From Thermoplasmata archaeon (GTDB lineage: Archaea; Thermoplasmatota; Thermoplasmata; Lutacidiplasmatales; UBA184): a DNA stretch of 64,000 nt. Shown piece by piece: positions 1 to 64,000 of the stretch. A program made the translations under genes and the position numbers. The DNA lies in the NCBI GenBank assembly GCA_021819135.1, contig JAKASE010000001.1, forward strand, positions 1-64,000. Direction: 5' to 3'. How positions within the stretch are numbered: position 1 is the stretch's first letter; the number at the start of each line of letters is the position of its first letter. The notes beneath the pieces were generated by a model. It ran no database searches. It worked only from the letters and a program-made list of their open reading frames with translations, and had not been told where the DNA came from.

Positions 1-73
1 CGGCTGGGCCACTCCCCACGAGGTCTATCACGACCCCAAGTTGATGAGCCGGAAGCGAGTCAGGAGCCGTTGA
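1..73 (+). CDS. possible C-terminal end of a gene cut by the window edge
   Basis: From base 2 an open frame runs 23 codons to a TGA at 71-73 and ends in a basic tail (…LMSRKRVRSR). The part in view is too short for a family assignment and no start is visible. It could equally be an open stretch by chance in GC-rich DNA. Bases 74-172 show nothing I can name. Confidence 0.22.
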   Translation, partial: GWATPHEVYHDPKLMSRKRVRSR

Positions 74-172
74 GGGCGGCAGGATCTCCTGATAGTTCAA
101 GCGGCAACATGTCCTGATACACTACACCTAGGCACCTTACCGTCATTAGGGGGCGGCCGTTCCTTCCGTGCG

Positions 173-367
173 ATGGCATCCCGAGACGGCCCCGGCTCCC
201 CGTTCCCCCGGGGCCCGCAATCTCGTTGCCGGTGCGGCCACCTCCCCACGCATCACATGGTCGTGGTCCCGACGGAGGAGACCGCGAACTTTCGCCTCGA
301 CCCGTCCGGGCCGTGCCAGATCTGCGGGGAGTCCGTCTGCCGTCGGTACGCCCCGGCGCCGCCGTAG
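173..367 (+). CDS. small putative zinc-binding protein, 64 aa
   Basis: Short ATG-started protein of 64 residues. A C-x-C-G-H group lies at residues 19-23 with further His at 27-28, followed by C-x2-C at 48-51 and a Cys at 56. This spacing of Cys and His in a tiny protein suggests a zinc-stabilised fold, but I do not recognise a family. It runs convergently toward the SRPBCC gene and ends 31 bases from it. The Cys pattern is the only support, so the call is tentative. Confidence 0.42.
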   Translation: MASRDGPGSPFPRGPQSRCRCGHLPTHHMVVVPTEETANFRLDPSGPCQICGESVCRRYAPAPP

Positions 368-398
368 GGCGTGGCGGGGGGCGATACCTTGACGGCCT

Positions 399-860
399 TC
401 AGCCGTAGGCGGCCTGGATCAGGTGGTCCTTGAGCCGCTGGAGGCGGTCCTCCCAGAAGTGGAAGTGCCAGGAACGGGCCTCCTCCCAGGCGTCTCCCGA
501 TCCCCATCCCGCGTGCTCGAGCGTGACGTCGACCCCTTCGGGCGACTCCTGGAGACGGAAATAGACCTGGCTCGGGGGAGACCCCTCTCCGCGCATCAAC
601 GCAACATACTCCGGGGGACCCTGCCAGGTGAATCCGAGGTCGACATCGTTCGTGCGCTGGAGGATCTGGCCGGAGCTCGTGAAGGCTCGCGGTTCGGTGA
701 ACCGGAGCTCGTATTCCCCGCCCACGTCGGCCCCGACCCGGGCCTCCTCACAGAGCCAGCGACGGAGCGTCGCGGGCTCGACGAGCGCACCATAGATCAT
801 CGGTACCGGCAGGGGGATCGTCACCTGGATGAGGATCGGGTCGAGTCCTTCGTCGGCCAC
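399..860 (-). CDS. SRPBCC / AHSA1-like protein
   Basis: 153-residue single-domain protein of the SRPBCC (START-like, Aha1 C-terminal-like) superfamily. The hallmarks run through the whole chain: an N-terminal beta strand with I/V-rich residues, a segment on loading and 'LRRWLCEE' near residue 30, a central 'GGEYELRF' strand pair, and a C-terminal long helix with W-x-x-R-L-x-x-L around 135-148. Such proteins bind hydrophobic ligands or act as Hsp90-ATPase activator homologues; no ligand can be inferred here. The GTG at 860 is chosen because the domain begins directly after it and a box A-like CTATAG sits at 884-889, about 26 bases upstream, which fits a leaderless mRNA. An open frame continues further upstream but its sequence looks non-coding. 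Confidence 0.75.
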   Translation of the reverse strand: MADEGLDPILIQVTIPLPVPMIYGALVEPATLRRWLCEEARVGADVGGEYELRFTEPRAFTSSGQILQRTNDVDLGFTWQGPPEYVALMRGEGSPPSQVYFRLQESPEGVDVTLEHAGWGSGDAWEEARSWHFHFWEDRLQRLKDHLIQAAYG

Positions 861-964
861 GTCGTCCGTTCCGTCACCCGCGGCTATAGGGTTTGCCCGA
901 AGGCGGCTCGAACCGTCCGTGACCGACGGTACCCCGCCGTCCCGGGCGCGTCGGCACGCCCCGG

Positions 965-1468
965 TCAGGCCCGGCGGGCCCGAGCCGATCGCACGGAGGC
1001 ACGGGACGACGGGCGCCGTCTTGGCCGGGACGAACCGGTCCGATGACGCGTCGGCGACGGCACCTTCCGCTCCGCGGACGCACCCGCACGGGAGCGGGTC
1101 TCCCGTTCGATGAACGCGGCCGGGGCGCCGAGGAGCCAGTAGACGTTCCCGTCCGGGTCGGCGAACTTGGCCATGCCGCCCCACTCCCTCTTCTGGAACG
1201 GCTCGGTAAAGACGACGCCCTTGGCTTCCATCCGCCGGGCCAACGCCTCGAGCTCGTCCGAGACGAAGGCGATCCCTGTGTTCCCGGCGGAGACCGGCTC
1301 GAACCCCTCGCACAGGTGAAGGACGAACCGGTCCCCCTCGGGGGCGACCATCACGGCGTGCCCCGCACCGCCCACGAGGTGCCGGAGGAATCCCATCTTC
1401 TCCTCCCACCACGCGGCGGCCTCTTCGGCGTTCGTCACGGACACGGCGACATCGGCGAGCGCGATCAT
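965..1468 (-). CDS. VOC (glyoxalase/bleomycin-resistance) superfamily protein
   Basis: About 120 residues form one vicinal-oxygen-chelate domain with paired beta-alpha-beta-beta-beta motifs. It opens with 'ADVAVSVTNAEEAAAWW', has the typical GF/LG turn after the first helix, and ends with 'FADPDGNVYWLL', the usual D-P-x-G-N-x closing strand. Such proteins bind a metal and act on or sequester small electrophiles; the substrate cannot be read from sequence. The last ~45 residues are Arg/Ser-rich and look unrelated to the domain. The ATG at 1468 is preferred because the fold begins there; an in-frame start at 1498 would add ten unconserved residues. It lies 105 bases upstream of the SRPBCC gene on the same strand. 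Confidence 0.72.
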   Translation of the reverse strand: MIALADVAVSVTNAEEAAAWWEEKMGFLRHLVGGAGHAVMVAPEGDRFVLHLCEGFEPVSAGNTGIAFVSDELEALARRMEAKGVVFTEPFQKREWGGMAKFADPDGNVYWLLGAPAAFIERETRSRAGASAERKVPSPTRHRTGSSRPRRRPSSRASVRSARARRA

Positions 1469-1600
1469 CCCGCATCCGGAGGCGCGCCTCCCCTTCAACC
1501 CCGTCGTGCCCCCCGCGGCACGCTCCGGCGGCTCGGTGTTCCGCGCCGGGTCGGGGGTTTATGGGGAAGGTGGGCATGGTATCCGACGTCGGAGCGCGTC

Positions 1601-3013
1601 GTGAGGATCTCGCGCGGACGCCTCGTCGCGCTGATCGTCGTGGTCCTTGTGGTTCTCGCCGGGCTGCTGTCATACCTGGTCCTGGCTCCGTCCTCCTCCC
1701 CCGCACCGAGCACGCGTCCTCCCGGCACCGCCGCCTGCCTTTCGACTTCCGGTGGTGGATCCACGGGGGCCAACTGGACCACCTACCACGGAGACAACGC
1801 CCGCTCGGGTGTGGTGGCCGCCGCGACGGGGATCACCGCGGTCCGACCCGCCTGGTCCGGCCCGACCGCGCTCGACGGGGCGGTGTACGCCGAACCGCTC
1901 CTCTGCGGTACCGTGGTCTATGCCGCGACCGAACAGGACACCGTCTACGCCATCAACCTCACGAACGGGGCGGTGATCTGGTCGACCCACCTCGGTGCGC
2001 CGGTGCCCAGCTCCTCGCTCCCGTGCGGCGACATCAGCCCGAGCGGGATCACGGGGACCCCGGTGATCGACCTCTCCACCGGTACGCTCTACGCGGTCGC
2101 GTTCCTCGCCCCCGGCCAGCACGTGATGTTCGGGCTCTCGGTGCGGAACGGGACGGTCGTTTCCCGAGCCGAGGCCGACCCGCTGGGATCTGTCCCGACC
2201 GCAGAGCAGCAGCGCGGCGCCCTCGCGCTCGCGAACGGCTACGTCTACGTCCCGTACGGCGGGCTCTACGGGGACTGCGGAGACTACCACGGATGGGTGG
2301 AAGGGATCCCCACCCAGGAGTCCGGCAACATCTCCTACCAAGTGCCCACCCAGCGCGAGGGCGGGGTCTGGGCATCCGGTGGGATCGCGGTCGATGCGAA
2401 CGGCAACCTGTGGATCGCCACCGGCAACGGGGCATCGTCGACGACGTTCGACTACGGGGACTCCGTGATCGAGCTGTCGCCGTCACTCTCGATGGTCGCC
2501 TACTTTGCGCCCTCGAACTGGGCGTCCCTGAACGCCGGCGACACGGACCTCGGCTCCCTCGCACCGACCGTGCTTCCGAGCGGGGAGATCCTCCAGGTGG
2601 GAAAGCAGGGGGTCGGCTATCTTCTCTCGGCCTCCGCTCCGGGAGGTATCGGAGGAGAGCTCTACAACGCGACGGTCTGCAGCGGCGGCGCCTACGGCGG
2701 CACCGCGCACTCCGGCGCGGTCGTGTTCGTCCCCTGCACGGACGGCCTCGTCGCGGTCCAGGTGACCTCGGTCGGATTCTCCATCCTGTGGACCGCTTCC
2801 GGATTCGACTCGGGCTCCCCGGTCGAGACCGGGAACATCACCTGGGCGGTCGACGTGGGTTCCGCCACATTGTTGGGGTTCGATGCGGCCACGGGGCAGA
2901 CCGTCTTCACCTTCCCCCTGGGGGGCGCGCAGCATTTTGAGAGCCCCGCGGCCACGGCCACGACCCTCGTCGTCGGCTCGGGGACGGGCCTCTTGGCCTA
3001 CTCGCTCTCCTGA
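1601..3013 (+). CDS. membrane-anchored PQQ-like beta-propeller protein
   Basis: 470 residues starting at GTG 1601. Residues about 8-30 are one strongly hydrophobic helix (LVALIVVVLVVLAGLLSYLV), so the protein is either anchored or carries a signal peptide, and the rest faces outside. The body is built of repeated strands with the PQQ/pyrrolo-quinoline-type propeller pattern: A-W-x-x-x-L/x-G-x-V/Y-x-x-P repeats, 'VYAATEQDTVYAINLTNG' near 106-123, and later 'LLGFDAATGQTVF'. Two N-x-T/S sequons and several Cys are compatible with an extracytoplasmic location. The active-site residues of a quinoprotein dehydrogenase are not evident, so a scaffold or binding role is as likely as an enzyme. It stands alone between oppositely oriented neighbours. 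Confidence 0.72.
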   Translation: MRISRGRLVALIVVVLVVLAGLLSYLVLAPSSSPAPSTRPPGTAACLSTSGGGSTGANWTTYHGDNARSGVVAAATGITAVRPAWSGPTALDGAVYAEPLLCGTVVYAATEQDTVYAINLTNGAVIWSTHLGAPVPSSSLPCGDISPSGITGTPVIDLSTGTLYAVAFLAPGQHVMFGLSVRNGTVVSRAEADPLGSVPTAEQQRGALALANGYVYVPYGGLYGDCGDYHGWVEGIPTQESGNISYQVPTQREGGVWASGGIAVDANGNLWIATGNGASSTTFDYGDSVIELSPSLSMVAYFAPSNWASLNAGDTDLGSLAPTVLPSGEILQVGKQGVGYLLSASAPGGIGGELYNATVCSGGAYGGTAHSGAVVFVPCTDGLVAVQVTSVGFSILWTASGFDSGSPVETGNITWAVDVGSATLLGFDAATGQTVFTFPLGGAQHFESPAATATTLVVGSGTGLLAYSLS

Positions 3014-3076
3014 GCCCACCCGCGGACTCCGCGAACGCAAGGACCGAGGAGAGGTCGGTGCAGACCTCGCCCCGGG

Positions 3077-3757
3077 CTACGGAGCATCCGGGGGCGTCCC
3101 GTCCGGACGACAGGCCTCTCGGATCAAGGTGCGACAGCGCTCCCGGGCGTTTTCGAGCGCCTCGTCGTCGATGCCGGGCACCCCGCACATCATCAGGAGC
3201 GCCGCGCGGGTCGCCTCGGTGACCTTGCTCCGCTCGGCGTTGCGATACGGGTACACCGCGACGAGCTCGCGGTCCGCCTCGTCCTCGATCACCGCCTCGA
3301 CCCCGGTGAGACGGAGCGGCTTCGTCATCCCGATCCCGACGAACTCCTCCCCCGCCCGGGCCCGTCGGAGCGTGAGGGCCGCGGGATGGATCCGGTCCCG
3401 GTCGAACGCGGCGATCGCGATCGAGCTCTCGAGCGACGCGAGATTGTACGCATCAACGAGGGTGTTGATCGTCGGGAGTTCCCTGCCCCCGAGGACCCGC
3501 CGCGCGATCGCCTCGGCCGCGGGTCGGGTCTTCGTCGGGTCAACGCCGACCCGCCAGTAGAACTCCCGGTAGGCGCGGAAGAGCGGGGCCTCACGTAGCG
3601 CGTCCAGGGTGGTTCCCCGCGACCGAGAGGTCGCGAGGATCCGAGCCTTCGCCGATTCGAGACGCGGGTCTCTCGGTCGGACCGTGAGGCTCTCGAGCTC
3701 GAGCTCGAGTACCCGAAGACCGGGGAACTCCGCTTCGAGGAACGGATCGACACGCAT
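3077..3757 (-). CDS. B3/4 domain protein (PheRS beta B3/B4-like)
   Basis: 226-residue protein matching the stand-alone B3/4 domain seen in phenylalanyl-tRNA synthetase beta chains. Typical elements are 'FYWRVGVDPTKTRPAAEA' near residue 68-85, 'NTLVDAYNLASLESSIAIA' near 98-116 and 'AVYPYRNAERSKVT' near 168-181. In free form these proteins are thought to bind tRNA or amino acids, possibly in editing; that role is established only loosely. It is a single gene facing the beta-propeller gene tail to tail. A weak box A (CAAATAG on the minus strand) lies just upstream at about 3799-3805. Confidence 0.75.
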   Translation of the reverse strand: MRVDPFLEAEFPGLRVLELELESLTVRPRDPRLESAKARILATSRSRGTTLDALREAPLFRAYREFYWRVGVDPTKTRPAAEAIARRVLGGRELPTINTLVDAYNLASLESSIAIAAFDRDRIHPAALTLRRARAGEEFVGIGMTKPLRLTGVEAVIEDEADRELVAVYPYRNAERSKVTEATRAALLMMCGVPGIDDEALENARERCRTLIREACRPDGTPPDAP

Positions 3758-3940
3758 CGTGAGCCCCGGCGGCGGACGGTGGGAAGGTCGGGTCCGCTAT
3801 TTGAGCTGGGACGGGAGCGCACGACGGAGCCCGTCCCCGTCCCTCCCCGAAGCGTAACGGAGGAATCGGTTCGGGAGCCGGCCCGCCGCGGATCGGGGGA
3901 TGGCCTTGGAGCCGGCGGAGGTCGCGTCCACGCCGCGCGG

Positions 3941-4921
3941 TCAGACGCTTTCGGGAGGGTGGGTCTCCTCCGGACCCGGGGGGGCCGCGTGCGAACGGGT
4001 CGCCTCCCGATAGGCCTTCCAGAGGCTATTACCGCCGATCACCCCGACCACGAGGACGATCAGCAGCGTGGCGATGCCGATCTGATCGAGGTTGGGGATC
4101 GAGGTACCGGTGGCGAGGTAATAGTCCTCGAGCCACGGGAGGGCTGCGACGACCGTTCCGACGGCCATGAACGCGACCCCACCCATGTAGAGCGTCCGGG
4201 CCGCCGTTCTCCGACCGATCGACTGGATCTGTCCGTTGGAGAGCTTCTTCAGCCGCGCCAGGCGGGCGAAGAGCATCCCGGTGAGGATCTGCATCACCAT
4301 CGTGCCGAGGCCAAAGACCGCACCGACGAGCGCGGCCCACCCGACGTTCGGCATCTGGGGCGCGAGGACGAAGATGAGAATGACCGCGAACCCCCCGACG
4401 CCCCAGCCGGCGACGAACCCATGGAGGACCGCCATCCGCAACGGGATCGGCTTCGTCCCTTCCACGGGGGCGTGCTCGGGACTGGCGGTGTAGGTATGGT
4501 GGGTGTGGTCCGTGAAGAACCGGCCGAGAAGGCGTTCCATCGCTCCGTCGAGCGGCAGATGGATGTCGGAGCCGCGCAGGAGGTACCAGCCGGCCACGAA
4601 CATCACGAACCCGACGGCGACGTAGATGTACCCATCGAGGTTGTACGCCTCGTAGACGGCCGCGAGGCCCAGGAATCCGAGGGCGGTCAGGATCGCCCGC
4701 TGGACGGCGAACCCGGTCGAGAAGACGAGGCCGGCGCGGGCGCCCCCACGAGTGCTGTAACTGCCGATCGAGTAGCTGAACGTGATCGGCCAGGTGTGCT
4801 CGTCCGGCGTCGCTCCGTGGAAGAGTCCGAGGAGGAACCCGATCGCGAGGATCACCGGGACCGTGAGGCCGGCCGCCGAGGCACCGTTGAACAGGGCGAA
4901 GATGGTATCGAAGATCGACAT
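3941..4921 (-). CDS. NicO/RcnA-like nickel/cobalt transport membrane protein
   Basis: 326-residue polytopic protein with about seven membrane helices (around 20-35, 64-92, 98-116, 163-188, 193-218, 242-263 and 280-300). The first helix ends in 'HGATPDEH' (residues 35-42), the His/Asp metal-filter motif of the NiCoT/NicO/UreH-like group. A second His cluster (HTHHT) lies in the loop near 141. Known relatives move Ni2+ or Co2+ across the cell membrane, inward or outward. It starts nine bases after a DtxR-type regulator on the same strand and shares its metal-responsive operator at 5398-5419, so uptake or efflux is likely metal-controlled. Direction of transport and exact metal remain open. Confidence 0.75.
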   Translation of the reverse strand: MSIFDTIFALFNGASAAGLTVPVILAIGFLLGLFHGATPDEHTWPITFSYSIGSYSTRGGARAGLVFSTGFAVQRAILTALGFLGLAAVYEAYNLDGYIYVAVGFVMFVAGWYLLRGSDIHLPLDGAMERLLGRFFTDHTHHTYTASPEHAPVEGTKPIPLRMAVLHGFVAGWGVGGFAVILIFVLAPQMPNVGWAALVGAVFGLGTMVMQILTGMLFARLARLKKLSNGQIQSIGRRTAARTLYMGGVAFMAVGTVVAALPWLEDYYLATGTSIPNLDQIGIATLLIVLVVGVIGGNSLWKAYREATRSHAAPPGPEETHPPESV

Positions 4922-4930
4922 CGTGGCCCC

Positions 4931-5362
4931 CTAACCCGCTCCCCGACGGCTCCGGCACGGTGCGATCGGGGCGCCGTGCGGGCACTCCTGCGGGTGGCCC
5001 TCGGCGGCGCAAAGCCGGTCGACGGTCTGGTGGGAGAGCGCGAGGTCCACCTCCAGCGCGGCGAGGTGCGTGTCCTTCGCGGAAAGACCGAGCTGCTGGA
5101 AGAGGCTCTCGGCGACACGGTGATGCCGCTGGTACTCGGCGAGGCAGGCCTGGCCGCGGGCCGTGAGGCGGCTCTTTCCACGGAATCGGCTGACGAGATG
5201 CAATGCTTCGAGCGCGGTGAGGTGCTCGAGCGCGGACGGCGCCCGCATCCGGAGCGCCCGGGCCACCTCGTTCAGCGATGCCCCTCGCTCGGGGGTCTCC
5301 CCGCGCTGCACCGCGATCAGGGTCTGAACCTGTCGCCGGCTCAGACGTTCCAGCAGTTCCAT
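4931..5362 (-). CDS. DtxR/MntR-family metal-dependent transcriptional regulator
   Basis: 143 residues. An N-terminal winged helix-turn-helix (roughly residues 8-60, 'LNEVARALRMRAPSALEHLTALEA') is followed by the DtxR dimerisation/metal region: 'YQRHHRVAESLFQQLGL' (about 78-94), then a Glu/Asp-rich helix and 'LSHQTVDRLCAAEGHPQECPHG' in two halves around 110-131 with Cys, His and Glu ligands. The protein stops at the end of that region, so it is a short form without the SH3-like third domain. The ATG at 5362 is used; a GTG at 5380 would add six residues. It is the first gene of a two-gene unit with the metal transporter. Two overlapping dyads directly upstream imply autoregulation. Confidence 0.78.
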   Translation of the reverse strand: MELLERLSRRQVQTLIAVQRGETPERGASLNEVARALRMRAPSALEHLTALEALHLVSRFRGKSRLTARGQACLAEYQRHHRVAESLFQQLGLSAKDTHLAALEVDLALSHQTVDRLCAAEGHPQECPHGAPIAPCRSRRGAG

Positions 5363-5397
5363 GCCAGCGCCAGCGCTCACAAGTACTTGAGCACAAC

Positions 5398-5419
5398 CCT
5401 AATTTTTAGGTTTGACCTA
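5398..5419. promoter_or_regulatory. double dyad operator for the DtxR-type regulator
   Basis: Two perfect dyads overlap here: CCTAA-TTT-TTAGG at 5398-5410 and TAGGT-TTG-ACCTA at 5407-5419. Both carry the TTAGG/CCTAA half-site typical of DtxR/IdeR boxes. On the minus strand an AT-rich box A-like sequence (CAAATAATAGG) lies immediately upstream at about 5416-5426, so a repressor bound here would cover the promoter-to-start region of the regulator-transporter operon. Confidence 0.72.
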
Positions 5420-5507
5420 TTATTTGTGTCGCCGTCCGCCGGGGACCTACGGTGGCGTCGGTGCCGGGGGACCAGCTGGTAGGGCCGTATCGTGAAGGTC
5501 CGATGCA

Positions 5508-5981
5508 TCACTTATCGTCGCTTCGGCGACCACCCGCGGCGAGGAGGTCCGCTTCGAGGACCGGATCCTCCGCCGCCTCGGCGGGCAAGGAGAGACGGGC
5601 GGGTCGGGCGGCAGTGCGAATGCTCGCAAAGGTGGCGATCAGGCTCGCCACGTAGCAGAGGAAACCCCCGAGCAGGTAGCCTCCGCCGCTGTAGAAACTG
5701 AGCAGGGAGAGGGTCATGATCCCGACCCCGAGGACCCGATGTCGCTCCGGCGCGAAGTAGATCGCGGTGCTCAACACTTCCATCAGGACCGCCCCGATCA
5801 TCCCGGCGACTCCCACCACAGCGGCGGAGATGCTCAGCGTCCCTCCGAGGGTGGCGGCCGGGGGTGAGCTGAAGACGATGTCGTAGACTGACTGAACCAG
5901 GGTCAGGGCCACCCCGAGAGTGCCGATCGCCAGGGCCCCTTCCGTCCCACCGGCTCCCGCGCCACGCGAACCGTCAGCCAT
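5508..5981 (-). CDS. small membrane protein, four predicted helices
   Basis: 157-residue protein with four hydrophobic stretches near residues 16-36, 44-68, 84-95 and 97-118. A Gly-rich 'FYSGGGYLLGGFLCYV' turn links the last two. The C-terminal 35 residues are soluble and charged. The pattern resembles small DUF6114-like membrane proteins, but I would not assign a function. It lies between the metal-regulator operon and the left end of the integrated element, 95 bases outside the repeat. No co-directional partner is close. Confidence 0.6.
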   Translation of the reverse strand: MADGSRGAGAGGTEGALAIGTLGVALTLVQSVYDIVFSSPPAATLGGTLSISAAVVGVAGMIGAVLMEVLSTAIYFAPERHRVLGVGIMTLSLLSFYSGGGYLLGGFLCYVASLIATFASIRTAARPARLSLPAEAAEDPVLEADLLAAGGRRSDDK

Positions 5982-6076
5982 TTCTGGCTGGAGCGTTCGA
6001 ATCGTGTCCGGCGATTTCTACCCTGTGGAAACGGTCGAGGTCCGCTCGCGGGCTCCTCGGATCGCGGCCTCAGGGA

Positions 6077-6091
6077 AATGGACTGGTCGGG
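6077..6091. repeat. left attachment repeat (15 bp)
   Basis: Identical to the tRNA-Ala 3'-end sequence at 13314-13328; identity stops one base further on both sides. It marks the tRNA-distal boundary of the integrated element. Confidence 0.85.
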
Positions 6092-6121
6092 GTCCCCTAA
6101 CTTGTGCGCGTTGGGTCGATG

Positions 6122-6126
6122 AAAAA
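6122..6126 (-). terminator. T-run behind the last element gene
   Basis: On the minus strand five T residues follow the stop codon of the zinc-ribbon gene by about 35 bases. Archaeal RNA polymerase commonly stops at such short T runs. It lies between the last gene and the left attachment repeat, where the element's long transcript should end. Only the T run supports this. Confidence 0.35.
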
Positions 6127-6160
6127 TCGAGACATGCGTCCCTCTACTCAGTTTCAATCA

Positions 6161-6682
6161 TTACCGATTCGTCGCGAGCAGCCGGTACGCTTTGTCCCGA
6201 TTCTCGGAAGAGATTTCGTCTCGGTCCACGCGGCGCGAGAGCTCCGGGACGAGCACCCACCTATCGACCTCGGCGCAGGACGGGTCCCGGAGCCACCGTA
6301 AGAGCTCGTCTTCGGTGAGCTGGCTCGGGGGTACGTCGAGAGGTCGCGACGAAGGCGCGGACCTGGCGGGCTCGGCCGGTCGCTCGGAGTCGTCCACGAG
6401 CCGCGCCGCCGCGTCCCACTCCGGGGTTCCGGCCGGAGGCCAATTCGCCGGGTCCCTAAGCAGCTCGACCGCTTCCCGGCGCGAGATCGTCTCCTCCTCC
6501 GGCTCGTCCGGGAACGGCTCTGCGACCGGAGAGTCCGGTACGATCGGGAGGGAAGGAACCGGAGAGTCGCGGCCCCGCGCGACCCTCTTCCGGTCGCGGT
6601 CGTATCTCTTCCGGCACCGACCGCACCGGAGCGCCTTCCCACGCCGCAGCGGACGCCCACAATCCTCGCACCGGCGGTTCAT
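6161..6682 (-). CDS. element protein with N-terminal zinc ribbon, 173 aa
   Basis: Starts at ATG 6682 because the Cys cluster begins at once: C-x2-C at residues 5-8 and C-x2-C near 18-21, followed by a basic stretch (RKRYDRDRKR). That layout is a treble-clef or ribbon zinc finger that could bind nucleic acid. The remaining 130 residues are acidic and proline-rich with a repeated 'LLRDPxxW'/'LRWLRDPS' pattern around 73-82 and 132-140. No enzyme motif is visible. It is the last gene of the element and the only one separated from its upstream neighbour by a gap (220 bases), so it may have its own promoter or leader. Function unknown. Confidence 0.6.
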   Translation of the reverse strand: MNRRCEDCGRPLRRGKALRCGRCRKRYDRDRKRVARGRDSPVPSLPIVPDSPVAEPFPDEPEEETISRREAVELLRDPANWPPAGTPEWDAAARLVDDSERPAEPARSAPSSRPLDVPPSQLTEDELLRWLRDPSCAEVDRWVLVPELSRRVDRDEISSENRDKAYRLLATNR

Positions 6683-6902
6683 AGAAACTCGCAGGACCCC
6701 CGGACAGAATGGATGTATGGTGTCGGCCTGTACGCCCCTGCCTGTTCGCAGTTCCGCGTCCTCGTCTGAGCTTCGCAACAACCCCGGACACCGTCCGGGC
6801 TTGCGTACTGGGGTCTCGAACCCGGAATCGTGCCCGAACTATTCCACTCTGTACGGTCTATGGGTCCAAGAGTCGGGACCTTTCGTGCGAGATTTGCTCC
6901 GT
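6683..6902 (-). other. 220-base non-coding gap with a hairpin
   Basis: The only gap in an otherwise gapless gene chain. It contains a perfect stem CCCGGAC-ACC-GTCCGGG at 6783-6799 and, on the minus strand, a GGGTTCGAGACCC motif at 6810-6822 that looks like a T-loop but is not backed by a cloverleaf. It could hold a leader, a small RNA or part of an origin. No open frame with protein character was seen. Confidence 0.45.
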
Positions 6903-7370
6903 TCATCGGCCCCCTAAGCCGGCGGCCTTCCGTGCGAGTGCGTCTGCGCTTGGGACCCCCGCCTGGCGCTCGCGGCCGTGGTACGATCGGGACCACCTCA
7001 GATCGAACGACCCGAGCTTCGCTCGCTCCTCCGCGATCTGCTCGAGCAGGACTCGGAGAGCCGGGTCGTGAGGCTTCCCCCGCGCGTTGACGATCTCGAC
7101 CAGGGAGGAGGAGTCCGTTCGGGCGCGGAGATCCCGGACCCCGTGACGCTGACGGGCCACCTTCATCCCTCGGAGGAGGGTCGCGGCCTCCGCGTGGGTC
7201 GGCGAGGGAAGGAACCCGAGAGCGACCGAGTACTTCCCGACGGGGCGCATCGTCGGATTGCGGAGGACAATCCCCCCGCCAGCCCGCCGGAGCTCGATCC
7301 CATCGACAACCTTACGGACGGTGGGATTGAGCGACGCGTCGGTCTCGAGGTGGTACAAGGTCGCGTTCAT
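6903..7370 (-). CDS. RNase H fold protein (RNase HI-like)
   Basis: 155 residues with the RNase HI order of acidic sites: an N-terminal strand 'LYHLETDAS' with Asp near residue 11, Glu in 'HAEAATLL' (near 60), and Asp in 'RTDSSSLV' (near 85). The C-terminal 'ADALARKA' helix near 143-150 resembles the usual closing motif. Such proteins cut RNA in RNA-DNA hybrids, which could serve primer removal for an element with its own primase; an inactive RNase H fold used for binding is also possible. Its ATG overlaps the stop of the serine recombinase (ATGA at 7370-7367). The usual fourth acidic residue is not clearly placed. Confidence 0.7.
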   Translation of the reverse strand: MNATLYHLETDASLNPTVRKVVDGIELRRAGGGIVLRNPTMRPVGKYSVALGFLPSPTHAEAATLLRGMKVARQRHGVRDLRARTDSSSLVEIVNARGKPHDPALRVLLEQIAEERAKLGSFDLRWSRSYHGRERQAGVPSADALARKAAGLGGR

Positions 7371-8149
7371 GCGTCCCCTGTCAGAAACGGACCTTTCCGA
7401 GCAGGGGTAGGTCTCCCCCCTTCCGGCACGGTCCTATCCGGAGGGGGGTTCTCAGTCGGAGCGGGGGGTGGGACTTTTGACCCACCGCCCGAAGACCCCT
7501 CCTTTCCGTCCACCGTTTCCGACACGGCTCGATACAGCCTCCGCACGGTCGCAGTCGGGACCCGGACGTGCTGCGCAATCTCCCGCCAGGACTTGTGCTC
7601 CGCGTCCCGGAGCTCGAGGATCCGGCGCAGCGTGTCCTTCGGGACCTCCCGGGGGGGGCGGCCGAGGCGCTTCCCCTCCGCCTTCGCCCTTCGGAGACCG
7701 GCGTGCGTCCGTTCCACGATCAGCTCCCGCTCGAAGGACGCGACCGACGCGAGCACGTCTCGGATGAGCTTCCCGACGGCGGTCGAGGTATCGAACCCCT
7801 GGCTCGTGCAGATCACCCGGACCCCGGCGGCGTCCGCGAGCTCGTAGAAGTCGAGAACTCCGCGCACGGAGCGGCCGAGCCGGTCGATCTTCGTTACGAC
7901 TACCGTATCGACCCTCCGCTCCCGTACGGCGAGCCGAAGGGCGTCGAAGGCGGGGCGGCTCGCTCGAAGGCCCGAGGCCCCGTCGTCGCGGAAGACGAGC
8001 TCGGAACGGACCGGCCAGCCCATGCGCTCGGAGTACGCGGTAGTGTCGCGGACCTGATTCTCGGTCGTCTGCTCGTACGTCGAGACGCGAGAGTAGTGGG
8101 CTACCCGAGGCGCGGCGTAGAGGGCCACCTTCGGCGCATCCGCACTCAT
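7367..8149 (-). CDS. serine recombinase (resolvase/invertase family)
   Basis: 260 residues from ATG 8149, which overlaps the preceding stop (ATGA). The catalytic domain shows 'HYSRVSTYEQ' with the nucleophile Ser at residue 23, the 'DDGASGLRASRPAF' region, 'VTKIDRLGRS' with its arginines near 95-104, and the long E helix 'ASVASFERELIVERTHAG'. A 'KRLGRPP' linker leads into a C-terminal helix-turn-helix (about 182-210, 'WREIAQHVRVPTATVRRLY'). The last 50 residues are Pro/Gly-rich. Size and layout are those of small resolvases, so it may resolve dimers or invert DNA. An open frame reaches upstream to 8737, but that part only shadows the two preceding genes. Confidence 0.88.
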   Translation of the reverse strand: MSADAPKVALYAAPRVAHYSRVSTYEQTTENQVRDTTAYSERMGWPVRSELVFRDDGASGLRASRPAFDALRLAVRERRVDTVVVTKIDRLGRSVRGVLDFYELADAAGVRVICTSQGFDTSTAVGKLIRDVLASVASFERELIVERTHAGLRRAKAEGKRLGRPPREVPKDTLRRILELRDAEHKSWREIAQHVRVPTATVRRLYRAVSETVDGKEGSSGGGSKVPPPAPTENPPPDRTVPEGGRPTPARKGPFLTGDA

Positions 8150-8589
8150 GACCGGCCCCCCTTCGACGGCGAGGAGGATGCGGGGGTCGTCTCGAAGACG
8201 ATCTCGGCCTCGGCGGGGCGGCTTGGTGTCGAATGGCCGCACATCGGGCACGGCCCCGGAGCGCAGCCGCACTCGTCGTCGCACCGACACGGAGCACAGA
8301 GCATGCAGTCGGGGAAGGCGACGCCCGGAGCGACCTTCGGGGAGGGCGGGGAGGATGATTCGGTCGGGGCCTCTGCGTCCAAGGCGCGGGCAGGGGTTTT
8401 GCGCGCGCCGTTCCCCGCCTCTTGGAGCCGAACCCACTCGGCCGCCCGGGTTCGGAGGGTGTTCGGATGGACGCCGAGCTCCCGCGCGATCTCGGCCCAG
8501 GTCCGGCCCGTACGATTGCGCTCGACCAGGGCCAGCTCGACCGCGCCCGGGGGGAACGTCCGGGGGCGACCTCCCCGTGGGTTCGTCAC
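8146..8589 (-). CDS. HTH protein with Cys-rich tail
   Basis: 147 residues starting at GTG 8589, whose GTGA overlaps the stop of the replication gene; a GGAGG stands seven bases before the start. Residues about 5-50 form a helix-turn-helix of the Hin/resolvase DNA-binding type ('GRTWAEIARELGVHPNTLRTRA'-like core around 27-47). The second half holds eight Cys in 'CMLCAPCRCDDECGC' and 'CPMCGH' (about 95-120), a probable multi-zinc cluster. The HTH closely resembles the C-terminal HTH of the next gene's serine recombinase, so it may bind the same sites or arose from it. A regulator or accessory factor is likely; the precise role is unknown. Confidence 0.62.
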   Translation of the reverse strand: MTNPRGGRPRTFPPGAVELALVERNRTGRTWAEIARELGVHPNTLRTRAAEWVRLQEAGNGARKTPARALDAEAPTESSSPPSPKVAPGVAFPDCMLCAPCRCDDECGCAPGPCPMCGHSTPSRPAEAEIVFETTPASSSPSKGGRS

Positions 8590-10730
8590 CGCTCGCCCTC
8601 CTTCCGCTCGGCCTGGTCGAAGGCGGCTCGGGCCCGGTCCGCTCGCGTCGAGCGACCTCCGAAGAGGTCCCCCGGGTCCGGGTCGGAGCCGGGACGCCCC
8701 GGCTCCCCCCTTGACTCACTTGGCTCACTTGGCTCACCTTTCACGTCAGGACGAGAAAGTGAGTCAGGTGAGTCAGGTGAGCCTAAAGGTGTGGAGTCGC
8801 CTCGAAGCGACCGGATGAACGAAGACGGCAGGACGTACACGACCCGTCTCTGAGGGGTGCGGAGCCATGCGTCCTTGACCCCGAGGTTCCGACGGGCGGA
8901 GGCAAGCGACTTGTCCGAAACAGGGCGCTCTCCCCGACCTTTCAGCTCGCGGTTGACACGGTCCTTGAGTGCCTTCTGCCGTACTCTGACCTCGGGCTCG
9001 GTCGAGTCGAGCTTCGATGCGACGGCTCCGGCCTCGGCCAAGATCGCGTCGCGGAGCTCCTCTACCAAGGAGCCCTCTGAATCGGTGAGAGCGACCTTTC
9101 GGAGCTCGCTTGCGGCCCGCAGCTCGGCCGTCAAATCGGCACCGGCAACCTCCGCGACAAGGACCGCTACCGCAGCGAGCTCAGAGTCCCGGTTCGCACC
9201 GAACCGACCCTCGGCGACGGCGGCTTTCACTTTCGAGCGGAAGTTGTCGGTCTCATACAGGGCCGCGACACGCTCCTGCGGCCAGGCCCGGGCAACTTCT
9301 CGGCCCCACACGGCGAGTCGTCGGGGGAGATCGCCGACCTGGGGGGCAAGGTTTCGGAGCACGTAGTCGAACCCGGACTCACCGTCCGGAGTCGCTGTCG
9401 GAATAGTGAACCCCCGACTCGTGAGCGCGTCGTCGAGCCCTCCCCGGTACGAGAGCACCTTCATCCCGTAGATCGGGACGCTCTCGGTCGTCTTCTTGGC
9501 CGGGTCCCACCGGACGTATGGCGCGGCGGTCACCCGGTATCCTTGACGAATAAGCGCGTCCCGTACCTCCATCAGATCGCGCCCTCGTTCCACGTCGGCC
9601 TCGTCGATACAGAGCGTCCGTGCGGGGTGCTCGGGGTCCCCCAAGACCCGCGCGAGGGCGGCCGGCGAGACATTCTCGAGGAGAAGACCACCAGTCAGGT
9701 GGGCCATTAGATCGAGGATGTTGGTCTTTCCCGAACCGAACCGACCCCCATAGAACAGGTAGAACACTCGAGGCAAGATCGGCGCAAGGTACGATTGAAG
9801 GACACCGAGCGCGGAGACAGCGTAGTGCCAGTCCTCGTCCATGAAGTAATGCCGCTTGAGGACGGAGACCACCTCACGGAAGAGTCCGGGGCCGTCTGTC
9901 CCGGGTTCGACCACCACTTCATGCTTCGGTTCGTACCGCCGGGTCACGTCGCCCGCAAGGGAGACGAGCTCGCTATCGGTGAGGGGCGGTGCGCACCGGC
10001 GTCCGTTGAAGTCGCGGAGGTCCGCCAAGATCGCTTCCGCGCCGACCCCCAGGTCGCGCAGCTTCCCCGCGCGGCTGAGGAGGGTCGCGTGCCGGCTCCC
10101 TTCGGGGACCGGCTCCGTATCGTCCCGCCGACCGGCGGCGACAGCCTTGGGACGGTGCTCCTTCCACGCTTGCCGGAGCCACGGCGCCGCCTGGTCGAGC
10201 GCGAGCCCAACGGCTTCGAACTCCGGTATCGGGCCATCGCGGACGACCCGATACTCGCCGGCACCGTCGAACTTGGTCGGAGGTACGACGAGCAGCCCGT
10301 CAAGCAGCACGTCAACGAACCCGCCGACGCCGGTGGCTCGCCGCGCGACCGTCTCCGGTGGCTGGGTCTTGTAGAGAAAGAGGTCGTGCGTGCCTCCGCT
10401 CTTGGTCGAATGGCGATACCCGGACGCATAGCCGGTCGGTGGCTCCGGCATACCCTCCTTGCGGTTCTTGAGGTCGGTATCTACCGCTCCGAGGAACCGC
10501 CCGTCGGCGGTCGGGCCGAGTACGATCGCCAGCTGGGCGCTCGGATTCGCGGCCCAGAACTCGCGGACTTCGACCTTGGTGCGGAGCGGCCCGCCCTCTT
10601 TCCACCGTACGAGAGGGCGGGGACCGTTTGAGAGGGTCAGCGCAAGCGGGACAACCGGGACCCAGCGCACCCACCAAACGGCCGCCTCTGACGGCGATCC
10701 GAACGGCTGAGGGGCGGGACTCTCGCTCAT
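8586..10730 (-). CDS. replication protein: primase/polymerase domain plus helicase-type ATPase
   Basis: 714 residues. The N-terminal ~270 residues fit the bifunctional primase/polymerase (prim-pol) fold of plasmids and phages: a 'VPLALTLSNGPRPLVRWKEG' opening, an acidic 'GAVDTDLKNR' site near 90-100, and 'STKSGGTHDLFLY'-like strands with the conserved H. A primase C-terminal-like helical part follows (about 205-265). An ATPase then carries Walker A 'GGRFGSGKTN' near residue 327 and Walker B 'LCIDEAD' near 372, as in superfamily 3/DnaB-like plasmid helicases. The C-terminus is hydrophilic with SPD and SEP repeats encoded by iteron-like DNA at 8713-8783. ATG 10730 overlaps the previous stop and has GGGAGG seven bases upstream. 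This should prime and unwind the element's DNA. Confidence 0.83.
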   Translation of the reverse strand: MSESPAPQPFGSPSEAAVWWVRWVPVVPLALTLSNGPRPLVRWKEGGPLRTKVEVREFWAANPSAQLAIVLGPTADGRFLGAVDTDLKNRKEGMPEPPTGYASGYRHSTKSGGTHDLFLYKTQPPETVARRATGVGGFVDVLLDGLLVVPPTKFDGAGEYRVVRDGPIPEFEAVGLALDQAAPWLRQAWKEHRPKAVAAGRRDDTEPVPEGSRHATLLSRAGKLRDLGVGAEAILADLRDFNGRRCAPPLTDSELVSLAGDVTRRYEPKHEVVVEPGTDGPGLFREVVSVLKRHYFMDEDWHYAVSALGVLQSYLAPILPRVFYLFYGGRFGSGKTNILDLMAHLTGGLLLENVSPAALARVLGDPEHPARTLCIDEADVERGRDLMEVRDALIRQGYRVTAAPYVRWDPAKKTTESVPIYGMKVLSYRGGLDDALTSRGFTIPTATPDGESGFDYVLRNLAPQVGDLPRRLAVWGREVARAWPQERVAALYETDNFRSKVKAAVAEGRFGANRDSELAAVAVLVAEVAGADLTAELRAASELRKVALTDSEGSLVEELRDAILAEAGAVASKLDSTEPEVRVRQKALKDRVNRELKGRGERPVSDKSLASARRNLGVKDAWLRTPQRRVVYVLPSSFIRSLRGDSTPLGSPDSPDSLSRPDVKGEPSEPSESRGEPGRPGSDPDPGDLFGGRSTRADRARAAFDQAERKEGER
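8713..8783. repeat. iteron-like 9-bp repeats in inverted triplets
   Basis: Three tandem 9-mers of consensus GRCTCACYT run at 8713-8721, 8722-8730 and 8731-8739. After a 17-base centre, three copies in the opposite orientation follow at 8757-8765, 8766-8774 and 8775-8783. The array lies inside the 3' end of the replication gene, where it encodes SPD/SEP tripeptide repeats. Such spacing suits a protein-binding site or an origin, but tripeptide coding alone could explain the periodicity. Confidence 0.6.
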
Positions 10731-10918
10731 GGCGCGTCCTCCCTCGCCGGGCATGGCGACCGCAGCTCGGCCGAGATCGCAAGGCGACGGACCCTGCGAC
10801 CGCATTTTTCACAGACGAGAAATCCCGGGATCTCCGAAGCCCACCGATGCTCCGCCGGGAAGACACCGTAGGTACCGAGCGTCGCGTTGAGCGGTCGAGA
10901 AGACGCCTTCGCGGTCAC
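10727..10918 (-). CDS. small element protein with one CxxC, 63 aa
   Basis: Starts at GTG 10918 in a GTGA overlap with the stop of the zinc-finger gene, with GGAGG just upstream. It ends in an ATGA overlap with the replication gene. Residues 34-42 read 'LVCEKCGRR', a single C-x2-C knuckle, and a lone Cys sits near 56. This may be half of a zinc ribbon or a dimeric zinc hook. Position directly before the replication gene suggests an accessory or copy-control role, which is inference from location only. Confidence 0.6.
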   Translation of the reverse strand: MTAKASSRPLNATLGTYGVFPAEHRWASEIPGFLVCEKCGRRVRRLAISAELRSPCPAREDAP

Positions 10919-11235
10919 GGCTCCTCCGGTGGCCCGGCGAGGTAGCGGAGCCGTCGGGTCACGGCTCTTCGGAGTGCGTCTCCTCTGAGGTTGGGGTCGT
11001 CGAGGGGGTCGGACTCAAGTCCCAGATCGCCGGGGAGAGAGGACCCGCCGAGGTCGGTGCCGGCCGGCAACCTGAGTCCGGGGCACCTTCCGTAACGCCG
11101 GTGACTCCGTAGACCTCCCCGCGTTCCGAAGGTCGCGCCGCAGCCGGCGCAGCGGAGCCAGTCGGCGCGCGGGAGCAGCGTGGACCGTTCAAGCGGCCGC
11201 GCGCCCTTACTCCGCTCGAGGCTGTCCGCGACCAC
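10915..11235 (-). CDS. C2HC zinc-finger element protein, 106 aa
   Basis: Contains 'CAGCGATFGTRGGLRSHRR' from about residue 31 followed by Cys after RYGR: a C-x2-C-x12-H-x5-C finger resembling classical C2H2 fingers with Cys in the last position. Such fingers bind DNA and are common in archaeal viruses and plasmids. GTG 11235 is chosen because a perfect AGGAGG sits at 11242-11247, seven bases upstream; an open frame to a TTG at 11316 exists but lacks such a site. It overlaps the end of the preceding 46-residue gene by 29 bases and is coupled by GTGA to the next gene. Likely a regulator. Confidence 0.65.
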   Translation of the reverse strand: MVADSLERSKGARPLERSTLLPRADWLRCAGCGATFGTRGGLRSHRRYGRCPGLRLPAGTDLGGSSLPGDLGLESDPLDDPNLRGDALRRAVTRRLRYLAGPPEEP

Positions 11236-11347
11236 CGGCGGCCTCCTGGGTCGCGGCGATATCCGTCGCGCGCGGCCCTCCCTGTTCGAGTCGGGTGAGG
11301 ATTGAGCGACCCTCAATTCGGCAGGCGGGCGAGCTCTGTCGATTCAT
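11207..11347 (-). CDS. very small element protein, 46 aa
   Basis: ATG 11347 overlaps the stop of the upstream small gene (ATGA) and has GGAGG about eight bases upstream, matching the pattern of all neighbours. The product is 46 residues, polar, with 'RIEGRSILTRLEQGG' in the middle and no motif. Support comes from the start context alone, so it might merely be a coupling peptide that brings ribosomes to the zinc-finger gene. Confidence 0.42.
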   Translation of the reverse strand: MNRQSSPACRIEGRSILTRLEQGGPRATDIAATQEAAGGRGQPRAE

Positions 11348-11544
11348 GCGGGCGCCCTCCGAGAGAGACGAATCAGCGTGGGGACGCGCTGCGCGACGGC
11401 GATCTTGGTATCCGTCGCCGAGGTCGCTTCGACCTCGAGACGGAAGGGGTGGCTCTCCGGCCAGCTCCGACGGGCGAGCTCTTTGAGCTGCGCGGATGCG
11501 GTCGGCTCTACGGTCGGCGGCGCGGTCGCTTCCTGAGAAGTCAT
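11344..11544 (-). CDS. small element protein, 66 aa
   Basis: Two ATGs compete: 11550 (in an ATGA overlap) and 11544. The GGAGG at 11551-11555 is six bases from 11544 but abuts 11550, so 11544 is preferred. The 66-residue product has a Thr/Pro/Ala-rich start, a central 'LKELARRSWPESHPFRLEVEA' amphipathic region (split here at about residues 19-39), and a basic tail. No family recognised. It is co-translated with the 104-residue gene before it. Confidence 0.5.
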   Translation of the reverse strand: MTSQEATAPPTVEPTASAQLKELARRSWPESHPFRLEVEATSATDTKIAVAQRVPTLIRLSRRAPA

Positions 11545-11546
11545 TT

Positions 11547-11861
11547 TCATCCTCCCGCCCCAAGAATCAGGGGCGAGAGGGAATGGACGAAGAGGTTGGC
11601 TTCGAGGTAAAGGTCAATCAACGGGGGCGGCGGGCCCGCCGCCCCCCCGAATTTGTAAGACCACTTCTTGGTCGGAATCGAACCGAAGGCGGTCGTGAAC
11701 GTATCGCCCCGAACAGCGGCCCGTTCGAGATTGAGGAATCCAAATGCGACCAAGGCGCCCTTGATAACGCCCGAGACGAAGCTTCCGAGGTCCCGGAGTG
11801 CGGTCAACCCCTCGGCCGAAAACCCGGAGAAGTCGAAGAGGGGAGGCGGCTGATTCGTCAT
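11547..11861 (-). CDS. element protein of unknown function, 104 aa
   Basis: ATG 11861 overlaps the integrase stop (ATGA) and is preceded by GGAGG seven bases upstream. The protein is fairly hydrophobic: residues about 24-44 (LGSFVSGVIKGALVAFGFLN) could be a membrane or amphipathic helix, and the C-terminus is 'LEANLFVHSLSPLILGAGG'. A Gly/Pro-rich loop lies near 74-80. No motif is recognised. A membrane-associated or structural role would be possible, but nothing proves it. Confidence 0.55.
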   Translation of the reverse strand: MTNQPPPLFDFSGFSAEGLTALRDLGSFVSGVIKGALVAFGFLNLERAAVRGDTFTTAFGSIPTKKWSYKFGGAAGPPPPLIDLYLEANLFVHSLSPLILGAGG

Positions 11862-13255
11862 GCGCGCACCTCCGCTGGCGCCTCAAGAAGGAGCTGGTCC
11901 CGGTTCGGCCCGACCGTCTCTTTGACGCGCCACCCGAGATCGAGCAGCGCGTTCGCCTCACCGAGAGGGACGATTCGCTGTTTCGGCTGGCGCACACTCG
12001 ATGGCCTTGGCACGCCGGCCGGAACGGGGGGTGCGTACTTGAGTGCCACGGCCCCGAGTTCCTCCGGGGTCATGGACCCGACGGACAACGAAGCGATCAC
12101 GTCCTTCGGGACGCCGACCATCGCAAGGATCAGACGGGCTGCCTCCTCCGTCTTCGGCCCGGTGTCCTGGCGTGCGAACGTCTCGAGGTACGGGACGGCC
12201 TTCTCGTACTCCGAGCGGAGCTCGTCCACGAGACCGTCGCCGAGCCTCTTCGAGAGGTTGTACCGGCCCGAAACGCCGAGGTTGTGACCCAGCATGGCCT
12301 CGCGGGCCTCGCGGTCCACGCGGGCGGTCCAAAGCTGGGTTGAGCAGTACGATCGAAGCACGTACGGACGCCACCGCACGCCGTCGGGCCTCACCTTCGA
12401 TATCGCCTTGCGGAGCTCGAAGACGATAGTCTTGGTCGTCGTGTGCCCCCACACGGCGGGGCCGGAGACCTTGTGGACATTTCGAGCACCGAGCGGCGAC
12501 AGGGCGACCAGGGGAGAGGCGGGCCTGAGCTTGTCCCCTTGAATGGTCCGCTCCCTTAGGTAAGTGAGAATCGCCTCCGCGAGCTCGAGAGTCCCGAAGG
12601 TCACGTATGCCCGCCGGGTCTTCGAGAGCGTCGCCGGTACGTTGATTCGGATGGACCGCTGCCCGGGCTTAAGGTCGAATTGTGGGGCACTCTTGCCGGA
12701 CAGCCTGAGCTCAGGGAGATCGCCGAGCACGAGGCCGGCCTGGCCCCGGTAGTCGCCAAGGACACCGGGCCGGAGGCCGGCGTGCGCCATCGCAAGCGCG
12801 ATGACTCGTCCGCGCACAGGGAGGGCCGCCAAGATCGCGCGGAGTTCGTCCGGCGTCGGTACCTGTTCGGCCTTCAAGGTCTCCCCCGCGATGGGACTGA
12901 GCTTAGGGAATTGATGGAACTCGACCCCGCTGTGCTTGAGCCATCCCGAGACGGCAGAGAGCGTTTTCGAGATGTAGGAGTCCTGACGCCCGGCTGCCTT
13001 CATCCGGCCAGCGTACTCCACAGAAAAATCGCGGAGGCGGTTCGGTTCCTCGCGGGCGAGGCGCACGATCTCCGCCGGCGTTACCTTGGACCTATCGATC
13101 TTCCCAAACCACTCGGCGACGGAGGAGAGCTTGCGCGCCTCGAGGTCGGCGGCTTGCTCGGAGCGAAGCTTGCGCACGTTGTACCAGGCGCGCACCCCCG
13201 GCTCCTCGAGCACGGTTGCGAGACGCCCTCGGACTCGCTTACTTGTGCGCGCCAT
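11858..13255 (-). CDS. int: tyrosine integrase of the element
   Basis: 465 residues. The N-terminal ~125 residues look like a SAM-like core-binding domain. The catalytic domain shows Arg162 in 'HAGLRPGVLGDY', Arg301 in 'RPYVLRSYCSTQL', His324 in 'MLGHNLGVSGRYNLS' and the nucleophile Tyr332. At the second-site histidine (R-x-x-H-x-x-R) there is Tyr298, as in several archaeal integrases. About 130 residues follow the catalytic Tyr, longer than usual, and could contain an extra DNA-binding part. The gene faces away from tRNA-Ala with its start 61 bases from the attachment site and is not split by it. A strong box A at 13281-13288 places the transcript start at the ATG. Confidence 0.88.
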   Translation of the reverse strand: MARTSKRVRGRLATVLEEPGVRAWYNVRKLRSEQAADLEARKLSSVAEWFGKIDRSKVTPAEIVRLAREEPNRLRDFSVEYAGRMKAAGRQDSYISKTLSAVSGWLKHSGVEFHQFPKLSPIAGETLKAEQVPTPDELRAILAALPVRGRVIALAMAHAGLRPGVLGDYRGQAGLVLGDLPELRLSGKSAPQFDLKPGQRSIRINVPATLSKTRRAYVTFGTLELAEAILTYLRERTIQGDKLRPASPLVALSPLGARNVHKVSGPAVWGHTTTKTIVFELRKAISKVRPDGVRWRPYVLRSYCSTQLWTARVDREAREAMLGHNLGVSGRYNLSKRLGDGLVDELRSEYEKAVPYLETFARQDTGPKTEEAARLILAMVGVPKDVIASLSVGSMTPEELGAVALKYAPPVPAGVPRPSSVRQPKQRIVPLGEANALLDLGWRVKETVGPNRDQLLLEAPAEVRA

Positions 13256-13262
13256 TCCGACA

Positions 13263-13279
13263 ATCCCTAATCAGGGGAT
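13263..13279. promoter_or_regulatory. dyad operator before the integrase
   Basis: ATCCC-N7-GGGAT forms a perfect five-base dyad between the box A (13281-13288) and the integrase ATG at 13255. A protein bound here would block the single promoter that appears to serve the whole element. The arms are short, so chance cannot be excluded. Confidence 0.45.
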
Positions 13280-13280
13280 G

Positions 13281-13288
13281 TATTTAAG
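13281..13288 (-). promoter_or_regulatory. box A promoter of the element operon
   Basis: CTTAAATA on the minus strand lies 26-33 bases before the integrase ATG at 13255, the expected archaeal TATA distance for a leaderless mRNA. No other good box A is seen before the downstream element genes, so it may drive the complete chain. Confidence 0.65.
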
Positions 13289-13313
13289 CGATTACAGGCT
13301 ACCCACAAAAGAG

Positions 13314-13328
13314 AATGGACTGGTCGGG
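13314..13328. repeat. right attachment repeat (15 bp) within tRNA-Ala
   Basis: AATGGACTGGTCGGG, identical to 6077-6091. It covers the 3' acceptor strand and part of the T stem of tRNA-Ala, so the tRNA gene stays intact after integration. Confidence 0.85.
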
Positions 13329-13389
13329 ATTCGAACCCGAGGCCTCCGGTTTGCAAAACCGGCGATCTTCCGGACTGATCTACCAGCCC
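13316..13389 (-). tRNA. tRNA-Ala (anticodon TGC)
   Basis: 74 bases fold into a full cloverleaf. The acceptor GGGCTGG pairs with CCAGTCC and includes the G3-U70 wobble that is the universal alanine identity element, and the discriminator is A. The anticodon stem CCGGT/ACCGG encloses loop TTTGCAA, giving TGC. The T arm is TCGGG-TTCGAAT-CCCGA. CCA is not encoded and there is no intron. Its 3' end is the integration site of the neighbouring element. Confidence 0.96.
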
Positions 13390-13417
13390 ACACTCCCGCT
13401 CGGTACCCTGCTCGGAC

Positions 13418-14137
13418 TTAGTTCTTCCCCGGGAGTGAGCCCGTGACCGCCTCCCAGACCCGGTCGAGCTTCGGCACGGTCGGACGACGCCGAATCTCCT
13501 CCGGGGAGACCCACTCCGCCCGCACCGCCTCCCAGTCGAGGCGAAGGTCGGTCGTACGTGCGTAAAACCGGAACGGGTGCACGATGAAGATCCGGGCGCC
13601 GTCGCGGGCGAGGACCGACCTACCGGAACTCCTCAGTTCGAGCGCGTCCCGTTCGAGCCCGATCTCTTCGCGGATCTCCCGGTAGGCCTGGTCGAGGGGC
13701 GTGAGGTCCTCGAGGTACCCCGAGACGCCGGCCCAGCGACCGCGGAAGGTCCCGACCCGGGACGAGCGTTCGAGGAGAAGGATCTTGCCATCGGCCCGCT
13801 CGAGGATCGCCGTCACGACCGGGACCTCTTCGACGCCCTCGAGCGTGAGCGTCCCGGTCGACCCGTTCACCTCGGCCCGCTCGCCCTCCCGCAGGATGTC
13901 GGAGTCGACGCCGGCGACCATCGGCCGATCGACGGGCAGTCCTATCGGGGATGGAGCTCCGTCGATCAGGACGGCTCGCGCCGTTGCGGGAAGTGGGTGC
14001 GGCGGGGGCCACCAGAGAACGGGGAGTGACAGGACCTCGGGCTCGTCCCGCCCGGAGCTCCACCGGAGCGGATCGTTCACGAGGTGGACCCGACCCGACG
14101 CCCAGCCCGGGGCTAAGGGAAGGACCGGAAGCGCCAC
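13418..14137 (-). CDS. Nudix hydrolase with N-terminal swivel-like domain
   Basis: 239 residues in two parts. The C-terminal ~135 residues are a Nudix hydrolase: 'VVTAILERADGKILLLERS' then 'GRWAGVSGYLED' and the helix 'REIREEIGL' of the Nudix box. The box is unusual, one residue short in its first half and with Thr instead of Glu. The N-terminal ~95 residues resemble the phosphohistidine swivel domain of PEP-utilising enzymes, ending 'MVAGVDSDILREGERAEVNG' (near 73-92), but the catalytic Thr-Ser-His loop is not seen. Nudix enzymes cleave nucleoside diphosphates linked to X; the substrate is unknown. It lies just upstream of tRNA-Ala on the same strand. Confidence 0.72.
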   Translation of the reverse strand: MALPVLPLAPGWASGRVHLVNDPLRWSSGRDEPEVLSLPVLWWPPPHPLPATARAVLIDGAPSPIGLPVDRPMVAGVDSDILREGERAEVNGSTGTLTLEGVEEVPVVTAILERADGKILLLERSSRVGTFRGRWAGVSGYLEDLTPLDQAYREIREEIGLERDALELRSSGRSVLARDGARIFIVHPFRFYARTTDLRLDWEAVRAEWVSPEEIRRRPTVPKLDRVWEAVTGSLPGKN

Positions 14138-14229
14138 GCCGGAGAGAAGGTCCCCGGCACTTCGCCTTGTCGGCTAGGGAACCGTACCCGGGGCGAAACC
14201 ACTTCTATTCGTCCCGGGTCGCGCGCCGC

Positions 14230-15219
14230 GTGAAGCTCAGTGCCTTCTCGGTGGTCGACGACTACGAGGATCCGTCCCGCTCCCGGCGGCTCGAGGAGGT
14301 CGTCCGGCTGGCCGAGGCAGCCGAGGAGGGTGGGCTCTCCGCCCTCTGGGTCGCCGAGCATCACTTCCATGGCGGTGGGGTATGCCCTTCGCCGGCGATT
14401 CTACTGGCGGCGTGCGGGGCACGGACCCGAAGGTTGCGGCTCGGCTCCCTCGTCAGCATCCTTCCGTTCCATAACCCGATCGAGACCGCGGAGCAGTTCG
14501 CGATGCTCGATCGGATGCTCGGGGGCCGCCTCAACCTCGGGGTCGGCAGCGGCTACGTGCCGATGGAGTTCGACGGATTCGGGGTCGACCCCGCGGTCAA
14601 GCGGGAGCGGTTCGACGCCCACTTCGAGACGATTCTCGCCGCGTTTCGCGGCGCGGAGGTTCGTGCCGAGGGACCCCACGCCGTGCCCGTCCGGCTGAAC
14701 GTGCGCCCGATCCAGCAGCCCCATCCTCCGATCTGGATCGCGGCGCAACGCCGGGAGGCGATCCCGTTCGTTGCCCGTCGCGGAGTCTCCGTCGCCCTCA
14801 TCCCGTACGCGACCCTGGCCGGCATCGACGAGCTCCGGGAGGAGATCCAGGAATACCGAGAGAACCTCCCAAGGGGGGTGACGGGCGAGGTCGCGGTGGG
14901 ACTCCACCTCTACGCCGGCGACCGGGTAGGCCGGGCCCGGGAAGCCCTCCAGCGCTACCTCGACAGCCGTCGGGCGACCCAGAGCGCCTTCTATCTCGAG
15001 AAGGTACGCGCGGATGCAAAGCACGCGAGCGAGTCTGCGATCGAGGAGGCGGGGTGGGCCCTGTTCGGAACGGCGGGTGATGTGGCCCGACGGCTCGAGG
15101 CGTTCGCGGATGCCGGCGTGGACGAGGTCCTGGGCCTCTTCGACTTCGGAGGCCTCCCGGTCGAAGAGGTCGCCTCGAGCGTGATGCGTCTCGGGCGAGC
15201 GTGGTCCTCGTCTTCTTGA
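14230..15219 (+). CDS. LLM-class flavin/F420-dependent oxidoreductase
   Basis: 329 residues starting at GTG 14230. It shows the luciferase-like monooxygenase TIM barrel: 'GGLSALWVAEHHF' near 37-49, 'RLRLGSLVSILPFHNPI' near 69-86, 'LGGRLNLGVGSGYVPMEFDGF' in two parts near 97-117, and C-terminal 'GTAGDVARRLEAFADAGVDE' near 281-300. Members use reduced FMN or F420 to oxidise or reduce small organic molecules. In archaea F420 is possible, but no residue here decides between cofactors. The next gene downstream starts 70 bases later in the same direction. Confidence 0.85.
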   Translation: MKLSAFSVVDDYEDPSRSRRLEEVVRLAEAAEEGGLSALWVAEHHFHGGGVCPSPAILLAACGARTRRLRLGSLVSILPFHNPIETAEQFAMLDRMLGGRLNLGVGSGYVPMEFDGFGVDPAVKRERFDAHFETILAAFRGAEVRAEGPHAVPVRLNVRPIQQPHPPIWIAAQRREAIPFVARRGVSVALIPYATLAGIDELREEIQEYRENLPRGVTGEVAVGLHLYAGDRVGRAREALQRYLDSRRATQSAFYLEKVRADAKHASESAIEEAGWALFGTAGDVARRLEAFADAGVDEVLGLFDFGGLPVEEVASSVMRLGRAWSSSS

Positions 15220-15289
15220 ACGGACCCGAGGAGCCGGCTCCGCGGCTCCGGCAGGGGAAGCTTTACGGCCGCGGTTCGGTCCGGGAAGG

Positions 15290-16030
15290 ATGGCCCCCCG
15301 CGACAAGCCGGGCCGCCGGCCGAAGCGGATCTACCTGCGGATCGTCCGCGCGGCGACGGACGACCCGTCCTCCCTGCCGCCCCCCCGCGTGATGAAGGCG
15401 TTCCTCGACGGGCTCGAGCGCGTCGGGCGCCTCGTGGCCCATGGTCCCCTGACCGACCCCCCGGGAGACCTCCTCATCGTGCGGGCGCGCGAGTTCGACG
15501 AGGCGAAGCGAGTGGTCCGCACCGACCCCTGGTCCAAGCTCAGCGAGGCCTCCTACGCCCTCTACGAGTGGAACCCCCAGCACCTCGGGAGCGGGGTCAA
15601 CCTCGACCTGCCTCCCTCGCGGGGATCCGGCCGTCTCACGCTCCTCCAGCGCGTGGCGGTGGTCGTGAGCGACCGGGACCGTGCCATTCAATTCTACCGG
15701 GACGTGCTCGGGCTCGAGCTCCGGATCCAGGACGAGGAGACCGGCTATGTCGAGCTCTCCCTCGGGAAGGGCGCGGCGGCCCTGTCGCTTGTGGTCCCCC
15801 GGCCCGAATGGGGCGAGCCATACTATTCCGAGGCCCGCGCGCGGATGGGCACGCGGACCGGTATCGCCTTCCGAACCGACAGCGTCCCGGCGCTCCAGCT
15901 CCGCCTGAAGCACGTCGACGCGCGGGTCACCGAGGGACCCCGGGACCAGCCCTGGGGCGGACGCACGCTCCGGTTCGTGGACCCGGACGGCAACGAGTTC
16001 CTCGCGTTCGAAGGGACGTCGCATTCCTGA
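15290..16030 (+). CDS. YCII-like domain fused to a VOC domain
   Basis: 246 residues in two modules. Residues about 12-100 look like a YCII/dimeric ferredoxin-like domain: 'VMKAFLDGLERVGRLVAHGP' followed by 'GDLLIVRAREFDEAKRVV', with 'TDPWSKL' as the typical D-P turn. Residues about 115-240 are a VOC domain ('RVAVVVSDRDRAIQFYRDVLG', split over 118-139, and the closing 'FVDPDGNEFLAFEG'). YCII proteins are small enzymes or binding proteins, VOC proteins are metal-dependent; a fusion suggests both act on one small molecule. Substrate unknown. A box A-like GCTTTACGG sits about 30 bases before the ATG. Confidence 0.75.
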   Translation: MAPRDKPGRRPKRIYLRIVRAATDDPSSLPPPRVMKAFLDGLERVGRLVAHGPLTDPPGDLLIVRAREFDEAKRVVRTDPWSKLSEASYALYEWNPQHLGSGVNLDLPPSRGSGRLTLLQRVAVVVSDRDRAIQFYRDVLGLELRIQDEETGYVELSLGKGAAALSLVVPRPEWGEPYYSEARARMGTRTGIAFRTDSVPALQLRLKHVDARVTEGPRDQPWGGRTLRFVDPDGNEFLAFEGTSHS

Positions 16031-16121
16031 GCGGCGGATTCGTCCGCGGCCCGATGTCCCGTTTCCGGATGGTCATCGAAGGCTTTAGGACCGGCCGGAC
16101 CTGCGGGGCGCGAGGATCACC

Positions 16122-16790
16122 ATGCCCGAGATCTTGCCCGGAGTGCACCAGGTGGAAGGGGTCGACCCATCACCCGACTTCACAACGCACGTCTATCTCG
16201 TCAAGGACAAGGGTAACTCGTGGACCCTCGTCGACACCGGCCTCCCCGGCGCCTCCGAGGCGATCTTCGCCTACCTTGCCAAGATCAAGGTCGAGCCGAC
16301 CTCGATCAAGAAGATCCTGATCACCCACCTGCACCGGGACCATGTGGGATCGTTGCGGGCGGTCGCCGAGCGGACGCGCGCGCGCACGTTCGCGCACTGG
16401 ATCGAGGCCTCGTTCATCGCGGAGAAGCCCAAGTATGAGGGGCCCGGGGCTCCGCCGGCCGAACCGTTCTCGATCGACGAGACGTTCAAGGACGGGGACC
16501 CGATCGACGCGGCCGGCGGCCTCATCGCCTACCATACGCCGGGCCACACCCCCGGCCACACCTCGTACTACCATCCCGAACGCAAGCTCCTGTTCTCGGG
16601 GGACCTCTTCTTCGGGGACGGATCCAAGGTGACGCTGACCCCGCCGGAGTTCACGCTGCACACCGGGACCGCGAAGGTCTCGGCGTACCGGATGTCCCGA
16701 CTGACCATCGACTCGCTCCTCACCTACCACGGAGGACCGGTCCTTCGGGACGGGGGCGGCGCGATCCGATCGCTGACCCACAAGCTCTGA
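16122..16790 (+). CDS. metallo-beta-lactamase fold hydrolase
   Basis: 222 residues with the metal site of the MBL fold: 'THLHRDHVGS' (H-x-H-x-D-H) near 68-77, a His in 'HTPGHTPGHTSYYH' near 138-151, Asp in 'LFSGDLFFGDG' near 159, and a final His in 'YHGGP' near 205. The N-terminal 'HVYLVKDKGNSWTLVDTGLPG' strands are standard. Length and features fit the glyoxalase II/Zn-dependent hydrolase group. It directly follows the YCII-VOC gene, so the two may share a detoxification or metabolite pathway; that is inference. Confidence 0.85.
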   Translation: MPEILPGVHQVEGVDPSPDFTTHVYLVKDKGNSWTLVDTGLPGASEAIFAYLAKIKVEPTSIKKILITHLHRDHVGSLRAVAERTRARTFAHWIEASFIAEKPKYEGPGAPPAEPFSIDETFKDGDPIDAAGGLIAYHTPGHTPGHTSYYHPERKLLFSGDLFFGDGSKVTLTPPEFTLHTGTAKVSAYRMSRLTIDSLLTYHGGPVLRDGGGAIRSLTHKL

Positions 16791-16821
16791 AGGACTCCCG
16801 AACGGTCCTACCGGCTCGGGC

Positions 16822-17958
16822 TCACCGGGCTCTCGGGCGGGCCTCGGCGATCGGGTGGCCGACGGACCTCGGCGGGAGCCCGACCGCCGGGACGTTGCCG
16901 CGGCCTCCGAAGAGCCGCCGGGCGTCCCCGATGAGCTCCCGCATATGCTGCGGCCGTAGGTCGTAGGTGTACGAGTAGCCCCGCACGCAGGTCCGGATGC
17001 ATCGGTTGCACGACTCCGCGTCGCGGACCAGGCGGAGGAACTCGTCGCTCGCGAAGTACTCCTCGAACGAGCCGTGCCGCAGGTCGTAGCCGTAGCGGTA
17101 GTCGCAGCTGTAGATCTTCTGGTCCGGGGAGACGTAGACGAACATCTTCGGGAACTCGCACCGCCATGGGATGCCCCGGACGAAGTCCTCCAGGACCGTC
17201 TCGCTCTCGAAGAGCGGGTAGCCCTGGCGTTTGATCTGGAGCAGGGTTTCGTAGAACCGGTGGAGCTCTTCGGGCGAGAGCCCGAGGCTCCGGTTGGGGG
17301 TCTGCGTGTCGTCGGTGAGGCCGAAGTCCAGGGTCGGCTCGACCGCGTTGTAGGAGATCATCGCTCCGAGGTCCTGGGCGAGCCGGGCCATCGGCTCGAT
17401 CGCGTTGAGGTTGAGGGTGCTGATCGTCGTGACGAGCGTGACCTTCGCCCGGGTCTCCTCCCGGAGCCGCTCGATCCCGTGGAGCACCTCGCGGAACGAC
17501 CCCGGCCGACCGCGGATCACGTCGTGGTGGTCGTTGAAGTAGTCCAGGGAGACGAACGCGACATCGAGCCCCCGCAAGGACGACGCCTTCGCGGCCAGGA
17601 GCGAGCCGTTCGTGTTCATGGTGGTGAGGAAGCCCCGGCGCCGGGCGTGTTCGACGAGTTCCCCCACGTCCCGACGGACGAGCGGCTCCCCGCCGAAGAG
17701 GTAGTAGCCCCGCATTCCGGCCGCGTAGGCGTCGTCCAGCATCCGGAACACGCCGTCGGTCGAGAGGTCCTCCTTCATCCGGGGCGTGAGCTTCCAGTAC
17801 GAACAGGTCTGGCACCGAGAGTTGCACCCGAAGGTGGCGGCATGAGCGAGGAAGAACGGCCGGTGCGTGAGCCAGCGCGATCGCAGCATGGCCACGAGGC
17901 CATCGACGTAACGTCGTCCGTCGCTCGGCCCGGGAAGACGATGGACGATCGGTCCCAT
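16822..17958 (-). CDS. radical SAM protein with C-terminal Cys clusters (SPASM-like)
   Basis: 378 residues from ATG 17958. The radical SAM cluster motif 'CNSRCQTC' has Cys45, Cys49 and Cys52. Then come 'YYLFGGEPLVRRDV' (SAM-binding GGE) near 90-103 and 'TTMNTNGSLL' near 119-128. The C-terminal third has 'YSCDYRYGYD' and 'CNRCIRTCVRGYSYTYD', Cys groups like those of SPASM/Twitch domains that hold auxiliary iron-sulfur clusters. Such enzymes modify peptides or small metabolites or build cofactors. No precursor peptide gene is visible nearby. It is convergent with the MBL gene. Confidence 0.82.
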   Translation of the reverse strand: MGPIVHRLPGPSDGRRYVDGLVAMLRSRWLTHRPFFLAHAATFGCNSRCQTCSYWKLTPRMKEDLSTDGVFRMLDDAYAAGMRGYYLFGGEPLVRRDVGELVEHARRRGFLTTMNTNGSLLAAKASSLRGLDVAFVSLDYFNDHHDVIRGRPGSFREVLHGIERLREETRAKVTLVTTISTLNLNAIEPMARLAQDLGAMISYNAVEPTLDFGLTDDTQTPNRSLGLSPEELHRFYETLLQIKRQGYPLFESETVLEDFVRGIPWRCEFPKMFVYVSPDQKIYSCDYRYGYDLRHGSFEEYFASDEFLRLVRDAESCNRCIRTCVRGYSYTYDLRPQHMRELIGDARRLFGGRGNVPAVGLPPRSVGHPIAEARPRAR

Positions 17959-18270
17959 GGTCGGCTCCCCGGGACAAGACCACCCCGTTCGGGGCACAAT
18001 AACGGTGGGTAAACTCGGGCGAACTTGGCTCGCGCGCGACCGACGCTCGGGGAAGCTCCTCACGCGGCAGGGATGAGATCGTACGGCGGGCGACGGGTGC
18101 TGCGCGAAGGGAGCCGCCCGAAGCGCACGGCGGAGGCTGCCGACCCGGGCCAGAGCGCGCGGAGCGTCAGGTCCGCATCTTCCTCGGACCGGGGCGTCCG
18201 GACCGAGCGGCGGAGCTACCGACGGCCCGCTCGTCCTGACGACCGCCGTCGGAGCGCGCAGGGAAGAGAG
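17959..18270. other. 312-base gap between radical SAM gene and tRNA-Pro
   Basis: GC-rich stretch without a supportable gene. It must hold the promoter of the radical SAM gene near 17980-18010 (a weak AATAACG on the plus strand at 17998-18004, i.e. CGTTATT on the coding strand). I see no repeat or RNA structure. Confidence 0.5.
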
Positions 18271-18345
18271 TGGGACTGGCCAGATTTGGACTGGCGTCTC
18301 GGAGTCCCGAACCCCGAAGGATGGACCAAGCTACCCCACAGTCCC
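18271..18345 (-). tRNA. tRNA-Pro (anticodon CGG)
   Basis: 75 bases fold to a cloverleaf. The acceptor GGGACTG pairs perfectly with CAGTCCC, followed by discriminator A. The GTGGGGTAGCTTGG 5' half is the archaeal proline type. The anticodon stem CGGGG/CTCCG (one G-U) closes loop TTCGGGA, giving CGG. The T stem GCCAG/CTGGC is perfect, but the T loop is TCCAAAT, with C at position 55 where T is nearly universal. CCA is not encoded. A good box A lies upstream at 18372-18380. Confidence 0.88.
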
Positions 18346-18371
18346 AGACGGGGGTCGGCCACATCATCTCG

Positions 18372-18380
18372 TTATTTAGG
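18372..18380 (-). promoter_or_regulatory. box A of tRNA-Pro
   Basis: CCTAAATAA on the minus strand, 27-35 bases before the first base of tRNA-Pro. The core CTAAATAA recurs exactly in front of kdpF, supporting it as this organism's box A form. Confidence 0.65.
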
Positions 18381-18475
18381 CGTGTGGGGGATGGGACCGC
18401 CCGGGGTCCCGAGACGGAGTGTTTCGCCACCTCCGTCGCGGCCCTTACACCCCCCGTGCCCTATCCGGAACGACG

Positions 18476-19795
18476 ATGAACGCGCCGTCGACCTCTCCGC
18501 CGATCCCGGGCCTCGCCCCGGTCCCCTCCCTCTCCTGGAGCATCCCGGGCCTGCGGGAGGACCCGACCATGTGCATCCGGTGCCGCTCCGCCCAGCTCCT
18601 CTGCGGTAAGCCGGTTTGTCCGATCCTGCTCAAGTACCGGGCCTTCGAGCGGACCCTGCCGATGGTCGACGGGGTGGAGCTCGCCGGTAGCTCTCCGCCC
18701 GGCCTTTTCGTGGGACGGTTCGGCTACCCGAAAGTGTCGGTCGGCCCGCTCCTGAGCCCGGAGCACGGCTCGACCGAGCTCCTGGACACCCCCGAGGAAT
18801 GGGTCGGACGGTCGGTGTCGGACGTCATCGGCTTCCGGACGAGTCTCGTGCGCGGCACGACCCGCATTCGGGTCACCGACGCCGAGCGGTCGGTCCCGAT
18901 GCTGGAGGACCTCCAGCTCCTCGGGATCGCCGGCGAGTCGGTCGAAAGCGAGGCGACGTTCCGTCGGCCTCCCCGGGGCCACCTGGCTCTCTCCGACGCC
19001 ACCCCGCCGTTCGGCCCCTCGGCGCCGATCGAACGGGTGCGGCTAGATGTCCGTCGCGTCGACCCGGATCTCGACCGTCTCTCTTCCGACACGGACGCCA
19101 ACGCGAGGCTCGCGGTGACCGAGCTCTACGGACGCGGGGTCCGGGTGAGCCGGATCCAGCGGGCGTTCAGCGTCGGGGTCCTCGGGCGGCGGGGGCGGCG
19201 GCGACTCGTGCCGACCCGCTGGAGCATCACGGCGGTCGACGACCTCCTTTCCAAGCGGAACCTGGAACGCGTGCGCGAGCTCCCCGAGCTCTCCGAGGTC
19301 CTCCTCTTCCGCCTCACCGCCCTGGACAACCGCTGGCTGATCGTGCTGCTGCCCGGGGCGTACCGATACGAGTCGATCGAGGCGTGGTACCCGAACACCT
19401 TGTGGAACCCGTCCCCGAGCCAGCTGGTCGTGATGGGGGACCATGAGTGGCACGACGGACGGACGACGTACGCCTCGATCGGCGGCTGCTACTATGCGGC
19501 CCGTCTGGCGACGAGCGAGGGTCTGCTGCGCCTCGGCCGCCAAGCCGGGGTGGTCGTCCTCCGGGAGGTCCATCCGGGTGAGATCCTGCCGCTCGGAGTC
19601 TGGAACGTCCGCGAATACGTTCGCTCGGCCCTGCGCACCCCGCCGGAGCGGCTCTCCGGACTGCCGGAACTCTCCGAGCGGATCCGCGGTACGTTCGCGA
19701 TCCCGCTCGACCGCTGGCTCGCGAGCAGCGCGCTCCTCCACGACGCGAGGACCCAGCGCCGTCTCGACGAATGGATCGACGCCCGGGCCGGCTAG
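18476..19795 (+). CDS. nreA: Nre-family archaeal DNA repair protein
   Basis: 439 residues from ATG 18476. The signature zinc motif of Nre proteins is at the N-terminus: C33-x2-C36-x6-C43-x4-C48 ('CIRCRSAQLLCGKPVCP'). The following 'GVELAGSSPPGLFVGRFGYPKVSVG' region is also characteristic. The C-terminus ends 'QRRLDEWI' (residues 427-434), a Q-x-x-L-x-x-aromatic element that fits a PCNA-interacting (PIP) motif. Known NreA acts with UvrABC-type or other repair of mitomycin-type damage through PCNA. The gene stands alone, reading away from tRNA-Pro. Assignment rests on the Cys motif, overall length and C-terminal PIP-like end. Confidence 0.85.
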   Translation: MNAPSTSPPIPGLAPVPSLSWSIPGLREDPTMCIRCRSAQLLCGKPVCPILLKYRAFERTLPMVDGVELAGSSPPGLFVGRFGYPKVSVGPLLSPEHGSTELLDTPEEWVGRSVSDVIGFRTSLVRGTTRIRVTDAERSVPMLEDLQLLGIAGESVESEATFRRPPRGHLALSDATPPFGPSAPIERVRLDVRRVDPDLDRLSSDTDANARLAVTELYGRGVRVSRIQRAFSVGVLGRRGRRRLVPTRWSITAVDDLLSKRNLERVRELPELSEVLLFRLTALDNRWLIVLLPGAYRYESIEAWYPNTLWNPSPSQLVVMGDHEWHDGRTTYASIGGCYYAARLATSEGLLRLGRQAGVVVLREVHPGEILPLGVWNVREYVRSALRTPPERLSGLPELSERIRGTFAIPLDRWLASSALLHDARTQRRLDEWIDARAG

Positions 19796-19801
19796 GCCCG
19801 C

Positions 19802-20761
19802 TCAGGCGAAGTGGGCCCCGCACCGACCGCAGAACGTGTCGGCCGATTGGCGCACGGCCCCGCACTTCGGGCACGTGGGGGGCGCGCGTGGGGTTCCGCA
19901 TCCCCGGCAGAAGGTATCCCCCGGGAGCGCCGGGTATCCGCACGTCGGGCATCGACCGGCGGAGGCGACGCTCTCGGCCGACCCGGCGGCGTCGACCTCG
20001 GAGCGGAGGGCGCCGGGCGCGTTCCCCGGGGGAGGCGGCGCGGGGGCCCCCCCGCCCGGCCCGGGCGGGAGCGCCTCCACCCGGTCTCCCAGCGCGCGCC
20101 GGCCCCGGAGGGCGAGTCGGAACGCCTCGGTGAAGTCCGCCCGATCGAACGCCTCGCGCGCCTGCCGATCGAGCGCCCCGGCGGCCCCGGTCTTCCCGTC
20201 GTCCGGTCGGTCGTGGCGGGCCACCTCGAGCTCCTGCGCGAGCAGCCGGAGCTGGAATTGCGACTCGACCCGGTTCTTGGGAGGGGCCGTGGGGGCCGGC
20301 GCGGGCGCGGCGGAGGGGTTCCCGGTCCCGGGGGACGAAACCGAAAGAGGCAGCGGAGAGGGCGGTGCGGTCGAAGCCGACGCCCGGTTCGCGGGCAGTG
20401 AGGAAGAAGGGAGCGGCGCGGCACGGCGCAGACCGACGAGGGTCTCGTGGGCCATCTGGGCCGATTCGTAGGCCCGGGCGAACTGACGCGAGTCGAAGGC
20501 GGCCTGCGCCTGGGCGATCTGGTCCCGGGCCCGGCCCACGTCCGCCCCCCGGTCGGAGACCAACTCGGCCTCCCGGCGTGCCATCGCGATTCGGTTGAAC
20601 GCCCGGTCCTGGATGACCGCCGGGCGATCCGAGAGCTCCTGGATGAGCTGCGCCCGTCGCCGCCGGAGGCGCTGCCGCATCACGAGGAGCACGCCGGCCG
20701 TTCCCGCCGCGAGCAGGACGACGACCACCACGGCGAGGACCTCTTCGGAAGTCAGCGACAC
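19802..20761 (-). CDS. membrane-anchored protein with double zinc ribbon
   Basis: 319 residues beginning at GTG 20761. One membrane helix lies near residues 7-29, then a basic stretch and about 50 residues of helical, coiled-coil-like sequence. A long Pro/Ala/Ser-rich linker separates two helical repeats of similar pattern ('QAAFDSRQFARAYESAQMA' near 79-97 and 'REAFDRADFTEAFRLALRG' near 197-215), which read like TPR-type units. The end has two zinc ribbons: 'CPTCGYPALPGDTFCRGCG' and 'CPKCGAVRQSADTFCGRCG'. The layout suggests a membrane-tethered scaffold. It follows the methylthiotransferase gene by 43 bases on the same strand. No enzymatic motif. Confidence 0.68.
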   Translation of the reverse strand: MSLTSEEVLAVVVVVLLAAGTAGVLLVMRQRLRRRRAQLIQELSDRPAVIQDRAFNRIAMARREAELVSDRGADVGRARDQIAQAQAAFDSRQFARAYESAQMAHETLVGLRRAAPLPSSSLPANRASASTAPPSPLPLSVSSPGTGNPSAAPAPAPTAPPKNRVESQFQLRLLAQELEVARHDRPDDGKTGAAGALDRQAREAFDRADFTEAFRLALRGRRALGDRVEALPPGPGGGAPAPPPPGNAPGALRSEVDAAGSAESVASAGRCPTCGYPALPGDTFCRGCGTPRAPPTCPKCGAVRQSADTFCGRCGAHFA

Positions 20762-20804
20762 CGGTGCTCCGTGATCCGGTCCTCCGCCGGGCCGGCGGCC
20801 AGAA

Positions 20805-22112
20805 CTAGGGTCGGGAGGGGTATTTGAAGGGCTCCTCGGCGAGGCGGCCGAGGAGATAGGTCGTCCGGGCTCCCTCGACCCGCACCGGGACCCGGGCGCC
20901 GAGCTCGGGCTGGACCGGAAGCACGACCGGTAGGTAGTTCGGGAGCCGCGCGACTGCGCTGCCCCGGGGACCGTGCTCGACGACCCCCGCGGGTCCTCGG
21001 TGGCCGATCCACCGTTCGAGGCGACGACGTCCGACACGCTGGCGCAGCTCGGCGAGCGCGCGCGAGCGACGCTTCGCGACCCGGGCGGGGAGGGGTGGGA
21101 GGCGGGCCGCCGGGGTCCCCGGCCGGGCCGAGAACCGGGTGACGTTCAGGACCTCGGGGACGACCCGTTCCACGAGTTCCTCGGTCTCCTGCTGATCCTC
21201 CTCGGTCTCCCCCGGGAACCCGACGATCACGTCGGTCGAGAGCATCAGGTCCGGGAACCGGCGGCGGGCCGCGGCGACCTGCTCCAGGAACTCCTCCCGG
21301 GAGTAGCCCCGCTTCATCGCGTCGAGGATGCGGTCCGAGCCGCTCTGCACCGGTAGATGGAGGAATCGGTAGAAGCGCGGCGCGTCCAGTGCCTCGAGGT
21401 ACTCCGGAAGGATCGGGCCAAGTGACTGAGGGCTCATCATGCCGATCCGGATCGTGCCGTCACCCGGGACCTGGCCGACCGTTCGCATGAGATCGGGGAG
21501 CCGCTCGCCCCCGGGTCGGTCCCGGCCCCACGCGGCGGTGTCGAGCGAGGTGAGCCGGACCTCGGTGGCGCCCCGGTGGAACGCCCGTTCCACCCGGCGC
21601 GCGACCTCCTCGAGGGGCACGCTCTGAAGCGAGCCGCGGGCGAGGCGGCTGAAGCAGTAGTTGCAGGCGCTCGTGCACCCCTGGGCGATCACGACCTCCT
21701 CGATCGCCGGCGGACGGGCCGAGAGACGGACGACCGGGCGTGAGGCGGAAGCCCCCGTCGCTCCCGGGCCGGCCGCCGGATCGCCTCGGTGGAGGAGGGC
21801 CGGGATGGAGGACTGCTCCCGGATCGGGACGAACGTCGTCCGTTCCCGGGCGGGGCCGGTGAGGAGATCGGTCCGGAGCGGTACGAGGCAGCCCGTGACG
21901 ACCAGTCGGGGGATCCGCTCCCCGAGGGCCCGCCACCGGCGGACCATCCGGGCCTCGGTGGGGCCGATCACGGCGCAGCTGACGAGCACTCCGGCGTCGG
22001 CCCCTTCCGGGGCCGCGACCAGGTCATGCCCCTCGTCGGCGAGGGCCCGGGCGATCGCGGCGCCCTCGCCCTGGTTCTGGGCGCAGCCGTACGTCTCGAC
22101 GTAGACCCGCAC
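20805..22112 (-). CDS. tRNA (N6-threonylcarbamoyladenosine(37)-C2)-methylthiotransferase
   Basis: 435 residues, GTG start. It has the three-domain methylthiotransferase layout: an N-terminal UPF0004 domain with Cys in 'ETYGCAQNQ' (Cys10), 'VSCAVI' and 'TGCLVP'; a radical SAM domain with 'CTSACNYC' near 145-152; and a C-terminal TRAM-like domain. The archaeal/eukaryal CDKAL1-type enzyme converts t6A37 to ms2t6A37 in tRNAs reading ANN codons. Both clusters' cysteines are present. It starts 28 bases after the MAT gene on the same strand, so the SAM maker and a SAM user are probably co-transcribed. Confidence 0.88.
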   Translation of the reverse strand: MRVYVETYGCAQNQGEGAAIARALADEGHDLVAAPEGADAGVLVSCAVIGPTEARMVRRWRALGERIPRLVVTGCLVPLRTDLLTGPARERTTFVPIREQSSIPALLHRGDPAAGPGATGASASRPVVRLSARPPAIEEVVIAQGCTSACNYCFSRLARGSLQSVPLEEVARRVERAFHRGATEVRLTSLDTAAWGRDRPGGERLPDLMRTVGQVPGDGTIRIGMMSPQSLGPILPEYLEALDAPRFYRFLHLPVQSGSDRILDAMKRGYSREEFLEQVAAARRRFPDLMLSTDVIVGFPGETEEDQQETEELVERVVPEVLNVTRFSARPGTPAARLPPLPARVAKRRSRALAELRQRVGRRRLERWIGHRGPAGVVEHGPRGSAVARLPNYLPVVLPVQPELGARVPVRVEGARTTYLLGRLAEEPFKYPSRP

Positions 22113-22140
22113 GACCGCGGTCCCCCCGCCGGGGGTACCC

Positions 22141-23337
22141 CTAGAAGACCGAGAGCTTGTCGGTCAGGAGGAGCCTCGGGATCGTGTCGAGCTGGTCGAA
22201 CCAGGACTGCGCGACAGCCTCCGCCTTCGGCTTGACCTGCGCGAGCTTCACGCCGTCCGAGGGGAGGATCTGGAGGCTCGCGACCTGCGGCTGGTCGACC
22301 GGCTTACCGATCTGGGAGAGGATCCGGACATGGACCTCGCGGACGTCCCCGCCCGCCTCCTTGACGATGTCGTTCGCGATCAGGTTGCCGAGCAGGTTGT
22401 AGATCTTCCCGACGTGGTTGATCGGGTTCTTGCCGGCCGACGCCTCGAGGCTCATCGGGCGGCAGGGAGTGATGAGGCCGTTCGCGCGGTTCCCGCGGCC
22501 GACCGAGCCGTCGTCCCCTGCCTCCATCGAGCAGCCGGTCACCGTGAGGTAGTACCGGCCGAGCTCGGGATCGTCGGCGGTGTTGACGTCGATCGTCACC
22601 TCGCGCCGGGTGAGCTTGGTCGCGAGGTCGGCGAGCTTGTCGTGGACCTCCTCGCAGACCGACTGGTACTCCTGGGGGTTCGCGACCTCGCTGTCGACCA
22701 GCGCCGCCGCGACCGTGAGGTGGATCTTGTCCCGGTGACGGTAGCCCATCACCTTGACGTCCTCGCCGAGCGCGGGGAGCTTCTTCTTCAGCTTGAGGGT
22801 GAGGTACTTCTCGCTCTCGAGGACGACGCGCTCGGTATCGGAGAGCGGGGCGAAGCCGACGCCGAAGCTCGTGTCGTTCGCCAGGACCGCCTTATGGTCG
22901 AAGACGCCGCGCAGGTCGACCGACCCCTGCCCGATCCGGCAGTCGAGCTCGACGTGCTTGTCGACGTCGAGGTGGGCACAGACCGACCGGACGTACTTGC
23001 GGGCCGCGTCGATCGCGACCTCGCGGTACGGGAGCTTCTCCCCGTTCACCTCGGTCGTGGCACGGCCGACGAGGAGGATGTAGATCGGCGAGGTGACCTG
23101 TCCGCCTCCGAACTTCGGCTCCGACCCTCCGCCGACGACCTGGGTCTCGTCGGTGTTGTGGTGCAGGATCTTGCCGTACTCATCGAGGTACAGCCGGCAG
23201 AGGGCCCGGCTGACCGACTCGGAGACGCCGTCCGCGATCGAGTCCGGGTGGCCGAGCCCCTTCCGCTCGACCAGCTCGACCTCTTGGTCCTCGATGTGCA
23301 CCGTGCGCAGCGGCTCGACCTGAACGTTCCGGGGCAT
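22141..23337 (-). CDS. archaeal-type S-adenosylmethionine synthetase (MAT)
   Basis: 398 residues, matching the archaeal methionine adenosyltransferase family, which is nearly unrelated to bacterial MetK. Visible signatures are '[20 protein letters not shown]' at the N-terminus (about 24-43), '[21 protein letters not shown]' split near 59-79, and '[17 protein letters not shown]' near 304-320. It makes SAM from methionine and ATP in the cytosol. A box A-like GTTAAATCC on the minus strand (about 23371-23379) precedes the ATG by about 35 bases. It heads a run with the methylthiotransferase and the zinc-ribbon membrane protein. Confidence 0.94.
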
Positions 23338-23419
23338 CCGCGATTCCTTCGGGGGGCGGAGTCGGGGGCGGATTTAACGGCTGCGAAAAGGACGGTCGCC
23401 GGAAACGGGGGGAGTCCCG

Positions 23420-24973
23420 TCAGGGATTGTGCCCGGCGAAAACTCTCTTCGCCATATGTGCCCCGGCCCGCTCGTAGCCGTGGCGCCGGTAGTACTCTCG
23501 GGTGCCGACCGCGCTCGTGACGTACACCCGGTCGAACCCCGAACCCGCGACCTCCTCCTCCGCCGCCGCGAGGAGGGCCCTCCCGAACCCCCGGTGCTGG
23601 TAGTCGCTCGCGCGCTCGACCGGGCGGCCGACCGCCACTTCGCTCCCGAGGACCTTGAGCTCGCGGATCACCGGTGCGTCGAGGGCCCCTGGGGCGTCGT
23701 CCGCGGGGAACCGGAGGCGCAGGAAGCCGACCACCGTGTCCGTCCCCGGGTCCTCGAAGGCGAAGAAGACCTCCCGACCGCCCCCGGCCTCGTACCCCGT
23801 CCTCGAGAGACCGAACGCGGAGGGGTCGGGTGATGCGCGCCGGCCGGCCTCCCGGCACCGAAGGCAGCGGCAACGGGTTCCCTCCGCGGCGAGCGCCCGG
23901 TGCGCGATCTGGCGGAGGTTGCTGGCCCGGACCCCCGCCGCGATCAGCCGGGCGGGAATGTCCCGCTGGATCCGCTGGATGCGGACCCAGGGCGGCACGA
24001 CCCGCTTCATCGCCGCGAGCAGCGCGGCCGCCGTGGGGGTGTCGTACGGGGTGTACCGCCCGCTCACCCAATCGTCGTGGAGCGGCGTTCCCGGAAGGAC
24101 GAGCGTCGGGTAGACCTTGATCATGTCCGGCCGGAACCCGGGGTCGTCCCAGAGCCGCCGGAAGTCGGCGAGGTCCTTCGCGGGGTCCATGCCAGGAAGG
24201 CCGAGCATGAGATGGTAGCAGACCTTGAGCCCCCGGTCCCGCGCCTCGCGCGTGGCCCGCTCGACGTCCCCCGCCGAGTGCGCCCGCCCGACCGCGTCGA
24301 GGACCTCGTCCTGCAGGCACTCGACGCCGATCTCGACCCGAGTGACCCCGGCATCGAGGAGGAAGGGGAGGACCTTCCCGTCGCACCAGTCCGGCCGGGT
24401 CTCCACCGTGAGGCCGACCAGTCGGTGCTGGGCCGTTTCGTTCCGCTGCTGCGCCTCCGCCAGGGTCGAGGAGGGGGCCCCGTTGAGGCCGTCGAAGATG
24501 CCGCGCAGCACGCCGGTCTGGTAGGCGACCGGCCGGGCGGGGAACGTGCCCCCCATCACGATCACCTCGACCTTGCTCGTGGGGTGGCCGATCGCCGTGA
24601 GCGTCTCGATCCGGTGCCGCGTGATCGCGGCCGAGTCCCAGTGGAACTGGGCGCCCCGGAGGGCCGACGGTTCCTCACCGGTGTAGCTCTGAGGACTCGC
24701 GTTCTCGACCCCGCCGGGGCAGTAGGTACACCGCCCGTGGGGGCACCGGGCCGGGGCGGTCATGACGGCGACCACCGCGACGCCCGAGAGGGTCCGCGAT
24801 GGCTTGCGCCGTACCGAGCGCGCGTAGCGAGCCGCCTCCGCTTCCGGAAGTCCGTTCAGCCAGTCGACGTTCGACGGCAGCGGTCCCTCGTGACCCGCCT
24901 GCATCCAGGCGAGCTTCGCGCGATGGACCTCTTCCGGGGTAGGGATCGGTCCCGGGGTCACCGGCGGAGCCAC
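23420..24973 (-). CDS. elp3: Elp3: radical SAM/acetyltransferase for tRNA wobble uridine
   Basis: 517 residues. The radical SAM part has 'CPHGRCTYCPGG' near 84-95 with the SAM-binding region after it, and 'EIGVECLQDEVLDAVGR' near 234-250. A Cys cluster 'RCRCLRCREAG' links to a C-terminal GNAT domain (about 380-517) with 'HRGFGRALLAAAEEEV' as the acetyl-CoA P-loop. Archaeal Elp3 alone makes the carboxymethyl-type modification at C5 of U34 in tRNA. Its GTG start overlaps the end of the IPP isomerase gene by 16 bases, so it is translated from the same mRNA as the isoprenoid genes. Confidence 0.92.
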   Translation of the reverse strand: MAPPVTPGPIPTPEEVHRAKLAWMQAGHEGPLPSNVDWLNGLPEAEAARYARSVRRKPSRTLSGVAVVAVMTAPARCPHGRCTYCPGGVENASPQSYTGEEPSALRGAQFHWDSAAITRHRIETLTAIGHPTSKVEVIVMGGTFPARPVAYQTGVLRGIFDGLNGAPSSTLAEAQQRNETAQHRLVGLTVETRPDWCDGKVLPFLLDAGVTRVEIGVECLQDEVLDAVGRAHSAGDVERATREARDRGLKVCYHLMLGLPGMDPAKDLADFRRLWDDPGFRPDMIKVYPTLVLPGTPLHDDWVSGRYTPYDTPTAAALLAAMKRVVPPWVRIQRIQRDIPARLIAAGVRASNLRQIAHRALAAEGTRCRCLRCREAGRRASPDPSAFGLSRTGYEAGGGREVFFAFEDPGTDTVVGFLRLRFPADDAPGALDAPVIRELKVLGSEVAVGRPVERASDYQHRGFGRALLAAAEEEVAGSGFDRVYVTSAVGTREYYRRHGYERAGAHMAKRVFAGHNP

Positions 24974-26043
24974 GCTCGGGTCTCTCCCGTCACGACGTAC
25001 GGCGCCTTCGAGAGGTCCGCGACCGTCCGGGACCCGGTGAGGAACATCGCCACCTTGAGCTCGTGGACCAGGGTCTCAAGCTCCTCCTTGGTCTCGGCAT
25101 AGCCCGTGGAAGCGGCGCGCAGCACGCCGCCGGCCGTCCCGGCGGCCGTCGCGCCGAGGGCGATCGCCCGCGCGACATCGAGGCCGGAGCGGACCCCGCC
25201 GCTCGCGATCACGGGCAGCCCGAGGGGAACGAGCTCGAGGACCGACGCGGGAGAGGGGATCCCCCAGTCCCAGAACGTCTTTCCGACGCGCGCCTCCCGG
25301 ATGGCCCCCTGGTCGACGGCCCGGTAGTGTTCGACGGCGGCGAACGAGGTCCCTCCGGTGCCGCTCACATCGAACGCGCGGACGTGCCGCTCGCGCAGGC
25401 CCTCCGCGACCTCGCGGGAGAGGCCGGCCCCGGTCTCCTTGACGAGCACCGGGAAGATGCCGGCCAGCTCGCCGATCCGGTCGAGGCAGCCCTTCGCGCG
25501 CCGGTCCCCTTCCGGCTGGACCATCTCCTGGAGGAAGTTGAGGTGGATCGCGAGGACGTCGGCCCCGATGAGCTGCATCGCGGCTCGGACCTCTTCCGGC
25601 CCGACGACCCGGTCGCCGGGTCGCTGCGGGATGATCTGGGGGGCCCCGATGTTCGCGAACTTGAGGGGGACCGCGTGCTTCGCGACCGTCGCGTAGCTCT
25701 CCGGGTACTGGCCCTTGAGCACGGCCGCCCGTTCGCTGCCGACGCCCATCGCCACACCGACCTCGGCCGCGGCGCGGGCGAGGTTGTCGTTGATCTTCGC
25801 GGCGTCCGGAAACCCGCCGGTCATCCCCGTGATGACGATCGGGGCGGAAAGGCGGTGGCCCAGCAGCTCGACCGACGGGTCGATGCCGGCAAAATCGATC
25901 TCGGGGAGCGCGCGGTGGACGAGCTGGATGTCGTCCCAGTAGCGGTACCGCCCCTCGACGTTCCGGCCCAGGACGACCTTGACGTGCTCGGCCTTGCGGT
26001 GGCTCAGGTCGAGCCCTTCCGAGGGCGATGGCTCAGGGGACAC
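24958..26043 (-). CDS. fni: type 2 isopentenyl-diphosphate isomerase (FMN-dependent)
   Basis: 361 residues from GTG 26043. Typical elements of the FMN TIM barrel are 'RKAEHVKVVL' at the N-terminus, 'VITGMTGGFPDAAKIN' near 68-83, 'PVLVKETGAGLSREVAEGL' near 201-219, 'FDVSGTGGTSFAAVE' near 226-240 and 'VIASGGVRSGLDVARAIALG' near 280-299. It converts IPP to DMAPP using reduced FMN and Mg2+. The start overlaps the end of IPK by 11 bases; the end overlaps elp3. Placing IPK and this enzyme together completes the late steps of the archaeal mevalonate route. Confidence 0.93.
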   Translation of the reverse strand: MSPEPSPSEGLDLSHRKAEHVKVVLGRNVEGRYRYWDDIQLVHRALPEIDFAGIDPSVELLGHRLSAPIVITGMTGGFPDAAKINDNLARAAAEVGVAMGVGSERAAVLKGQYPESYATVAKHAVPLKFANIGAPQIIPQRPGDRVVGPEEVRAAMQLIGADVLAIHLNFLQEMVQPEGDRRAKGCLDRIGELAGIFPVLVKETGAGLSREVAEGLRERHVRAFDVSGTGGTSFAAVEHYRAVDQGAIREARVGKTFWDWGIPSPASVLELVPLGLPVIASGGVRSGLDVARAIALGATAAGTAGGVLRAASTGYAETKEELETLVHELKVAMFLTGSRTVADLSKAPYVVTGETRAWLRR

Positions 26044-26851
26044 CGGCGTGCGCCCAGCTCCCGTAGACCCTCTCCCCCCGGATCGCCCGAGAAAGCGCGC
26101 CATCCGTGAGTCCGCTAATAAGGCCTGCGTCGGCGCCGGCGGCCGCGATGGCCCGCATCGCCTCGGCCTTGCCGCGGATCCCGCCGGTGACATCGGTCGC
26201 GCCCGGTGGGGGACGGAGCGCGCGGACGATCTCCTCCGTCACCTCCGGCGCAACGGTCCGGCCCCGGCGGGGCGGACCCTCGAAGATCCCGGGCACGTCG
26301 CTGACGAAGATCACGCGGAGCGGTCGCAGGTGCCGCGCCAGTTCGACCGCGATCGTGTCGGCGCTCAGGATCGACGATCCCCACGTCTCATCCGGGACGA
26401 CGTCACCGAACGAGACCGGCATCCACCCGTGGGCGAGCGCCTGGGAAAACGGAGCGACGTCGAGGTGGGCGAGCCGTCCCGCACGGTTGCGGGCGTGGGT
26501 CGCCATCGGGGCCGACGCGGGGGCGCCGCCCGCCCGGACCAGGGCCCGGAGGACTTCGAGGTGGAGGCGGCGCACTTCCGAGGCCACGATCGCCGCGCCC
26601 CGGGCCCGGTGCGTCGGGGGCGCGTCGGGCAAGGGCGGGTCGGCGAGGCCGAACCGTCGGGCACCGGGATGGCCGAAGGACCCGGCCCCGTGGAGGAGGA
26701 TCACGCGACGGTCGGTGACGGCCCCCGCTTCGCGGGCGAGGCGGTCGAGGATCTTCGGGCGAACCCGTTCGACCTCGTGCTTGCGCGTGATCACGCTGCC
26801 GCCGAGCTTCACGACGACGAGCGGCCGTTCGTCCGGAGACGCGACGGCCAT
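26033..26851 (-). CDS. isopentenyl phosphate kinase
   Basis: 272 residues from ATG 26851. Amino-acid-kinase fold: 'VVVKLGGSVITRK' at residues 12-24 (phosphate-binding Lys and GG) and 'LLHGAGSFGHP' at 52-62, where His61 corresponds to the catalytic His that separates isopentenyl phosphate kinases from other members. 'FVSDVPGIFE' and 'TDVTGGIRGKAEAM' follow near the nucleotide site. It phosphorylates isopentenyl phosphate to IPP in the alternative mevalonate pathway of archaea. It lies between a small membrane protein (14 bases) and the overlapping IPP isomerase gene. Confidence 0.92.
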   Translation of the reverse strand: MAVASPDERPLVVVKLGGSVITRKHEVERVRPKILDRLAREAGAVTDRRVILLHGAGSFGHPGARRFGLADPPLPDAPPTHRARGAAIVASEVRRLHLEVLRALVRAGGAPASAPMATHARNRAGRLAHLDVAPFSQALAHGWMPVSFGDVVPDETWGSSILSADTIAVELARHLRPLRVIFVSDVPGIFEGPPRRGRTVAPEVTEEIVRALRPPPGATDVTGGIRGKAEAMRAIAAAGADAGLISGLTDGALSRAIRGERVYGSWAHAGVP

Positions 26852-26865
26852 CGCGCGGGCCGGGA

Positions 26866-27099
26866 CTACGCCCGGTCGGGGCCTGTGCCCCGGGTGAAGA
26901 GCAGGTACGCGCCGACGATGAGGGCCGCGAGCGTGGCGAACCACAGCCAGTTCCCCGTGACGAACCAGTACGCCATTCCGAAGAGGCCCACCCCGCACAG
27001 CACCGCGGACAGGACGACGAACGGTACCGAGACCTTCTCGACCTGGGAGGCCGACCGCCCGCCGGTCTCGAGAGAGGGCGTTCCGTGGACCCCCGCCAT
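26866..27099 (-). CDS. small membrane protein ahead of IPK, 77 aa
   Basis: Two hydrophobic helices (about residues 24-42 and 50-66) with a short loop, then a basic C-terminus. ATG 27099 is used; GTG 27117 would add six residues. No motif. It begins the operon small protein-IPK-IPP isomerase-elp3 with a 14-base gap, so it is likely co-expressed with isoprenoid enzymes, but its function is unknown. Confidence 0.55.
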   Translation of the reverse strand: MAGVHGTPSLETGGRSASQVEKVSVPFVVLSAVLCGVGLFGMAYWFVTGNWLWFATLAALIVGAYLLFTRGTGPDRA

Positions 27100-27257
27100 C
27101 GCGCCGCCGAGAGACACCCCCCTTCAAATGCTCTCGGTCGGGTCTCGCGCGTCCGACGACCTCCGGTTGGTCGCCGATCCGGCGTCGGAAGGCCGGTTTC
27201 GCACGGGTCGCTGCAAGAGATAGATCTGCAACGCGGTCTCGGCCACTCCTCTGGCTC

Positions 27258-27517
27258 TCAGTGTCCTCCGCTTGTTTCCGAAGCGGCACGTCTCGCGACT
27301 TGGGAGACCCATGCCATCAGGAGTGCTATCGCGCCTCCCAGCACTAGGAAGAATCCCGGAGAAAGAGCGGGGAAGTAGTGGGGCCCAAAAAGCCAAACCC
27401 ATCCGCACCTGGCCGATAAGGGGAAGGGAGGGGTCCCCACAGCGGATAGGAAAACAGGATGGCTCCAGAAACGAGGAACGCGATTCCGACCGTTATCGTA
27501 AGACGTTTCGGCGACAC
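27258..27517 (-). pseudogene. probable frameshifted two-helix membrane protein
   Basis: GTG 27517 opens a frame 'MSPKRLTITVGIAFLVSGAI…' with a good first membrane helix, but it turns non-protein-like and stops at 27344. A second minus-strand frame from 27440 to 27258 carries a clear second helix ('PGFFLVLGGAIALLMAWVS') and a charged tail. Joining them with one base change in the C/T-rich run near 27418-27435 gives an ~85-residue two-helix protein. Either the gene is broken or a base is miscalled. Nothing indicates function. Confidence 0.4.
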
Positions 27518-27550
27518 TGACCCAACAGCGCGGTCCTTCTACTTACTTGC

Positions 27551-27901
27551 TCAGAGTTGTCGGACCGAACAAGCCACTCGGATCAACGGTACCTCTTCAG
27601 AACCTTCGTCAAGAGATCGGAATACGAGATGGCACCCTCGGTCCCGAACTTCGATAGCACGAAGACGGAGGGGCTTCCCCGGCCGATGAGCCTGCCGATC
27701 GTGCCGTCCACGAGCTACTTGGGCCGGGACTTGACGCCTCTCACCCTTTGGTTGGTTCACGTAGGGACCTGGGGAAGAGACGCCTGTCTGACTCAAGGGC
27801 AGCGCGGAGGCCGATCCAGCAGTCAAACCGAGCGTCACCAACATAGAGATCGTTGCGAGCGCGGGCGACCTGCTCAGAGTCCCGGTCTTGACTTGCTTCA
27901 T
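27551..27901 (-). CDS. putative secreted peptide, possibly degraded
   Basis: ATG 27901 overlaps the stop of the upstream gene (ATGA). Residues about 6-33 form a signal-peptide-like stretch ending 'LTAGSASALP'. After about residue 55 this frame looks random (Arg-rich), while another frame over 27583-27711 reads like real protein ('GTIGRLIGRGSPSVFVLSK' then 'GAISYSDLLTKVLKRYR'). A frameshift or decayed gene pair is likely. The 116-residue frame is given as the nominal gene. Confidence 0.35.
   Translation of the reverse strand: MKQVKTGTLSRSPALATISMLVTLGLTAGSASALPLSQTGVSSPGPYVNQPKGERRQVPAQVARGRHDRQAHRPGKPLRLRAIEVRDRGCHLVFRSLDEGSEEVPLIRVACSVRQL
27583..27711 (-). pseudogene. protein-like fragment, 42 codons
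   Basis: GTG-started open fragment with a Gly-rich turn ('VDGTIGRLIGRGSPSV') and a basic amphipathic C-terminal helix. Directly upstream in frame is a TAG. The amino acid character is better than that of the overlapping 116-residue frame, so it may be the true C-terminus of a now-broken gene. Unknown family. Confidence 0.3.
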
Positions 27902-28407
27902 AGATAACCCATCAACGAGGCTGCGACACCGAGTGTCACGTTCCACGAATATGCCAATGAGCCGTCGGGGTTAGTGCTCTCGGTTTGCCAGTCGATGATC
28001 ACGACCGCGTCAGGAGAGGTCCAATTGGCTCCGCCTGGCATTGGAGCCCACCTAAGAGTCACGGTGTAGTTGGTAGCGTTTGGTTCGCAGACCACACCAG
28101 AAATGTAGGGGAGGTAAGGTGGCCGACCCGCCGCTTGTACTGCCACGTGGAGCACAAATGTGACCCCCACGAAATGACTCGTCGATGCGGGTCCGCTGTA
28201 GTTAGTGGAGTTTGTTGGAGAAGTGACGTTGTACGGGGCGAGAGTCATGTGTTCCCCACAGTACGAGGTCCCGCCACGCGTGACGTGGGTCGGACATAGT
28301 GGCCCTAGGACGAAGTAGCCGGGAAACACAAACAACACAATGACGACCACCACAGCACAGGTAACGCTGCCGAACACTTCCGCCGCAGAAGGCGCAGACC
28401 TCGGCAT
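27898..28407 (-). CDS. membrane-anchored extracellular protein, 169 aa
   Basis: One strong helix near residues 14-33 (VTCAVVVVIVLFVFPGYFVL), then a Thr/Ser/Asn/Tyr-rich domain with six or more N-x-S/T sequons, as in exported archaeal glycoproteins. Cys pairs (near 38 and 49, and near 108) could form disulfides. Base composition is visibly less GC-rich than in flanking genes. No family recognised. It is coupled by ATGA to the small secreted frame downstream. The local setting (broken genes, IS remnant) suggests variable accessory DNA. Confidence 0.6.
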   Translation of the reverse strand: MPRSAPSAAEVFGSVTCAVVVVIVLFVFPGYFVLGPLCPTHVTRGGTSYCGEHMTLAPYNVTSPTNSTNYSGPASTSHFVGVTFVLHVAVQAAGRPPYLPYISGVVCEPNATNYTVTLRWAPMPGGANWTSPDAVVIIDWQTESTNPDGSLAYSWNVTLGVAASLMGYL

Positions 28408-28571
28408 GACAGAGTGTTAAGCCTTCACGTAGTACCGAATACATAATCGATCGGTGGAGTCTGCGGCAGGTTCACGGCCCGCTTTGGACGACCCCCGCCC
28501 CGAAGCGTCTTCAGAGCCCCCTCAGACCCGTCGCGAGCTTTGATACACGAACGGACTTGGGAAAGATAGAT

Positions 28572-30056
28572 ATGGCAAACTCTCCTGCGACCTTCCGCCC
28601 GAGGCCCGGGCAGGCGTGGACGGTGCCACCTGCTCCCGAGGACCGGCCGGCGGAGACGTCGGATCGGCCCGAACCCACCTATGTCGCCAACTCGGCGGTC
28701 GCTCCCGTCGGTGACCGCCGTCCGGCGGGAGGGAGTCCGTCCTCCTCCTCCGAGGGGATCGCTGCGCCCCCCGCCGGATCCCCGGCGTCGGCGGGCGAGT
28801 TCCTGGACGCGCTGCTGCAGACCAAGAGCGATCTCTTCCGGGCGAGCCGTGAGGTCCTTCGGGACTCCTACGTCCCGAGCCGCCTCCCCCACCGGGAGCA
28901 GCAGATCCGTCAGGTCGCCGAGATCCTCGCCCCGGCGCTCCGGGGGGACATCCCGTCGAACCTCCTGATCTACGGAAAGATCGGGACCGGAAAGACCGCG
29001 GTCGTCGCCCAGGTCCGACAGGAGATCCTGCGGCGGTCGGGCACTTCCGGCGAGATCGCCTTCGTGACGCTCAACTGCGGCAACATCGACACCCCCTACA
29101 GTCTCCTCCAGACGATCGGGAACCATTTCGCCCGGGTCGAAGGAGAGCGGATCCCTACCGGCTGGTCGCTCGACCGCGTCCAGGCCGGGATGCGCCGTCT
29201 GATGGACACGAAGGGCGGGACGATCATCCTGGTGCTCGACGAGATCGACCGGCTCGTCGCGCGCAGCGGCGACAGCGTGCTTTACACGCTGAGCCAGCTC
29301 AACACCGAGCTCGAGACCGCGCGGATGGTGTTGGTCGGGATCTCGAACGACCTCAAGTTCACGAACCAGCTCGATGCCCGGGTCCGCAGCCGCCTCAACG
29401 AGGAGAAGGTCCTCTTCCCACCGTACGACGCGGTCCAGCTTCAGGACATCCTTCGGGAGCGCGCCCGCGAGGCGTTCAAGGACGGGGTCGTGGACCCCGG
29501 GGTCGTCGAGCGCTGTGCCGCGTACGCCGCGCTCGAGAACGGGGACGCGCGTCGGGCCCTCGCGCTTCTACGGCTCGCGGCCGAGATGGCCGAGCGCGAC
29601 CATGCAAAGCGGATCCTCGCCGATCACGTCGTGAAGGCGAAGAACCGCCTCGAGCAGGACATCATCGTCGACTGCGTCCGGACCCTGCCTCCCCACTGCA
29701 AGGTCCTCCTGTACGCGATCCTTCAGTCGTACGAACGGCGGCGCAACGGCGTGCTCACCGGGGAGGTCTACGAGAGTTACAAACGGCTCGCCGAACGCCT
29801 CGGGCTTGCGCCGCTCCACGCCCGATCGATCTCGAACTACGTGTCGGAGCTCGAGTCCCTTGGGCTGATCCGGGCCACGATCGTCTCGCGGGGGCGGGGG
29901 GGCCGGACCCGGGAGATCATCGTCGACGTCCCGATCTCCGAGACGATGCCCGCGCTCGAGGAGGATCCCCTCATCGCCCCGGTCGGACGGCCCAAGTCCC
30001 GCGGCCAGATGCTGCTCACGAACTTCGATAACCCGAACCGGACGGGACCCTTCTGA
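28572..30056 (+). CDS. Orc1/Cdc6 replication initiator
   Basis: 494 residues from ATG 28572 (an in-frame TTG lies at 28557). After an ~85-residue Pro/Ser-rich leader, the AAA+ domain begins with 'YVPSRLPHREQQIRQVAEIL' near 97-116. Walker A 'YGKIGTGKTAVV' is near 134-145, Walker B 'LVLDEIDRLV' near 219, and sensor region 'VGISNDLKF' near 255. The C-terminal winged helix spans about 370-470 ('YKRLAERLGLAPLHARSISNY'-type recognition region in 400-425). It binds origin boxes and loads MCM. An origin is often adjacent, but no ORB-like repeats were found at either side. Box A-like TTTGATACA lies about 28 bases upstream. Confidence 0.93.
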   Translation: MANSPATFRPRPGQAWTVPPAPEDRPAETSDRPEPTYVANSAVAPVGDRRPAGGSPSSSSEGIAAPPAGSPASAGEFLDALLQTKSDLFRASREVLRDSYVPSRLPHREQQIRQVAEILAPALRGDIPSNLLIYGKIGTGKTAVVAQVRQEILRRSGTSGEIAFVTLNCGNIDTPYSLLQTIGNHFARVEGERIPTGWSLDRVQAGMRRLMDTKGGTIILVLDEIDRLVARSGDSVLYTLSQLNTELETARMVLVGISNDLKFTNQLDARVRSRLNEEKVLFPPYDAVQLQDILRERAREAFKDGVVDPGVVERCAAYAALENGDARRALALLRLAAEMAERDHAKRILADHVVKAKNRLEQDIIVDCVRTLPPHCKVLLYAILQSYERRRNGVLTGEVYESYKRLAERLGLAPLHARSISNYVSELESLGLIRATIVSRGRGGRTREIIVDVPISETMPALEEDPLIAPVGRPKSRGQMLLTNFDNPNRTGPF

Positions 30057-30629
30057 GGGCTCTACGGCGCGGACGAAGGCTCCGTCGATAGAGTGGGACA
30101 GTTCGAGGGTGAAATTCCCTCATGTCCGCGGTGCCCGAAGGGCCTGACGCGGAATCTCGGGGAGGCGTCCCCGTCGCGGAACCCGATGGTACGAGCCGCG
30201 CTTGGTGACACGGGGCACCCGGTGCAAAGCTCTGTCCGCCCGACTGACGGACCCGCCTACCTCGGCCGGACTTCGGGAAGACGGTGGGTCCCGGTCATGA
30301 ACCGTGACGATCGACCGACGATACCACTGGTCTCGGCCCTTCGGACGAAGTGCCCGAACGATCGATTTCCGGGCGTGGCTCGTCGCGGGAGGGCCCGTCG
30401 AGAAGGTCCCGTGGAGGTCTCTTCCACCGAACGCGTCTCCGCTCGGCTGTCTTTGTGAACGTGGGCCCGATTAGCTCTCTAACGATCCGAGGGCCCCCGG
30501 TTCTGCGGCGGCTCTGCCATCGCCCTTGTAGTGCCGGACGACCACGATTTCGTGGTCGGGGGCCCCCGAACAAAGGGCCCTCGTCGTCGCGCACCCCGAG
30601 ACCCCCGACGGCAGCCCCTGTGCGGTGTT
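30057..30629. other. 573-base gap after orc1 without a supportable gene
   Basis: Open frames here have no protein character. No tRNA, SRP or RNase P signature fits. Three GGGCCC-centred palindromes lie at about 30490, 30560 and 30575, and a perfect hairpin at 30539-30558. The 3' region of the secreted-protein gene ends here from the right. Confidence 0.5.
30539..30558. repeat. perfect 9-bp inverted repeat with 2-base loop
   Basis: CGACCACGA-TT-TCGTGGTCG, followed directly by a GGGGGCCCCC palindrome. It lies 72 bases beyond the stop of the large secreted-protein gene (minus strand) and could be a 3' RNA hairpin or a binding site. No T-run follows on either strand. Confidence 0.55.
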
Positions 30630-32114
30630 TCACAATATCCACACATAGCAGACCGGAGTCGTCGAGGACTCCCCACTCGCAAACGTCACGACAGCCCACA
30701 CGTAGTACAGACCCGGTGAGTTTGGTGCCGCCCCGAAATTGATCGTGTAGGTCCAACCTGTAGACCCAGTGCTCCAAGGGTGTACGGACGCGCCAACGTT
30801 GTTTATGAACGCCTGAACCGAGACGGGACTGGACGATGTGGGAACACTGATTGACATCTTCATAGTATTGCCCGGGGCGTAAAGCGGCACGGAGCTACAG
30901 ATCGTCACGATGAAGGTCCAGATGAAACACCCGGAGGAGGCCGCGGCCGCGCAGCCCCAGAACTCGAACGCCAACAGCCCGCCAGAGTTACCGTTTAGGG
31001 AATCAAAGAGCCACGTCCCAGAGTATGCATTGAAAGTATACGTGTACGCCGACGACGATGTGGTCGAGGAGAAGAATGCGAACCCACCGGAAACGCTCAC
31101 CGGACCCACCCCGATGGAGACGGTTATCCCTATCGAGCCCGAGAACGTCGTGGAATCGGTCACCCCGAGGGTGTACGATCCCCCACTGCAATCCTGATGG
31201 CTCCCATCATTATTGCTGGCATAATTCATTGCGCTAAGACCCGAGAGAGTCGGCTCCAGCTTGCCGGTCACGGTGTTCTTGTACGAGAACTGGTCGGGGA
31301 TCTGGACTGTGGTCTCCGTGTGATCCTGAAAGGAATAGGTCGAGGTCTGACCCGTGCGACTGTAGATCTGAGGTAGGTACTGAACCGTGCACGGGTCGTT
31401 GACGTATATCCCGCCAAACCCCACGTAGTAGGTGTTGTTGTGCACCGAGTACAACCCCCAGACATCGCTCTCGAAGAACCCTTCCGAATTCCCGTTCGAC
31501 GCCGAGATGGTGTTGCTCGTGGTGGATTGTGTGCTGCTCTGAATGGAATTGCTCTCGTCAAAGTTGAATGTGTATCCTCCTCCGACCGACACGGAACTGG
31601 TCCCGGTCGCGCTCCCCTCGTACGGAGCGTTGAGCACGATGACTGGGGTCCAATAGGTATCCGTCCCGAGAAGCGTTCCGATTTGACATACCTGATAGGA
31701 GCACCCAAGGGGATTCCAGCAGATGGAGAGGGAGACACCCGCCGCACGAATCGAAGGTACGACATGGGCATAGGGAGTCAAGTGCGCCAAGGAGGGCTGG
31801 CTCGGGATGTTCGACCCAGCGGAGGCACTGCTTGCGGCGGCCCTCGCAGGATCCGTAGGCAGAGTCACCTGTACGGTCAGTGGGGTCGCAGGAGCGCGCT
31901 GCGTTGAAATCGTCGCCGAGGCCGGCGCTGTTGTCGTGGGCCCGGTCTCGTGTGCCACATTCGACACGGAACCAAGAAACGCCGGGCCGTTCGTGGTGGC
32001 GGCCCCCGCGCTCCCGAACGAACTCGTGAGGCCGGTGATCGCTAACAGAGCCACCGCGGCGTAGGCAACCACGTGGACCGACGGCACTCGAACTGCCCGG
32101 TTCAATCGCGTCAT
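30630..32114 (-). CDS. large secreted Ser/Thr/Asn-rich surface protein, 494 aa
   Basis: A signal peptide spans about residues 12-40 (helix 'VVAYAAVALLAITGLTSSF', then 'GSAGAA'). The mature part is rich in Ser, Thr, Gly, Asn and Tyr with many N-x-S/T sequons and several Cys. A beta-rich region with alternating small and aromatic residues ('SVGGGYTFNFDESNSIQSS' near 170-188) and 'VSIGVGPVSVSGGFAFFSS' near 330-350 suggest a beta-sandwich or barrel. The last ~90 residues look Ig-like. There is no C-terminal anchor. ATG 32114 is chosen because box A TTTATCAA at 32138-32145 puts transcription there; ATG 32120 is the alternative. GC is low for the window. Role unknown; an adhesin or pore-type protein is conceivable. 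Confidence 0.62.
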   Translation of the reverse strand: MTRLNRAVRVPSVHVVAYAAVALLAITGLTSSFGSAGAATTNGPAFLGSVSNVAHETGPTTTAPASATISTQRAPATPLTVQVTLPTDPARAAASSASAGSNIPSQPSLAHLTPYAHVVPSIRAAGVSLSICWNPLGCSYQVCQIGTLLGTDTYWTPVIVLNAPYEGSATGTSSVSVGGGYTFNFDESNSIQSSTQSTTSNTISASNGNSEGFFESDVWGLYSVHNNTYYVGFGGIYVNDPCTVQYLPQIYSRTGQTSTYSFQDHTETTVQIPDQFSYKNTVTGKLEPTLSGLSAMNYASNNDGSHQDCSGGSYTLGVTDSTTFSGSIGITVSIGVGPVSVSGGFAFFSSTTSSSAYTYTFNAYSGTWLFDSLNGNSGGLLAFEFWGCAAAASSGCFIWTFIVTICSSVPLYAPGNTMKMSISVPTSSSPVSVQAFINNVGASVHPWSTGSTGWTYTINFGAAPNSPGLYYVWAVVTFASGESSTTPVCYVWIL

Positions 32115-32120
32115 TATCAT

Positions 32121-32442
32121 TCGCGTCGTGCTTTGGATTGATAAATCATGACTCGCCGTGAGATCCCACGCGGCGCGAGAATCCATGCGGACCCGTGTGG
32201 GTAGGTACGTATGAAACTCAGCTTTCTGTACGGAGTGGCAGACCCGGTTTCTCGCCGTGACCGACCGCTCCCGATACAGAACGGCGAACCTGTATGCGCC
32301 GTATTGCGATCCCGACCGTCTATATAGCCGGCCCAACCCGGATGCCCCCCAACACGAATCCAGACCTTGTCGATGCGTGACCGACCTCACCTGCGAGCTC
32401 GAAGGGGTCGCTCGCCCTGGTCGCCTTCTTCGATCGGGCCGT
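32121..32442. other. 322-base promoter region and TATATAG motif
   Basis: Holds the box A TTTATCAA (32138-32145, minus strand) of the secreted-protein gene and, at about 32320-32327, a palindromic CTATATAG that could serve as a box A on either strand. No matching gene follows it on the plus strand; on the minus strand it may be a relic of the damaged upstream gene. No other structure seen. Confidence 0.4.
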
Positions 32443-32684
32443 CTATGGGACCTCGAGGGGATGGACCAGGCGCACCACTGGGCTTAGCCCCTTGAAGTAC
32501 CACGGGAGCTGCTGGGGCCAGTACTCGTCTCGTCGGAGAGGCCCATCGCTGTGGAGAAGGCCGTCGTCTTGTCGAATCGCCCTCCAAGGTTCGTCGCGTC
32601 CCGGGCAGTGGAACGTTTGTCTTTGCGTTCGTTCTGCACTGTGGCATGACACTCATGTCGATGGGCGTCGATTCCTACGTACAC
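32443..32684 (-). pseudogene. remnant of an IS110-family transposase
   Basis: ATG 32684 opens 'MYVGIDAHRHECHATVQNE', the N-terminal signature of IS110/IS1111 (DEDD, RuvC-like) transposases with the first catalytic Asp in GID. The frame then degenerates. In another frame, 32443-32515 reads 'PWYFKGLSPVVRLVHPLEV', matching the family's '…V.LAHPLKV' region about 70 residues downstream. So at least one frameshift separates the two parts, and the other ~250 residues are missing. The ends of the original insertion are not recognisable. Confidence 0.52.
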
Positions 32685-33297
32685 ACGCTCACCTCCTCGT
32701 CAGTAATGGTTCGCGCGCAGGATGGAGGTCGAACTCGACAAACTCGTCGGTGGCGAAGTTCAGGACCCCGGGTCGATGGCAGGCAGACTGGTGATGGGGT
32801 CCACGCCCCGAGGAACCGTCGCCTGCCACCTCCGCACTCAGCCCTTCCCCTCTCGTGAAGGGGCGACACGCTCTCTGGCGCACACCTGGGGACGCGGTTC
32901 GTGTGTCGTGACTAACTCCTCCCGGAGACCCGGGATGGCGGCCGGACACGGGAACCGATTCGAGTGCGACCGCGCATCCGGTCCGAAGCGGACCCCACGA
33001 TGGGCATTCCCCGATCGGGCAAGAGGTTCACCCGAAGCCAACCGACCACCGGTCCGGGTGGTGTGGCCGTACCGAGCGCCGTCCGGTCCCTGACCCCTTC
33101 GCGCGCCCGTTCACCCCCGAGGGATGGGCGGCATCCGCGTAGGAGGTGAAGCAGGAACTCAAAGCGACCGCCGGGGCAGTGGGTCTGCACGCGCGGACCG
33201 GGTTCGAGCTGTTTCTGATAGGCGAGCGCGATGGATCGCGTCCGGCATCCAGTAGCCGGCAGCACAGTCTCGCGGAGGGCCGTCCGATAGCGCGAGG
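32685..33297. other. 613-base gap without a supportable gene
   Basis: Several open frames exist on both strands but none shows domain-like sequence. Base composition resembles decayed coding DNA next to the transposase remnant. No tRNA, terminator or repeat was noticed. Confidence 0.4.
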
Positions 33298-33507
33298 CTA
33301 GCTTTCCGCCGTCGAATTCACCAAATACGGCGTTGCGGGCACCCCGATCGCGCCCCTCCGGCGGGCCTTCTCGCGCTTGAGCTCGCGCAGGTCCCGGTCG
33401 AGCTCGCGCATGTCCCGCGTCGCACGGCGAAGGCGGATCCGGGCGATCTGCTGGAGCGTCTCGATCTCCCGGTCGAGCTGCTCGTCGGTCGCCCGGAACC
33501 GGCTCAT
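33298..33507 (-). CDS. small coiled-coil protein, 69 aa
   Basis: ATG 33507 overlaps the stop of the aldehyde dehydrogenase (ATGA), so it is translated together with it. About residues 6-52 form one highly charged helix with heptad spacing ('LDREIETLQQIARIRLRRA' followed by a second Arg/Glu-rich half), probably a coiled coil. The tail is short and neutral. No family is known to me; it may stabilise or tether the enzyme. Confidence 0.6.
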   Translation of the reverse strand: MSRFRATDEQLDREIETLQQIARIRLRRATRDMRELDRDLRELKREKARRRGAIGVPATPYLVNSTAES

Positions 33508-35000
33508 GCCGCCGTCTCGCTGTCGATCTGCGCCTTCTGGAGCTTCGAGGAGAAGTCGACGAAGACGCTCTTGATCTCGGTGAACTCCTCGACCGCCGCG
33601 CTTCCCGCCTCCCGGCCGCCGTTCCCCGTGTTCTTGATCCCGCCGAAGGGGAGCTGCACTTCCGCCCCGATGGTCGGGGCATTGATGTAGGTGATGCCGG
33701 CCTCGAGGTCCTGGATGGCGCGGAACGCCCGGTTGACGTCGCGGGTGTAGATCGCGGAGGAGAGACCGTACTCGACATCGTTCGCGACGCGGACCGCCTC
33801 GTCGTAGTCGGCGACCTTGATCACCGACAGGACCGGGCCGAAGATCTCTTCCTTCGAGATCCGCGTCCCGTGCTTCGTCTCGAAGATCGTCGGCTCGATG
33901 AAGAAGCCCCGGTCGTAGGCGCCCCCGGTGAGCTTCTTTCCGCCGTAGCGGAGCGTGGCCTCCTTCTTCCCGATCTCGATGTACTCGAGGATCTTCTGCT
34001 CCTGGTCGGCGGAGGCGACCGGGCCCATGCCGGTCTTCGGGTCGAGCGGGTCCCCGACCGTGAAGCGGCCGAGACGGTCGGTGAGCATCCCGAGGAACCG
34101 GTCGAAGATCGTGGCCTGCACGATGAGCCGGCTGGTCGCGGTGCACCGCTGGCCGGCCGTGCCGAACGCCCCGAACAGGACCCCATCGAGCGCGAGGCCG
34201 AGGTCGGCGTCCTCGAGCAGGATCACCGGGTTCTTGCCTCCCAGCTCGAGATGGACCATCTTGAGGCCCTGGGCGCCGCGCACATAGACCTCCCGACCGG
34301 TGGAGACCCCCCCCGTGAACGACACCGTGCGCACGTGAGGGTCGTCGATCAGCGCGTTCCCGACCTGACCGCCGGAGCCGGTCACGAGGTTGAGGACCCC
34401 GGGCGGAACGCCCGCCTCCTCGTAGATCTTCACGACCTCCGCGGCGCAGCGGGCGGTCGCCGATGCGGGCTTGAAGACAACGGTGTTGCCCGTGACGAGC
34501 GCCGCCGCGATCTTCCAGTTCGGGATGGCCGTCGGGAAGTTCCACGGCGTGATGCACGCGACGACCCCCTTCGGCTGGCGTACGGTCAGGCAGAACTTCG
34601 AGCGGAGCTCGGACGGGACGGTCTCGCCGAAGAGCCGGCGACCCTCCCCCGCCATGTACTCGATGAAGTCGATCGATTCCTGGACGTCGCCGAGCCCCTC
34701 GCTCAGGACCTTGCCCATCTCCCGCGTGACGGTCCTTCCGAGCTCGGGCTTCGCCTGCCTCATCCGCCGGGCCACCTCGAGGAGGATCTCCCCCCGCTTC
34801 GGGGCCGGCGTCTCCTTCCAGCCACGGAACGCCCTCTGGGCGGCCCCCACGGCGTTCCGGGCGTCCTTCTCGGTCCCCGACACGAACGACCCGACCGGTT
34901 CCCGGTTCGTCGGGTTCACCGTCTCGAATCGCCGCGCGCCGCTGGGCGTGATCCACTTTCCGCCGATGAACAGTCCGAACTCGTCGACCTTGGAGGTCAT
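33504..35000 (-). CDS. NAD(P)-dependent aldehyde dehydrogenase
   Basis: 498 residues, standard ALDH superfamily length. Signatures: 'ITPWNFPTAIPNWKIAAAL' near 151-169 (the Asn that stabilises the intermediate), 'GSGGQVGNALIDDPHV' with Gly-rich cofactor loop near 225-240, Glu in 'HLELGGKNPVILLEDADLG' near 263, and the nucleophile Cys in 'AGQRCTATSRL' near 297. It oxidises an aldehyde to acid; substrate is not decided by sequence, though succinate-semialdehyde or similar small aldehydes are common. ATG 35000 is preferred; an upstream extension to 35042 has no family match. It is coupled to the small coiled-coil gene. Confidence 0.9.
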   Translation of the reverse strand: MTSKVDEFGLFIGGKWITPSGARRFETVNPTNREPVGSFVSGTEKDARNAVGAAQRAFRGWKETPAPKRGEILLEVARRMRQAKPELGRTVTREMGKVLSEGLGDVQESIDFIEYMAGEGRRLFGETVPSELRSKFCLTVRQPKGVVACITPWNFPTAIPNWKIAAALVTGNTVVFKPASATARCAAEVVKIYEEAGVPPGVLNLVTGSGGQVGNALIDDPHVRTVSFTGGVSTGREVYVRGAQGLKMVHLELGGKNPVILLEDADLGLALDGVLFGAFGTAGQRCTATSRLIVQATIFDRFLGMLTDRLGRFTVGDPLDPKTGMGPVASADQEQKILEYIEIGKKEATLRYGGKKLTGGAYDRGFFIEPTIFETKHGTRISKEEIFGPVLSVIKVADYDEAVRVANDVEYGLSSAIYTRDVNRAFRAIQDLEAGITYINAPTIGAEVQLPFGGIKNTGNGGREAGSAAVEEFTEIKSVFVDFSSKLQKAQIDSETAA

Positions 35001-35101
35001 GATCGTACCACTCCGGCCGCGGCCACGGGCCCCCGCGTTCAAAGCCGTGGCGGGTCCCGAGAGGGATAATGGTTTTCGGGGGAAGCCCTTCCGGCGGGGC
35101 G

Positions 35102-36397
35102 ATGATCGACGTCGACCTCCTCCGCAAGGAACCCGACCGGGTCGAGGAGAACCTGGGCCGTCGTCGCAACCCGGAGTACCTCGCGCTCTTTCGCGAGGCC
35201 CGGGAGAAGGACGGGGAGTGGCGCGCGAGCCTCCAGGAGGCGGACCATCTACGGCACCGGCGCAACGACCTGCGGGACCGGATGGCCCGGGCCCGCACCG
35301 AGGGCGGTCCCTCTCCGGAGCTCACGGCCGAGGCGCGCGCGATCCCCGATCAGCTCAAGGCCGTCGAGGCGCGCGAGGCGGAGCTCCTGCGCCAACGGGA
35401 TGCGGCGCTCCGGCGGCTCCCCAACCTGCTCGACCCCACGGTGCCGTACGGCAAGGACGACACGGAGAATGTCGTGGTCTCCACCTGGGGGGAACCGATC
35501 CCCGAGGGGACCGATCGGCGCTCCCACGCGGAACTGCTCGAGCGTCTCGGGATGGTGGAGTTCGACCGGGCCCACCGGACGAGCGGCGCCGGCTTCTATT
35601 ACCTGCGCGGCGACATCGTGCTCCTCGACTTCGCGCTCCAACGGATGGCGCTCGACCTCCTCCGGGAGCGCGGGTACGTGCCGGTGGTCCCTCCCTTCCT
35701 GCTGCGCCGCGAGCCGTACGAGGGGGTGACCGACCTCGCGGACTTCGAGAACGTGATGTACAAGGTGGAGGGGGAGGACCTCTACCTTATCGCGACGTCC
35801 GAGCACCCGATCGCCGCGCTGTACCAGGGCGAGATCCTGGACGAGGACCATCTCCCGCTCCGGTTCGCCGGCCTCAGCTACAACTTCCGCAAGGAGATCG
35901 GGGGCCATGGGGTCGACCAGAAGGGCGTCTTTCGGGTCCACCAGTTCTTCAAGGTCGAGCAGTTCATCTTCGCCCGCCCGGAGGATTCCCCGAAGCTCCA
36001 CGAGGAGCTGCGGTCGAACTCCGAGGAGGTCTTCCGGCGCCTCGGCATCCCGTACCGGGTCGTGAACGTCTGCACGGGAGATCTCGGGACGGTCGCCGCG
36101 AAGAAGTACGACATCGAGGCATGGTTCGCCCGGCAGCAGGCCTACCGCGAGGTCGTCAGTTGCTCCAACTGCACCGACTACCAGGCCCGACGCCTCGGGA
36201 TCCGCATGGGCAAGGCGGGTCGGCCGGGCAAGGTCGTCCCCCACACCCTGAACTCCACGGCCGTCGCGACCTCCCGGGCGATCGCGGTGATCTTGGAGCA
36301 GTACCAGAATCCGGACGGCACGGTCACGGTCCCCGAAGTGCTCCGTCCCTACATGGGCGGGCTCACGGTCCTCCGGCCGTCCTCCGCGACGGGGTGA
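35102..36397 (+). CDS. serS: seryl-tRNA synthetase (common type)
   Basis: 431 residues. The N-terminal ~100 residues form the two-helix coiled-coil tRNA-binding arm ('LLRKEPDRVEENLGRR' then long Arg/Glu/Ala-rich helices). The class II core has motif 2 'LSYNFRKEIG' near 257, with 'GVDQKGVFRVHQFFKVEQF' after it, and motif 3 'LNSTAVATSRAIAVILEQYQ' near 383-402 with the ATP-binding Arg. It is the common (bacterial-like) SerRS, not the rare methanogen form. It charges tRNA-Ser. A TATA-like ATAATGG lies about 35 bases upstream at 35066. It reads divergently from ALDH. Confidence 0.95.
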   Translation: MIDVDLLRKEPDRVEENLGRRRNPEYLALFREAREKDGEWRASLQEADHLRHRRNDLRDRMARARTEGGPSPELTAEARAIPDQLKAVEAREAELLRQRDAALRRLPNLLDPTVPYGKDDTENVVVSTWGEPIPEGTDRRSHAELLERLGMVEFDRAHRTSGAGFYYLRGDIVLLDFALQRMALDLLRERGYVPVVPPFLLRREPYEGVTDLADFENVMYKVEGEDLYLIATSEHPIAALYQGEILDEDHLPLRFAGLSYNFRKEIGGHGVDQKGVFRVHQFFKVEQFIFARPEDSPKLHEELRSNSEEVFRRLGIPYRVVNVCTGDLGTVAAKKYDIEAWFARQQAYREVVSCSNCTDYQARRLGIRMGKAGRPGKVVPHTLNSTAVATSRAIAVILEQYQNPDGTVTVPEVLRPYMGGLTVLRPSSATG

Positions 36398-36512
36398 GCC
36401 GCGACCGGGCCCGGCCCGACGGCCCACCGGGGGGTCGGCTCCCTCCGGATCGAGGCGGTTCGGCTCGGTCGACGGAGCCGCTTATCCTGCGGGCGGTCTT
36501 CGGCGGAAGGCG

Positions 36513-38243
36513 ATGGGCTCGGCCGGACGTCAGCGGCTCCTGGACGACTTTACGGCCGAGGGAGAGCCGCTCGCTCCGCCGATCGTCCCCGCTGGCCGAC
36601 CCCATCCGCCGGCGCTCCCCGGAGTCTGGCGGGTCGTGGACGGGCGGGTCGAGCATCCTCTCCTGAGACCCGGCGAGATCCGCGCCCTTCCGTTCCAGCT
36701 CGACCTCGCGCGCATCGGGCTCTCCGAGGACCTCCTGGTCGTCCTCCCGACCGGGCTCGGGAAGACGATCATCGCCGCGCTGCTCGCGGCGGAGCTGCTC
36801 CGGGCCCACGACGGGAAGGTGCTGTTCCTTGCCCCGACCCGTCCGTTGGTGCAGCAACACGCCGACTCGTTCTCCCGGTGGCTCGTCCCGCTCCGTTCGG
36901 CCCGGTTCACGGGAACCGTGCGAAGGCCGGTCCGCGAGGGGGCTTGGGAGACCGCGGACATCGTCTTCGCCACTCCCGAGATCGTGCGGAACGACCTCGA
37001 CGCCGGGCGCTATCGGCTCGACGACGTCGCGCTGGTCGTCTTCGACGAGGCGCACCACGCGGTGGGGAAGTACGTCTACGTGCCGATCGCCGCACGGTAT
37101 GCGGCCGAACGCCCGGCCGCGGGTCGGGTCCTCGGTCTGACGGCCTCTCCCGGCGGGCAGGACGCGCGGATCGAGGAGGTCATCGGGGCGCTCGGGGTCC
37201 GTCGGATCGAGGCGCGCTCCCGGGAGGACGAAGGGGTGCGGGAGTACGTCCAGCCGGTCGACGTCGACTACCGCTGGGTCGACCTCCCCCCCGCGACATC
37301 CCGGATCCGGGACCTTGTCGCCGCCGCCTCGCGCGATACCGCGAGGAAGCTGCAGAAGATGGGATACCTGCGGAAGAAGCCGATCGCCTCGCTCTCGGTC
37401 AAGGACCTGATCGCGCTGCGCGCGGAGATCTTCGCCCGGCCGGGTCCAATGGTCCGGCGGTTCGGACCGCTGTTCCATCAGCTCGTCCTCCTGCACCTCC
37501 ACCACGCCCAGGAGCGGCTCGAGACGCAGGGCCTCGACCCGTTCCTCCAGTACTTCGCCCGCCTCGAGGCAAAGGCCAAGCCGAGCCGGGGGGACCGGGC
37601 GGTGCTGCGCCTCCCCGAGGTCGTCACGGCCCGGCGCGAGGCCCAGGAGTTCCTCTCGACCACGCGGGAACCGTCCCACCCGAAGCTCGACGCGCTCGTG
37701 GACCTCGTTCGGGAGACGCTCGCTGAGCCCCGCCCTCACCCCCCTCGCATCCTCATCTTCGCCCAGTACCGGGACACGATCCAGACGATCCAGGAGGCGC
37801 TCGAGCTCCAGGGGTGGACCGTCGGCCGGTTCGTCGGGCAGGCGACGCGGGACGCCGAGGACAAGGGGATGAACCAGAAGGAGCAGGCCCGGGTCCTGCA
37901 CGCGTTCCGCGACGGACGCTTTCCCCTCTTGGTCGCCAGCAGCGTCGCCGAGGAGGGCCTTGATGTCCCCGACGTCGACCTGGTCGTCTTCTTCGAGTCC
38001 GTGCCGAGCGAGATCCGGGCGATCCAGCGACGCGGACGGACCGGACGCAGCTCCCTCGGTCGGGTCGTGGTCCTTCTGACGCGCGAGACCCGGGACGTCT
38101 CCTACCAGAAAGCCGAGGCGCGCCGGGAGAAGGCGATGAAGCGCATCGTCCGGCGCCTTTCGGCGGAGGCCCGACGCCATCGGGCCGCGAAGGACGGGGC
38201 CCCTCCGCCGGGCGACGCGCCGCCGCCGACCGGTGGCGTATAA
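36513..38243 (+). CDS. Hef/FANCM-type SF2 helicase without nuclease domain
   Basis: 576 residues. After a short leader, the SF2 core starts with 'LPFQLDLARIGLSEDLLVVLP' (Q-motif region), motif I 'PTGLGKT' near 83, motif Ia 'LAPTRPLVQQH', motif II 'VVFDEAHHAVG' near 174, and motif III 'GLTASPGG' near 210. The helical insert specific to Hef/FANCM/MDA5 helicases covers about 260-390. The C-terminal lobe has motifs IV-VI: 'ILIFAQYRDTIQTI', 'VASSVAEEGLDVPDVDLV' and 'QRRGRTGR'. It ends after the helicase, lacking the XPF-type nuclease of longer Hef proteins. It remodels stalled forks. A separate nuclease may exist elsewhere in the genome. Confidence 0.87.
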   Translation: MGSAGRQRLLDDFTAEGEPLAPPIVPAGRPHPPALPGVWRVVDGRVEHPLLRPGEIRALPFQLDLARIGLSEDLLVVLPTGLGKTIIAALLAAELLRAHDGKVLFLAPTRPLVQQHADSFSRWLVPLRSARFTGTVRRPVREGAWETADIVFATPEIVRNDLDAGRYRLDDVALVVFDEAHHAVGKYVYVPIAARYAAERPAAGRVLGLTASPGGQDARIEEVIGALGVRRIEARSREDEGVREYVQPVDVDYRWVDLPPATSRIRDLVAAASRDTARKLQKMGYLRKKPIASLSVKDLIALRAEIFARPGPMVRRFGPLFHQLVLLHLHHAQERLETQGLDPFLQYFARLEAKAKPSRGDRAVLRLPEVVTARREAQEFLSTTREPSHPKLDALVDLVRETLAEPRPHPPRILIFAQYRDTIQTIQEALELQGWTVGRFVGQATRDAEDKGMNQKEQARVLHAFRDGRFPLLVASSVAEEGLDVPDVDLVVFFESVPSEIRAIQRRGRTGRSSLGRVVVLLTRETRDVSYQKAEARREKAMKRIVRRLSAEARRHRAAKDGAPPPGDAPPPTGGV

Positions 38244-38286
38244 ACCTACCGCGGTCGCGTGCTAGCGTGCCCCTGGGTCACGGAAG

Positions 38287-38294
38287 CTAAATAA
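38287..38294 (+). promoter_or_regulatory. box A of the kdp operon
   Basis: CTAAATAA, 32-39 bases before the kdpF ATG; the same octamer precedes tRNA-Pro. It is the only good promoter element before kdpFABC. No dyad operator was noticed around it. Confidence 0.6.
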
Positions 38295-38326
38295 CCGGGT
38301 CCGGGTCAAAGCGCCCGGGTCGGGTC

Positions 38327-38440
38327 ATGGGACTTCTGGCTTCGGTCACCCAGCACCTTGGACTCACGGTCTTCACGGTGGTGGCGGTCGTCCTGGTCGT
38401 CTATCTCGCGTACTCGATGGTCCACCCCGAGCGGTTCTGA
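38327..38440 (+). CDS. kdpF: KdpF, small stabilising subunit of the K+ ATPase
   Basis: 37 residues with a single membrane helix near 13-30 ('LTVFTVVAVVLVVYLAYSMV') and the end 'HPERF', matching the P-E-x-F type ending of bacterial KdpF. It is 15 bases upstream of kdpA. In known systems it stabilises the KdpABC complex. Assignment relies on size, helix and position. Confidence 0.75.
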   Translation: MGLLASVTQHLGLTVFTVVAVVLVVYLAYSMVHPERF

Positions 38441-38455
38441 TCGGGTCCGAGGTCC

Positions 38456-40162
38456 GTGTTCGCCGTCGGGTCGCTCTGGGACATCGTGTTCCTGGTCGCC
38501 CTCGTCATCGCGGTCGCGCCGTTCTTCGGCGCCTATCTCGGCCGGGTCTACATGGACCGTCCCGCGTTCGGGGACGCGATCCTCGCGCCGATCGAGCACG
38601 CGGTCTACCGCCTCCTCGGCACCTCCCCCCGCCAGTCGATGCGGGCGCGGGAGTACCTCCTCGCGGTGATCCTCGTCAACGGCGGGGTGTTCGCGTTCCT
38701 GTACGGGTTCTTCTTCTTCCAGGGGCTCCTGCCGTACAATGCGACGCACGCCCCCGGCATGAGCTGGGACCTCGCGTTCCACTCCGCCTCGAGCTTCACG
38801 ACCAACACCGATTTCACGCACTTCACGAACGAGTCCCAGCTGAGCCTGGGCTCGCTCATGATCGCCTGGCCGCTCGCCCTCTTCGTCTCGGCGGCGACCG
38901 GCCTCTCGGTCCTGGTCGCGATGGTCCGCGGGTTCGTCCGCCGCGACGGGACCCTGGGGAACTACTACGTCGACCTCGTCCGCACGATGACCCGGGTCCT
39001 CCTGCCGCTCGCGTTCCTCTTCGCGATCCTCCTGGTGCTGTTCGGGGTGCCCGAGACGTTCCGGAACCTCGTGGTCGCGCACCCGATCACCGGCGGAACG
39101 CAGCACCTCGTCTTCGGGCCGGTGGCCTCGTACACGTCGATCTCCCTGCTCGGGACGAACGGGGGCGGGTTCTACTCGGCGAACGCCGCCAGCCCCCTCG
39201 CGAACCCCTCCGCCGCGTCGAACCTGTTCGAGACGTTCGTGATGATGCTGATCCCGTTCTCGACCCCCTTCGCCTTCGGGCAGATCATCCGCCGTCGGAA
39301 CGAGTCCTGGCCTTACATGGGCACGATCCTGATCGTCTTCGCGATCGCGGTCGGCCTGTTCATCGCCTACCAGGCCGCGACGAACCCGGCGCTGCTCGGG
39401 ATCGCGAACCTCGGCGCCCAATCGAACGGCTACCCGGTCGGCCAGGAGACGCGGTTCGGCCTCCCCGAAGCGTCGCTCTTCCAGGTCGTGAGCGTCTACT
39501 CCAACGTCGGCGCGAACAACATGCAGATCAGCGCGCTCTCGCCGATGGCGCAGCTCGTCCTCCTGTTCGGGATGTTCACCCAGAGCACCCCGGGCGGGGA
39601 GGGGACCGGCTTTGCGACCCTCCTCTTGTTCGCCGTCCTCGGGATCTTCGTCGGCGGCCTGATGGTCGGACGGACCCCGGAGTACCTGGGCAAGAAGATC
39701 ACCACCGGCCAGGTCCGCTGGGCCGCCCTCGCGCTCCTGGTCCATCCGGCGCTGATCCTGGTCCCGTTCGTCGTGGCGGTCGCCGGCGGGTTCGTCTCGA
39801 CCGCCGGGTCGATCCCGGTCTCGGCCCACACCTTCACGGCGGTCCTCTACGAGTTCACGAGCGAGGCCGCGAACAACGGGAGCGCGCTCTCGACGGCGCA
39901 GTTCGTCGACTCGTCGACGTTCTTCAACGTCACCGGCGGGATCGTGATGCTGATCGGCCGGTTCCTCCCGATCTGGGCCATGCTCCAGGTCGGCGGGAAG
40001 TTCTCCGAGCAGGAGGTCCTGCCTCCCGGCCCGGGGACCCTGCGCACCGCGACGGTGACGTTCACGATCTACATGACGCTCTTTCTGATCATCGTGTCGG
40101 TCCTCCTCTTCCTCCCGGTCATCGCCCTCGGCCCGCTCGCCCAGATCCTCGGAGGCGCCTAG
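38456..40162 (+). CDS. kdpA: KdpA, K+-binding channel-like subunit
   Basis: 568 residues (E. coli 557). Ten or so membrane helices. The selectivity-filter repeats typical of the superfamily of K+ transporters are visible: 'SSFTTNTDFTHF' near 115-126, 'LLGTNGGGFYSANAASPL' near 230-247, 'SNVGANNMQI' near 348, with a fourth near 450-475. It binds and passes K+ while KdpB supplies energy. The start is GTG 38456. It is followed after one base by kdpB. Confidence 0.95.
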   Translation: MFAVGSLWDIVFLVALVIAVAPFFGAYLGRVYMDRPAFGDAILAPIEHAVYRLLGTSPRQSMRAREYLLAVILVNGGVFAFLYGFFFFQGLLPYNATHAPGMSWDLAFHSASSFTTNTDFTHFTNESQLSLGSLMIAWPLALFVSAATGLSVLVAMVRGFVRRDGTLGNYYVDLVRTMTRVLLPLAFLFAILLVLFGVPETFRNLVVAHPITGGTQHLVFGPVASYTSISLLGTNGGGFYSANAASPLANPSAASNLFETFVMMLIPFSTPFAFGQIIRRRNESWPYMGTILIVFAIAVGLFIAYQAATNPALLGIANLGAQSNGYPVGQETRFGLPEASLFQVVSVYSNVGANNMQISALSPMAQLVLLFGMFTQSTPGGEGTGFATLLLFAVLGIFVGGLMVGRTPEYLGKKITTGQVRWAALALLVHPALILVPFVVAVAGGFVSTAGSIPVSAHTFTAVLYEFTSEAANNGSALSTAQFVDSSTFFNVTGGIVMLIGRFLPIWAMLQVGGKFSEQEVLPPGPGTLRTATVTFTIYMTLFLIIVSVLLFLPVIALGPLAQILGGA

Positions 40163-40163
40163 G

Positions 40164-42284
40164 ATGGCGGAACCCGGCGCCAAGGTGCCCGTCCGGCGCG
40201 TACCGCACACGTCGGTCCGCCGCGTGGTCGCCGACTCGTTCCGGATGTTCTCGCCGCGCTACCAGGTCCGCTCGCCGGTGATGTTCAGCGTCTACGTACT
40301 CTTCCTCCTCATCCTCGTCCTCACGCTGTTCCCGCGCGCGTTCCCCGACATCGCCCACAGCTACGACCCGAACTACTTCCTCTGGGTCACCGTCATCCTG
40401 TTCCTGACCCTCTGGTTCTCGAACGTCTCGACCTCGATCGCGGAGGCCCAGGGACGGGCGCGCGCCGACAGCCTTCGCGAGATCCGCAGCGGGATCCGGG
40501 CCCGTCAGATCCTGCCCGACGGGACCGAGCGCTGGGTCCTCTCCGACATCCTGCAGGTCGGCGACACCGTCGAGATCCGCGCCGGCGAGCCGGTCCCGAT
40601 GGACGGCGACGTGATCCACGGCGCGGCCCTGATCGACGAGTCGATGATGACCGGCGAGTCGGAGCCGGTGACGCGCGAGAGCGGCGGCGACAAGACGAGC
40701 GTCCTCGGGGGCACGCAGGTCCTCCAGGGGACCGCCCGGATGCGCGTGACGGCCGTGCGCGGCCACTCCTTCCTCGATCGGCTCATCCACCTGGTGGAGG
40801 GGCAGGGCCGGGAGCCGACGCCGAACGAGCTCGCGCTCATCGTCCTGCTCTCGGCCCTCACGGTCGCGCTCTTCACGGTCGTGATCACGTTCGTCTATCT
40901 GGCGAACTACACCGACATCGTCACGATCGACCTCGCGACGATCGTGGCGCTGTTCGTCTGCCTGATGCCCACGACGATCGGCGCGCTCCTTCCCGCGATC
41001 GGGATCTCGGGGATCAACCGGACCGCCCAGGCGAACGTCATCGCGAAGTCGGGCAAGGCGGTCGAGGCGGCCGGGGACCTGGACGTCCTCATCCTCGACA
41101 AGACCGGGACGATCACGGTCGGGAACCGGCTCGCGGTCCAGTTCGTGGAGGCCCCCGGGGTCTCGAAGAGCGACCTGCTCGAGGCGGCCCTTCTCTGCTC
41201 CTCGCTGGACGACACCCCCGAGGGCCGCTCGATCGTACGCCTCGCCGGGCGGCGCAACGCGCCCACCCGGCGCCTCGAACCGGGGCGGTTCAAGGTCCTT
41301 CCGTTCACGGTCGAGCGACCGATGAGCGGCATCATCCTGCCGGACGGCACCGAGATCTACAAGGGGGCGGTGAAGACGATCGAGGCCTACGGCGCGCTCC
41401 TTCCGCCCGAGCTCCGCCAGGCGGCAGTGGATGCGTCCCGGCAGGGGATGACCCCTCTCGTCATCTCGGTGGGGAAGCGCCCGGTCGGGCTCGTCCTGCT
41501 CAAGGACGTGGTGAAGCCGGGGATCCGCGACCGTCTCCGCGAGCTCAAGACGATGGGGATCCGGACGATCATGTGCACCGGCGACAACCGCCTCACCGCC
41601 GCTGCGATCGCGCGCGAGAGCGGGGTCGACGACTTCGTCGCGGAGGCGAAACCGGAGTCGAAGCTCACGCTGATCGAGCGGGAGAAGGCCCAGGGTCGGC
41701 TGGTGGCGATGTCGGGGGACGGGACGAACGACGCGCCGGCCCTCGCGCGGGCGGACGTCGGGCTCGCCATGAACAGCGGGACGGGGGCGGCCAAGGAGGC
41801 GGGCAACATGGTCGACCTTGACAACGACCCCACGAAGCTCATCGAGGTCGTCTCGATCGGCAAGCAGCTGCTGATCACCCGGGGCGCGCTGACGACGTTC
41901 TCCATCACCAACGACGTCGCGAAGTACTTCGCGATCATCCCGGCGATCTTCATCGCCTCCGGCGCGGCCTCCCTGCCCGGGATCAGCGCATTGAACATCA
42001 TGGGGCTCGCCAATCCACAGCTCGCGATCCTCTCCGCGCTCGTCTTCAACGGGATGATCATCCCGATCCTGATCCCGCTCGCGCTGATCGGCGTGCCGTT
42101 CCGTCCCCGCTCGGCGATCGACCTCCTCCGCCGGAACCTTCTCCTCTACGGGGTCGGGGGTCTCGTGAGCGCGTTCGTCGGGATCAAGCTGATCTACCTC
42201 CTCCTCTCCTGGATCTCCGGGTTCCCGTTCTACCAGCACGTCGGTGCGGTGGTCTCCCACCTCCTGCCGATCGGAGGGCTCTAG
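40164..42284 (+). CDS. kdpB: KdpB, P-type ATPase catalytic subunit
   Basis: 706 residues. It carries the P-type ATPase set: 'MMTGESEPVTRES' (TGES) near 163-175, phosphorylated Asp in 'ILDKTGTITVGN' near 313, 'FTVERPMSG' in the nucleotide domain, 'MCTGDNRLTAAAIA' near 471, and 'MSGDGTNDAPALARADVG' near 513-530. KdpB drives K+ uptake by ATP hydrolysis. The Ser in TGES is the site where E. coli KdpB is inhibited by phosphorylation at high K+. It reads between kdpA and kdpC with only 1-2 bases between genes. Confidence 0.96.
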   Translation: MAEPGAKVPVRRVPHTSVRRVVADSFRMFSPRYQVRSPVMFSVYVLFLLILVLTLFPRAFPDIAHSYDPNYFLWVTVILFLTLWFSNVSTSIAEAQGRARADSLREIRSGIRARQILPDGTERWVLSDILQVGDTVEIRAGEPVPMDGDVIHGAALIDESMMTGESEPVTRESGGDKTSVLGGTQVLQGTARMRVTAVRGHSFLDRLIHLVEGQGREPTPNELALIVLLSALTVALFTVVITFVYLANYTDIVTIDLATIVALFVCLMPTTIGALLPAIGISGINRTAQANVIAKSGKAVEAAGDLDVLILDKTGTITVGNRLAVQFVEAPGVSKSDLLEAALLCSSLDDTPEGRSIVRLAGRRNAPTRRLEPGRFKVLPFTVERPMSGIILPDGTEIYKGAVKTIEAYGALLPPELRQAAVDASRQGMTPLVISVGKRPVGLVLLKDVVKPGIRDRLRELKTMGIRTIMCTGDNRLTAAAIARESGVDDFVAEAKPESKLTLIEREKAQGRLVAMSGDGTNDAPALARADVGLAMNSGTGAAKEAGNMVDLDNDPTKLIEVVSIGKQLLITRGALTTFSITNDVAKYFAIIPAIFIASGAASLPGISALNIMGLANPQLAILSALVFNGMIIPILIPLALIGVPFRPRSAIDLLRRNLLLYGVGGLVSAFVGIKLIYLLLSWISGFPFYQHVGAVVSHLLPIGGL

Positions 42285-42286
42285 CG

Positions 42287-42925
42287 ATGGCCGAGAGGTC
42301 CCCGGGCCCTTCGGGAACGTCGGGCCATCGCCCGAAGCACGCCCTCTCCACGGGGCGGCACGTCCGGGCGACGGGGCTCTTTCTCGTCCTGATGGTCGTC
42401 GTCGCGGGGTTCGTCTATCCGTTCGTCGTGACCGAGATCGCGCAGGTGATCGACGCGCCGGCGGCGAACGGCTCGCTGCTCCACTACCCCAACGGGACCG
42501 TCGCCGGCTCCTCCCTGGTCGCGCAGAACACCGACGCACCGTACCTGTTCTGGAGCCGACCGTCGCTCTCCGACTACAACCTCACGCTCGGCGCCCAGAC
42601 CGCGCCCGGCCCCTCGGACCCGAACCTGACGGCGCTCCTCAACGAGACGATCGCCTACATGGACCAGTACGGCATCGGCACGGTCAACGCGACCGTGCCG
42701 TTCTGGTGGGCCGCCCCCTCGGCCTCGTCCATCGATCCCGACCTCGTCCCCCAGGCGGTGCTCGTCCAGGTGCCGCGCGTCGCGGCGGCCAACAACCTGT
42801 CGATCGGGGTCGTGACCGCCCTCGTCAACAAGCATATTGTCAACCCGCCCTTCCCCGATATCGGGGTCCCGTACGTGAACGTGCTCTCGCTCGACCTCGA
42901 CCTGATCGCGATGACGGGGCGGTGA
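42287..42925 (+). CDS. kdpC: KdpC, assembly/affinity subunit
   Basis: 212 residues with one N-terminal membrane helix (about 28-50) and an extracellular domain. The 'GSSLVAQNTDAPYLFWSRPS' region near 72-91 and the end with 'DIGVPYVNVLSLDLDL' are typical of KdpC. It aids assembly and raises K+ affinity. It begins two bases after kdpB and its stop overlaps an in-frame GTG of the Usp gene, so all five genes form one operon. Confidence 0.93.
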   Translation: MAERSPGPSGTSGHRPKHALSTGRHVRATGLFLVLMVVVAGFVYPFVVTEIAQVIDAPAANGSLLHYPNGTVAGSSLVAQNTDAPYLFWSRPSLSDYNLTLGAQTAPGPSDPNLTALLNETIAYMDQYGIGTVNATVPFWWAAPSASSIDPDLVPQAVLVQVPRVAAANNLSIGVVTALVNKHIVNPPFPDIGVPYVNVLSLDLDLIAMTGR

Positions 42926-42930
42926 GCCCG

Positions 42931-43740
42931 ATGTACCGGTCGATCCTCGTCCCCGTCCAGGAGCCCGCCGAAGTGGAACCCCTGATCCGGTTCGCCTCGA
43001 TGCTGCTTGACGCGGACGGCGTGATCCGCATCCTCCACGTGATCCCGACCACGACGCTGCCCGAGGTCACGCGCGAGTGGCGGTCGTCGGTCCACCTGGT
43101 CGTCCCGGCGCACGAGGCCGGGGCGGCGCTCGACGTGAAGGTCGAGCCCGAGGTCCGTGCCGCGACGGACGTCCCCGGCGAGATCCTCGAAGGCGCCGAG
43201 TCGCACAACGTCGACGCGATCCTGATCACCCTGCGCGGCGACCGCCGCAGCCGCAACCCGTTCGTCGGGCACACCGCCACCGGTATCCTGCACCACGCCC
43301 GAGCCCAGGTCCTGGTGATGAACCGCCTCGGCCTCGCGTCGACGCGGATCCCCCGCATCCTCCTCCCGACGTTCGGGGAGATGCCGAACCCCACCGCGCT
43401 GCGCATCGGCGAGGAGATCGCCGTCCGGTCCGGGGGCGTCCCGATCGTCGTCCTCGCGCTCGGGCCGCAGGAGGCGAGCGCGACGGAGTCGGTCGGCGGG
43501 GACGGCAAGAGCGCCCGGGGCACGGTGCTGACCCGCCGGCGGGCGTTCATCCCGAGCCGCATTCTCGGGCGGCGCCACCAGCTGCCCGAGCTGATCCTCC
43601 AGGCAGCCGGTCGCGAGCGGTTCGGTCTGGTCGTGATGGGCGAGGACCCCCGGCGGGCGTCCGGTCCCCTTCTCACCCGACGGTTCATCGAGGAGCTCTT
43701 CCGGGCGGCGCCGTGCCCGGTGATGGCGGTCCGCGGCTAG
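42931..43740 (+). CDS. tandem universal stress protein in the kdp operon
   Basis: 269 residues with two UspA-like halves: 'MYRSILVPVQEPAEVEPLI' at the start and 'RIPRILLPTFGEMPNPTAL' near 137-155. Each has a C-terminal strand ending 'ARAQVLVMN' or 'APCPVMAVRG'. The G-2x-G-9x-G-S/T ATP motif is partial ('GHTATGILHHARAQVL' in the first half). KdpD sensor kinases carry a Usp domain, and no kdpD or kdpE is visible here, so this protein may sense nucleotides or ions for the pump. Inference from context. A GTG at 42922 overlapping the kdpC stop is an alternative start. Confidence 0.75.
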   Translation: MYRSILVPVQEPAEVEPLIRFASMLLDADGVIRILHVIPTTTLPEVTREWRSSVHLVVPAHEAGAALDVKVEPEVRAATDVPGEILEGAESHNVDAILITLRGDRRSRNPFVGHTATGILHHARAQVLVMNRLGLASTRIPRILLPTFGEMPNPTALRIGEEIAVRSGGVPIVVLALGPQEASATESVGGDGKSARGTVLTRRRAFIPSRILGRRHQLPELILQAAGRERFGLVVMGEDPRRASGPLLTRRFIEELFRAAPCPVMAVRG

Positions 43741-43757
43741 GGCGCTCGGGGCCGACG

Positions 43758-44534
43758 ATGGGAGAGCTCTGGTTCGTCGGGCTCGGGCTCGGGGACGAAC
43801 GCGGGCTCTCCTGCGCCGCGCTCGACGCGCTCCGGGCGTCGTCGGTGGTCTTCGCCGAGGAGTACACGGCGGTCGCGCCGGCGGGGACCCTCGAGCGCCT
43901 CGAGGCCGAGATCGGCCGGCCGGTCCGCCGCCTCGACCGGGCCGCGCTCGAGTCCGAACGGCCCGTCCTCGAGGCGCTCACCGGCGTCCCCCGGGTCGCG
44001 CTCCTCGTCGTCGGGGACCCGTTCGCGGCGACGACCCACCTCGCGCTCCGCCTCGCCGCCGAGAAGGCGGGACATCCCTGGCGGTACCTCCCGAACGCGA
44101 GCATCCTCACGGCGGCCCCGGGGTTCCTCGGCCTCATGCCGTACCGCTTCGGGCGCACGGTCTCGCTGCCGTTCCCCGCTCCGGGGTTCGCCCCGCGCTC
44201 GCCGCTCGATCAGCTCGGGGAGAACCGTTCCCGCGGGCTCCATACGCTCCTCCTTCTCGACCTATTGCCCGCGGAGGAGCGCTATCTCACCGCGGGGGAG
44301 GCGCTCGCCCGGCTCCGGGAGCTCGACCCGGACGGTTCGGTCCTGCCCGACCCCACTCCCGTCGCGGTGGCCGCCCGGGTCGGACGTCCCGACGCGCGGG
44401 GGTTCTTCGGGCCGTTCGTGCGCCTGCGGTCGGTGGACTTCGGACCCCCGATGCACGCCGTCGTGGTGCCGGCGCCGGAGCTCCACTTCGAGGAGGCCGA
44501 GGCGCTCGACCGGATCCGGGTCCCGGACCGCTAG
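43758..44534 (+). CDS. dphB: diphthine synthase (DphB)
   Basis: 258 residues of the class III SAM methyltransferase fold. 'MGELWFVGLGLGDERGLS' at the start is typical (G-L-G-L-x-D), 'VFAEEYTA' follows near 31, 'VALLVVGDPFAATTHLALRL' near 76-95, and 'GLHTLLLLDL' near 163. It methylates the modified His of elongation factor 2 during diphthamide synthesis. It lies 17 bases after the Usp gene in the same direction, though functionally unlinked to K+ uptake. Confidence 0.93.
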   Translation: MGELWFVGLGLGDERGLSCAALDALRASSVVFAEEYTAVAPAGTLERLEAEIGRPVRRLDRAALESERPVLEALTGVPRVALLVVGDPFAATTHLALRLAAEKAGHPWRYLPNASILTAAPGFLGLMPYRFGRTVSLPFPAPGFAPRSPLDQLGENRSRGLHTLLLLDLLPAEERYLTAGEALARLRELDPDGSVLPDPTPVAVAARVGRPDARGFFGPFVRLRSVDFGPPMHAVVVPAPELHFEEAEALDRIRVPDR

Positions 44535-44548
44535 CGCGGATCGGGGGA

Positions 44549-45004
44549 CTACCCGCGTACACCGGTGGGGGTGGCGGGCGGGCTCAGGGCATCGGCGAAC
44601 TGACGGATGCGGAACGGTCGGAGGAGGACGACGTCGGCCCGGCGCGCGGGGTCCGCCGGGGAAGGGGGCGGCCGCGAAGCCGGGGCGACCAGGATCACGC
44701 GGAGCGGGGGATGGATCGCGCGCGCGTCCGCGACCAGGGTCCCGAAGCTCCCCTCGGCGAGGCTCACGTCGGCGACCATGATCGAAGGGCGTCGGTCCCG
44801 GACGAGCTCGAGGGCATGGGTGGCCCCCTCCGCCTCCCCCTCGATCCGGAAGTGATGCAGCCGAAGCAGTCCGCGCAGGAGGACCCGGGTCTCTTCATCC
44901 CCGGCAACCACGATCGCGGTGGTGGAATGCCCATCGGGCACGCTCAAGCTCCCCTCTCCCGGCGCGGAGACTCCCCCACGGAGCCCGCCAGAGACACCCT
45001 GCAT
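44549..45004 (-). CDS. receiver-domain protein (response-regulator-like)
   Basis: 151 residues. The receiver fold occupies about 27-140: 'STTAIVVAGDEETRVLLRGLL' at strand 1 with an Asp-Glu pair, the phospho-acceptor Asp in 'SIMVADVSLAEG' near 77, a Thr/Ser position, and 'RADVVLLRPFR' near 127-137 in place of the usual K-P-F (here R-P-F). No output domain. It probably passes or stores a phosphoryl signal, but replacement of the Lys suggests altered signalling. A box A-like GAAAAATAG on the minus strand lies about 20 bases before ATG 45004. Convergent with dphB. Confidence 0.68.
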   Translation of the reverse strand: MQGVSGGLRGGVSAPGEGSLSVPDGHSTTAIVVAGDEETRVLLRGLLRLHHFRIEGEAEGATHALELVRDRRPSIMVADVSLAEGSFGTLVADARAIHPPLRVILVAPASRPPPSPADPARRADVVLLRPFRIRQFADALSPPATPTGVRG

Positions 45005-45082
45005 TAGGCTTACCGTCTATTTTTCTCTACTCCATGTACCCCGGCGGGTCGGGGGATGGCTCGGCGGGGCCCCCGGAGGCGG

Positions 45083-46633
45083 TCACCGGGCCCCCTCGGG
45101 GGTGCCCCAGTCGACCACGCCCGCCGACTGGAGAAGTCGGTCGAGCGCGCGGTGGTACTCCCCCGCCGGCGCGACGAGGAGGAGGTGGGCGCGGTCCGCG
45201 AGGGAGTGGCCGAACTCCTGCTCGGTCGGCGTGAACTGCCAGGCGTGGGCGTTCGCGCGACCGAGCGCGAGGAGGAGGCCGAACGCGAGCCCCCGCTCCT
45301 TGCCGTCCCGCGGCAGCGATTGGAGGATCGACCGCTCCGCCCCGGATTCGCGGTGGGTCCGGTACTCCCGGGCGATCCGGTCGACCCACTCGGCCTCCCG
45401 GACGAGCCGGGAGTATCGCGGGAGCGCCTCCAGGGTCTCCCGCTCCTCGCTGCGCCGCTGCGCCCGCTTCAGGATCTCGGCGATCCGTCCCGGCGCACCC
45501 CGCGCGTCGTCGACGAGGCGGCGGCGCTCCTCCGGATCGGAAACGATCGAGCGGAGGATCTCCTCCGAGTGCTGGGGCCAGAGCCGTTCGAGCGCGCGGC
45601 TCGCGCTCGGCTCGTCGACCTCGAAGTACCCGTCCGTCCCGCCGAGGACCGACTCCAGGGCCCGGCGCTCGATCGGCGAGGGCGAGAGCGCGTCCAGGAA
45701 GCGGACGAGGTCGCTCCCGTAACAAACCCCCCGGGCGACGAACGTCGGTCGGTCGGTATGCTCGATCCGACGCTTCGCTTCGGCCACGTATTGGTCGAGG
45801 AGCGCGGAGTCGCCGACCCGTCCGATCTCGTACTGGTGCTCGAGCGCCCGAGAGAGCGGCGGCAGGTCGGCATGCACGCACTCCGACCCCGCGGAGCAGG
45901 CGACGTTGAGCTCGGCGTGGACCGGGAACTCGGCGCTCGGGTCGGGGCTCGCGGTCCCGTCGGAGAGGCTTGACAGGAGGTGCCGGTCGTCCTTCGCGCA
46001 CTTGCGGCACACCCGGAAGACCGACCCGTCCCCGGCCCAGCCGACCTCGAGGAACGGACGGGACTCCCCGGACGCGAGGTGCGAGCAGACGAATCGACGC
46101 CCGGGGCTCTGCTCCGTGAGACGATACGGGAGGTCGGCGATCTTCTCGGCGCGGAACTCGGGGGGCGGCTGGTTCGAGCGCCCGGTGCACCAGAGCGTCC
46201 GGCGACCGGCGAAGAAGTGGAACCCCTTGCGCGCCCAGTCGATGTATCCGAGGAGCAGGCGGGACGGGTCGTCGCCGAGCTGCACCGCCACCTCGGCCTC
46301 CCGGTCCGTCCGGGCCAGAGCGGCGAACGAGACCTCCCCGGTCGGCAGGGGAAAGGGGGCGAGGACCGGCGGTTCCGGTTCGAGCGCGTAGCGCAGGAGC
46401 CCCGCGTAGGCCCGGGCCATCGGATCGCCCCAGCGGGAGAGCCGCTCGAGGCGCTTCGCGTCGTCGGCCACGGCCCGTACCTCCTCGAGCTCGGCGCGGC
46501 GCCGTTCGAACCGTTCCGGCGGGCAGTCCGGGGTGAGGTGCGGGAGGAGCGGTTGGACGGACTCCCGGAGCGATTTCGCGCGGGCGACCAGGTCCTGGGT
46601 ACGGAGGCCGGAGCCCCGGTGGATGCGCGCCAC
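45083..46633 (-). CDS. large archaeal protein with Cys clusters, function unknown
   Basis: 516 residues from GTG 46633, picked because a GATAAGTA box lies about 20-25 bases upstream and the helical protein pattern begins there. Cys/His groups occur in the middle: 'VCSHLASGES' near 185, 'CRKCAKDDRHLL' near 210, 'CSAGSECVHADL' near 245, and 'CYGSDLVRF' near 305, probably zinc sites. Both ends are helical; the C-terminus has 'HAWQFTPTEQEFGHSLADR' near 460-479. The layout reminds me of the uncharacterised archaeal DUF530 family, from memory and uncertain. It follows guaAA by 41 bases. Confidence 0.62.
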   Translation of the reverse strand: MARIHRGSGLRTQDLVARAKSLRESVQPLLPHLTPDCPPERFERRRAELEEVRAVADDAKRLERLSRWGDPMARAYAGLLRYALEPEPPVLAPFPLPTGEVSFAALARTDREAEVAVQLGDDPSRLLLGYIDWARKGFHFFAGRRTLWCTGRSNQPPPEFRAEKIADLPYRLTEQSPGRRFVCSHLASGESRPFLEVGWAGDGSVFRVCRKCAKDDRHLLSSLSDGTASPDPSAEFPVHAELNVACSAGSECVHADLPPLSRALEHQYEIGRVGDSALLDQYVAEAKRRIEHTDRPTFVARGVCYGSDLVRFLDALSPSPIERRALESVLGGTDGYFEVDEPSASRALERLWPQHSEEILRSIVSDPEERRRLVDDARGAPGRIAEILKRAQRRSEERETLEALPRYSRLVREAEWVDRIAREYRTHRESGAERSILQSLPRDGKERGLAFGLLLALGRANAHAWQFTPTEQEFGHSLADRAHLLLVAPAGEYHRALDRLLQSAGVVDWGTPEGAR

Positions 46634-46674
46634 GTCCGCCGCGAGCGGAAGGCCGTACTTATCCCGGTCGGCCG

Positions 46675-47241
46675 CTAGCGGCGACAGGCCTCGAGGAAGT
46701 GCCGGAAGATCTCCTGCCCGCCCTGCGTGTGCTCGACCTCGGGGTGGAACTGGACGCCCCAGATCGGCCGGTCCGGATGGGCCATCGCCTCGACCGGGCA
46801 GGCGGCGGAGTGGGCCAGCACCGACCAGCCGCGCGGGACCTCGACGACCTGGTCGTTGTGGCTCGCCCACACGGTGAGGCTCGGCGGGAGGCCGGCGAAG
46901 AGCGGGTGGTCCGGCCGGTCCACCGTAAGCTCGACCGAGCCGAACTCGGGGACCGCCGAGTGCGCCACACGCCCCCCGAAGTGTCGACCGAGGAACTGGT
47001 GCCCGACGCAGATCGCGAGGATCGGGAACGGGGCGCGATCGATCCAGTCCCCCACGGCCCCGAGGGGCGTGTTGGTCCCCTCGAGGCTCAGGGCACCGCC
47101 CGACAGCACGACCCCCTCGGCCTCGAGCGACTCGAAGGGGGTCGTGTTCGGGACGATCCGCGTATCGGCGCCGAGGTCACGGAGCACCCGCCATTCGCGG
47201 TGCGTCCACTGGCCCCCGTTGTCGACGACCGGGATCCGCAT
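46675..47241 (-). CDS. guaAA: GMP synthase glutamine amidotransferase subunit
   Basis: 188 residues. Class I glutaminase: nucleophile Cys78 in 'AICVGHQFLG', with the catalytic His166 and Glu168 in 'VQFHPEVEH'. The N-terminus 'VVDNGGQWTHREWRVLRDLG' is typical of archaeal stand-alone GuaA amidotransferases, which pair with a separate ATP-pyrophosphatase subunit (not in this window). It releases ammonia from glutamine for XMP amination. Its ATG overlaps the preceding stop by one base (TGATG), so it is translationally coupled to the small membrane protein gene. Confidence 0.93.
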   Translation of the reverse strand: MRIPVVDNGGQWTHREWRVLRDLGADTRIVPNTTPFESLEAEGVVLSGGALSLEGTNTPLGAVGDWIDRAPFPILAICVGHQFLGRHFGGRVAHSAVPEFGSVELTVDRPDHPLFAGLPPSLTVWASHNDQVVEVPRGWSVLAHSAACPVEAMAHPDRPIWGVQFHPEVEHTQGGQEIFRHFLEACRR

Positions 47242-47603
47242 CAATCCTCGTCGGGCGTCTCGGAGGCCGGGTCCGCCGGCGGGGCCGGGGCGACGGCCGA
47301 CCGTATCTGCTCGACCGACCGCTTGAGCTCCGTCAGTTCCCCGCGCATGCGCAGCATCTCCTCCTCGAAGGGGGTGAAACCGGTCGGTCGCATCATCCGG
47401 CTCGAGATGAATATGCCGATGAAGATCGCGCCGACCAGCGCGACCGTCGTGGTGAAGAACAGGACGAAGACGAACGTGAGCGGATCGCCCACCGCGACCT
47501 GGATGGGGAGCGTGAACGCGTGAGTGATCTCGGCGACCTCCACGATCAGGAGGATCGCGACCAGCGCGAACCACACCCCGAGCACGACGCGCGATGCCCT
47601 CAC
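47241..47603 (-). CDS. two-helix membrane protein with C-terminal coiled coil
   Basis: 120 residues: helices near 8-28 and 43-67, then a heptad-like stretch ('FEEEMLRMRGELTELKRSV' near 79-97) and an acidic Pro/Ala tail. It starts in an ATGA overlap with the secreted-protein gene and ends in a TGATG overlap with guaAA. Function unknown; probably forms an oligomer through the coiled coil. Confidence 0.62.
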   Translation of the reverse strand: MRASRVVLGVWFALVAILLIVEVAEITHAFTLPIQVAVGDPLTFVFVLFFTTTVALVGAIFIGIFISSRMMRPTGFTPFEEEMLRMRGELTELKRSVEQIRSAVAPAPPADPASETPDED

Positions 47604-48154
47604 GGCAGCCTTCCCGAGGTCGAGAGCGAGAGCGCAATGGGGTACGGGAGGCCGGAGTACGGCTGATGCCCGCTCCCCACGCCGCTCGTGGGAGAGGTCC
47701 AGTACAGGGTCTGCGGGTTCGAGTTGTTCGCGGCCCAGAAGACGACGAGCCCCGTGTAGATCGCCGAGCCGGAGGTGCTCCGATAGTAGGCGGTCACGTT
47801 CAGCCCGACGGGGTTCGCGAGGGCGCTCAACTGGAGGTCGACCACGTTCGACTCGTTGGCGAACGTCGTCCAGGCGAGCGCCGTCCAGTTCGGGATCCCC
47901 GTCCCGTCCCAGACGACGTTGGTGGCGACGGCCACCCAGACGTTGGCGTAGCGGATCGACGAGCCGGCGGCGTGGACGTAGAACCAGGTCAGGTTCGTTC
48001 CCGGATACCGGTCCACGACGAGCAGGGCTTGCGTCGTGATGCCCGGCGTCTGGCCGCTCGAGATCAGCGCGGGAGTGAGGATGACGAGGATGAGCAGGAG
48101 GGCCACTGCGCCTACGAGCGGCGTCGGAGCGTACTCCCCTAACCGAGCCTTCAC
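47600..48154 (-). CDS. membrane-anchored extracellular protein, 184 aa
   Basis: One N-terminal helix (about 12-32, 'LVGAVALLLILVILTPALI') and an outside domain with several N-x-S/T sequons and beta-rich sequence ('GSSIRYANVWVAVATNVVW' near 66-84). GTG 48154 overlaps the stop of ubiX (GTGA), and the end overlaps the next start (ATGA). No family recognised. A surface protein embedded between housekeeping genes by overlap is unusual, so strict co-expression is likely. Confidence 0.6.
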   Translation of the reverse strand: MKARLGEYAPTPLVGAVALLLILVILTPALISSGQTPGITTQALLVVDRYPGTNLTWFYVHAAGSSIRYANVWVAVATNVVWDGTGIPNWTALAWTTFANESNVVDLQLSALANPVGLNVTAYYRSTSGSAIYTGLVVFWAANNSNPQTLYWTSPTSGVGSGHQPYSGLPYPIALSLSTSGRLP

Positions 48155-48732
48155 GGGGCCTCCGAGGCGACCTTCCAGCCCCGGTAGAGCCGGTGCGCGA
48201 TGCCGAGGTGATCGAGGACCTTGCCGGCGAGGTAGTCCGTCACGTCGCCGATCGTCTGGGGCCGTAGGTAGTACGCCGGGGACGCGACCAGGACGATCGC
48301 GCCGAGCTCGCTCAGGGTCGTGAGGTGCCGCAGGAGCAGGGTCGGGAGCGGGGTCTCTCGGGGGACGACGAGGAAGGGACGGTGTTCCTTGAGGTGGACG
48401 TGCGCCGCCCGGGTGAGGAGCGAGTCCCCGAGCCCGAGCGCGATCTTCGCCGCGGTGTTGGACGAGCACGGCACGACGACCATCCCGCGTGTCGGATGCG
48501 AGCCGCTCGCGATCCCGGCGCCGAGGTCGCCATCTTCGAAGTACTCGGTCGCGAACGGCCGGAGCGCCTCGGCCTCGAGCCCGCACTCCTCCCGGAGGAC
48601 CGCCTTCGCCCCGTTCGACACCACCAGCGACACCGGCTGCTGGGCGGCACGGAGGGCCTCGAGCACTCGGAGCGCGATGGGGGCCCCGCTGGCCCCGGAG
48701 ACCCCCACCACGACCGTTGGGTCGTTCGGCAC
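48151..48732 (-). CDS. ubiX: UbiX-type flavin prenyltransferase
   Basis: 193 residues of the UbiX/Pad1 flavoprotein fold: 'VVVGVSGASGAPIALRVLEAL' at the start, with the FMN-binding G-A-S-G. 'VVPCSSNTAAKIALGLGDSLLTRAAHVHLKEHRP' runs in two parts near 86-119, then 'LVVPRETPL' and 'TDYLAGKVLDHLGI' at the end. It prenylates FMN with dimethylallyl phosphate to make the cofactor of UbiD decarboxylases. Archaea use this pair in the mevalonate route to isopentenyl phosphate (anhydromevalonate branch), which fits the IPK gene at 26.0 kb. It begins the operon that runs to guaAA. Confidence 0.92.
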   Translation of the reverse strand: MPNDPTVVVGVSGASGAPIALRVLEALRAAQQPVSLVVSNGAKAVLREECGLEAEALRPFATEYFEDGDLGAGIASGSHPTRGMVVVPCSSNTAAKIALGLGDSLLTRAAHVHLKEHRPFLVVPRETPLPTLLLRHLTTLSELGAIVLVASPAYYLRPQTIGDVTDYLAGKVLDHLGIAHRLYRGWKVASEAP

Positions 48733-48797
48733 GACTTCCCCGGACCTCGCGACAGTTTAAGAAAGGCGTTGTTAAGAGGGTTCTTGAGGGCAGGGCG

Positions 48798-49961
48798 GTG
48801 CCTCATCGGGCGGCGATCGTAGGAGCCGGCCACACCCGCTTCGGCGCGCTCGCGGAGGGGCCGCGGGCGCTCCTTCGCGGCGCGGTCGAGGAAGCGTTCT
48901 CGAGCATCGACCGGGGCGTGGACCGCACCGCGGTCGGCGAGGTGTTCCTCGCCACCCTCGGCTTCGGGGGCTGGCAGATCGGGAACTCCTCGACGGTCCT
49001 GTCCGAAGAGGTCGGGGTGGCGGGAGCCCCGACGACCCGGGTCGAGAACGCATGCGCGTCGGGCGGCTTCGCGATCCGGGCGGCGGTCGGGGCGCTCGCC
49101 ACGGGCACCGCGGACCTCGTGCTCGTGGGCGGACTCGAGAAGATGACCGACGTGACGAACGCCCGCCGTCGCTACTGGCTCGGGGTCTCGGGAGACACCG
49201 AGTGGGAGCGTTCTGCCGGCCTCACCTTCGCCGGCGTCTACGGCCTCATCGCCTCCGCCTACCTTGACCTCCACCACCTCGGCCGCGAAGCCCTCGCCGA
49301 GGTCGCGGTCAAGAACCACGAGAACGGCTCCCTCAACCCGAACGCGCACTTTCAGAAGCGGGTCGAGCGCGCGCAGGTGCTCCGGGCCCCCCGGGTCGCC
49401 GATCCCCTCGGGCTCTACGATTGCTGCCCCGTGAGCGACGGGGCGGCGGCGCTCCTCCTCACGCGGGCGGACCTCGCCCGTCGGTACACCGACACGCCGG
49501 TCTACATCGACGGGATCGGGGCGGGCTCGGACTTCCTCGCGGTCCAGGAGCGACCCGACCCCACCCGGTTCCGGGCGACCCGCCGGGCCGCGGACGAGGC
49601 GTTCCGCTCGGCCGACCGGAGCCGGACGGGGATCTCCTTCCTCGAGGTCCACGACTGCTTCACCATCGCCGAGCTCCTGGCGCTCGATGACCTCGGGTTC
49701 ACCGAGCCCGGAGCGGCGGCCGCCCTGACCCTCTCCGGGGCCACGGCGCGGACCGGCCGACTTCCGGTGAACCCGGACGGGGGCCTGAAGGCGAAGGGCC
49801 ACCCGATCGGCGCGACCGGGGTCAGCCAGGCCTACGAGGTGTTCCGGCAACTTCGCCGCGCAGCCGGGGCCCGGCAGGTCCCGGGCGCCGAGACGGCCCT
49901 CACCCACAACGTCGGGGGAGCCGGCGCCACGGCCGCGGTCACCATCTTCTCCGCCGGGTGA
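48798..49961 (+). CDS. archaeal/SCP2-type thiolase (acetyl-CoA acetyltransferase)
   Basis: 387 residues from GTG 48798. 'AAIVGAGHTRFG' at the start and nucleophile Cys in 'VENACASGGFA' near residue 85. 'HDCFTIAELL' near 285 and 'GGLKAKGHPIGATG' near 329-342 supply the second Cys and the His. The C-terminal 'HNVGGAGATAAV' lacks the Cys of bacterial degradative thiolases, which fits the archaeal biosynthetic class that works in complex with HMG-CoA synthase through a DUF35 protein. The next gene contains DUF35. It makes acetoacetyl-CoA for the mevalonate route. Confidence 0.88.
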   Translation: MPHRAAIVGAGHTRFGALAEGPRALLRGAVEEAFSSIDRGVDRTAVGEVFLATLGFGGWQIGNSSTVLSEEVGVAGAPTTRVENACASGGFAIRAAVGALATGTADLVLVGGLEKMTDVTNARRRYWLGVSGDTEWERSAGLTFAGVYGLIASAYLDLHHLGREALAEVAVKNHENGSLNPNAHFQKRVERAQVLRAPRVADPLGLYDCCPVSDGAAALLLTRADLARRYTDTPVYIDGIGAGSDFLAVQERPDPTRFRATRRAADEAFRSADRSRTGISFLEVHDCFTIAELLALDDLGFTEPGAAAALTLSGATARTGRLPVNPDGGLKAKGHPIGATGVSQAYEVFRQLRRAAGARQVPGAETALTHNVGGAGATAAVTIFSAG

Positions 49962-49966
49962 GGAGG

Positions 49967-51025
49967 ATGTCGGGACTCCGTTCGGTCGCATGGTACCGCC
50001 CCGGCCACCGGGCAGGGGGCCTTCCCGTCTCGGGGCCGGACGAGGACGCGTTCACGCTGGCGGCCGAGGCGATCGAACGGTCGGCCGAGCAGGCCCGTGC
50101 TCCGGACGGGGTCGCTCGGCTCGTGCTCTTCGGCGCGGTCCCGTCCGAGCTCGACTGGGCGTTCCCGGTCCTCCTCGGGTACCCGGTCGAGATCCGGCAC
50201 GAGCGCGCCAACCCCCGAACGCTCCTCGAAGCGATCGATCGCGAGAACGATGACGGCGCTCCGGCGAGCCTGGTCGTGGCGGTCGAGTACTCGCCGGATT
50301 CGGCGACGTCGGAGGTCGGCTCGATCACGGGGACCTCCGGGGAGGGGGCGGTGGCGTTCCGTCTCGGGCCAGGGGGCTCCCCGATCGAGGGATCCGTCCG
50401 GGACCGGGCCGCTTCCTCAGGGTCGGTACTGGACGCCGCCTTCGCGCTATGGCCGCCGCTCGCGGAGACGGCGCCGGTCGATCGGTCGACCGGGGACGGG
50501 CCGGTCGCGCGGGGTCCGGCGGAACCGCCCCGGGCGCCCGAGCTGGGTGCCGGGACCGGGCCGGTGCTCTCGGCCGTGTCCGAGGGCGCCTACGTTCCCC
50601 GTCCTCGATACCTCGAGAACCTTCCGAGCCGATGGCGCCTGCGGGCGGAACGATGCGACGCGTGCGGCTCCCTCACGTTCCCCGCGCGTGGGCGATGCCG
50701 GAGCTGCCAGCGGTCCGACCGTCTCCGGTTCGAAGAGCTCCCCCGCCGGGGTGCCCGGGTGATCGCGTCGACGGTGATCGGCCCGGGGGGCCAGCCGACC
50801 GAGTTCGACTTCCAGGTAGCGCGGTCGGGGGCGTACCAGGTCGTGCTCGCGGAGCTCTCGCCCGAAGCCCGCATCACCCTCCCGGTGACCGACGGCACCC
50901 CGGGGGGGGTGCGGATCGGGGACCGGGTCGACACGTCGATCCGACGCCTGTTCCCGATGGAGGGCGAGTGGCGGTACGGACGGAAGGCGGTTCCCCTTCG
51001 GACCCACGACCCCACGAGCTTCTGA
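49967..51025 (+). CDS. degenerate HMG-CoA-synthase-like domain fused to DUF35 OB protein
   Basis: 352 residues. The C-terminal ~130 residues are a DUF35 protein: rubredoxin-like ribbon C-x2-C-x10-C-x2-C ('CDACGSLTFPARGRCRSC', near 226-243) and an OB fold with 'GARVIASTVIG'. The N-terminal ~160 residues resemble the first half of HMG-CoA synthase: 'SGPDEDAFTLAAEAIERSA' near 22-40 and 'SLVVAVEYSPDSATSE' with 'GEGAVAFRLG' near 100-140. The segment that should hold the nucleophile Cys is missing. A Pro-rich linker joins them. It starts five bases after thiolase (GTG 49958 is an overlapping alternative). Probably a scaffold that holds thiolase and a genuine HMG-CoA synthase together. Confidence 0.75.
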   Translation: MSGLRSVAWYRPGHRAGGLPVSGPDEDAFTLAAEAIERSAEQARAPDGVARLVLFGAVPSELDWAFPVLLGYPVEIRHERANPRTLLEAIDRENDDGAPASLVVAVEYSPDSATSEVGSITGTSGEGAVAFRLGPGGSPIEGSVRDRAASSGSVLDAAFALWPPLAETAPVDRSTGDGPVARGPAEPPRAPELGAGTGPVLSAVSEGAYVPRPRYLENLPSRWRLRAERCDACGSLTFPARGRCRSCQRSDRLRFEELPRRGARVIASTVIGPGGQPTEFDFQVARSGAYQVVLAELSPEARITLPVTDGTPGGVRIGDRVDTSIRRLFPMEGEWRYGRKAVPLRTHDPTSF

Positions 51026-52801
51026 TCAGCCGGTCTCCCGCTTCGGCGGCGGGCTCCAGGCCGTGCCGAGCCAGCTCTCGTAGATGCGGCGCTCGAGCTC
51101 GCCGGCGTCCTCCCTCGGCGTGAACCGGTATCCGGCGGGCGGTGGCTTGCCCATCGTGGCCGGGACCTCGATGAGGTATCCTCGCCGGAAGACGGCCAGG
51201 GTGACGGAGGTCCCGGGCGGGTAGGCGAGGAGCCTCTTCTCGAACTGGTCGAACGTGACCTTGACCGAGTTGATCGCCACGATCTCGTCGCCCGGTGTGA
51301 GTCCCGCCCGCCGGCCCGGGGTGTCCAGGAGGGCATGCCGCACGCGAACGAGCCCGGCGGCGTTCTCCGTGCGGATGCCGAGGTAGCCGGGGTCCGGGGC
51401 GTCGTCGTCGGGGTCCTTCGGACTCGGGCCGAAGGAGAGACCGGCCCACCGCGCGAACCCGTCCAGGTCGAGCTCGTCAACGCCTCGGACGTACCGCGAG
51501 AAGAAGGGCCCGAGATCGATCCCCGTGGCGCGCTCGATGACCGGGCGGAGCTCGTCCTCCTCGAGCCCGCGTCCGGGGCGTCCGTAATCCGCCCAAAGGG
51601 CCCGCAGGGCCGTCTCGAGGGACGACCGGTTCTCCGTTCGGTGCCGGATCTCGAGGTCGAGGCAGAGGGCGACCAGGTGCCCCTTCAGGTAGTAGTCGAC
51701 CGACTGGTTCGGGGTCTCCTCGAACGGCTGGTAGTAGTCGACCCAGCTCAGGATCGAGGCCTCCTCGAGACCGAGATGGTGACGGCCGGGTCCTTCGAGG
51801 AGCTGCTTCGCGTACTCCGCCCGACCGTCCAGGTACTGCTTCGGGGTCAGGAGCCCGGACCGGACGAGAACGAGGTCGCCGAAGTAGTCGGTCCCTCCTT
51901 CCATCCACCAGAGGAGCCGGGTGAGCGCCTCCCGAGAGAGGTCCGGCCGCTGGAGGGCCTTCGGAAGGATCCGCTTGACGTTGTAGAGGTGGAAGTACTC
52001 GTGGCTCGCGACCGACAGCACCCGACGGTAGCTCTTCGGGGGCCAGAACGCGGTACGGGTGAAGACGCAGGAGGTCGAGGTCGCGTGCTCGAGGCCCCCG
52101 TCGGGCACGTCGTTGAGGTGAATGAAGAACGTGTACCGGGAGAGCGGGGAGTCCCCGACCATGCGGAGGGTCGTCTCCACGATCCGTCCCAGGTCCTCCT
52201 CGAGCCGGTGGGCCTCGTAGTTCCCCCCCGCGCCGCAGAGCACGATCCGGTGCGGGATCCCGTGGGGACGGATCGTGAGCACGGTCGGGTGCCCCACGTC
52301 GATCGGCGAGTCGAGCAGGACGTCGTAGCTGGGGGCACGGAACCGGTACGGCCGACCCCCGACCTCCTCGAGCTCGGTGACGGCCTGCCAGCCCGGCGGG
52401 ACGTCGAGCGACAGCTCGACCGGCTCCTCCCGGTGGCCATCGACGTACGGGAGACAGAGGCCGGCGTTCACGAACAGGTGCTCGGGCGTGAGGTCGAACG
52501 CCTCCGTCACCGTCTCGTGGCCATAGACCGAGTACTCGAGCCGCACGGACCGCGCCCCCTCGAGGGTCACGCGCCAGCGGGCCCGGTCGACCCGGTCGAC
52601 CGGGAGCGGCGTGCCGCCAGGTACGGCCCGGGCGCTCATCCCGCGGAAACCGCGAACGTAGTTGACGAGGTGATAGGAGCCCGGGACCCAGGATGGGAGG
52701 ACGAGATCGACCGTCGGGCCCTCGAGGTCGGTGATCTCGATCGTCCCCGTCGCCCGGTGTTCGGTCGGCTCCCCCGCCCGCAGGGTGTACTGGACGTTCA
52801 T
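51026..52801 (-). CDS. M61 (glycyl aminopeptidase) family zinc peptidase with PDZ domain
   Basis: 591 residues. An N-terminal beta-sandwich ('VDLVLPSWVPGSYHLVNYVRG' split near 31-51) is typical of M61. The gluzincin site is 'ASHEYFHLYNVKRI' (HExxH, near 264-277) with the third ligand Glu in 'WMEGGTDYFGDL' near 301. A PDZ domain covers about 455-545 ('GLTPGDEIVAINSVKV'). There is no signal peptide or membrane helix, so it is cytosolic unless exported another way. Such peptidases trim small-residue N-termini. Stops abut the DUF35-fusion gene tail to tail with no spacer. It follows a small coiled-coil gene by 12 bases. Confidence 0.9.
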   Translation of the reverse strand: MNVQYTLRAGEPTEHRATGTIEITDLEGPTVDLVLPSWVPGSYHLVNYVRGFRGMSARAVPGGTPLPVDRVDRARWRVTLEGARSVRLEYSVYGHETVTEAFDLTPEHLFVNAGLCLPYVDGHREEPVELSLDVPPGWQAVTELEEVGGRPYRFRAPSYDVLLDSPIDVGHPTVLTIRPHGIPHRIVLCGAGGNYEAHRLEEDLGRIVETTLRMVGDSPLSRYTFFIHLNDVPDGGLEHATSTSCVFTRTAFWPPKSYRRVLSVASHEYFHLYNVKRILPKALQRPDLSREALTRLLWWMEGGTDYFGDLVLVRSGLLTPKQYLDGRAEYAKQLLEGPGRHHLGLEEASILSWVDYYQPFEETPNQSVDYYLKGHLVALCLDLEIRHRTENRSSLETALRALWADYGRPGRGLEEDELRPVIERATGIDLGPFFSRYVRGVDELDLDGFARWAGLSFGPSPKDPDDDAPDPGYLGIRTENAAGLVRVRHALLDTPGRRAGLTPGDEIVAINSVKVTFDQFEKRLLAYPPGTSVTLAVFRRGYLIEVPATMGKPPPAGYRFTPREDAGELERRIYESWLGTAWSPPPKRETG

Positions 52802-52813
52802 GGGGTGGGGGGT

Positions 52814-53032
52814 TCAGCCGAACCCGGGGAGGTCCCGCGAGGTCGTCGAGGAGGACCCGCGCTGGTACGGCTCGGAGGCGATGCCGAGGTGGGTGGCCAG
52901 CATCCGGAACGTCGTCACGAGCTCGCCGATCGCCCGTGCCATCTGCTGCTGCTCGGTGCGCAGCTCGTGCAGTTCCTCCCGCAGGGCCCTCAGCTCAGCC
53001 TCCCACCGGTCCGCTCCCGACCCCATTGACAT
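52814..53032 (-). CDS. small coiled-coil protein, 72 aa
   Basis: About residues 8-50 form one long charged helix with heptad repeats ('AELRALREELHELRTEQQQ' near 12-30), then a short Ser/Thr tail. ATG 53032 is chosen; ATG 53026 and GTG 53041 lie in the same frame. It precedes the M61 peptidase by 12 bases on the same strand and may be co-expressed. No known family. Confidence 0.52.
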   Translation of the reverse strand: MSMGSGADRWEAELRALREELHELRTEQQQMARAIGELVTTFRMLATHLGIASEPYQRGSSSTTSRDLPGFG

Positions 53033-53252
53033 CGTGTCCACCGCGTTCGGGATGTCGTGGGTCGCTGATTAGGTTCGCCGGGACCCGGTCATCATCTTCG
53101 GGACCGTCGTGCCGCGGTCGGATGGCCGCGCTCCGGGCGGGGGTCAAGCCCCAAGTAGCAGCCGCGGTACTCGGGGACCTTGAACCGATGAGGAACCTCT
53201 CGGGGAATGCGGCGATCCACCGGGGCGCCCGGCGTGAGCGCGGCACCCAGGA

Positions 53253-54281
53253 GTGAGCACGCCGATGGAACCTGCGATCCGGGCGGAGGGGGTCGGACGG
53301 ACGTTCAACCGGACGCTGAAGGCGGTCGACAACGTTTCGTTCACGGTGACCCCCGGCGAGGCGTTCGGCTTCCTCGGTCCGAACGGGGCCGGGAAGACCA
53401 CGACCGTCTCGATGCTGACCGGGAACCTCCGGCCGACGGCCGGGCGGGCTGTGGTGGACGGGGTCGACGTCTTCCATCATCCGGAGGCCGTGAAACGGCG
53501 GATCGGGCTCGTCTTCCAGGAGCAGACGTCGGACTCCGACCTCACCGGGCGGGAGAACCTCGAGCTCGCCGCGGCGCTCTTCGGGGTCCCCCGCCGGGAC
53601 GCGACCGCGACGATCGACGGCCTCCTTGACCGGATGCAGATCGGGGACGCGGCCGACCGCCTGACGAAGACGTACTCCGGCGGCATGCGTCGAAGGCTCG
53701 AGCTTGCGGTCGGGATCATCCATTCGCCCCGGGTCCTCTTCCTGGACGAGCCCACCCTCGGGCTCGATCCCCAAGGCCGTGCCGGGTTCTGGAAGTACGT
53801 CCAGGAGCTCCGCCGGGACCACGGAATGACCGTCTTCGTGACGACACACTATCTCGACGAGGCGGACTCGATCTGCGATCGGATCGCGATCATCGACCAC
53901 GGCCGCATCGTCGCGACGGGCACCCCGTCCGAGCTCAAGGACCACCTCGGGGGCGACGTCATCACGATCCGGCCGGCTCGGGAGGACCGTTCCCTCGAGG
54001 CGGTGCTGCGCGCAGTGCCGGGGGTCCTGTCCGTGGCCTCCCAGGACGGGGCGTTCCGCGTGAAGGCGCCCCGGGGCGAGGAGCTGATCCCTCCCCTCGT
54101 GAACGCGTGCGCCCACGCCGGCATCGGGCTCGCGGGGGTCTCGCTCAAGCGGCCGAGCCTGGACGAGGTCTTCCTCGAGTTCACCGGCCGGGAGTTCCGC
54201 GAGGACGAGGGGATGACCGCGACCGACCGGGCCGTCCGGGTCGGTCAGGTCCAGCGCGCGTTCGGGAGGGGAGGGCGGTGA
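53253..54281 (+). CDS. ABC-2 type exporter, ATP-binding subunit
   Basis: 342 residues. Walker A 'GFLGPNGAGKTTTVSML' near 42-58, Q-loop 'LVFQEQTSDSD', signature 'YSGGMRRRLELAVG' near 141-154, Walker B 'RVLFLDEPTLGLDPQGR' near 161-177 and the switch His in 'VTTHYLDEAD'. The extra C-terminal ~100 residues are usual for the drug/antibiotic (DrrA-like) exporter subfamily. GTG 53253 or ATG 53265 are possible starts. The end overlaps the permease start (GTGA), so both are co-translated. Confidence 0.93.
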   Translation: MSTPMEPAIRAEGVGRTFNRTLKAVDNVSFTVTPGEAFGFLGPNGAGKTTTVSMLTGNLRPTAGRAVVDGVDVFHHPEAVKRRIGLVFQEQTSDSDLTGRENLELAAALFGVPRRDATATIDGLLDRMQIGDAADRLTKTYSGGMRRRLELAVGIIHSPRVLFLDEPTLGLDPQGRAGFWKYVQELRRDHGMTVFVTTHYLDEADSICDRIAIIDHGRIVATGTPSELKDHLGGDVITIRPAREDRSLEAVLRAVPGVLSVASQDGAFRVKAPRGEELIPPLVNACAHAGIGLAGVSLKRPSLDEVFLEFTGREFREDEGMTATDRAVRVGQVQRAFGRGGR

Positions 54282-55102
54282 TCCGGGAGCTCGTCGCGCT
54301 GACCCGCCGAGAACTTCTCCGTCTCGCGCGGAACCCGGAGGCGATCGCGACCTCGCTCCTCCTGCCGATCCTGTACCTGCTCCTGTTCGGCCAGGCGTTC
54401 AACTTCGGCGCCTACATCACGGGCCCGAGGCTCGCGTTCGTGCTCCGGGGCGGGCCGACGTACTTCTCGTACTTCTCGGCGGGGATGGCGGGGTTCGTCG
54501 CGGTCACCGCGACCCTGTTCATTGGCGCGAACGTCATCTTCGACCGCCTCTTCGGGGTCCTCAAGCGGACGGCGGCCACGCCCGCCACGGCGACCTCGAT
54601 CTTCGGCTCCCGCCTCATCGCGGGATCGATCCAGCCGATCGGTCTGGCCTTCCTGGTCCTGGGCCTAGCGGTCCTGCTCGGGGACCTCGGCCTCACCGGG
54701 CTCCAGGTGACCGCGAGCGTGACGGCCGTCGGGGTCGTGGAGATCGTGCTCTCGATCGTGATCCTGTCGGTGATGTTCGCCTCGCTGTTCCTCGCGATCG
54801 GCTTCAGCATCGAGCAGCCCCAGACCTATTTCGCCGTCGTGAACGCGATCAACCTGCCAGTCCTCCTCACCTCGGTCGCCCTCTACCCGTGGGGGCTCCT
54901 CCCGTCCTGGCTCGCGAACGTCGCCTCGTACAATCCGATCACGCTCGCGGTGAACGTCCTGCGGGAGAACCTCTTCGCGGGCGCGACCGCCTACTATCCC
55001 TACGACGCCTCCGTCTACCTGCTCGGCCTGTTCGGCTGGGCGGCGGCGATGATGGTGACCGCGACGTTCCTCGCGCGGCGGGCGCTGGCCCCCCAGCGCT
55101 AA
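54278..55102 (+). CDS. ABC-2 type exporter, permease subunit
   Basis: 274 residues with six membrane helices (about 22-42, 63-86, 108-135, 146-172, 181-200 and 245-265). The ABC-2 pattern with 'NPITLAVNVLRENLF' before the last helix is clear. Pairs with the preceding ATPase. Substrate unknown; lipids, drugs or polysaccharide precursors are exported by relatives. Its 3' end overlaps the convergent gene by four bases. Confidence 0.9.
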   Translation: MIRELVALTRRELLRLARNPEAIATSLLLPILYLLLFGQAFNFGAYITGPRLAFVLRGGPTYFSYFSAGMAGFVAVTATLFIGANVIFDRLFGVLKRTAATPATATSIFGSRLIAGSIQPIGLAFLVLGLAVLLGDLGLTGLQVTASVTAVGVVEIVLSIVILSVMFASLFLAIGFSIEQPQTYFAVVNAINLPVLLTSVALYPWGLLPSWLANVASYNPITLAVNVLRENLFAGATAYYPYDASVYLLGLFGWAAAMMVTATFLARRALAPQR

Positions 55103-55683
55103 GGGGCGCCGCTCCCGTCGGGTCCGGAGGAGCCGGTACCGGCGTACGGGGAGTCACCGACCCCGTGGTCCACGAACGGGACCCAGGAGCGTTTCTCGGG
55201 CGAGTAGTCCACCCGCTCGAGCTCGACCACGAAGCTCTTGAGCAGCTCGCCCGGCGACGGTCGGACCGAGATCGTATAGACGTAGATCCCGAATCCCATG
55301 AAGTCGGTCGCTCGCCGCAGCACCTCGGGCAGCGCCTCCCGGGGAACCGTGACCCGGATCGACGTCTCCCCGAGCAGGGAGGCGAAGTCGTCCAGGTCGA
55401 ACGGTCGGTCGAGCGTGATGAGGGGGGTCCGGTTCTCCGGGGCCGTACCGGAGGTGGGCGGGGGAGGCGCGGCGACCGGGGGCGAGGAGGGCGATGGAGA
55501 GGAGACGACGGGCGCGACGACCGCGGGAACGGGGCGGGGCGCGAAACCGGACTCCTTGGGCGGGTACCGGTCGAGCACAGGAGAGGCGTCCCGGCCCACG
55601 AAGCGCGGGTCCGGCCGGGTCGCCCGGGACCGTCGCTTCGGTCGTTTCGCCCGGCCGCGGGCGGAGGCGTGGGGAGGCACCAT
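55099..55683 (-). CDS. protein with basic Pro-rich N-terminus and unknown C-terminal domain
   Basis: 194 residues. The first ~85 are very basic then Pro/Ser/Ala-rich and probably disordered. Residues about 88-175 look folded: 'LDRPFDLDDFASLLGETSI' near 92-110, alternating strands and helices 'EVLRRATDFMGFGIYVYTI', then 'LKSFVVELERVDYSPE'. No family recognised. A TATA-like CTTATCCC on the minus strand lies about 30 bases upstream. It is convergent with the exporter operon and single. Confidence 0.58.
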   Translation of the reverse strand: MVPPHASARGRAKRPKRRSRATRPDPRFVGRDASPVLDRYPPKESGFAPRPVPAVVAPVVSSPSPSSPPVAAPPPPTSGTAPENRTPLITLDRPFDLDDFASLLGETSIRVTVPREALPEVLRRATDFMGFGIYVYTISVRPSPGELLKSFVVELERVDYSPEKRSWVPFVDHGVGDSPYAGTGSSGPDGSGAP

Positions 55684-55917
55684 CGTCCGGGGACAGGACC
55701 CTATCCGGAGGGATAAGGTGTGGGGGTGGCCGTGTGGCCGGGTCGTGGAGTGCGCGACGTTTCGGTCGTTTTGTAGCGACCCAGACCGTGCGACTCTCCG
55801 TCACGGACGCGCAGTTCTGTCGCACCAGAGGCGACAATCGGGTTATGTAGGACGGGATGGGTGAGCGGTCTGAGTCCCGCTCGCACACGGAGCGGAACAC
55901 GAAGTGAGGAAACGAAA

Positions 55918-57627
55918 ATGCCGGCTCGCGTGATGAAGGAGTTCCAGGCGCCGCGTGGCCTTCCCCGGAAGACGGCCTCGGTCTGCCCGGAGTGTATCAA
56001 GGTCATTCCCGCGATCGTACGCGAAAAGGAAGGGCGGGTCATCATGGAGAAGACCTGCCGGGCGCACGGATACTTCTGGGACATCATCTCGAACGACGTG
56101 GACTTCTATCTGCGGATGGAGGCCTACGCCCATGACGGGGTCGGCTACGAGAACCCGTACTACGACAAGTTCCGCGGTTGCCCGACGACCTGCGGGATGT
56201 GCAGCCACCACAAGTCCCACACCGGACTCGCGCTGGTCGACCTGACGAACCGCTGCAATCTGAAGTGCCCGGTCTGTTTCGCGAACGCGAACGCGGCCGG
56301 CTACGTCTTCGAACCGACCCGGGAGCAGATCCACTTCATGCTGAAGACGCTCCGCGAGCAGAAGCCCGTCGGAACGGTCGCGGTCCAGTTCTCCGGTGGC
56401 GAGCCGACGCTGAGCCCCCTCTTCCTCGATGCGGTCTCGATGGCCCGGGACCTCGGCTTCAAGCAGATCCAGGTCGCGACCAACGGGATCCGCTTCGCGA
56501 ACGAGCCCGGCTTCGCCCAGGCGAGCCGGGACGCGGGGCTCCACACCCTGTACCTCCAGTTCGACGGGCTCGACGACGAGATCTACCGCAAGGTCCGCGG
56601 GGTGCCGCTGCTCAAGGTGAAGCAGAAGGCGATCCAGGCGGCGCGGGAGACCCACTCCTCGCCGGCGGAGCTCGCCGCAGGGAAGCCGGACAAGCCGATC
56701 TCGGTCGTCCTGGTCCCCACCCTGGTCGGGGGGTTCAACGAGAAGGAGATCTGGCCGACCGTGAAGTTCGCGATCGACAACATCGATGTCGTCCGCGGCG
56801 TCAACTTCCAGCCGGTCGCCCTGACCGCCCGTATCCCCGACAAGGACCGCTTCCAGATGCGGTTCACCCAGTCGGACCTCGTGCGCATCCTCTGCACGGA
56901 CGGGCCGTTCGAGAAGTCGGACTTCTTCCCCGTCCCGTCGGTCGCCCCGATCTCCGAGCTCGTCTCGATCATCCACGGGGAGGAGAAGATGACCCTGACG
57001 ACCCACCCCGGCTGCGGCTGCGCGACGTTCGCGTTCGTCTCGAAGGACGGGCAGAAGATCACGCCGCTCCCGCGGTTCATGGACGTCGACGGCTTCTTCG
57101 AGAACGTCGAGTCGATGATCGAGAAGTACCGGGATGCCCGGTTCGCTCGGGTCCGCTCGGCGGTCGCCGGCGCCCGCCTCCTGCACGATGTCGCGAAGTT
57201 CTTCGACTTCACGAGGTCGCCGGAGGGGCTCAACGAGAAGAACGCGGTCCGCGTCATCGCCGGGATCTTCACCGAGGGCAACAAGGAGGCCCTCGCGAAG
57301 TTCACCTGGCGCACGCTCTACATCGGGAACATGCACTTCCAGGACGCCTACGACTACGATATTCAGCGCCTGATGCGCTGCGACATCCACTACGCGGTCC
57401 CCGACGGACGGGTCATCCCGTTCTGCTCGTACAACTCGGGCCCGATCTTCCGCACCGAGGTCGAGAAGAAGTTCTCGATCCCGATCCCCGACTGGCAGGC
57501 CGCGAAGCGGTCGGCCGGCGCCCCGCTCAAGACGATCGAGACGATGGGGATCAACGGCGAGGTCATCGTCGACCCCGAGTACTACAAGATCCGGGCGTTG
57601 AAGAGCGCCCCGGGGATGTCGTCGTAG
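55918..57627 (+). CDS. radical SAM tetraether-lipid synthase candidate (Tes-like)
   Basis: 569 residues. The radical SAM Cys motif is in 'TNRCNLKCPVCFANANAAG' near 110-128, with the flanking 'GYVFEPTREQIHFMLKTLRE' and 'VAVQFSGGEPTLSPL', which match the MJ0619/MA_1486 family that joins two archaeol chains into GDGT membranes. Extra Cys groups for auxiliary clusters are N-terminal ('VCPECIKVIP', 'CPTTCGMCSHH') and around 365 ('PGCGCATF'). Length fits. Tes makes carbon-carbon bonds between phytanyl ends; other members may act on different lipids. It stands alone. A-rich AACGAAAATG around the start looks leader-like. Confidence 0.8.
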   Translation: MPARVMKEFQAPRGLPRKTASVCPECIKVIPAIVREKEGRVIMEKTCRAHGYFWDIISNDVDFYLRMEAYAHDGVGYENPYYDKFRGCPTTCGMCSHHKSHTGLALVDLTNRCNLKCPVCFANANAAGYVFEPTREQIHFMLKTLREQKPVGTVAVQFSGGEPTLSPLFLDAVSMARDLGFKQIQVATNGIRFANEPGFAQASRDAGLHTLYLQFDGLDDEIYRKVRGVPLLKVKQKAIQAARETHSSPAELAAGKPDKPISVVLVPTLVGGFNEKEIWPTVKFAIDNIDVVRGVNFQPVALTARIPDKDRFQMRFTQSDLVRILCTDGPFEKSDFFPVPSVAPISELVSIIHGEEKMTLTTHPGCGCATFAFVSKDGQKITPLPRFMDVDGFFENVESMIEKYRDARFARVRSAVAGARLLHDVAKFFDFTRSPEGLNEKNAVRVIAGIFTEGNKEALAKFTWRTLYIGNMHFQDAYDYDIQRLMRCDIHYAVPDGRVIPFCSYNSGPIFRTEVEKKFSIPIPDWQAAKRSAGAPLKTIETMGINGEVIVDPEYYKIRALKSAPGMSS

Positions 57628-57697
57628 GGCGACGGATCGCCCCCTCGACCAACCACTTCGCTCCTTCGGGAGCTCTTTCGGTAGTGCCCCTATCGTC

Positions 57698-58171
57698 CTA
57701 GCGGGGGCGCCGCGCAGCGGTCCTACGCTCGAAGAGCACGGACCCAGGCCATCGCCAGCGCAGGCTCTCCGGGTCGCCTCCGCGGTCGATCGCCCGGAGC
57801 CGGCGGTCAATCTCCCGCCACACGGCCCCGCCGCGAACCGCCTCCGTCGGCGGAGCACGGGGGGCGGGGGCCGCGGGGTGCTCCGTGAGCCACCGGTACC
57901 CTGCCTCGAGGTGCTTGCAGGTCCCGAGGTCGCGTCGGGCGAAGTCGGTGCACGTGCACAGACCCCCCTCCCGTCCCGGGAACTCGGGGAGGAAGACCCG
58001 GTAGGAGGTGCCCCGGAGCGGGTTGCGGACCTCGAGGACCGGGAACGGCTCGGCCTGCCGGACCCGGACGTCGAGCAGCTCCTCGACCGACCGGTGCACC
58101 CGTTCGTCGACCGCGCGACGGCGGTCCACCGGCCAGGCCGGCCCCGTCCGCTCCTCCCGCCCGTCCCGCAT
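57698..58171 (-). CDS. SWIM zinc-finger protein
   Basis: 157 residues. The SWIM motif C-x-C-x(n)-C-x-H is 'CTCTDFARRDLGTCKHLEAG' split near 71-90: Cys71-x-Cys73, then Cys84-x-His86. The preceding strand 'YRVFLPEF' is usual. SWIM domains bind DNA or proteins and often accompany SNF2 helicases or recombination factors, none of which is adjacent. The last ~40 residues are Arg-rich. ATG 58171 is used because upstream sequence is not conserved-looking; a longer frame to 58234 exists. Box A-like GGTATCATC lies ~35 bases upstream. Confidence 0.72.
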   Translation of the reverse strand: MRDGREERTGPAWPVDRRRAVDERVHRSVEELLDVRVRQAEPFPVLEVRNPLRGTSYRVFLPEFPGREGGLCTCTDFARRDLGTCKHLEAGYRWLTEHPAAPAPRAPPTEAVRGGAVWREIDRRLRAIDRGGDPESLRWRWPGSVLFERRTAARRPR

Positions 58172-58304
58172 CCTCCGGGGGGAGGCCGCGCGCGTAGATG
58201 ATACCCCGCGGAGGCCGCGAGGACGGGGGGCCACGCAGCCTGTACCGACCGGCCGTTCCCGGCGCCGGCACGGTTATCTGCGGCGGTTCTCGTGGCGCCG
58301 CCCG

Positions 58305-58550
58305 ATGGACCCCGATCCCCGTGCGACCGCCCCGACAGGACCGGGACCGCGTCGCCGGTCCGCCCGACGCCTGAGCCGACAGTCTCGCATCGCCCTCGGA
58401 CTGCTCCTCACGCTCGTCGGCCTCTTCCTCCTCACCATCCTCTTCCCGACCTCTCCGTCGGCGATCGACCGGTTGCTGCCGGTGGCGGCGGCGGGCGTGC
58501 TCGCGCTCTGGGTCGGGGGCATCCTCCTCGGCAGTGGCCGGGGATCCTAG
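58305..58550 (+). CDS. small two-helix membrane protein, 81 aa
   Basis: A basic N-terminus of ~25 residues (RRRSARRLSRQSR) precedes two hydrophobic helices near 28-48 and 57-76, a typical positive-inside arrangement. A GTTATCTG element about 30 bases upstream (58273-58280) suits a leaderless start. Twelve bases before the HAD gene. Function unknown. Confidence 0.58.
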   Translation: MDPDPRATAPTGPGPRRRSARRLSRQSRIALGLLLTLVGLFLLTILFPTSPSAIDRLLPVAAAGVLALWVGGILLGSGRGS

Positions 58551-58562
58551 GGCAGGGAGCTT

Positions 58563-59219
58563 ATGGAGGGGTTCCCCTGGCGTCTCGTCACCGTCGACAT
58601 CGACGGGACCCTGACCCGTGGGCACGGCTGGCTCGATATCGCCCGGGCCTTCGGCCGGCAGGACGACTACTCCCGATCGAACCGGCGGCTCCGCGCCCGG
58701 GAGATCGGCGAGGACGAGCACCTGACCGATCTCCTCGACATCGCGACCGGCCGCACGGTGGAGGAGGTCGACCGCATCCTCGACCAGACCCCGCGGCTCG
58801 ACGGGATCCGGGAGGCCCTCGGCGAACTCCACCGCCTCGGGACCCGGGTCGCCCTGTTGACCCACAACCCGGACTACGTGATCGACTACTACCAGCGGGA
58901 GTTCGGCTTCGATGACGGGGAAGGGGTGATCGTCCCCCGGGACGGGGCTGGCCGCCTGGCCCCGCCCGGATCGGTCCGGGCCGACAAGATCACCGGGCTC
59001 CACCGGCTCATCGCCCGCGCCTCGACCGAACCCGCCCACACGGCGCACATCGGGGACGGCTGGGCCGATGTCCCAGTGTTCCGGGAGGTCGGCGCAGGGA
59101 TCGCGCTCAACTCGACCCTCGACGAGGTCAACCGGGCGGCGGACCGGGTGCTCCGAACCACCGACTTCCGCGAGGTCATCGCCGCGCTCCACGGCCTCCC
59201 CTCCCCCGTCTCCCGGTGA
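58563..59219 (+). CDS. HAD-family phosphatase (SerB-like)
   Basis: 218 residues. HAD motif I 'VTVDIDGTLTRGHGW' (Asp12 and Asp14), motif II Thr in 'VALLTHNPDYVI' near 99, motif III Lys in 'VRADKITGLHRL', and motif IV 'HIGDGWADVPVF' near 161-172. The helical cap between motifs I and II places it in the phosphoserine-phosphatase group. It dephosphorylates a small metabolite, perhaps phosphoserine or a sugar phosphate; the exact one is unknown. A CTTATGG around the ATG points to leaderless expression or co-transcription with the small membrane gene. Confidence 0.83.
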   Translation: MEGFPWRLVTVDIDGTLTRGHGWLDIARAFGRQDDYSRSNRRLRAREIGEDEHLTDLLDIATGRTVEEVDRILDQTPRLDGIREALGELHRLGTRVALLTHNPDYVIDYYQREFGFDDGEGVIVPRDGAGRLAPPGSVRADKITGLHRLIARASTEPAHTAHIGDGWADVPVFREVGAGIALNSTLDEVNRAADRVLRTTDFREVIAALHGLPSPVSR

Positions 59220-59246
59220 ACGGTGGCCCCCCCGGTGCACAGAATC

Positions 59247-59253
59247 CTTATAG
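59247..59253 (+). promoter_or_regulatory. box A of the 193-aa gene
   Basis: CTTATAG, 26 bases before ATG 59279, standard distance for a leaderless archaeal transcript. Confidence 0.6.
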
Positions 59254-59278
59254 CGTCGGGCCGTCCCCCCGACCGTCG

Positions 59279-59860
59279 ATGGAGTACGTGATCGTTCGGG
59301 CCACCCACCCGACCTGGCTCACGACCCAGCTGCCCGGGGAGGTCGCCGACCTCCTCCACTTCCACCCCGCCGAGGACGGGTCGGGGTCGGAGGCGAGCCG
59401 GATGATCGCGTTCCTCGCGCGGGGGCCCGGCATCGTTCGGGTGATCGCCTCCGAGCCGTCCCGGGAGGCGCTCGCGGTGGAGACCGTACGGAACCGGGTC
59501 GTCGCCTCGGCCCGGACCGGTGGTCGACCGCTCTTCAGCCTGCCGGTCACCGTCGTACAGCATCTCGGCCTCCAGGTATACTCCCGGGGCCCCCGCCTCC
59601 GCGGGACCGACGACACGCTCGTCTGGTTCGTGCCGGCGCCGGAGTACTACGAGTACCGGTCGGTGGTCGAATCGGGGAAGCGCTGGACCGCCCCGAGCGG
59701 CTCCCCGTTCGCCCGGGTATACCTCGCGAAGTCGCTCGTGCCGTTCCCCCGGGAGCTCGACCGATTGGCCGAGCTCGAGTACCGGATCGAGGAGGGGGAG
59801 TGGCGGCCGGCGGTCGAGGCGCTGCAGCGGGTCGGACGCCACCGCCGGGTCGTCCTCTGA
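59279..59860 (+). CDS. unknown archaeal protein, 193 aa
   Basis: Mixed alpha/beta protein with no membrane helix. A mid-section 'PLFSLPVTVVQHLGLQVYS' near 83-101 resembles an AbrB-like strand pair ('L-P-x-x-V-x-x-x-L-x-L'). 'DDTLVWFVPAPEYYEYR' follows near 109-125. No recognised family. It has its own box A. Between a phosphatase and the DUF6015-like gene, both in the same direction but with separate promoters. Confidence 0.6.
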   Translation: MEYVIVRATHPTWLTTQLPGEVADLLHFHPAEDGSGSEASRMIAFLARGPGIVRVIASEPSREALAVETVRNRVVASARTGGRPLFSLPVTVVQHLGLQVYSRGPRLRGTDDTLVWFVPAPEYYEYRSVVESGKRWTAPSGSPFARVYLAKSLVPFPRELDRLAELEYRIEEGEWRPAVEALQRVGRHRRVVL

Positions 59861-59909
59861 GGGACCGGACCGTACTCCCCCCGCGGGGGCCCGAGCCGGG
59901 TTGCCCAAG

Positions 59910-59918
59910 TTATAAATA
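59910..59918 (+). promoter_or_regulatory. box A of the DUF6015-like gene
   Basis: TTATAAATA, the best TATA element in the window, ending 25 bases before ATG 59944, so the mRNA should be leaderless or nearly so. Confidence 0.75.
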
Positions 59919-59943
59919 CCGACCCGAGGGATAGATTTTGACC

Positions 59944-60615
59944 ATGCGAGCGACGGACCGCGGGGCCTCCAAGGCGCCCTCCCCGAAGCACTACACGCTT
60001 CGCAATCCGGTGCCGCTCCGGACGGAGGAGGACGTGACTACCACGAGGGCAGGGATCCCCACGGACGCCACACTGACCGACGTCTCGGGGCCCGTGGACT
60101 TCGACTCGCTCGCGAAGGCGATCCGACGCTCGGTCGGCCACGACGGGATGCGCCCCGAGGATGCCCGGTCGATCGCCGCGCACGTGCTCAATTTCTTCGG
60201 GTTCAACGAGCGTATCATCGACAACGTCCTGGAGCCGGACGACCGCGATACGTTCTACATGCTCGAGGATACCGGGATCCTTGAGACCGAGCGGGACGAG
60301 ACGACTCTCTACGACGGCCGGGAGTGGCGCATCCATTACTGGATGTTCCGCAAGGATCGGATCTTCGACCTCGCGCGGGAAGAGACCGCCGCGATGGCCG
60401 CTGCCGGGGAGAAGGAGGTCGTGTACTCGACCAACCGCAATCGTTCGGGAGGCTTCCGCCTTCCGCACGGGGAGCTGGGGACGGGCCTGGCCGCGCATGC
60501 CGTCTACCACGAGCTCGGGGACGAGATCTGGCTCGAACGCCGCCAGAACCCCGCCCCCGAGCCCGAGCTCCCGACCCGCTCCCGCCGGCACGGCCCGGCC
60601 GACCACGACGAGTAG
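59944..60615 (+). CDS. DUF6015-like archaeal protein, 223 aa
   Basis: After ~55 variable residues comes a conserved-looking helical region: 'VLNFFGFNERIIDNVLEPDD' near 83-102, 'FYMLEDTGILETERDETTL' near 106-124 and 'WRIHYWMFRKDRIFDL' near 130-145. This pattern, with F-G-x-x-x-R-I-I-D-N and R-I-H-Y-W, reminds me of DUF6015, which is typical of Thermoplasmata; assignment is from memory. It may be a winged-helix-like regulator. A strong promoter suggests high expression. Single gene. Confidence 0.62.
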   Translation: MRATDRGASKAPSPKHYTLRNPVPLRTEEDVTTTRAGIPTDATLTDVSGPVDFDSLAKAIRRSVGHDGMRPEDARSIAAHVLNFFGFNERIIDNVLEPDDRDTFYMLEDTGILETERDETTLYDGREWRIHYWMFRKDRIFDLAREETAAMAAAGEKEVVYSTNRNRSGGFRLPHGELGTGLAAHAVYHELGDEIWLERRQNPAPEPELPTRSRRHGPADHDE

Positions 60616-60694
60616 GCCAAGCGGGCCCCACCGACGCCTCTCTCCGGGCGGCTAGCCTAAAGAGCGGCCGGGCGACGACCGCCCGAGCGGCGGC

Positions 60695-61333
60695 ATGCGG
60701 CGTTTCCTCCTCCTCGCGCACCGTGTCCCGGTGGACGGGGCGTTCACGCTGAACGACCTCGCGGGGGGCGCCGGCCGCATGGACGAGGTCGCCCGGGCGG
60801 TGTCCACGGCCTTCACGCTCTCGAACGACCTGCGACGCGACGTGACCGTGACGGTCCTCTTCGTCGCCGAACCCCCCCCGAGAGCCCGCCGGGTCGAGCT
60901 CTTCGGCGCCCGCCTCCGCTACCTCAATCCGGACGAGCGGTCGACCGCCGCCCTGATGAAGAACGCCCTCGTCCGCTCCGCCACATTCCCGCGGGAGCTC
61001 GAGTCCTCCCCCGGCCTGAGGGTCGCCGCGGCCGACCCGGCCGCCGAGCTCGCGGCGTTCCTCTCCCTACCGGGGGCGGCGTGGCTCACGGAGACAGGAG
61101 GCCCGATCGAGCGGTGGGAGGCCGGGGGCGACGTCGCGGTCGTGCTGTCGGACCCGTACGACCCGACCCCCGAGGAGCGCGCGGCGCTCGAGGCGAGCGG
61201 CGTGCCCCGGATCTCCGTGGGCCCGCGCTCGCTGCGGTCGAGCCAGGTCATCGATGCGGTCCATCGGGAGCTCGACCGTCGGGGAACCCCGGGCCCTCCG
61301 GGCCCGGCGCTCAGTGCGCCAGGATCGGCGTGA
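60695..61333 (+). CDS. trmY: tRNA (pseudouridine(54)-N1)-methyltransferase TrmY
   Basis: 212 residues of the SPOUT class: 'FLLLAHRVPVDGAFTLNDLAG' start in two parts (residues 4-24), 'GRMDEVARAVSTAFTLSNDLR' near 27-47, and a C-terminal knot 'VAVVLSDPYDPTPEE' near 150-164. 'PRISVGPRSLRSSQVIDAVH' follows near 171-190. It methylates pseudouridine 54 in the T loop of archaeal tRNAs. The 3' end overlaps the FtsZ-family gene by 23 bases, tail to tail. A CCTAAAGAG element lies about 35 bases upstream. Confidence 0.92.
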   Translation: MRRFLLLAHRVPVDGAFTLNDLAGGAGRMDEVARAVSTAFTLSNDLRRDVTVTVLFVAEPPPRARRVELFGARLRYLNPDERSTAALMKNALVRSATFPRELESSPGLRVAAADPAAELAAFLSLPGAAWLTETGGPIERWEAGGDVAVVLSDPYDPTPEERAALEASGVPRISVGPRSLRSSQVIDAVHRELDRRGTPGPPGPALSAPGSA

Positions 61334-62339
61334 GGTCGGCCGGCGAGGCGACCGCGTCCCGCACCGTGCGCGCCCGCAGGCCCCCCACGACCGCCGTGAG
61401 GCGGACGACCTCCCGCGGTTCGGGCCGCATCCGGGTGCCGAAGACGAGGCGGGCCGGCTCCCCCACCGCACGGCGGACGGCGTGGAGGACCCGGTCGAGC
61501 GTGCGGAGGGTGAGGTTCGAGCCGCCGTCGAGATGCGCGAGGACCGACGCGTGGTCGGCGATGTGGAAGTCGAGCAGCGACTCCGAAAGCGCCGCCTGGA
61601 CGAGCCGGTCCGGTTCCGAGATATGGTGTTCGCCGACGATCAGCGTGGAGAGCCCCGCGTCCCGGAGGTGGTTCTTCAGGCTGGCGAGGTCGACGTTGAG
61701 CTGCGAGGGGTTCTCGACCATGTCGACGAGGCTCGCGACCAGCGAGTGGAGGTAGGCGTTCCGGACCTGGAAGACCCGGTTGATCGGCAGACGCTCGAAC
61801 CGTCGGAGCTTCTCGTTCGCGAGGGCGAGGAGCAGGCCCCCCATCTCCTCGAGCTCCCCGACGGTCGCGTCCACGTTCTCCCGGCGGTTCGGGTTCGTCT
61901 CGAGCTCGACCTGGAACGGCAGGAAGACGACCGGGATCGGCAGGGTCTCGGTGGTCCTGAGGGCGCGCACGAGGAACGGCAGGAGGGCGCTACCGGTCCC
62001 CCCCCCGAGCCCGGCGAGGAGGAAGACGATCTCGAACGGGGAAAGCCGGCGCAGGAGCTCCTCCTTCGCCTCCTCCGCGGCGGCCAGTACCCGGGTGCGA
62101 TCGCCGCCGCTCCCCCGCCCGCGGAGCGAGCGCTGGCCGAGGAGGATCCGCTCCTCGACCGCCATGCGGCTCAGGTGCTTCGCATCGGTGTTGACCGCGA
62201 GCGTGCGGACCCCGGGGATCCCGAGCTCGACCAGATCGTGCACCGCCTCGCTGCCGGCGCCGCCGAGGCCCACGACCGCGATCCCGGGCGTGATCGCGAG
62301 GGCCGTCCAGGAGTCCGAGCTCACCCGTTCGTTCGGCAT
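61311..62339 (-). CDS. FtsZ-family cytoskeletal GTPase with altered T7 loop
   Basis: 342 residues. 'GIAVVGLGGAGSEAVHDL' is T1 (19-36), 'LAVNTDAKHL' T3-like (47-56), the tubulin signature 'AGLGGGTGSALLP' lies at 109-121 and 'NPNRRENVDATVGELEE' follows. T7 reads N216-V-D218-L-A-S221, where typical FtsZ has Asp at the last site needed for GTP hydrolysis. The C-terminal domain is complete; the short C-terminal tail that binds SepF-like anchors is not obvious. It may be an FtsZ paralogue. It starts 13 bases after an RHH gene and shares its promoter. Confidence 0.87.
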   Translation of the reverse strand: MPNERVSSDSWTALAITPGIAVVGLGGAGSEAVHDLVELGIPGVRTLAVNTDAKHLSRMAVEERILLGQRSLRGRGSGGDRTRVLAAAEEAKEELLRRLSPFEIVFLLAGLGGGTGSALLPFLVRALRTTETLPIPVVFLPFQVELETNPNRRENVDATVGELEEMGGLLLALANEKLRRFERLPINRVFQVRNAYLHSLVASLVDMVENPSQLNVDLASLKNHLRDAGLSTLIVGEHHISEPDRLVQAALSESLLDFHIADHASVLAHLDGGSNLTLRTLDRVLHAVRRAVGEPARLVFGTRMRPEPREVVRLTAVVGGLRARTVRDAVASPADLTPILAH

Positions 62340-62352
62340 CGGGCCCCACCGC

Positions 62353-62718
62353 CTAGGGCGGAGGGGAACCCTCGGCCGCTACCGGTTCACCTTCGCGTCG
62401 ATGCGAGCGTCCCGGGGGACCGAACGGCTCGATCCGGCTCCGGATGTACTCCCGGACCGCCGAGCGGACCGCATCGTCGACGCTCACGGAGTTGCCCTCT
62501 CGCACGAACTCCTCGAGCTGCCGGTTGTCCTGCCGGGAGAGCTCGACCACCACCTTGCGGATGTTCTGGGGGGGAAGGTTGACCTCGACGTACTGCTCGA
62601 GGCCTTCCCGGATCGTGTCGGAGATCGTCGGGGTCTCCTTCGACTGCTGGATCTGCTTCAGCTTCTCGAGAAGATCCTGCGGGATCCTCACCGTGACCCG
62701 CTCCGACGTGTCGACCAT
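62353..62718 (-). CDS. tandem ribbon-helix-helix regulator next to ftsZ (CdrS/CdrL-like)
   Basis: 121 residues from ATG 62718. First RHH: 'ERVTVRIPQDLLEKLKQIQ' near 6-24 with helix 'TISDTIREGLEQYVE' near 30-44. Second: 'RKVVVELSRQDNRQLEEFV' near 54-72 with 'SVDDAVRSAVREYIRSR' near 77-93. The tail is polar. RHH proteins bind DNA as dimers with the beta strand; in haloarchaea CdrS lies beside ftsZ2 and controls cell division. Having two RHH units in one chain is unusual for that group. A perfect 10-bp dyad at 62722-62752 sits before its start, so it probably represses itself and ftsZ. Confidence 0.82.
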   Translation of the reverse strand: MVDTSERVTVRIPQDLLEKLKQIQQSKETPTISDTIREGLEQYVEVNLPPQNIRKVVVELSRQDNRQLEEFVREGNSVSVDDAVRSAVREYIRSRIEPFGPPGRSHRREGEPVAAEGSPPP

Positions 62719-62721
62719 GCT

Positions 62722-62752
62722 CGTCAGACAACACCCCTTTCTTTGTCTGACG
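62722..62752. promoter_or_regulatory. perfect 10-bp inverted repeat operator
   Basis: CGTCAGACAA-N11-TTGTCTGACG. It lies four bases upstream of the RHH start codon, covering the likely transcription start, with TATA-like GATATG on the minus strand at about 62758-62763. The arm spacing (centre to centre 21 bases, two helical turns) fits a pair of RHH dimers or one tandem-RHH dimer. Confidence 0.75.
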
Positions 62753-62825
62753 ATTGACATATCAGGTTCCAACTATTTGAACTCACGGGACGGACGGAGG
62801 ACCGCCTGAGGATCGGGGAGCGACC

Positions 62826-63893
62826 GTGGACGACGCGCGGTACGGCATCCGGGAGTTCGCCGATGCGGACTTCGACGCCTTCGCCCGCATCCGACAGCGC
62901 ACCAGCCCCGGCACCGCGTCGACCGCCGCCGAGCTTCGCCACCTCCTGAACTCCCTCGGGGCGGCGGGGTTCCTCCACCGACGGTTCGTCGCGTGGGACC
63001 GACCGGCTCAGGCGGTCGTCGGCTACGCGTCGATCGAGCAACAGGAGGGAAACTACCACCCCCGGAAGTACTGGGCCCAGGTTAGCGTCGACCCCGACCA
63101 TCAGGGACGCGGGGTCGGGAGTGCGCTGTTCGCCCGGCTCGAGCGCGAGGCCCGTTCGCTCGACGCGCTCGCCCTCTGGGCGTCGGTGAGCGAAGCCGAG
63201 GTCCGGGGCGTTCGGTTCTTCCACGACCGGGGGTTCATCGAGCAGCGGCGGTTCCACCGCTCCCGGCTCGACCTCGGTACGGTCCCCGACCGGTACCCGT
63301 TCGACCGGACGGAGGCGCTCGAGAAGGCCGGGATCGCGATCACCACGTTGCGGGAGGAAGGTCCGGAGCGCTCCACGGTCCGGGACCGGCTCTACGACCT
63401 CCGCCGGGCGACGGCGACCGACCTCCCCGTCCTCGGTGAGGCGACCCCGATGTCGTTCGAGCAGTTCGTCCGGGACGAGCTCGAAGGCCCGGGGTTCCTT
63501 CCGGAGGGAACGTTCCTCGCCCGGGTGGGGGAGGTGTATGTCGGGGTCACGTCGCTCACACGGTCGGCGACGGGCCCTCCAGGGGTCCACGTCGGCTTTA
63601 CCGGCGTCCGACGCGAGTACCGGGGGAAGGGGATCGCGACCACGCTCAAGGCCCGCTCGATCGATTTCGCGCGACGGGCCGGTCTTGCGTCGATGGACAC
63701 CGGCAACGACGACGCGAACCGCCCGATCCGATCGATCAACGAGCGCCTCGGCTTCCGTACGTTCGAGACCCTGATCCTCGGCGAGAAGCCGTATCCCGGC
63801 ACCGGCGAGGGGGCGGCCGTCGCCCCCTTGGACCGGAGGTCCGCCCGCGCACGGGGGCCTAGTGTACGCCGACGATCCGTCCGTCGTCGGTGA
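62826..63893 (+). CDS. double GNAT N-acetyltransferase
   Basis: 355 residues starting at GTG 62826. Two GNAT domains: the first has '[20 protein letters not shown]' near 91-110, the second '[21 protein letters not shown]' split near 258-278, each with the Q/R-x-x-G-x-G/A acetyl-CoA loop. The layout resembles MshD-type or aminoglycoside-type two-domain enzymes. The substrate is unknown. The C-terminal 30 residues are Arg-rich, and the last 35 bases overlap antisense the end of the folate ligase gene, so the true stop region may be poorly conserved. Divergent from the RHH-ftsZ operon. Confidence 0.8.
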
Positions 63894-64000
63894 GGTCGAT
63901 CTGCTCGGCGGCCGGCCGGGTCGGTAGCCCGGGCATCGTCTCGATCGTTCCGAGAAGCGCCACGGTGAACCCGGCGCCGGCCGACCGCATCCAGCGGTGG
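63859..64000 (-). CDS. fhs: formate-tetrahydrofolate ligase, C-terminal end
   Basis: Only the last 46 residues are in the window; the gene runs in from beyond base 64000. They read '[20 protein letters not shown]' followed by '[18 protein letters not shown]', the well-conserved C-terminus of FTHFS (M-P-G-L-P-x-x-P-A-A). It makes 10-formyl-tetrahydrofolate from formate and ATP. The stop TAG is at 63859-63861. Its end overlaps antisense the GNAT gene by 35 bases. Confidence 0.8.

Follow-up and report, generated by a model that had tools for sequence, protein, structure and literature searches.

A 7.25-kb segment of the Thermoplasmata DNA analysed here (a stretch of 64,000 nucleotides, hereafter the window) is an insertion at a tRNA-Ala gene and not part of the core genome. 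The segment is probably a complete integrative plasmid-like element, of the type known as a "cryptic integrated element", that is driven by its own integrase and its own replication protein (Rep). The newly recognised feature is an inverted array of 9-bp iterons in the 3' end of the rep gene, which recurs with other iterons in related genes and is followed by a shared protein tail. On balance, we lean towards regarding this array as a candidate replication origin that is embedded in rep.

Boundaries, codon use and target site

The element lies between two copies of a 15-bp exact repeat, AATGGACTGGTCGGG, that occurs only twice in the 64-kb window, at 6077-6091 and 13314-13328. A third match differs by two mismatches, rendering a repeat search that tolerates three mismatches uninformative. 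The tRNA-proximal copy (att copy 1, 13314-13328) lies across the 3' end (-14 to +1) of the integration target, an intact tRNA-Ala(TGC) gene on the minus strand (13315-13390, ARAGORN; Rfam RF00005, E = 1.9e-13). The distal copy (att copy 2, 6077-6091) marks the other end of the element. The direct repeat with one copy in tRNA-Ala, as read in the original prediction, is therefore real, and we estimate that a second exact 15-mer would arise by chance in 128 kb of strand at about 1e-4, before a position at a tRNA 3' end is demanded. The left boundary is supported by two kinds of evidence, the repeat and codon use, which turns foreign between the gene at 5508-5912 and zr206. Ten open reading frames are supported between the repeats, all on the minus strand, confirming the proposed same-strand arrangement but not the proposed number of eleven genes.

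The codon scores of the element genes fall, in 10/10 cases, under the lowest of 49 host genes, and their GC3 is 0.73-0.84, compared to 0.909 +/- 0.035 in host genes. The overall G+C of the element is close to that of the host, and the element is thus not marked by G+C. The two host genes that lie just beyond the left end (4931-5362 and 5508-5912) themselves have codon scores near the bottom of the host range.

In eight congeneric genomes the LLM-Nudix-tRNA-Ala(TGC) block is kept without an integrase or the element at this place. A homologue of the SRPBCC-like anchor gene (window 399-860) is retained still farther downstream in several of these eight congeners, indicating that the flanks are orthologous. 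The exact empty-site sequence is preserved in no relative. Besides these element-free sites, the proposed search of relatives for the gene order and an empty site yielded a related element at the same tRNA-Ala, with different cargo, in a ninth species (L127, isolate AcS13-54). Conservation as core genome in all relatives, or a copy away from a tRNA and without the repeat, had been named as outcomes that would speak against integration; neither was found in the relatives searched. The exact repeat, the element-free site in eight relatives, the foreign codon use within the repeats and the relative at the same tRNA all support the predicted tRNA-integrated, self-replicating element. Some 30 related tRNA-integrase loci, whose contigs often stop inside the element, were also examined for att repeats, and none stood out clearly from controls. 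One att candidate, in L047 (17 nt, one mismatch), falls within the gene for the L047 serine recombinase and is probably due to chance.

Integrase, Rep and the other genes

The ten genes are arranged in the order int, orf104, orf68, znf133, orf63, rep, hth147, serine recombinase, RNase H and zr206. In most cases the stop codon of one gene overlaps the start of the next by 4 bp, and several genes have a strong Shine-Dalgarno sequence ahead of them. The first gene, int (11858-13255, minus strand, as are all genes below), encodes a tyrosine recombinase of 465 aa. Although it scores below the Pfam Phage_integrase cut-off, its predicted identity as a tyrosine integrase is clear from an alignment of 37 homologues, in which the active site is complete (R162, K212, Y298xxR301, H324, Y332), and it has a profile match to P. 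abyssi XerA (4a8e, E = 4.7e-11). The gene lacks a Shine-Dalgarno sequence, and a TATA-like box, CTTAAATAC, can be read at 13280-13288 (minus strand), about 29 bp before the ATG, suggesting that int is probably the leaderless first gene of the element. L127 has an A/T-rich TATA-like motif in the same position before int.

Among the 59 unique int homologues with enough upstream sequence, 35 have a co-oriented tRNA gene whose 3' end is 30-108 bp upstream, with 18 tRNA types represented, indicating that this integrase family targets tRNAs; a further 4 of the 59 face the tRNA in the opposite orientation. The int reading frame lies between the att copies and is not split by integration. In this, in its catalytic residues and in its distant XerA profile match, the integrase resembles the classical (non-suicidal) archaeal tyrosine integrases of the XerA/pNOB8 group, from which it differs in its score below the Pfam cut-off and in an HxxR box that reads YxxR. 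With an R-K-[H/K/Y]xxR-H-Y active site and an unsplit gene, int would fit the classical archaeal type, and it has no match in the plasmid collection.

Rep (714 aa, 8586-10730) comprises an AEP primase-polymerase, a PriCT-1 domain, an SF3-like AAA+ helicase, a probable winged helix, a linker and a tail, as assigned by Pfam, motifs, AlphaFold and Foldseek. The prim-pol/helicase, serine recombinase and RNase H fold that had been proposed were all recovered, with Prim-Pol, PriCT_1, Resolvase and RVT_3 above the Pfam cut-offs. The motifs of Rep include D84xD86, H115 and D140 in the primase-polymerase, and a Walker A motif from 328 and a Walker B motif from 372 in the helicase. AlphaFold gave a model of poor overall quality (pLDDT 56), with values of about 80 in the helicase and below 50 in the Prim-Pol part, for which reason the Prim-Pol assignment rests on Pfam and motifs. 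Foldseek matches of the helicase model were SCCmec Cch (the best), papillomavirus E1 and the NrS-1 primase-helicase, indicating that this domain is likely an SF3-like AAA+ helicase; this assignment rests on fold comparison, as a sequence search of the PDB gave no match to Rep. The secondary structure of the AlphaFold model further suggests the probable winged helix. Rep had no match at E 1e-5 in collections of plasmid and phage records, which may not include the pRN plasmids.

Between int and rep, orf104 (11547-11861) encodes a small hydrophobic protein, has a Shine-Dalgarno sequence and overlaps int by 4 bp, and orf68 (11344-11550) encodes a conserved small protein, possibly a regulator or directionality factor. 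Neither orf104 (Pfam, PHROGs, NCBIfam) nor orf68 has a family match. They are followed by znf133 (10915-11316), a C2H2-like zinc finger protein by weak Pfam zinc-finger matches, whose true start may be the GTG near 11235 that is preceded by AGGAGG, and by orf63 (10727-10918), a small CxxC protein with a 4-bp overlap on each side. Beyond rep lie hth147 (8146-8589), a helix-turn-helix protein that is Cys-rich in its C-terminal part (Pfam HTH_Tnp_1, 28.2 bits), a small serine recombinase of the resolvase/invertase type with a C-terminal HTH and the nucleophile S23 (7367-8149, Pfam Resolvase E = 6.1e-39), and an RNase H-fold protein with its catalytic residues D11-E61-D86-D143 present (6903-7370, Pfam RVT_3 37 bits, cut-off 21.6). 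The last gene, zr206 (6161-6781), encodes a zinc-ribbon protein with a CxxC...CxxC motif and weak zinc-ribbon matches; an ATG at 6682 is more likely its start than the TTG at 6781. A tRNA-like or other RNA gene at 6780-6905 is not supported, given the lack of an Rfam match and a fold z-score of +0.36. Searches of the ten genes with Pfam, PHROGs and NCBIfam revealed no capsid, other virus structural or conjugation genes, and PADLOC returned a single weak match, to the serine recombinase, and nothing meaningful as to a defence role.

Relatives of the element were found in Thermoplasmata metagenome-assembled genomes, from acid sites as far as the isolate names can be read, mostly on contigs that break off within the element. 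The integrase of L127 is 76% identical to that of the window, its orf68 56% (tblastn) and its helicase 45%. The called helicase gene of L127 lacks the primase part, and the element further carries genes for an N6 DNA methylase and for a serine recombinase, where the contig ends.

Iteron array and C-terminal tail of rep

The iteron array is located within rep at 8715-8781 (minus strand), with arms at 8715-8740 and 8756-8781 and five exact GTGAGYCAR copies. In the rep sense strand it consists of GGCTCACCT GACTCACCT GACTCACTT, a spacer, and AGGTGAGCC AAGTGAGCC AAGTGAGTC; the spacer between the arms holds the hairpin core CGTCCTGACG (8744-8753, minus strand), of the form CGTC-N2-GACG. Weak miRNA family hits at 8711-8786 are not RNAs, and it was these that led to the hairpin. 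Other Reps have the same architecture, likewise located between their helicase part and their C-terminal tail, with iterons that are specific to each element (CCCCCTTGC in L132, CTAACCCGC in L025 and GGCCCATCC in L048). The inverted-repeat scores of five of the nine reps (16 in the window, 20 in L132, 17 in L025, 16 in L031 and 23 in L032) are higher than any among the 393 control segments (maximum 15), and codon shuffles never matched the observed score in any of the five. The window is the discovery case, and L132, L025, L031 and L032 constitute the independent evidence. The score is borderline to weak in L048 and not significant in L127, L047 and L022. DNA folding agrees for most arrays (z = -2.8 in the window, -4.9 in L132). 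The palindrome CGTC-N2/3-GACG is frequent in the genome, with 20 occurrences in 64 kb, equal to chance expectation; it is found in the array spacer of 5/9 Reps in two different reading frames, arguing for constraint at the level of the DNA.

In pRN1, a stem-loop of about 100 nt just 3' of an AEP-SF3-winged-helix rep is needed for replication, and it is conserved in structure, not in sequence (PMC4234260). As this origin lies just 3' of a similar rep, we read the array as an origin with somewhat better than even confidence. Elements that reside in the same genome differ in their iterons (the window element and C19 in G000; C15 and C1 in G022), which would fit a role in compatibility.

Other functions of the array have to be considered. 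Resolvase sites have longer half-sites than the iterons of the array, which argues against its being the recombination site of the serine recombinase, as does L031, in which a strong hairpin is present with no serine recombinase seen beside rep. Pointing the other way, rep is followed by a serine recombinase gene, either immediately or after one or two others, in the window, L127, L132, L025 and L047, and centromere-like sites and operators likewise contain short inverted and direct repeats, so that the array may be a recombination site, a partition site or an operator rather than an origin. We give this family of explanations appreciable weight, short of even, given that the hairpin recurs with Rep and that pRN1-type Reps have a stem-loop origin. 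A further view, that repeated codons have merely produced a low-complexity, proline-rich linker, draws on the tripeptide repeats that the array encodes, such as PDS-PDS and EPS-EPS. This is very improbable; repeats in a protein do not predict inverted symmetry, shuffled codons never reach the scores of the five reps, and the core is retained in two different frames.

The tail that follows the array, DPGDLFGGRSTRADRAR (8628-8678, minus strand), is common to seven other Reps and has the consensus DPxDLFGGxxTRADRAR. Mismatch rates of 0.18, 0.23 and 0.59 at the three codon positions indicate that it is conserved as protein. The tail is also found on Reps with cores that cannot be aligned to the window Rep: the L047 Rep, a D5-type helicase, bears it, and the L032 and L022 Reps have little in common with the window Rep beyond it. 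Convincing copies are confined to this genus among the 300 genomes of the class that were searched, with three tail-bearing Reps in this genome and two in G037. Our guess is that the tail binds a host factor.

Nature of the element and relation to known systems

The original prediction described the element as being of an unrecognised kind, which was too strong: it stands close to the cryptic integrated elements of thaumarchaea, and its Rep resembles that of pRN1. Thaumarchaeal elements integrate at tRNA 3' ends, with repeats of 8-26 bp for most (median 17), and carry an integrase and primpol-S3H replication genes without capsid or conjugation genes, at a median size of 17 kb (PMC6563490). The present element resembles them in its integration at a tRNA 3' end, short repeats, integrase and primpol-helicase, and lack of capsid and conjugation genes, whereas it differs in its host phylum, its size of 7.25 kb and its two recombinases and RNase H. 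It possesses an integrase and flanking repeats at a defined target, is absent from eight congeners and has no virus or conjugation genes, as is typical of such elements. With the pRN1 family of Sulfolobales (pRN1, pRN2, pSSVx and others) it shares a Rep with AEP, SF3-type helicase and, here probably, winged helix, and a stem-loop on the 3' side of rep that is conserved in structure rather than sequence. In contrast to pRN1, its hairpin is made of 9-bp iterons and sits within the rep coding sequence (8715-8781, ahead of the stop at 8586), not downstream of the stop codon as in the pRN family. It further differs from that family in the shared Rep C-terminal tail, its own tyrosine integrase, serine recombinase and RNase H, and in having orf63 and znf133, with no CopG match in Pfam, in place of the CopG-like ORF56 upstream of rep. 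We have therefore filed the element as a cryptic integrative plasmid that would work like pRN1 yet stand outside the pRN family. The replication modules of SCCmec and SaPI are similar in that Cch is the best structural match of the helicase and in that a chromosomal island has its own helicase; the likeness to Cch is one of structure, and the element differs in its fused primase, its tyrosine recombinase acting on a tRNA and its archaeal host.

In the mechanism that we propose, the tyrosine integrase would recombine a circular form with the tRNA-Ala(TGC) 3' end, and the identity of the 15-bp att copies would restore the tRNA. Because int is left whole, excision would be possible with the same enzyme. 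In the circle, Rep would assemble on the iteron hairpin within its own gene, unwind the DNA, prime synthesis and then recruit the host replisome. The serine recombinase would plausibly resolve multimers, and the RNase H might, more tentatively, remove primers or R-loops. We infer that the element excises and replicates; it may also be transferred from cell to cell, although it has no recognisable capsid or conjugation genes.

An element that was once mobile and is now a decayed, chromosomally fixed remnant would be expected to look similar in some respects: this element is at this site in one genome only, is small, has a G+C near that of the host and lacks transfer genes. We consider this unlikely, since the reading frames are unbroken, the catalytic residues of integrase, primase, helicase, recombinase and RNase H are intact, and both att copies are still identical. 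Even less probable is a virus satellite or small provirus that is packaged by a helper virus, despite a layout of integrase and replication module without capsid and a Rep helicase model that matches SCCmec Cch. PHROGs gave no structural, packaging or capsid-interference match, IMG/VR yielded nothing when searched with the integrase, Rep and an alignment, and nor did the plasmid and phage collections.

For the uncultured Thermoplasmata of acid sites, we could find no description of such a family of plasmids or integrated elements. Tentatively, these elements may form a Thermoplasmata integrative plasmid family in which the origin is an element-specific iteron hairpin in the rep frame, with a short C-terminal tail grafted onto several different helicases. 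In such a family the hairpin would determine compatibility, allowing several of these elements to coexist in one cell, and the tail would serve as a peptide that docks onto a single replication factor of the host. Should the hairpin within rep prove to be the origin, this would explain how a 7-kb element keeps its origin and initiator together, would yield testable compatibility rules for co-resident elements and would provide a replicon for vector building in a lineage that is, to our knowledge, without genetic tools. The shared tail, in turn, points to a single host partner of archaeal plasmid replication.

Replication-protein tail and internal gene order

Replication proteins with cores that cannot otherwise be aligned share a short C-terminal tail, DPxDLFGGxxTRADRAR; it lies at 8628-8678 (minus strand) in the window and recurs at the related Thermoplasmata loci L127, L132, L025, L032, L022, L047 and L048. 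In L132 and in L127, the related element at the same tRNA-Ala in isolate AcS13-54, an N6/N4 DNA methylase is placed between rep and the serine recombinase gene (L132 3585-5606 and 2565-3488; L127 12146-14649), whereas in the window element this position is occupied by hth147.

A 120-bp intergenic stretch (6785-6902, minus strand) separates zr206 from the RNase H gene. Its strong short hairpin at 6779-6803 is perhaps a terminator; the stretch as a whole folds no better than its shuffles.

Integrases and their surroundings

Alignment A1 of the tRNA-targeting integrases reveals a common C-terminal module beyond the catalytic domain, with the consensus GWEFVxPLxG...VLRxP (about residues 425-455 of the window integrase). 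Close to the element, but outside it, a gene resembling membrane transporters has a MarR-like gene next to it (3941-5380); in each of two other species this pair is likewise found no more than 8.5 kb away from an integrase (L134, 1593-2975; L147, 5807-7168). Contig G022:C20 (integrase loci L029/L030) has two or three members of this integrase family, one of them at tRNA-Lys, inside 21 kb, which suggests stacked or decaying elements.
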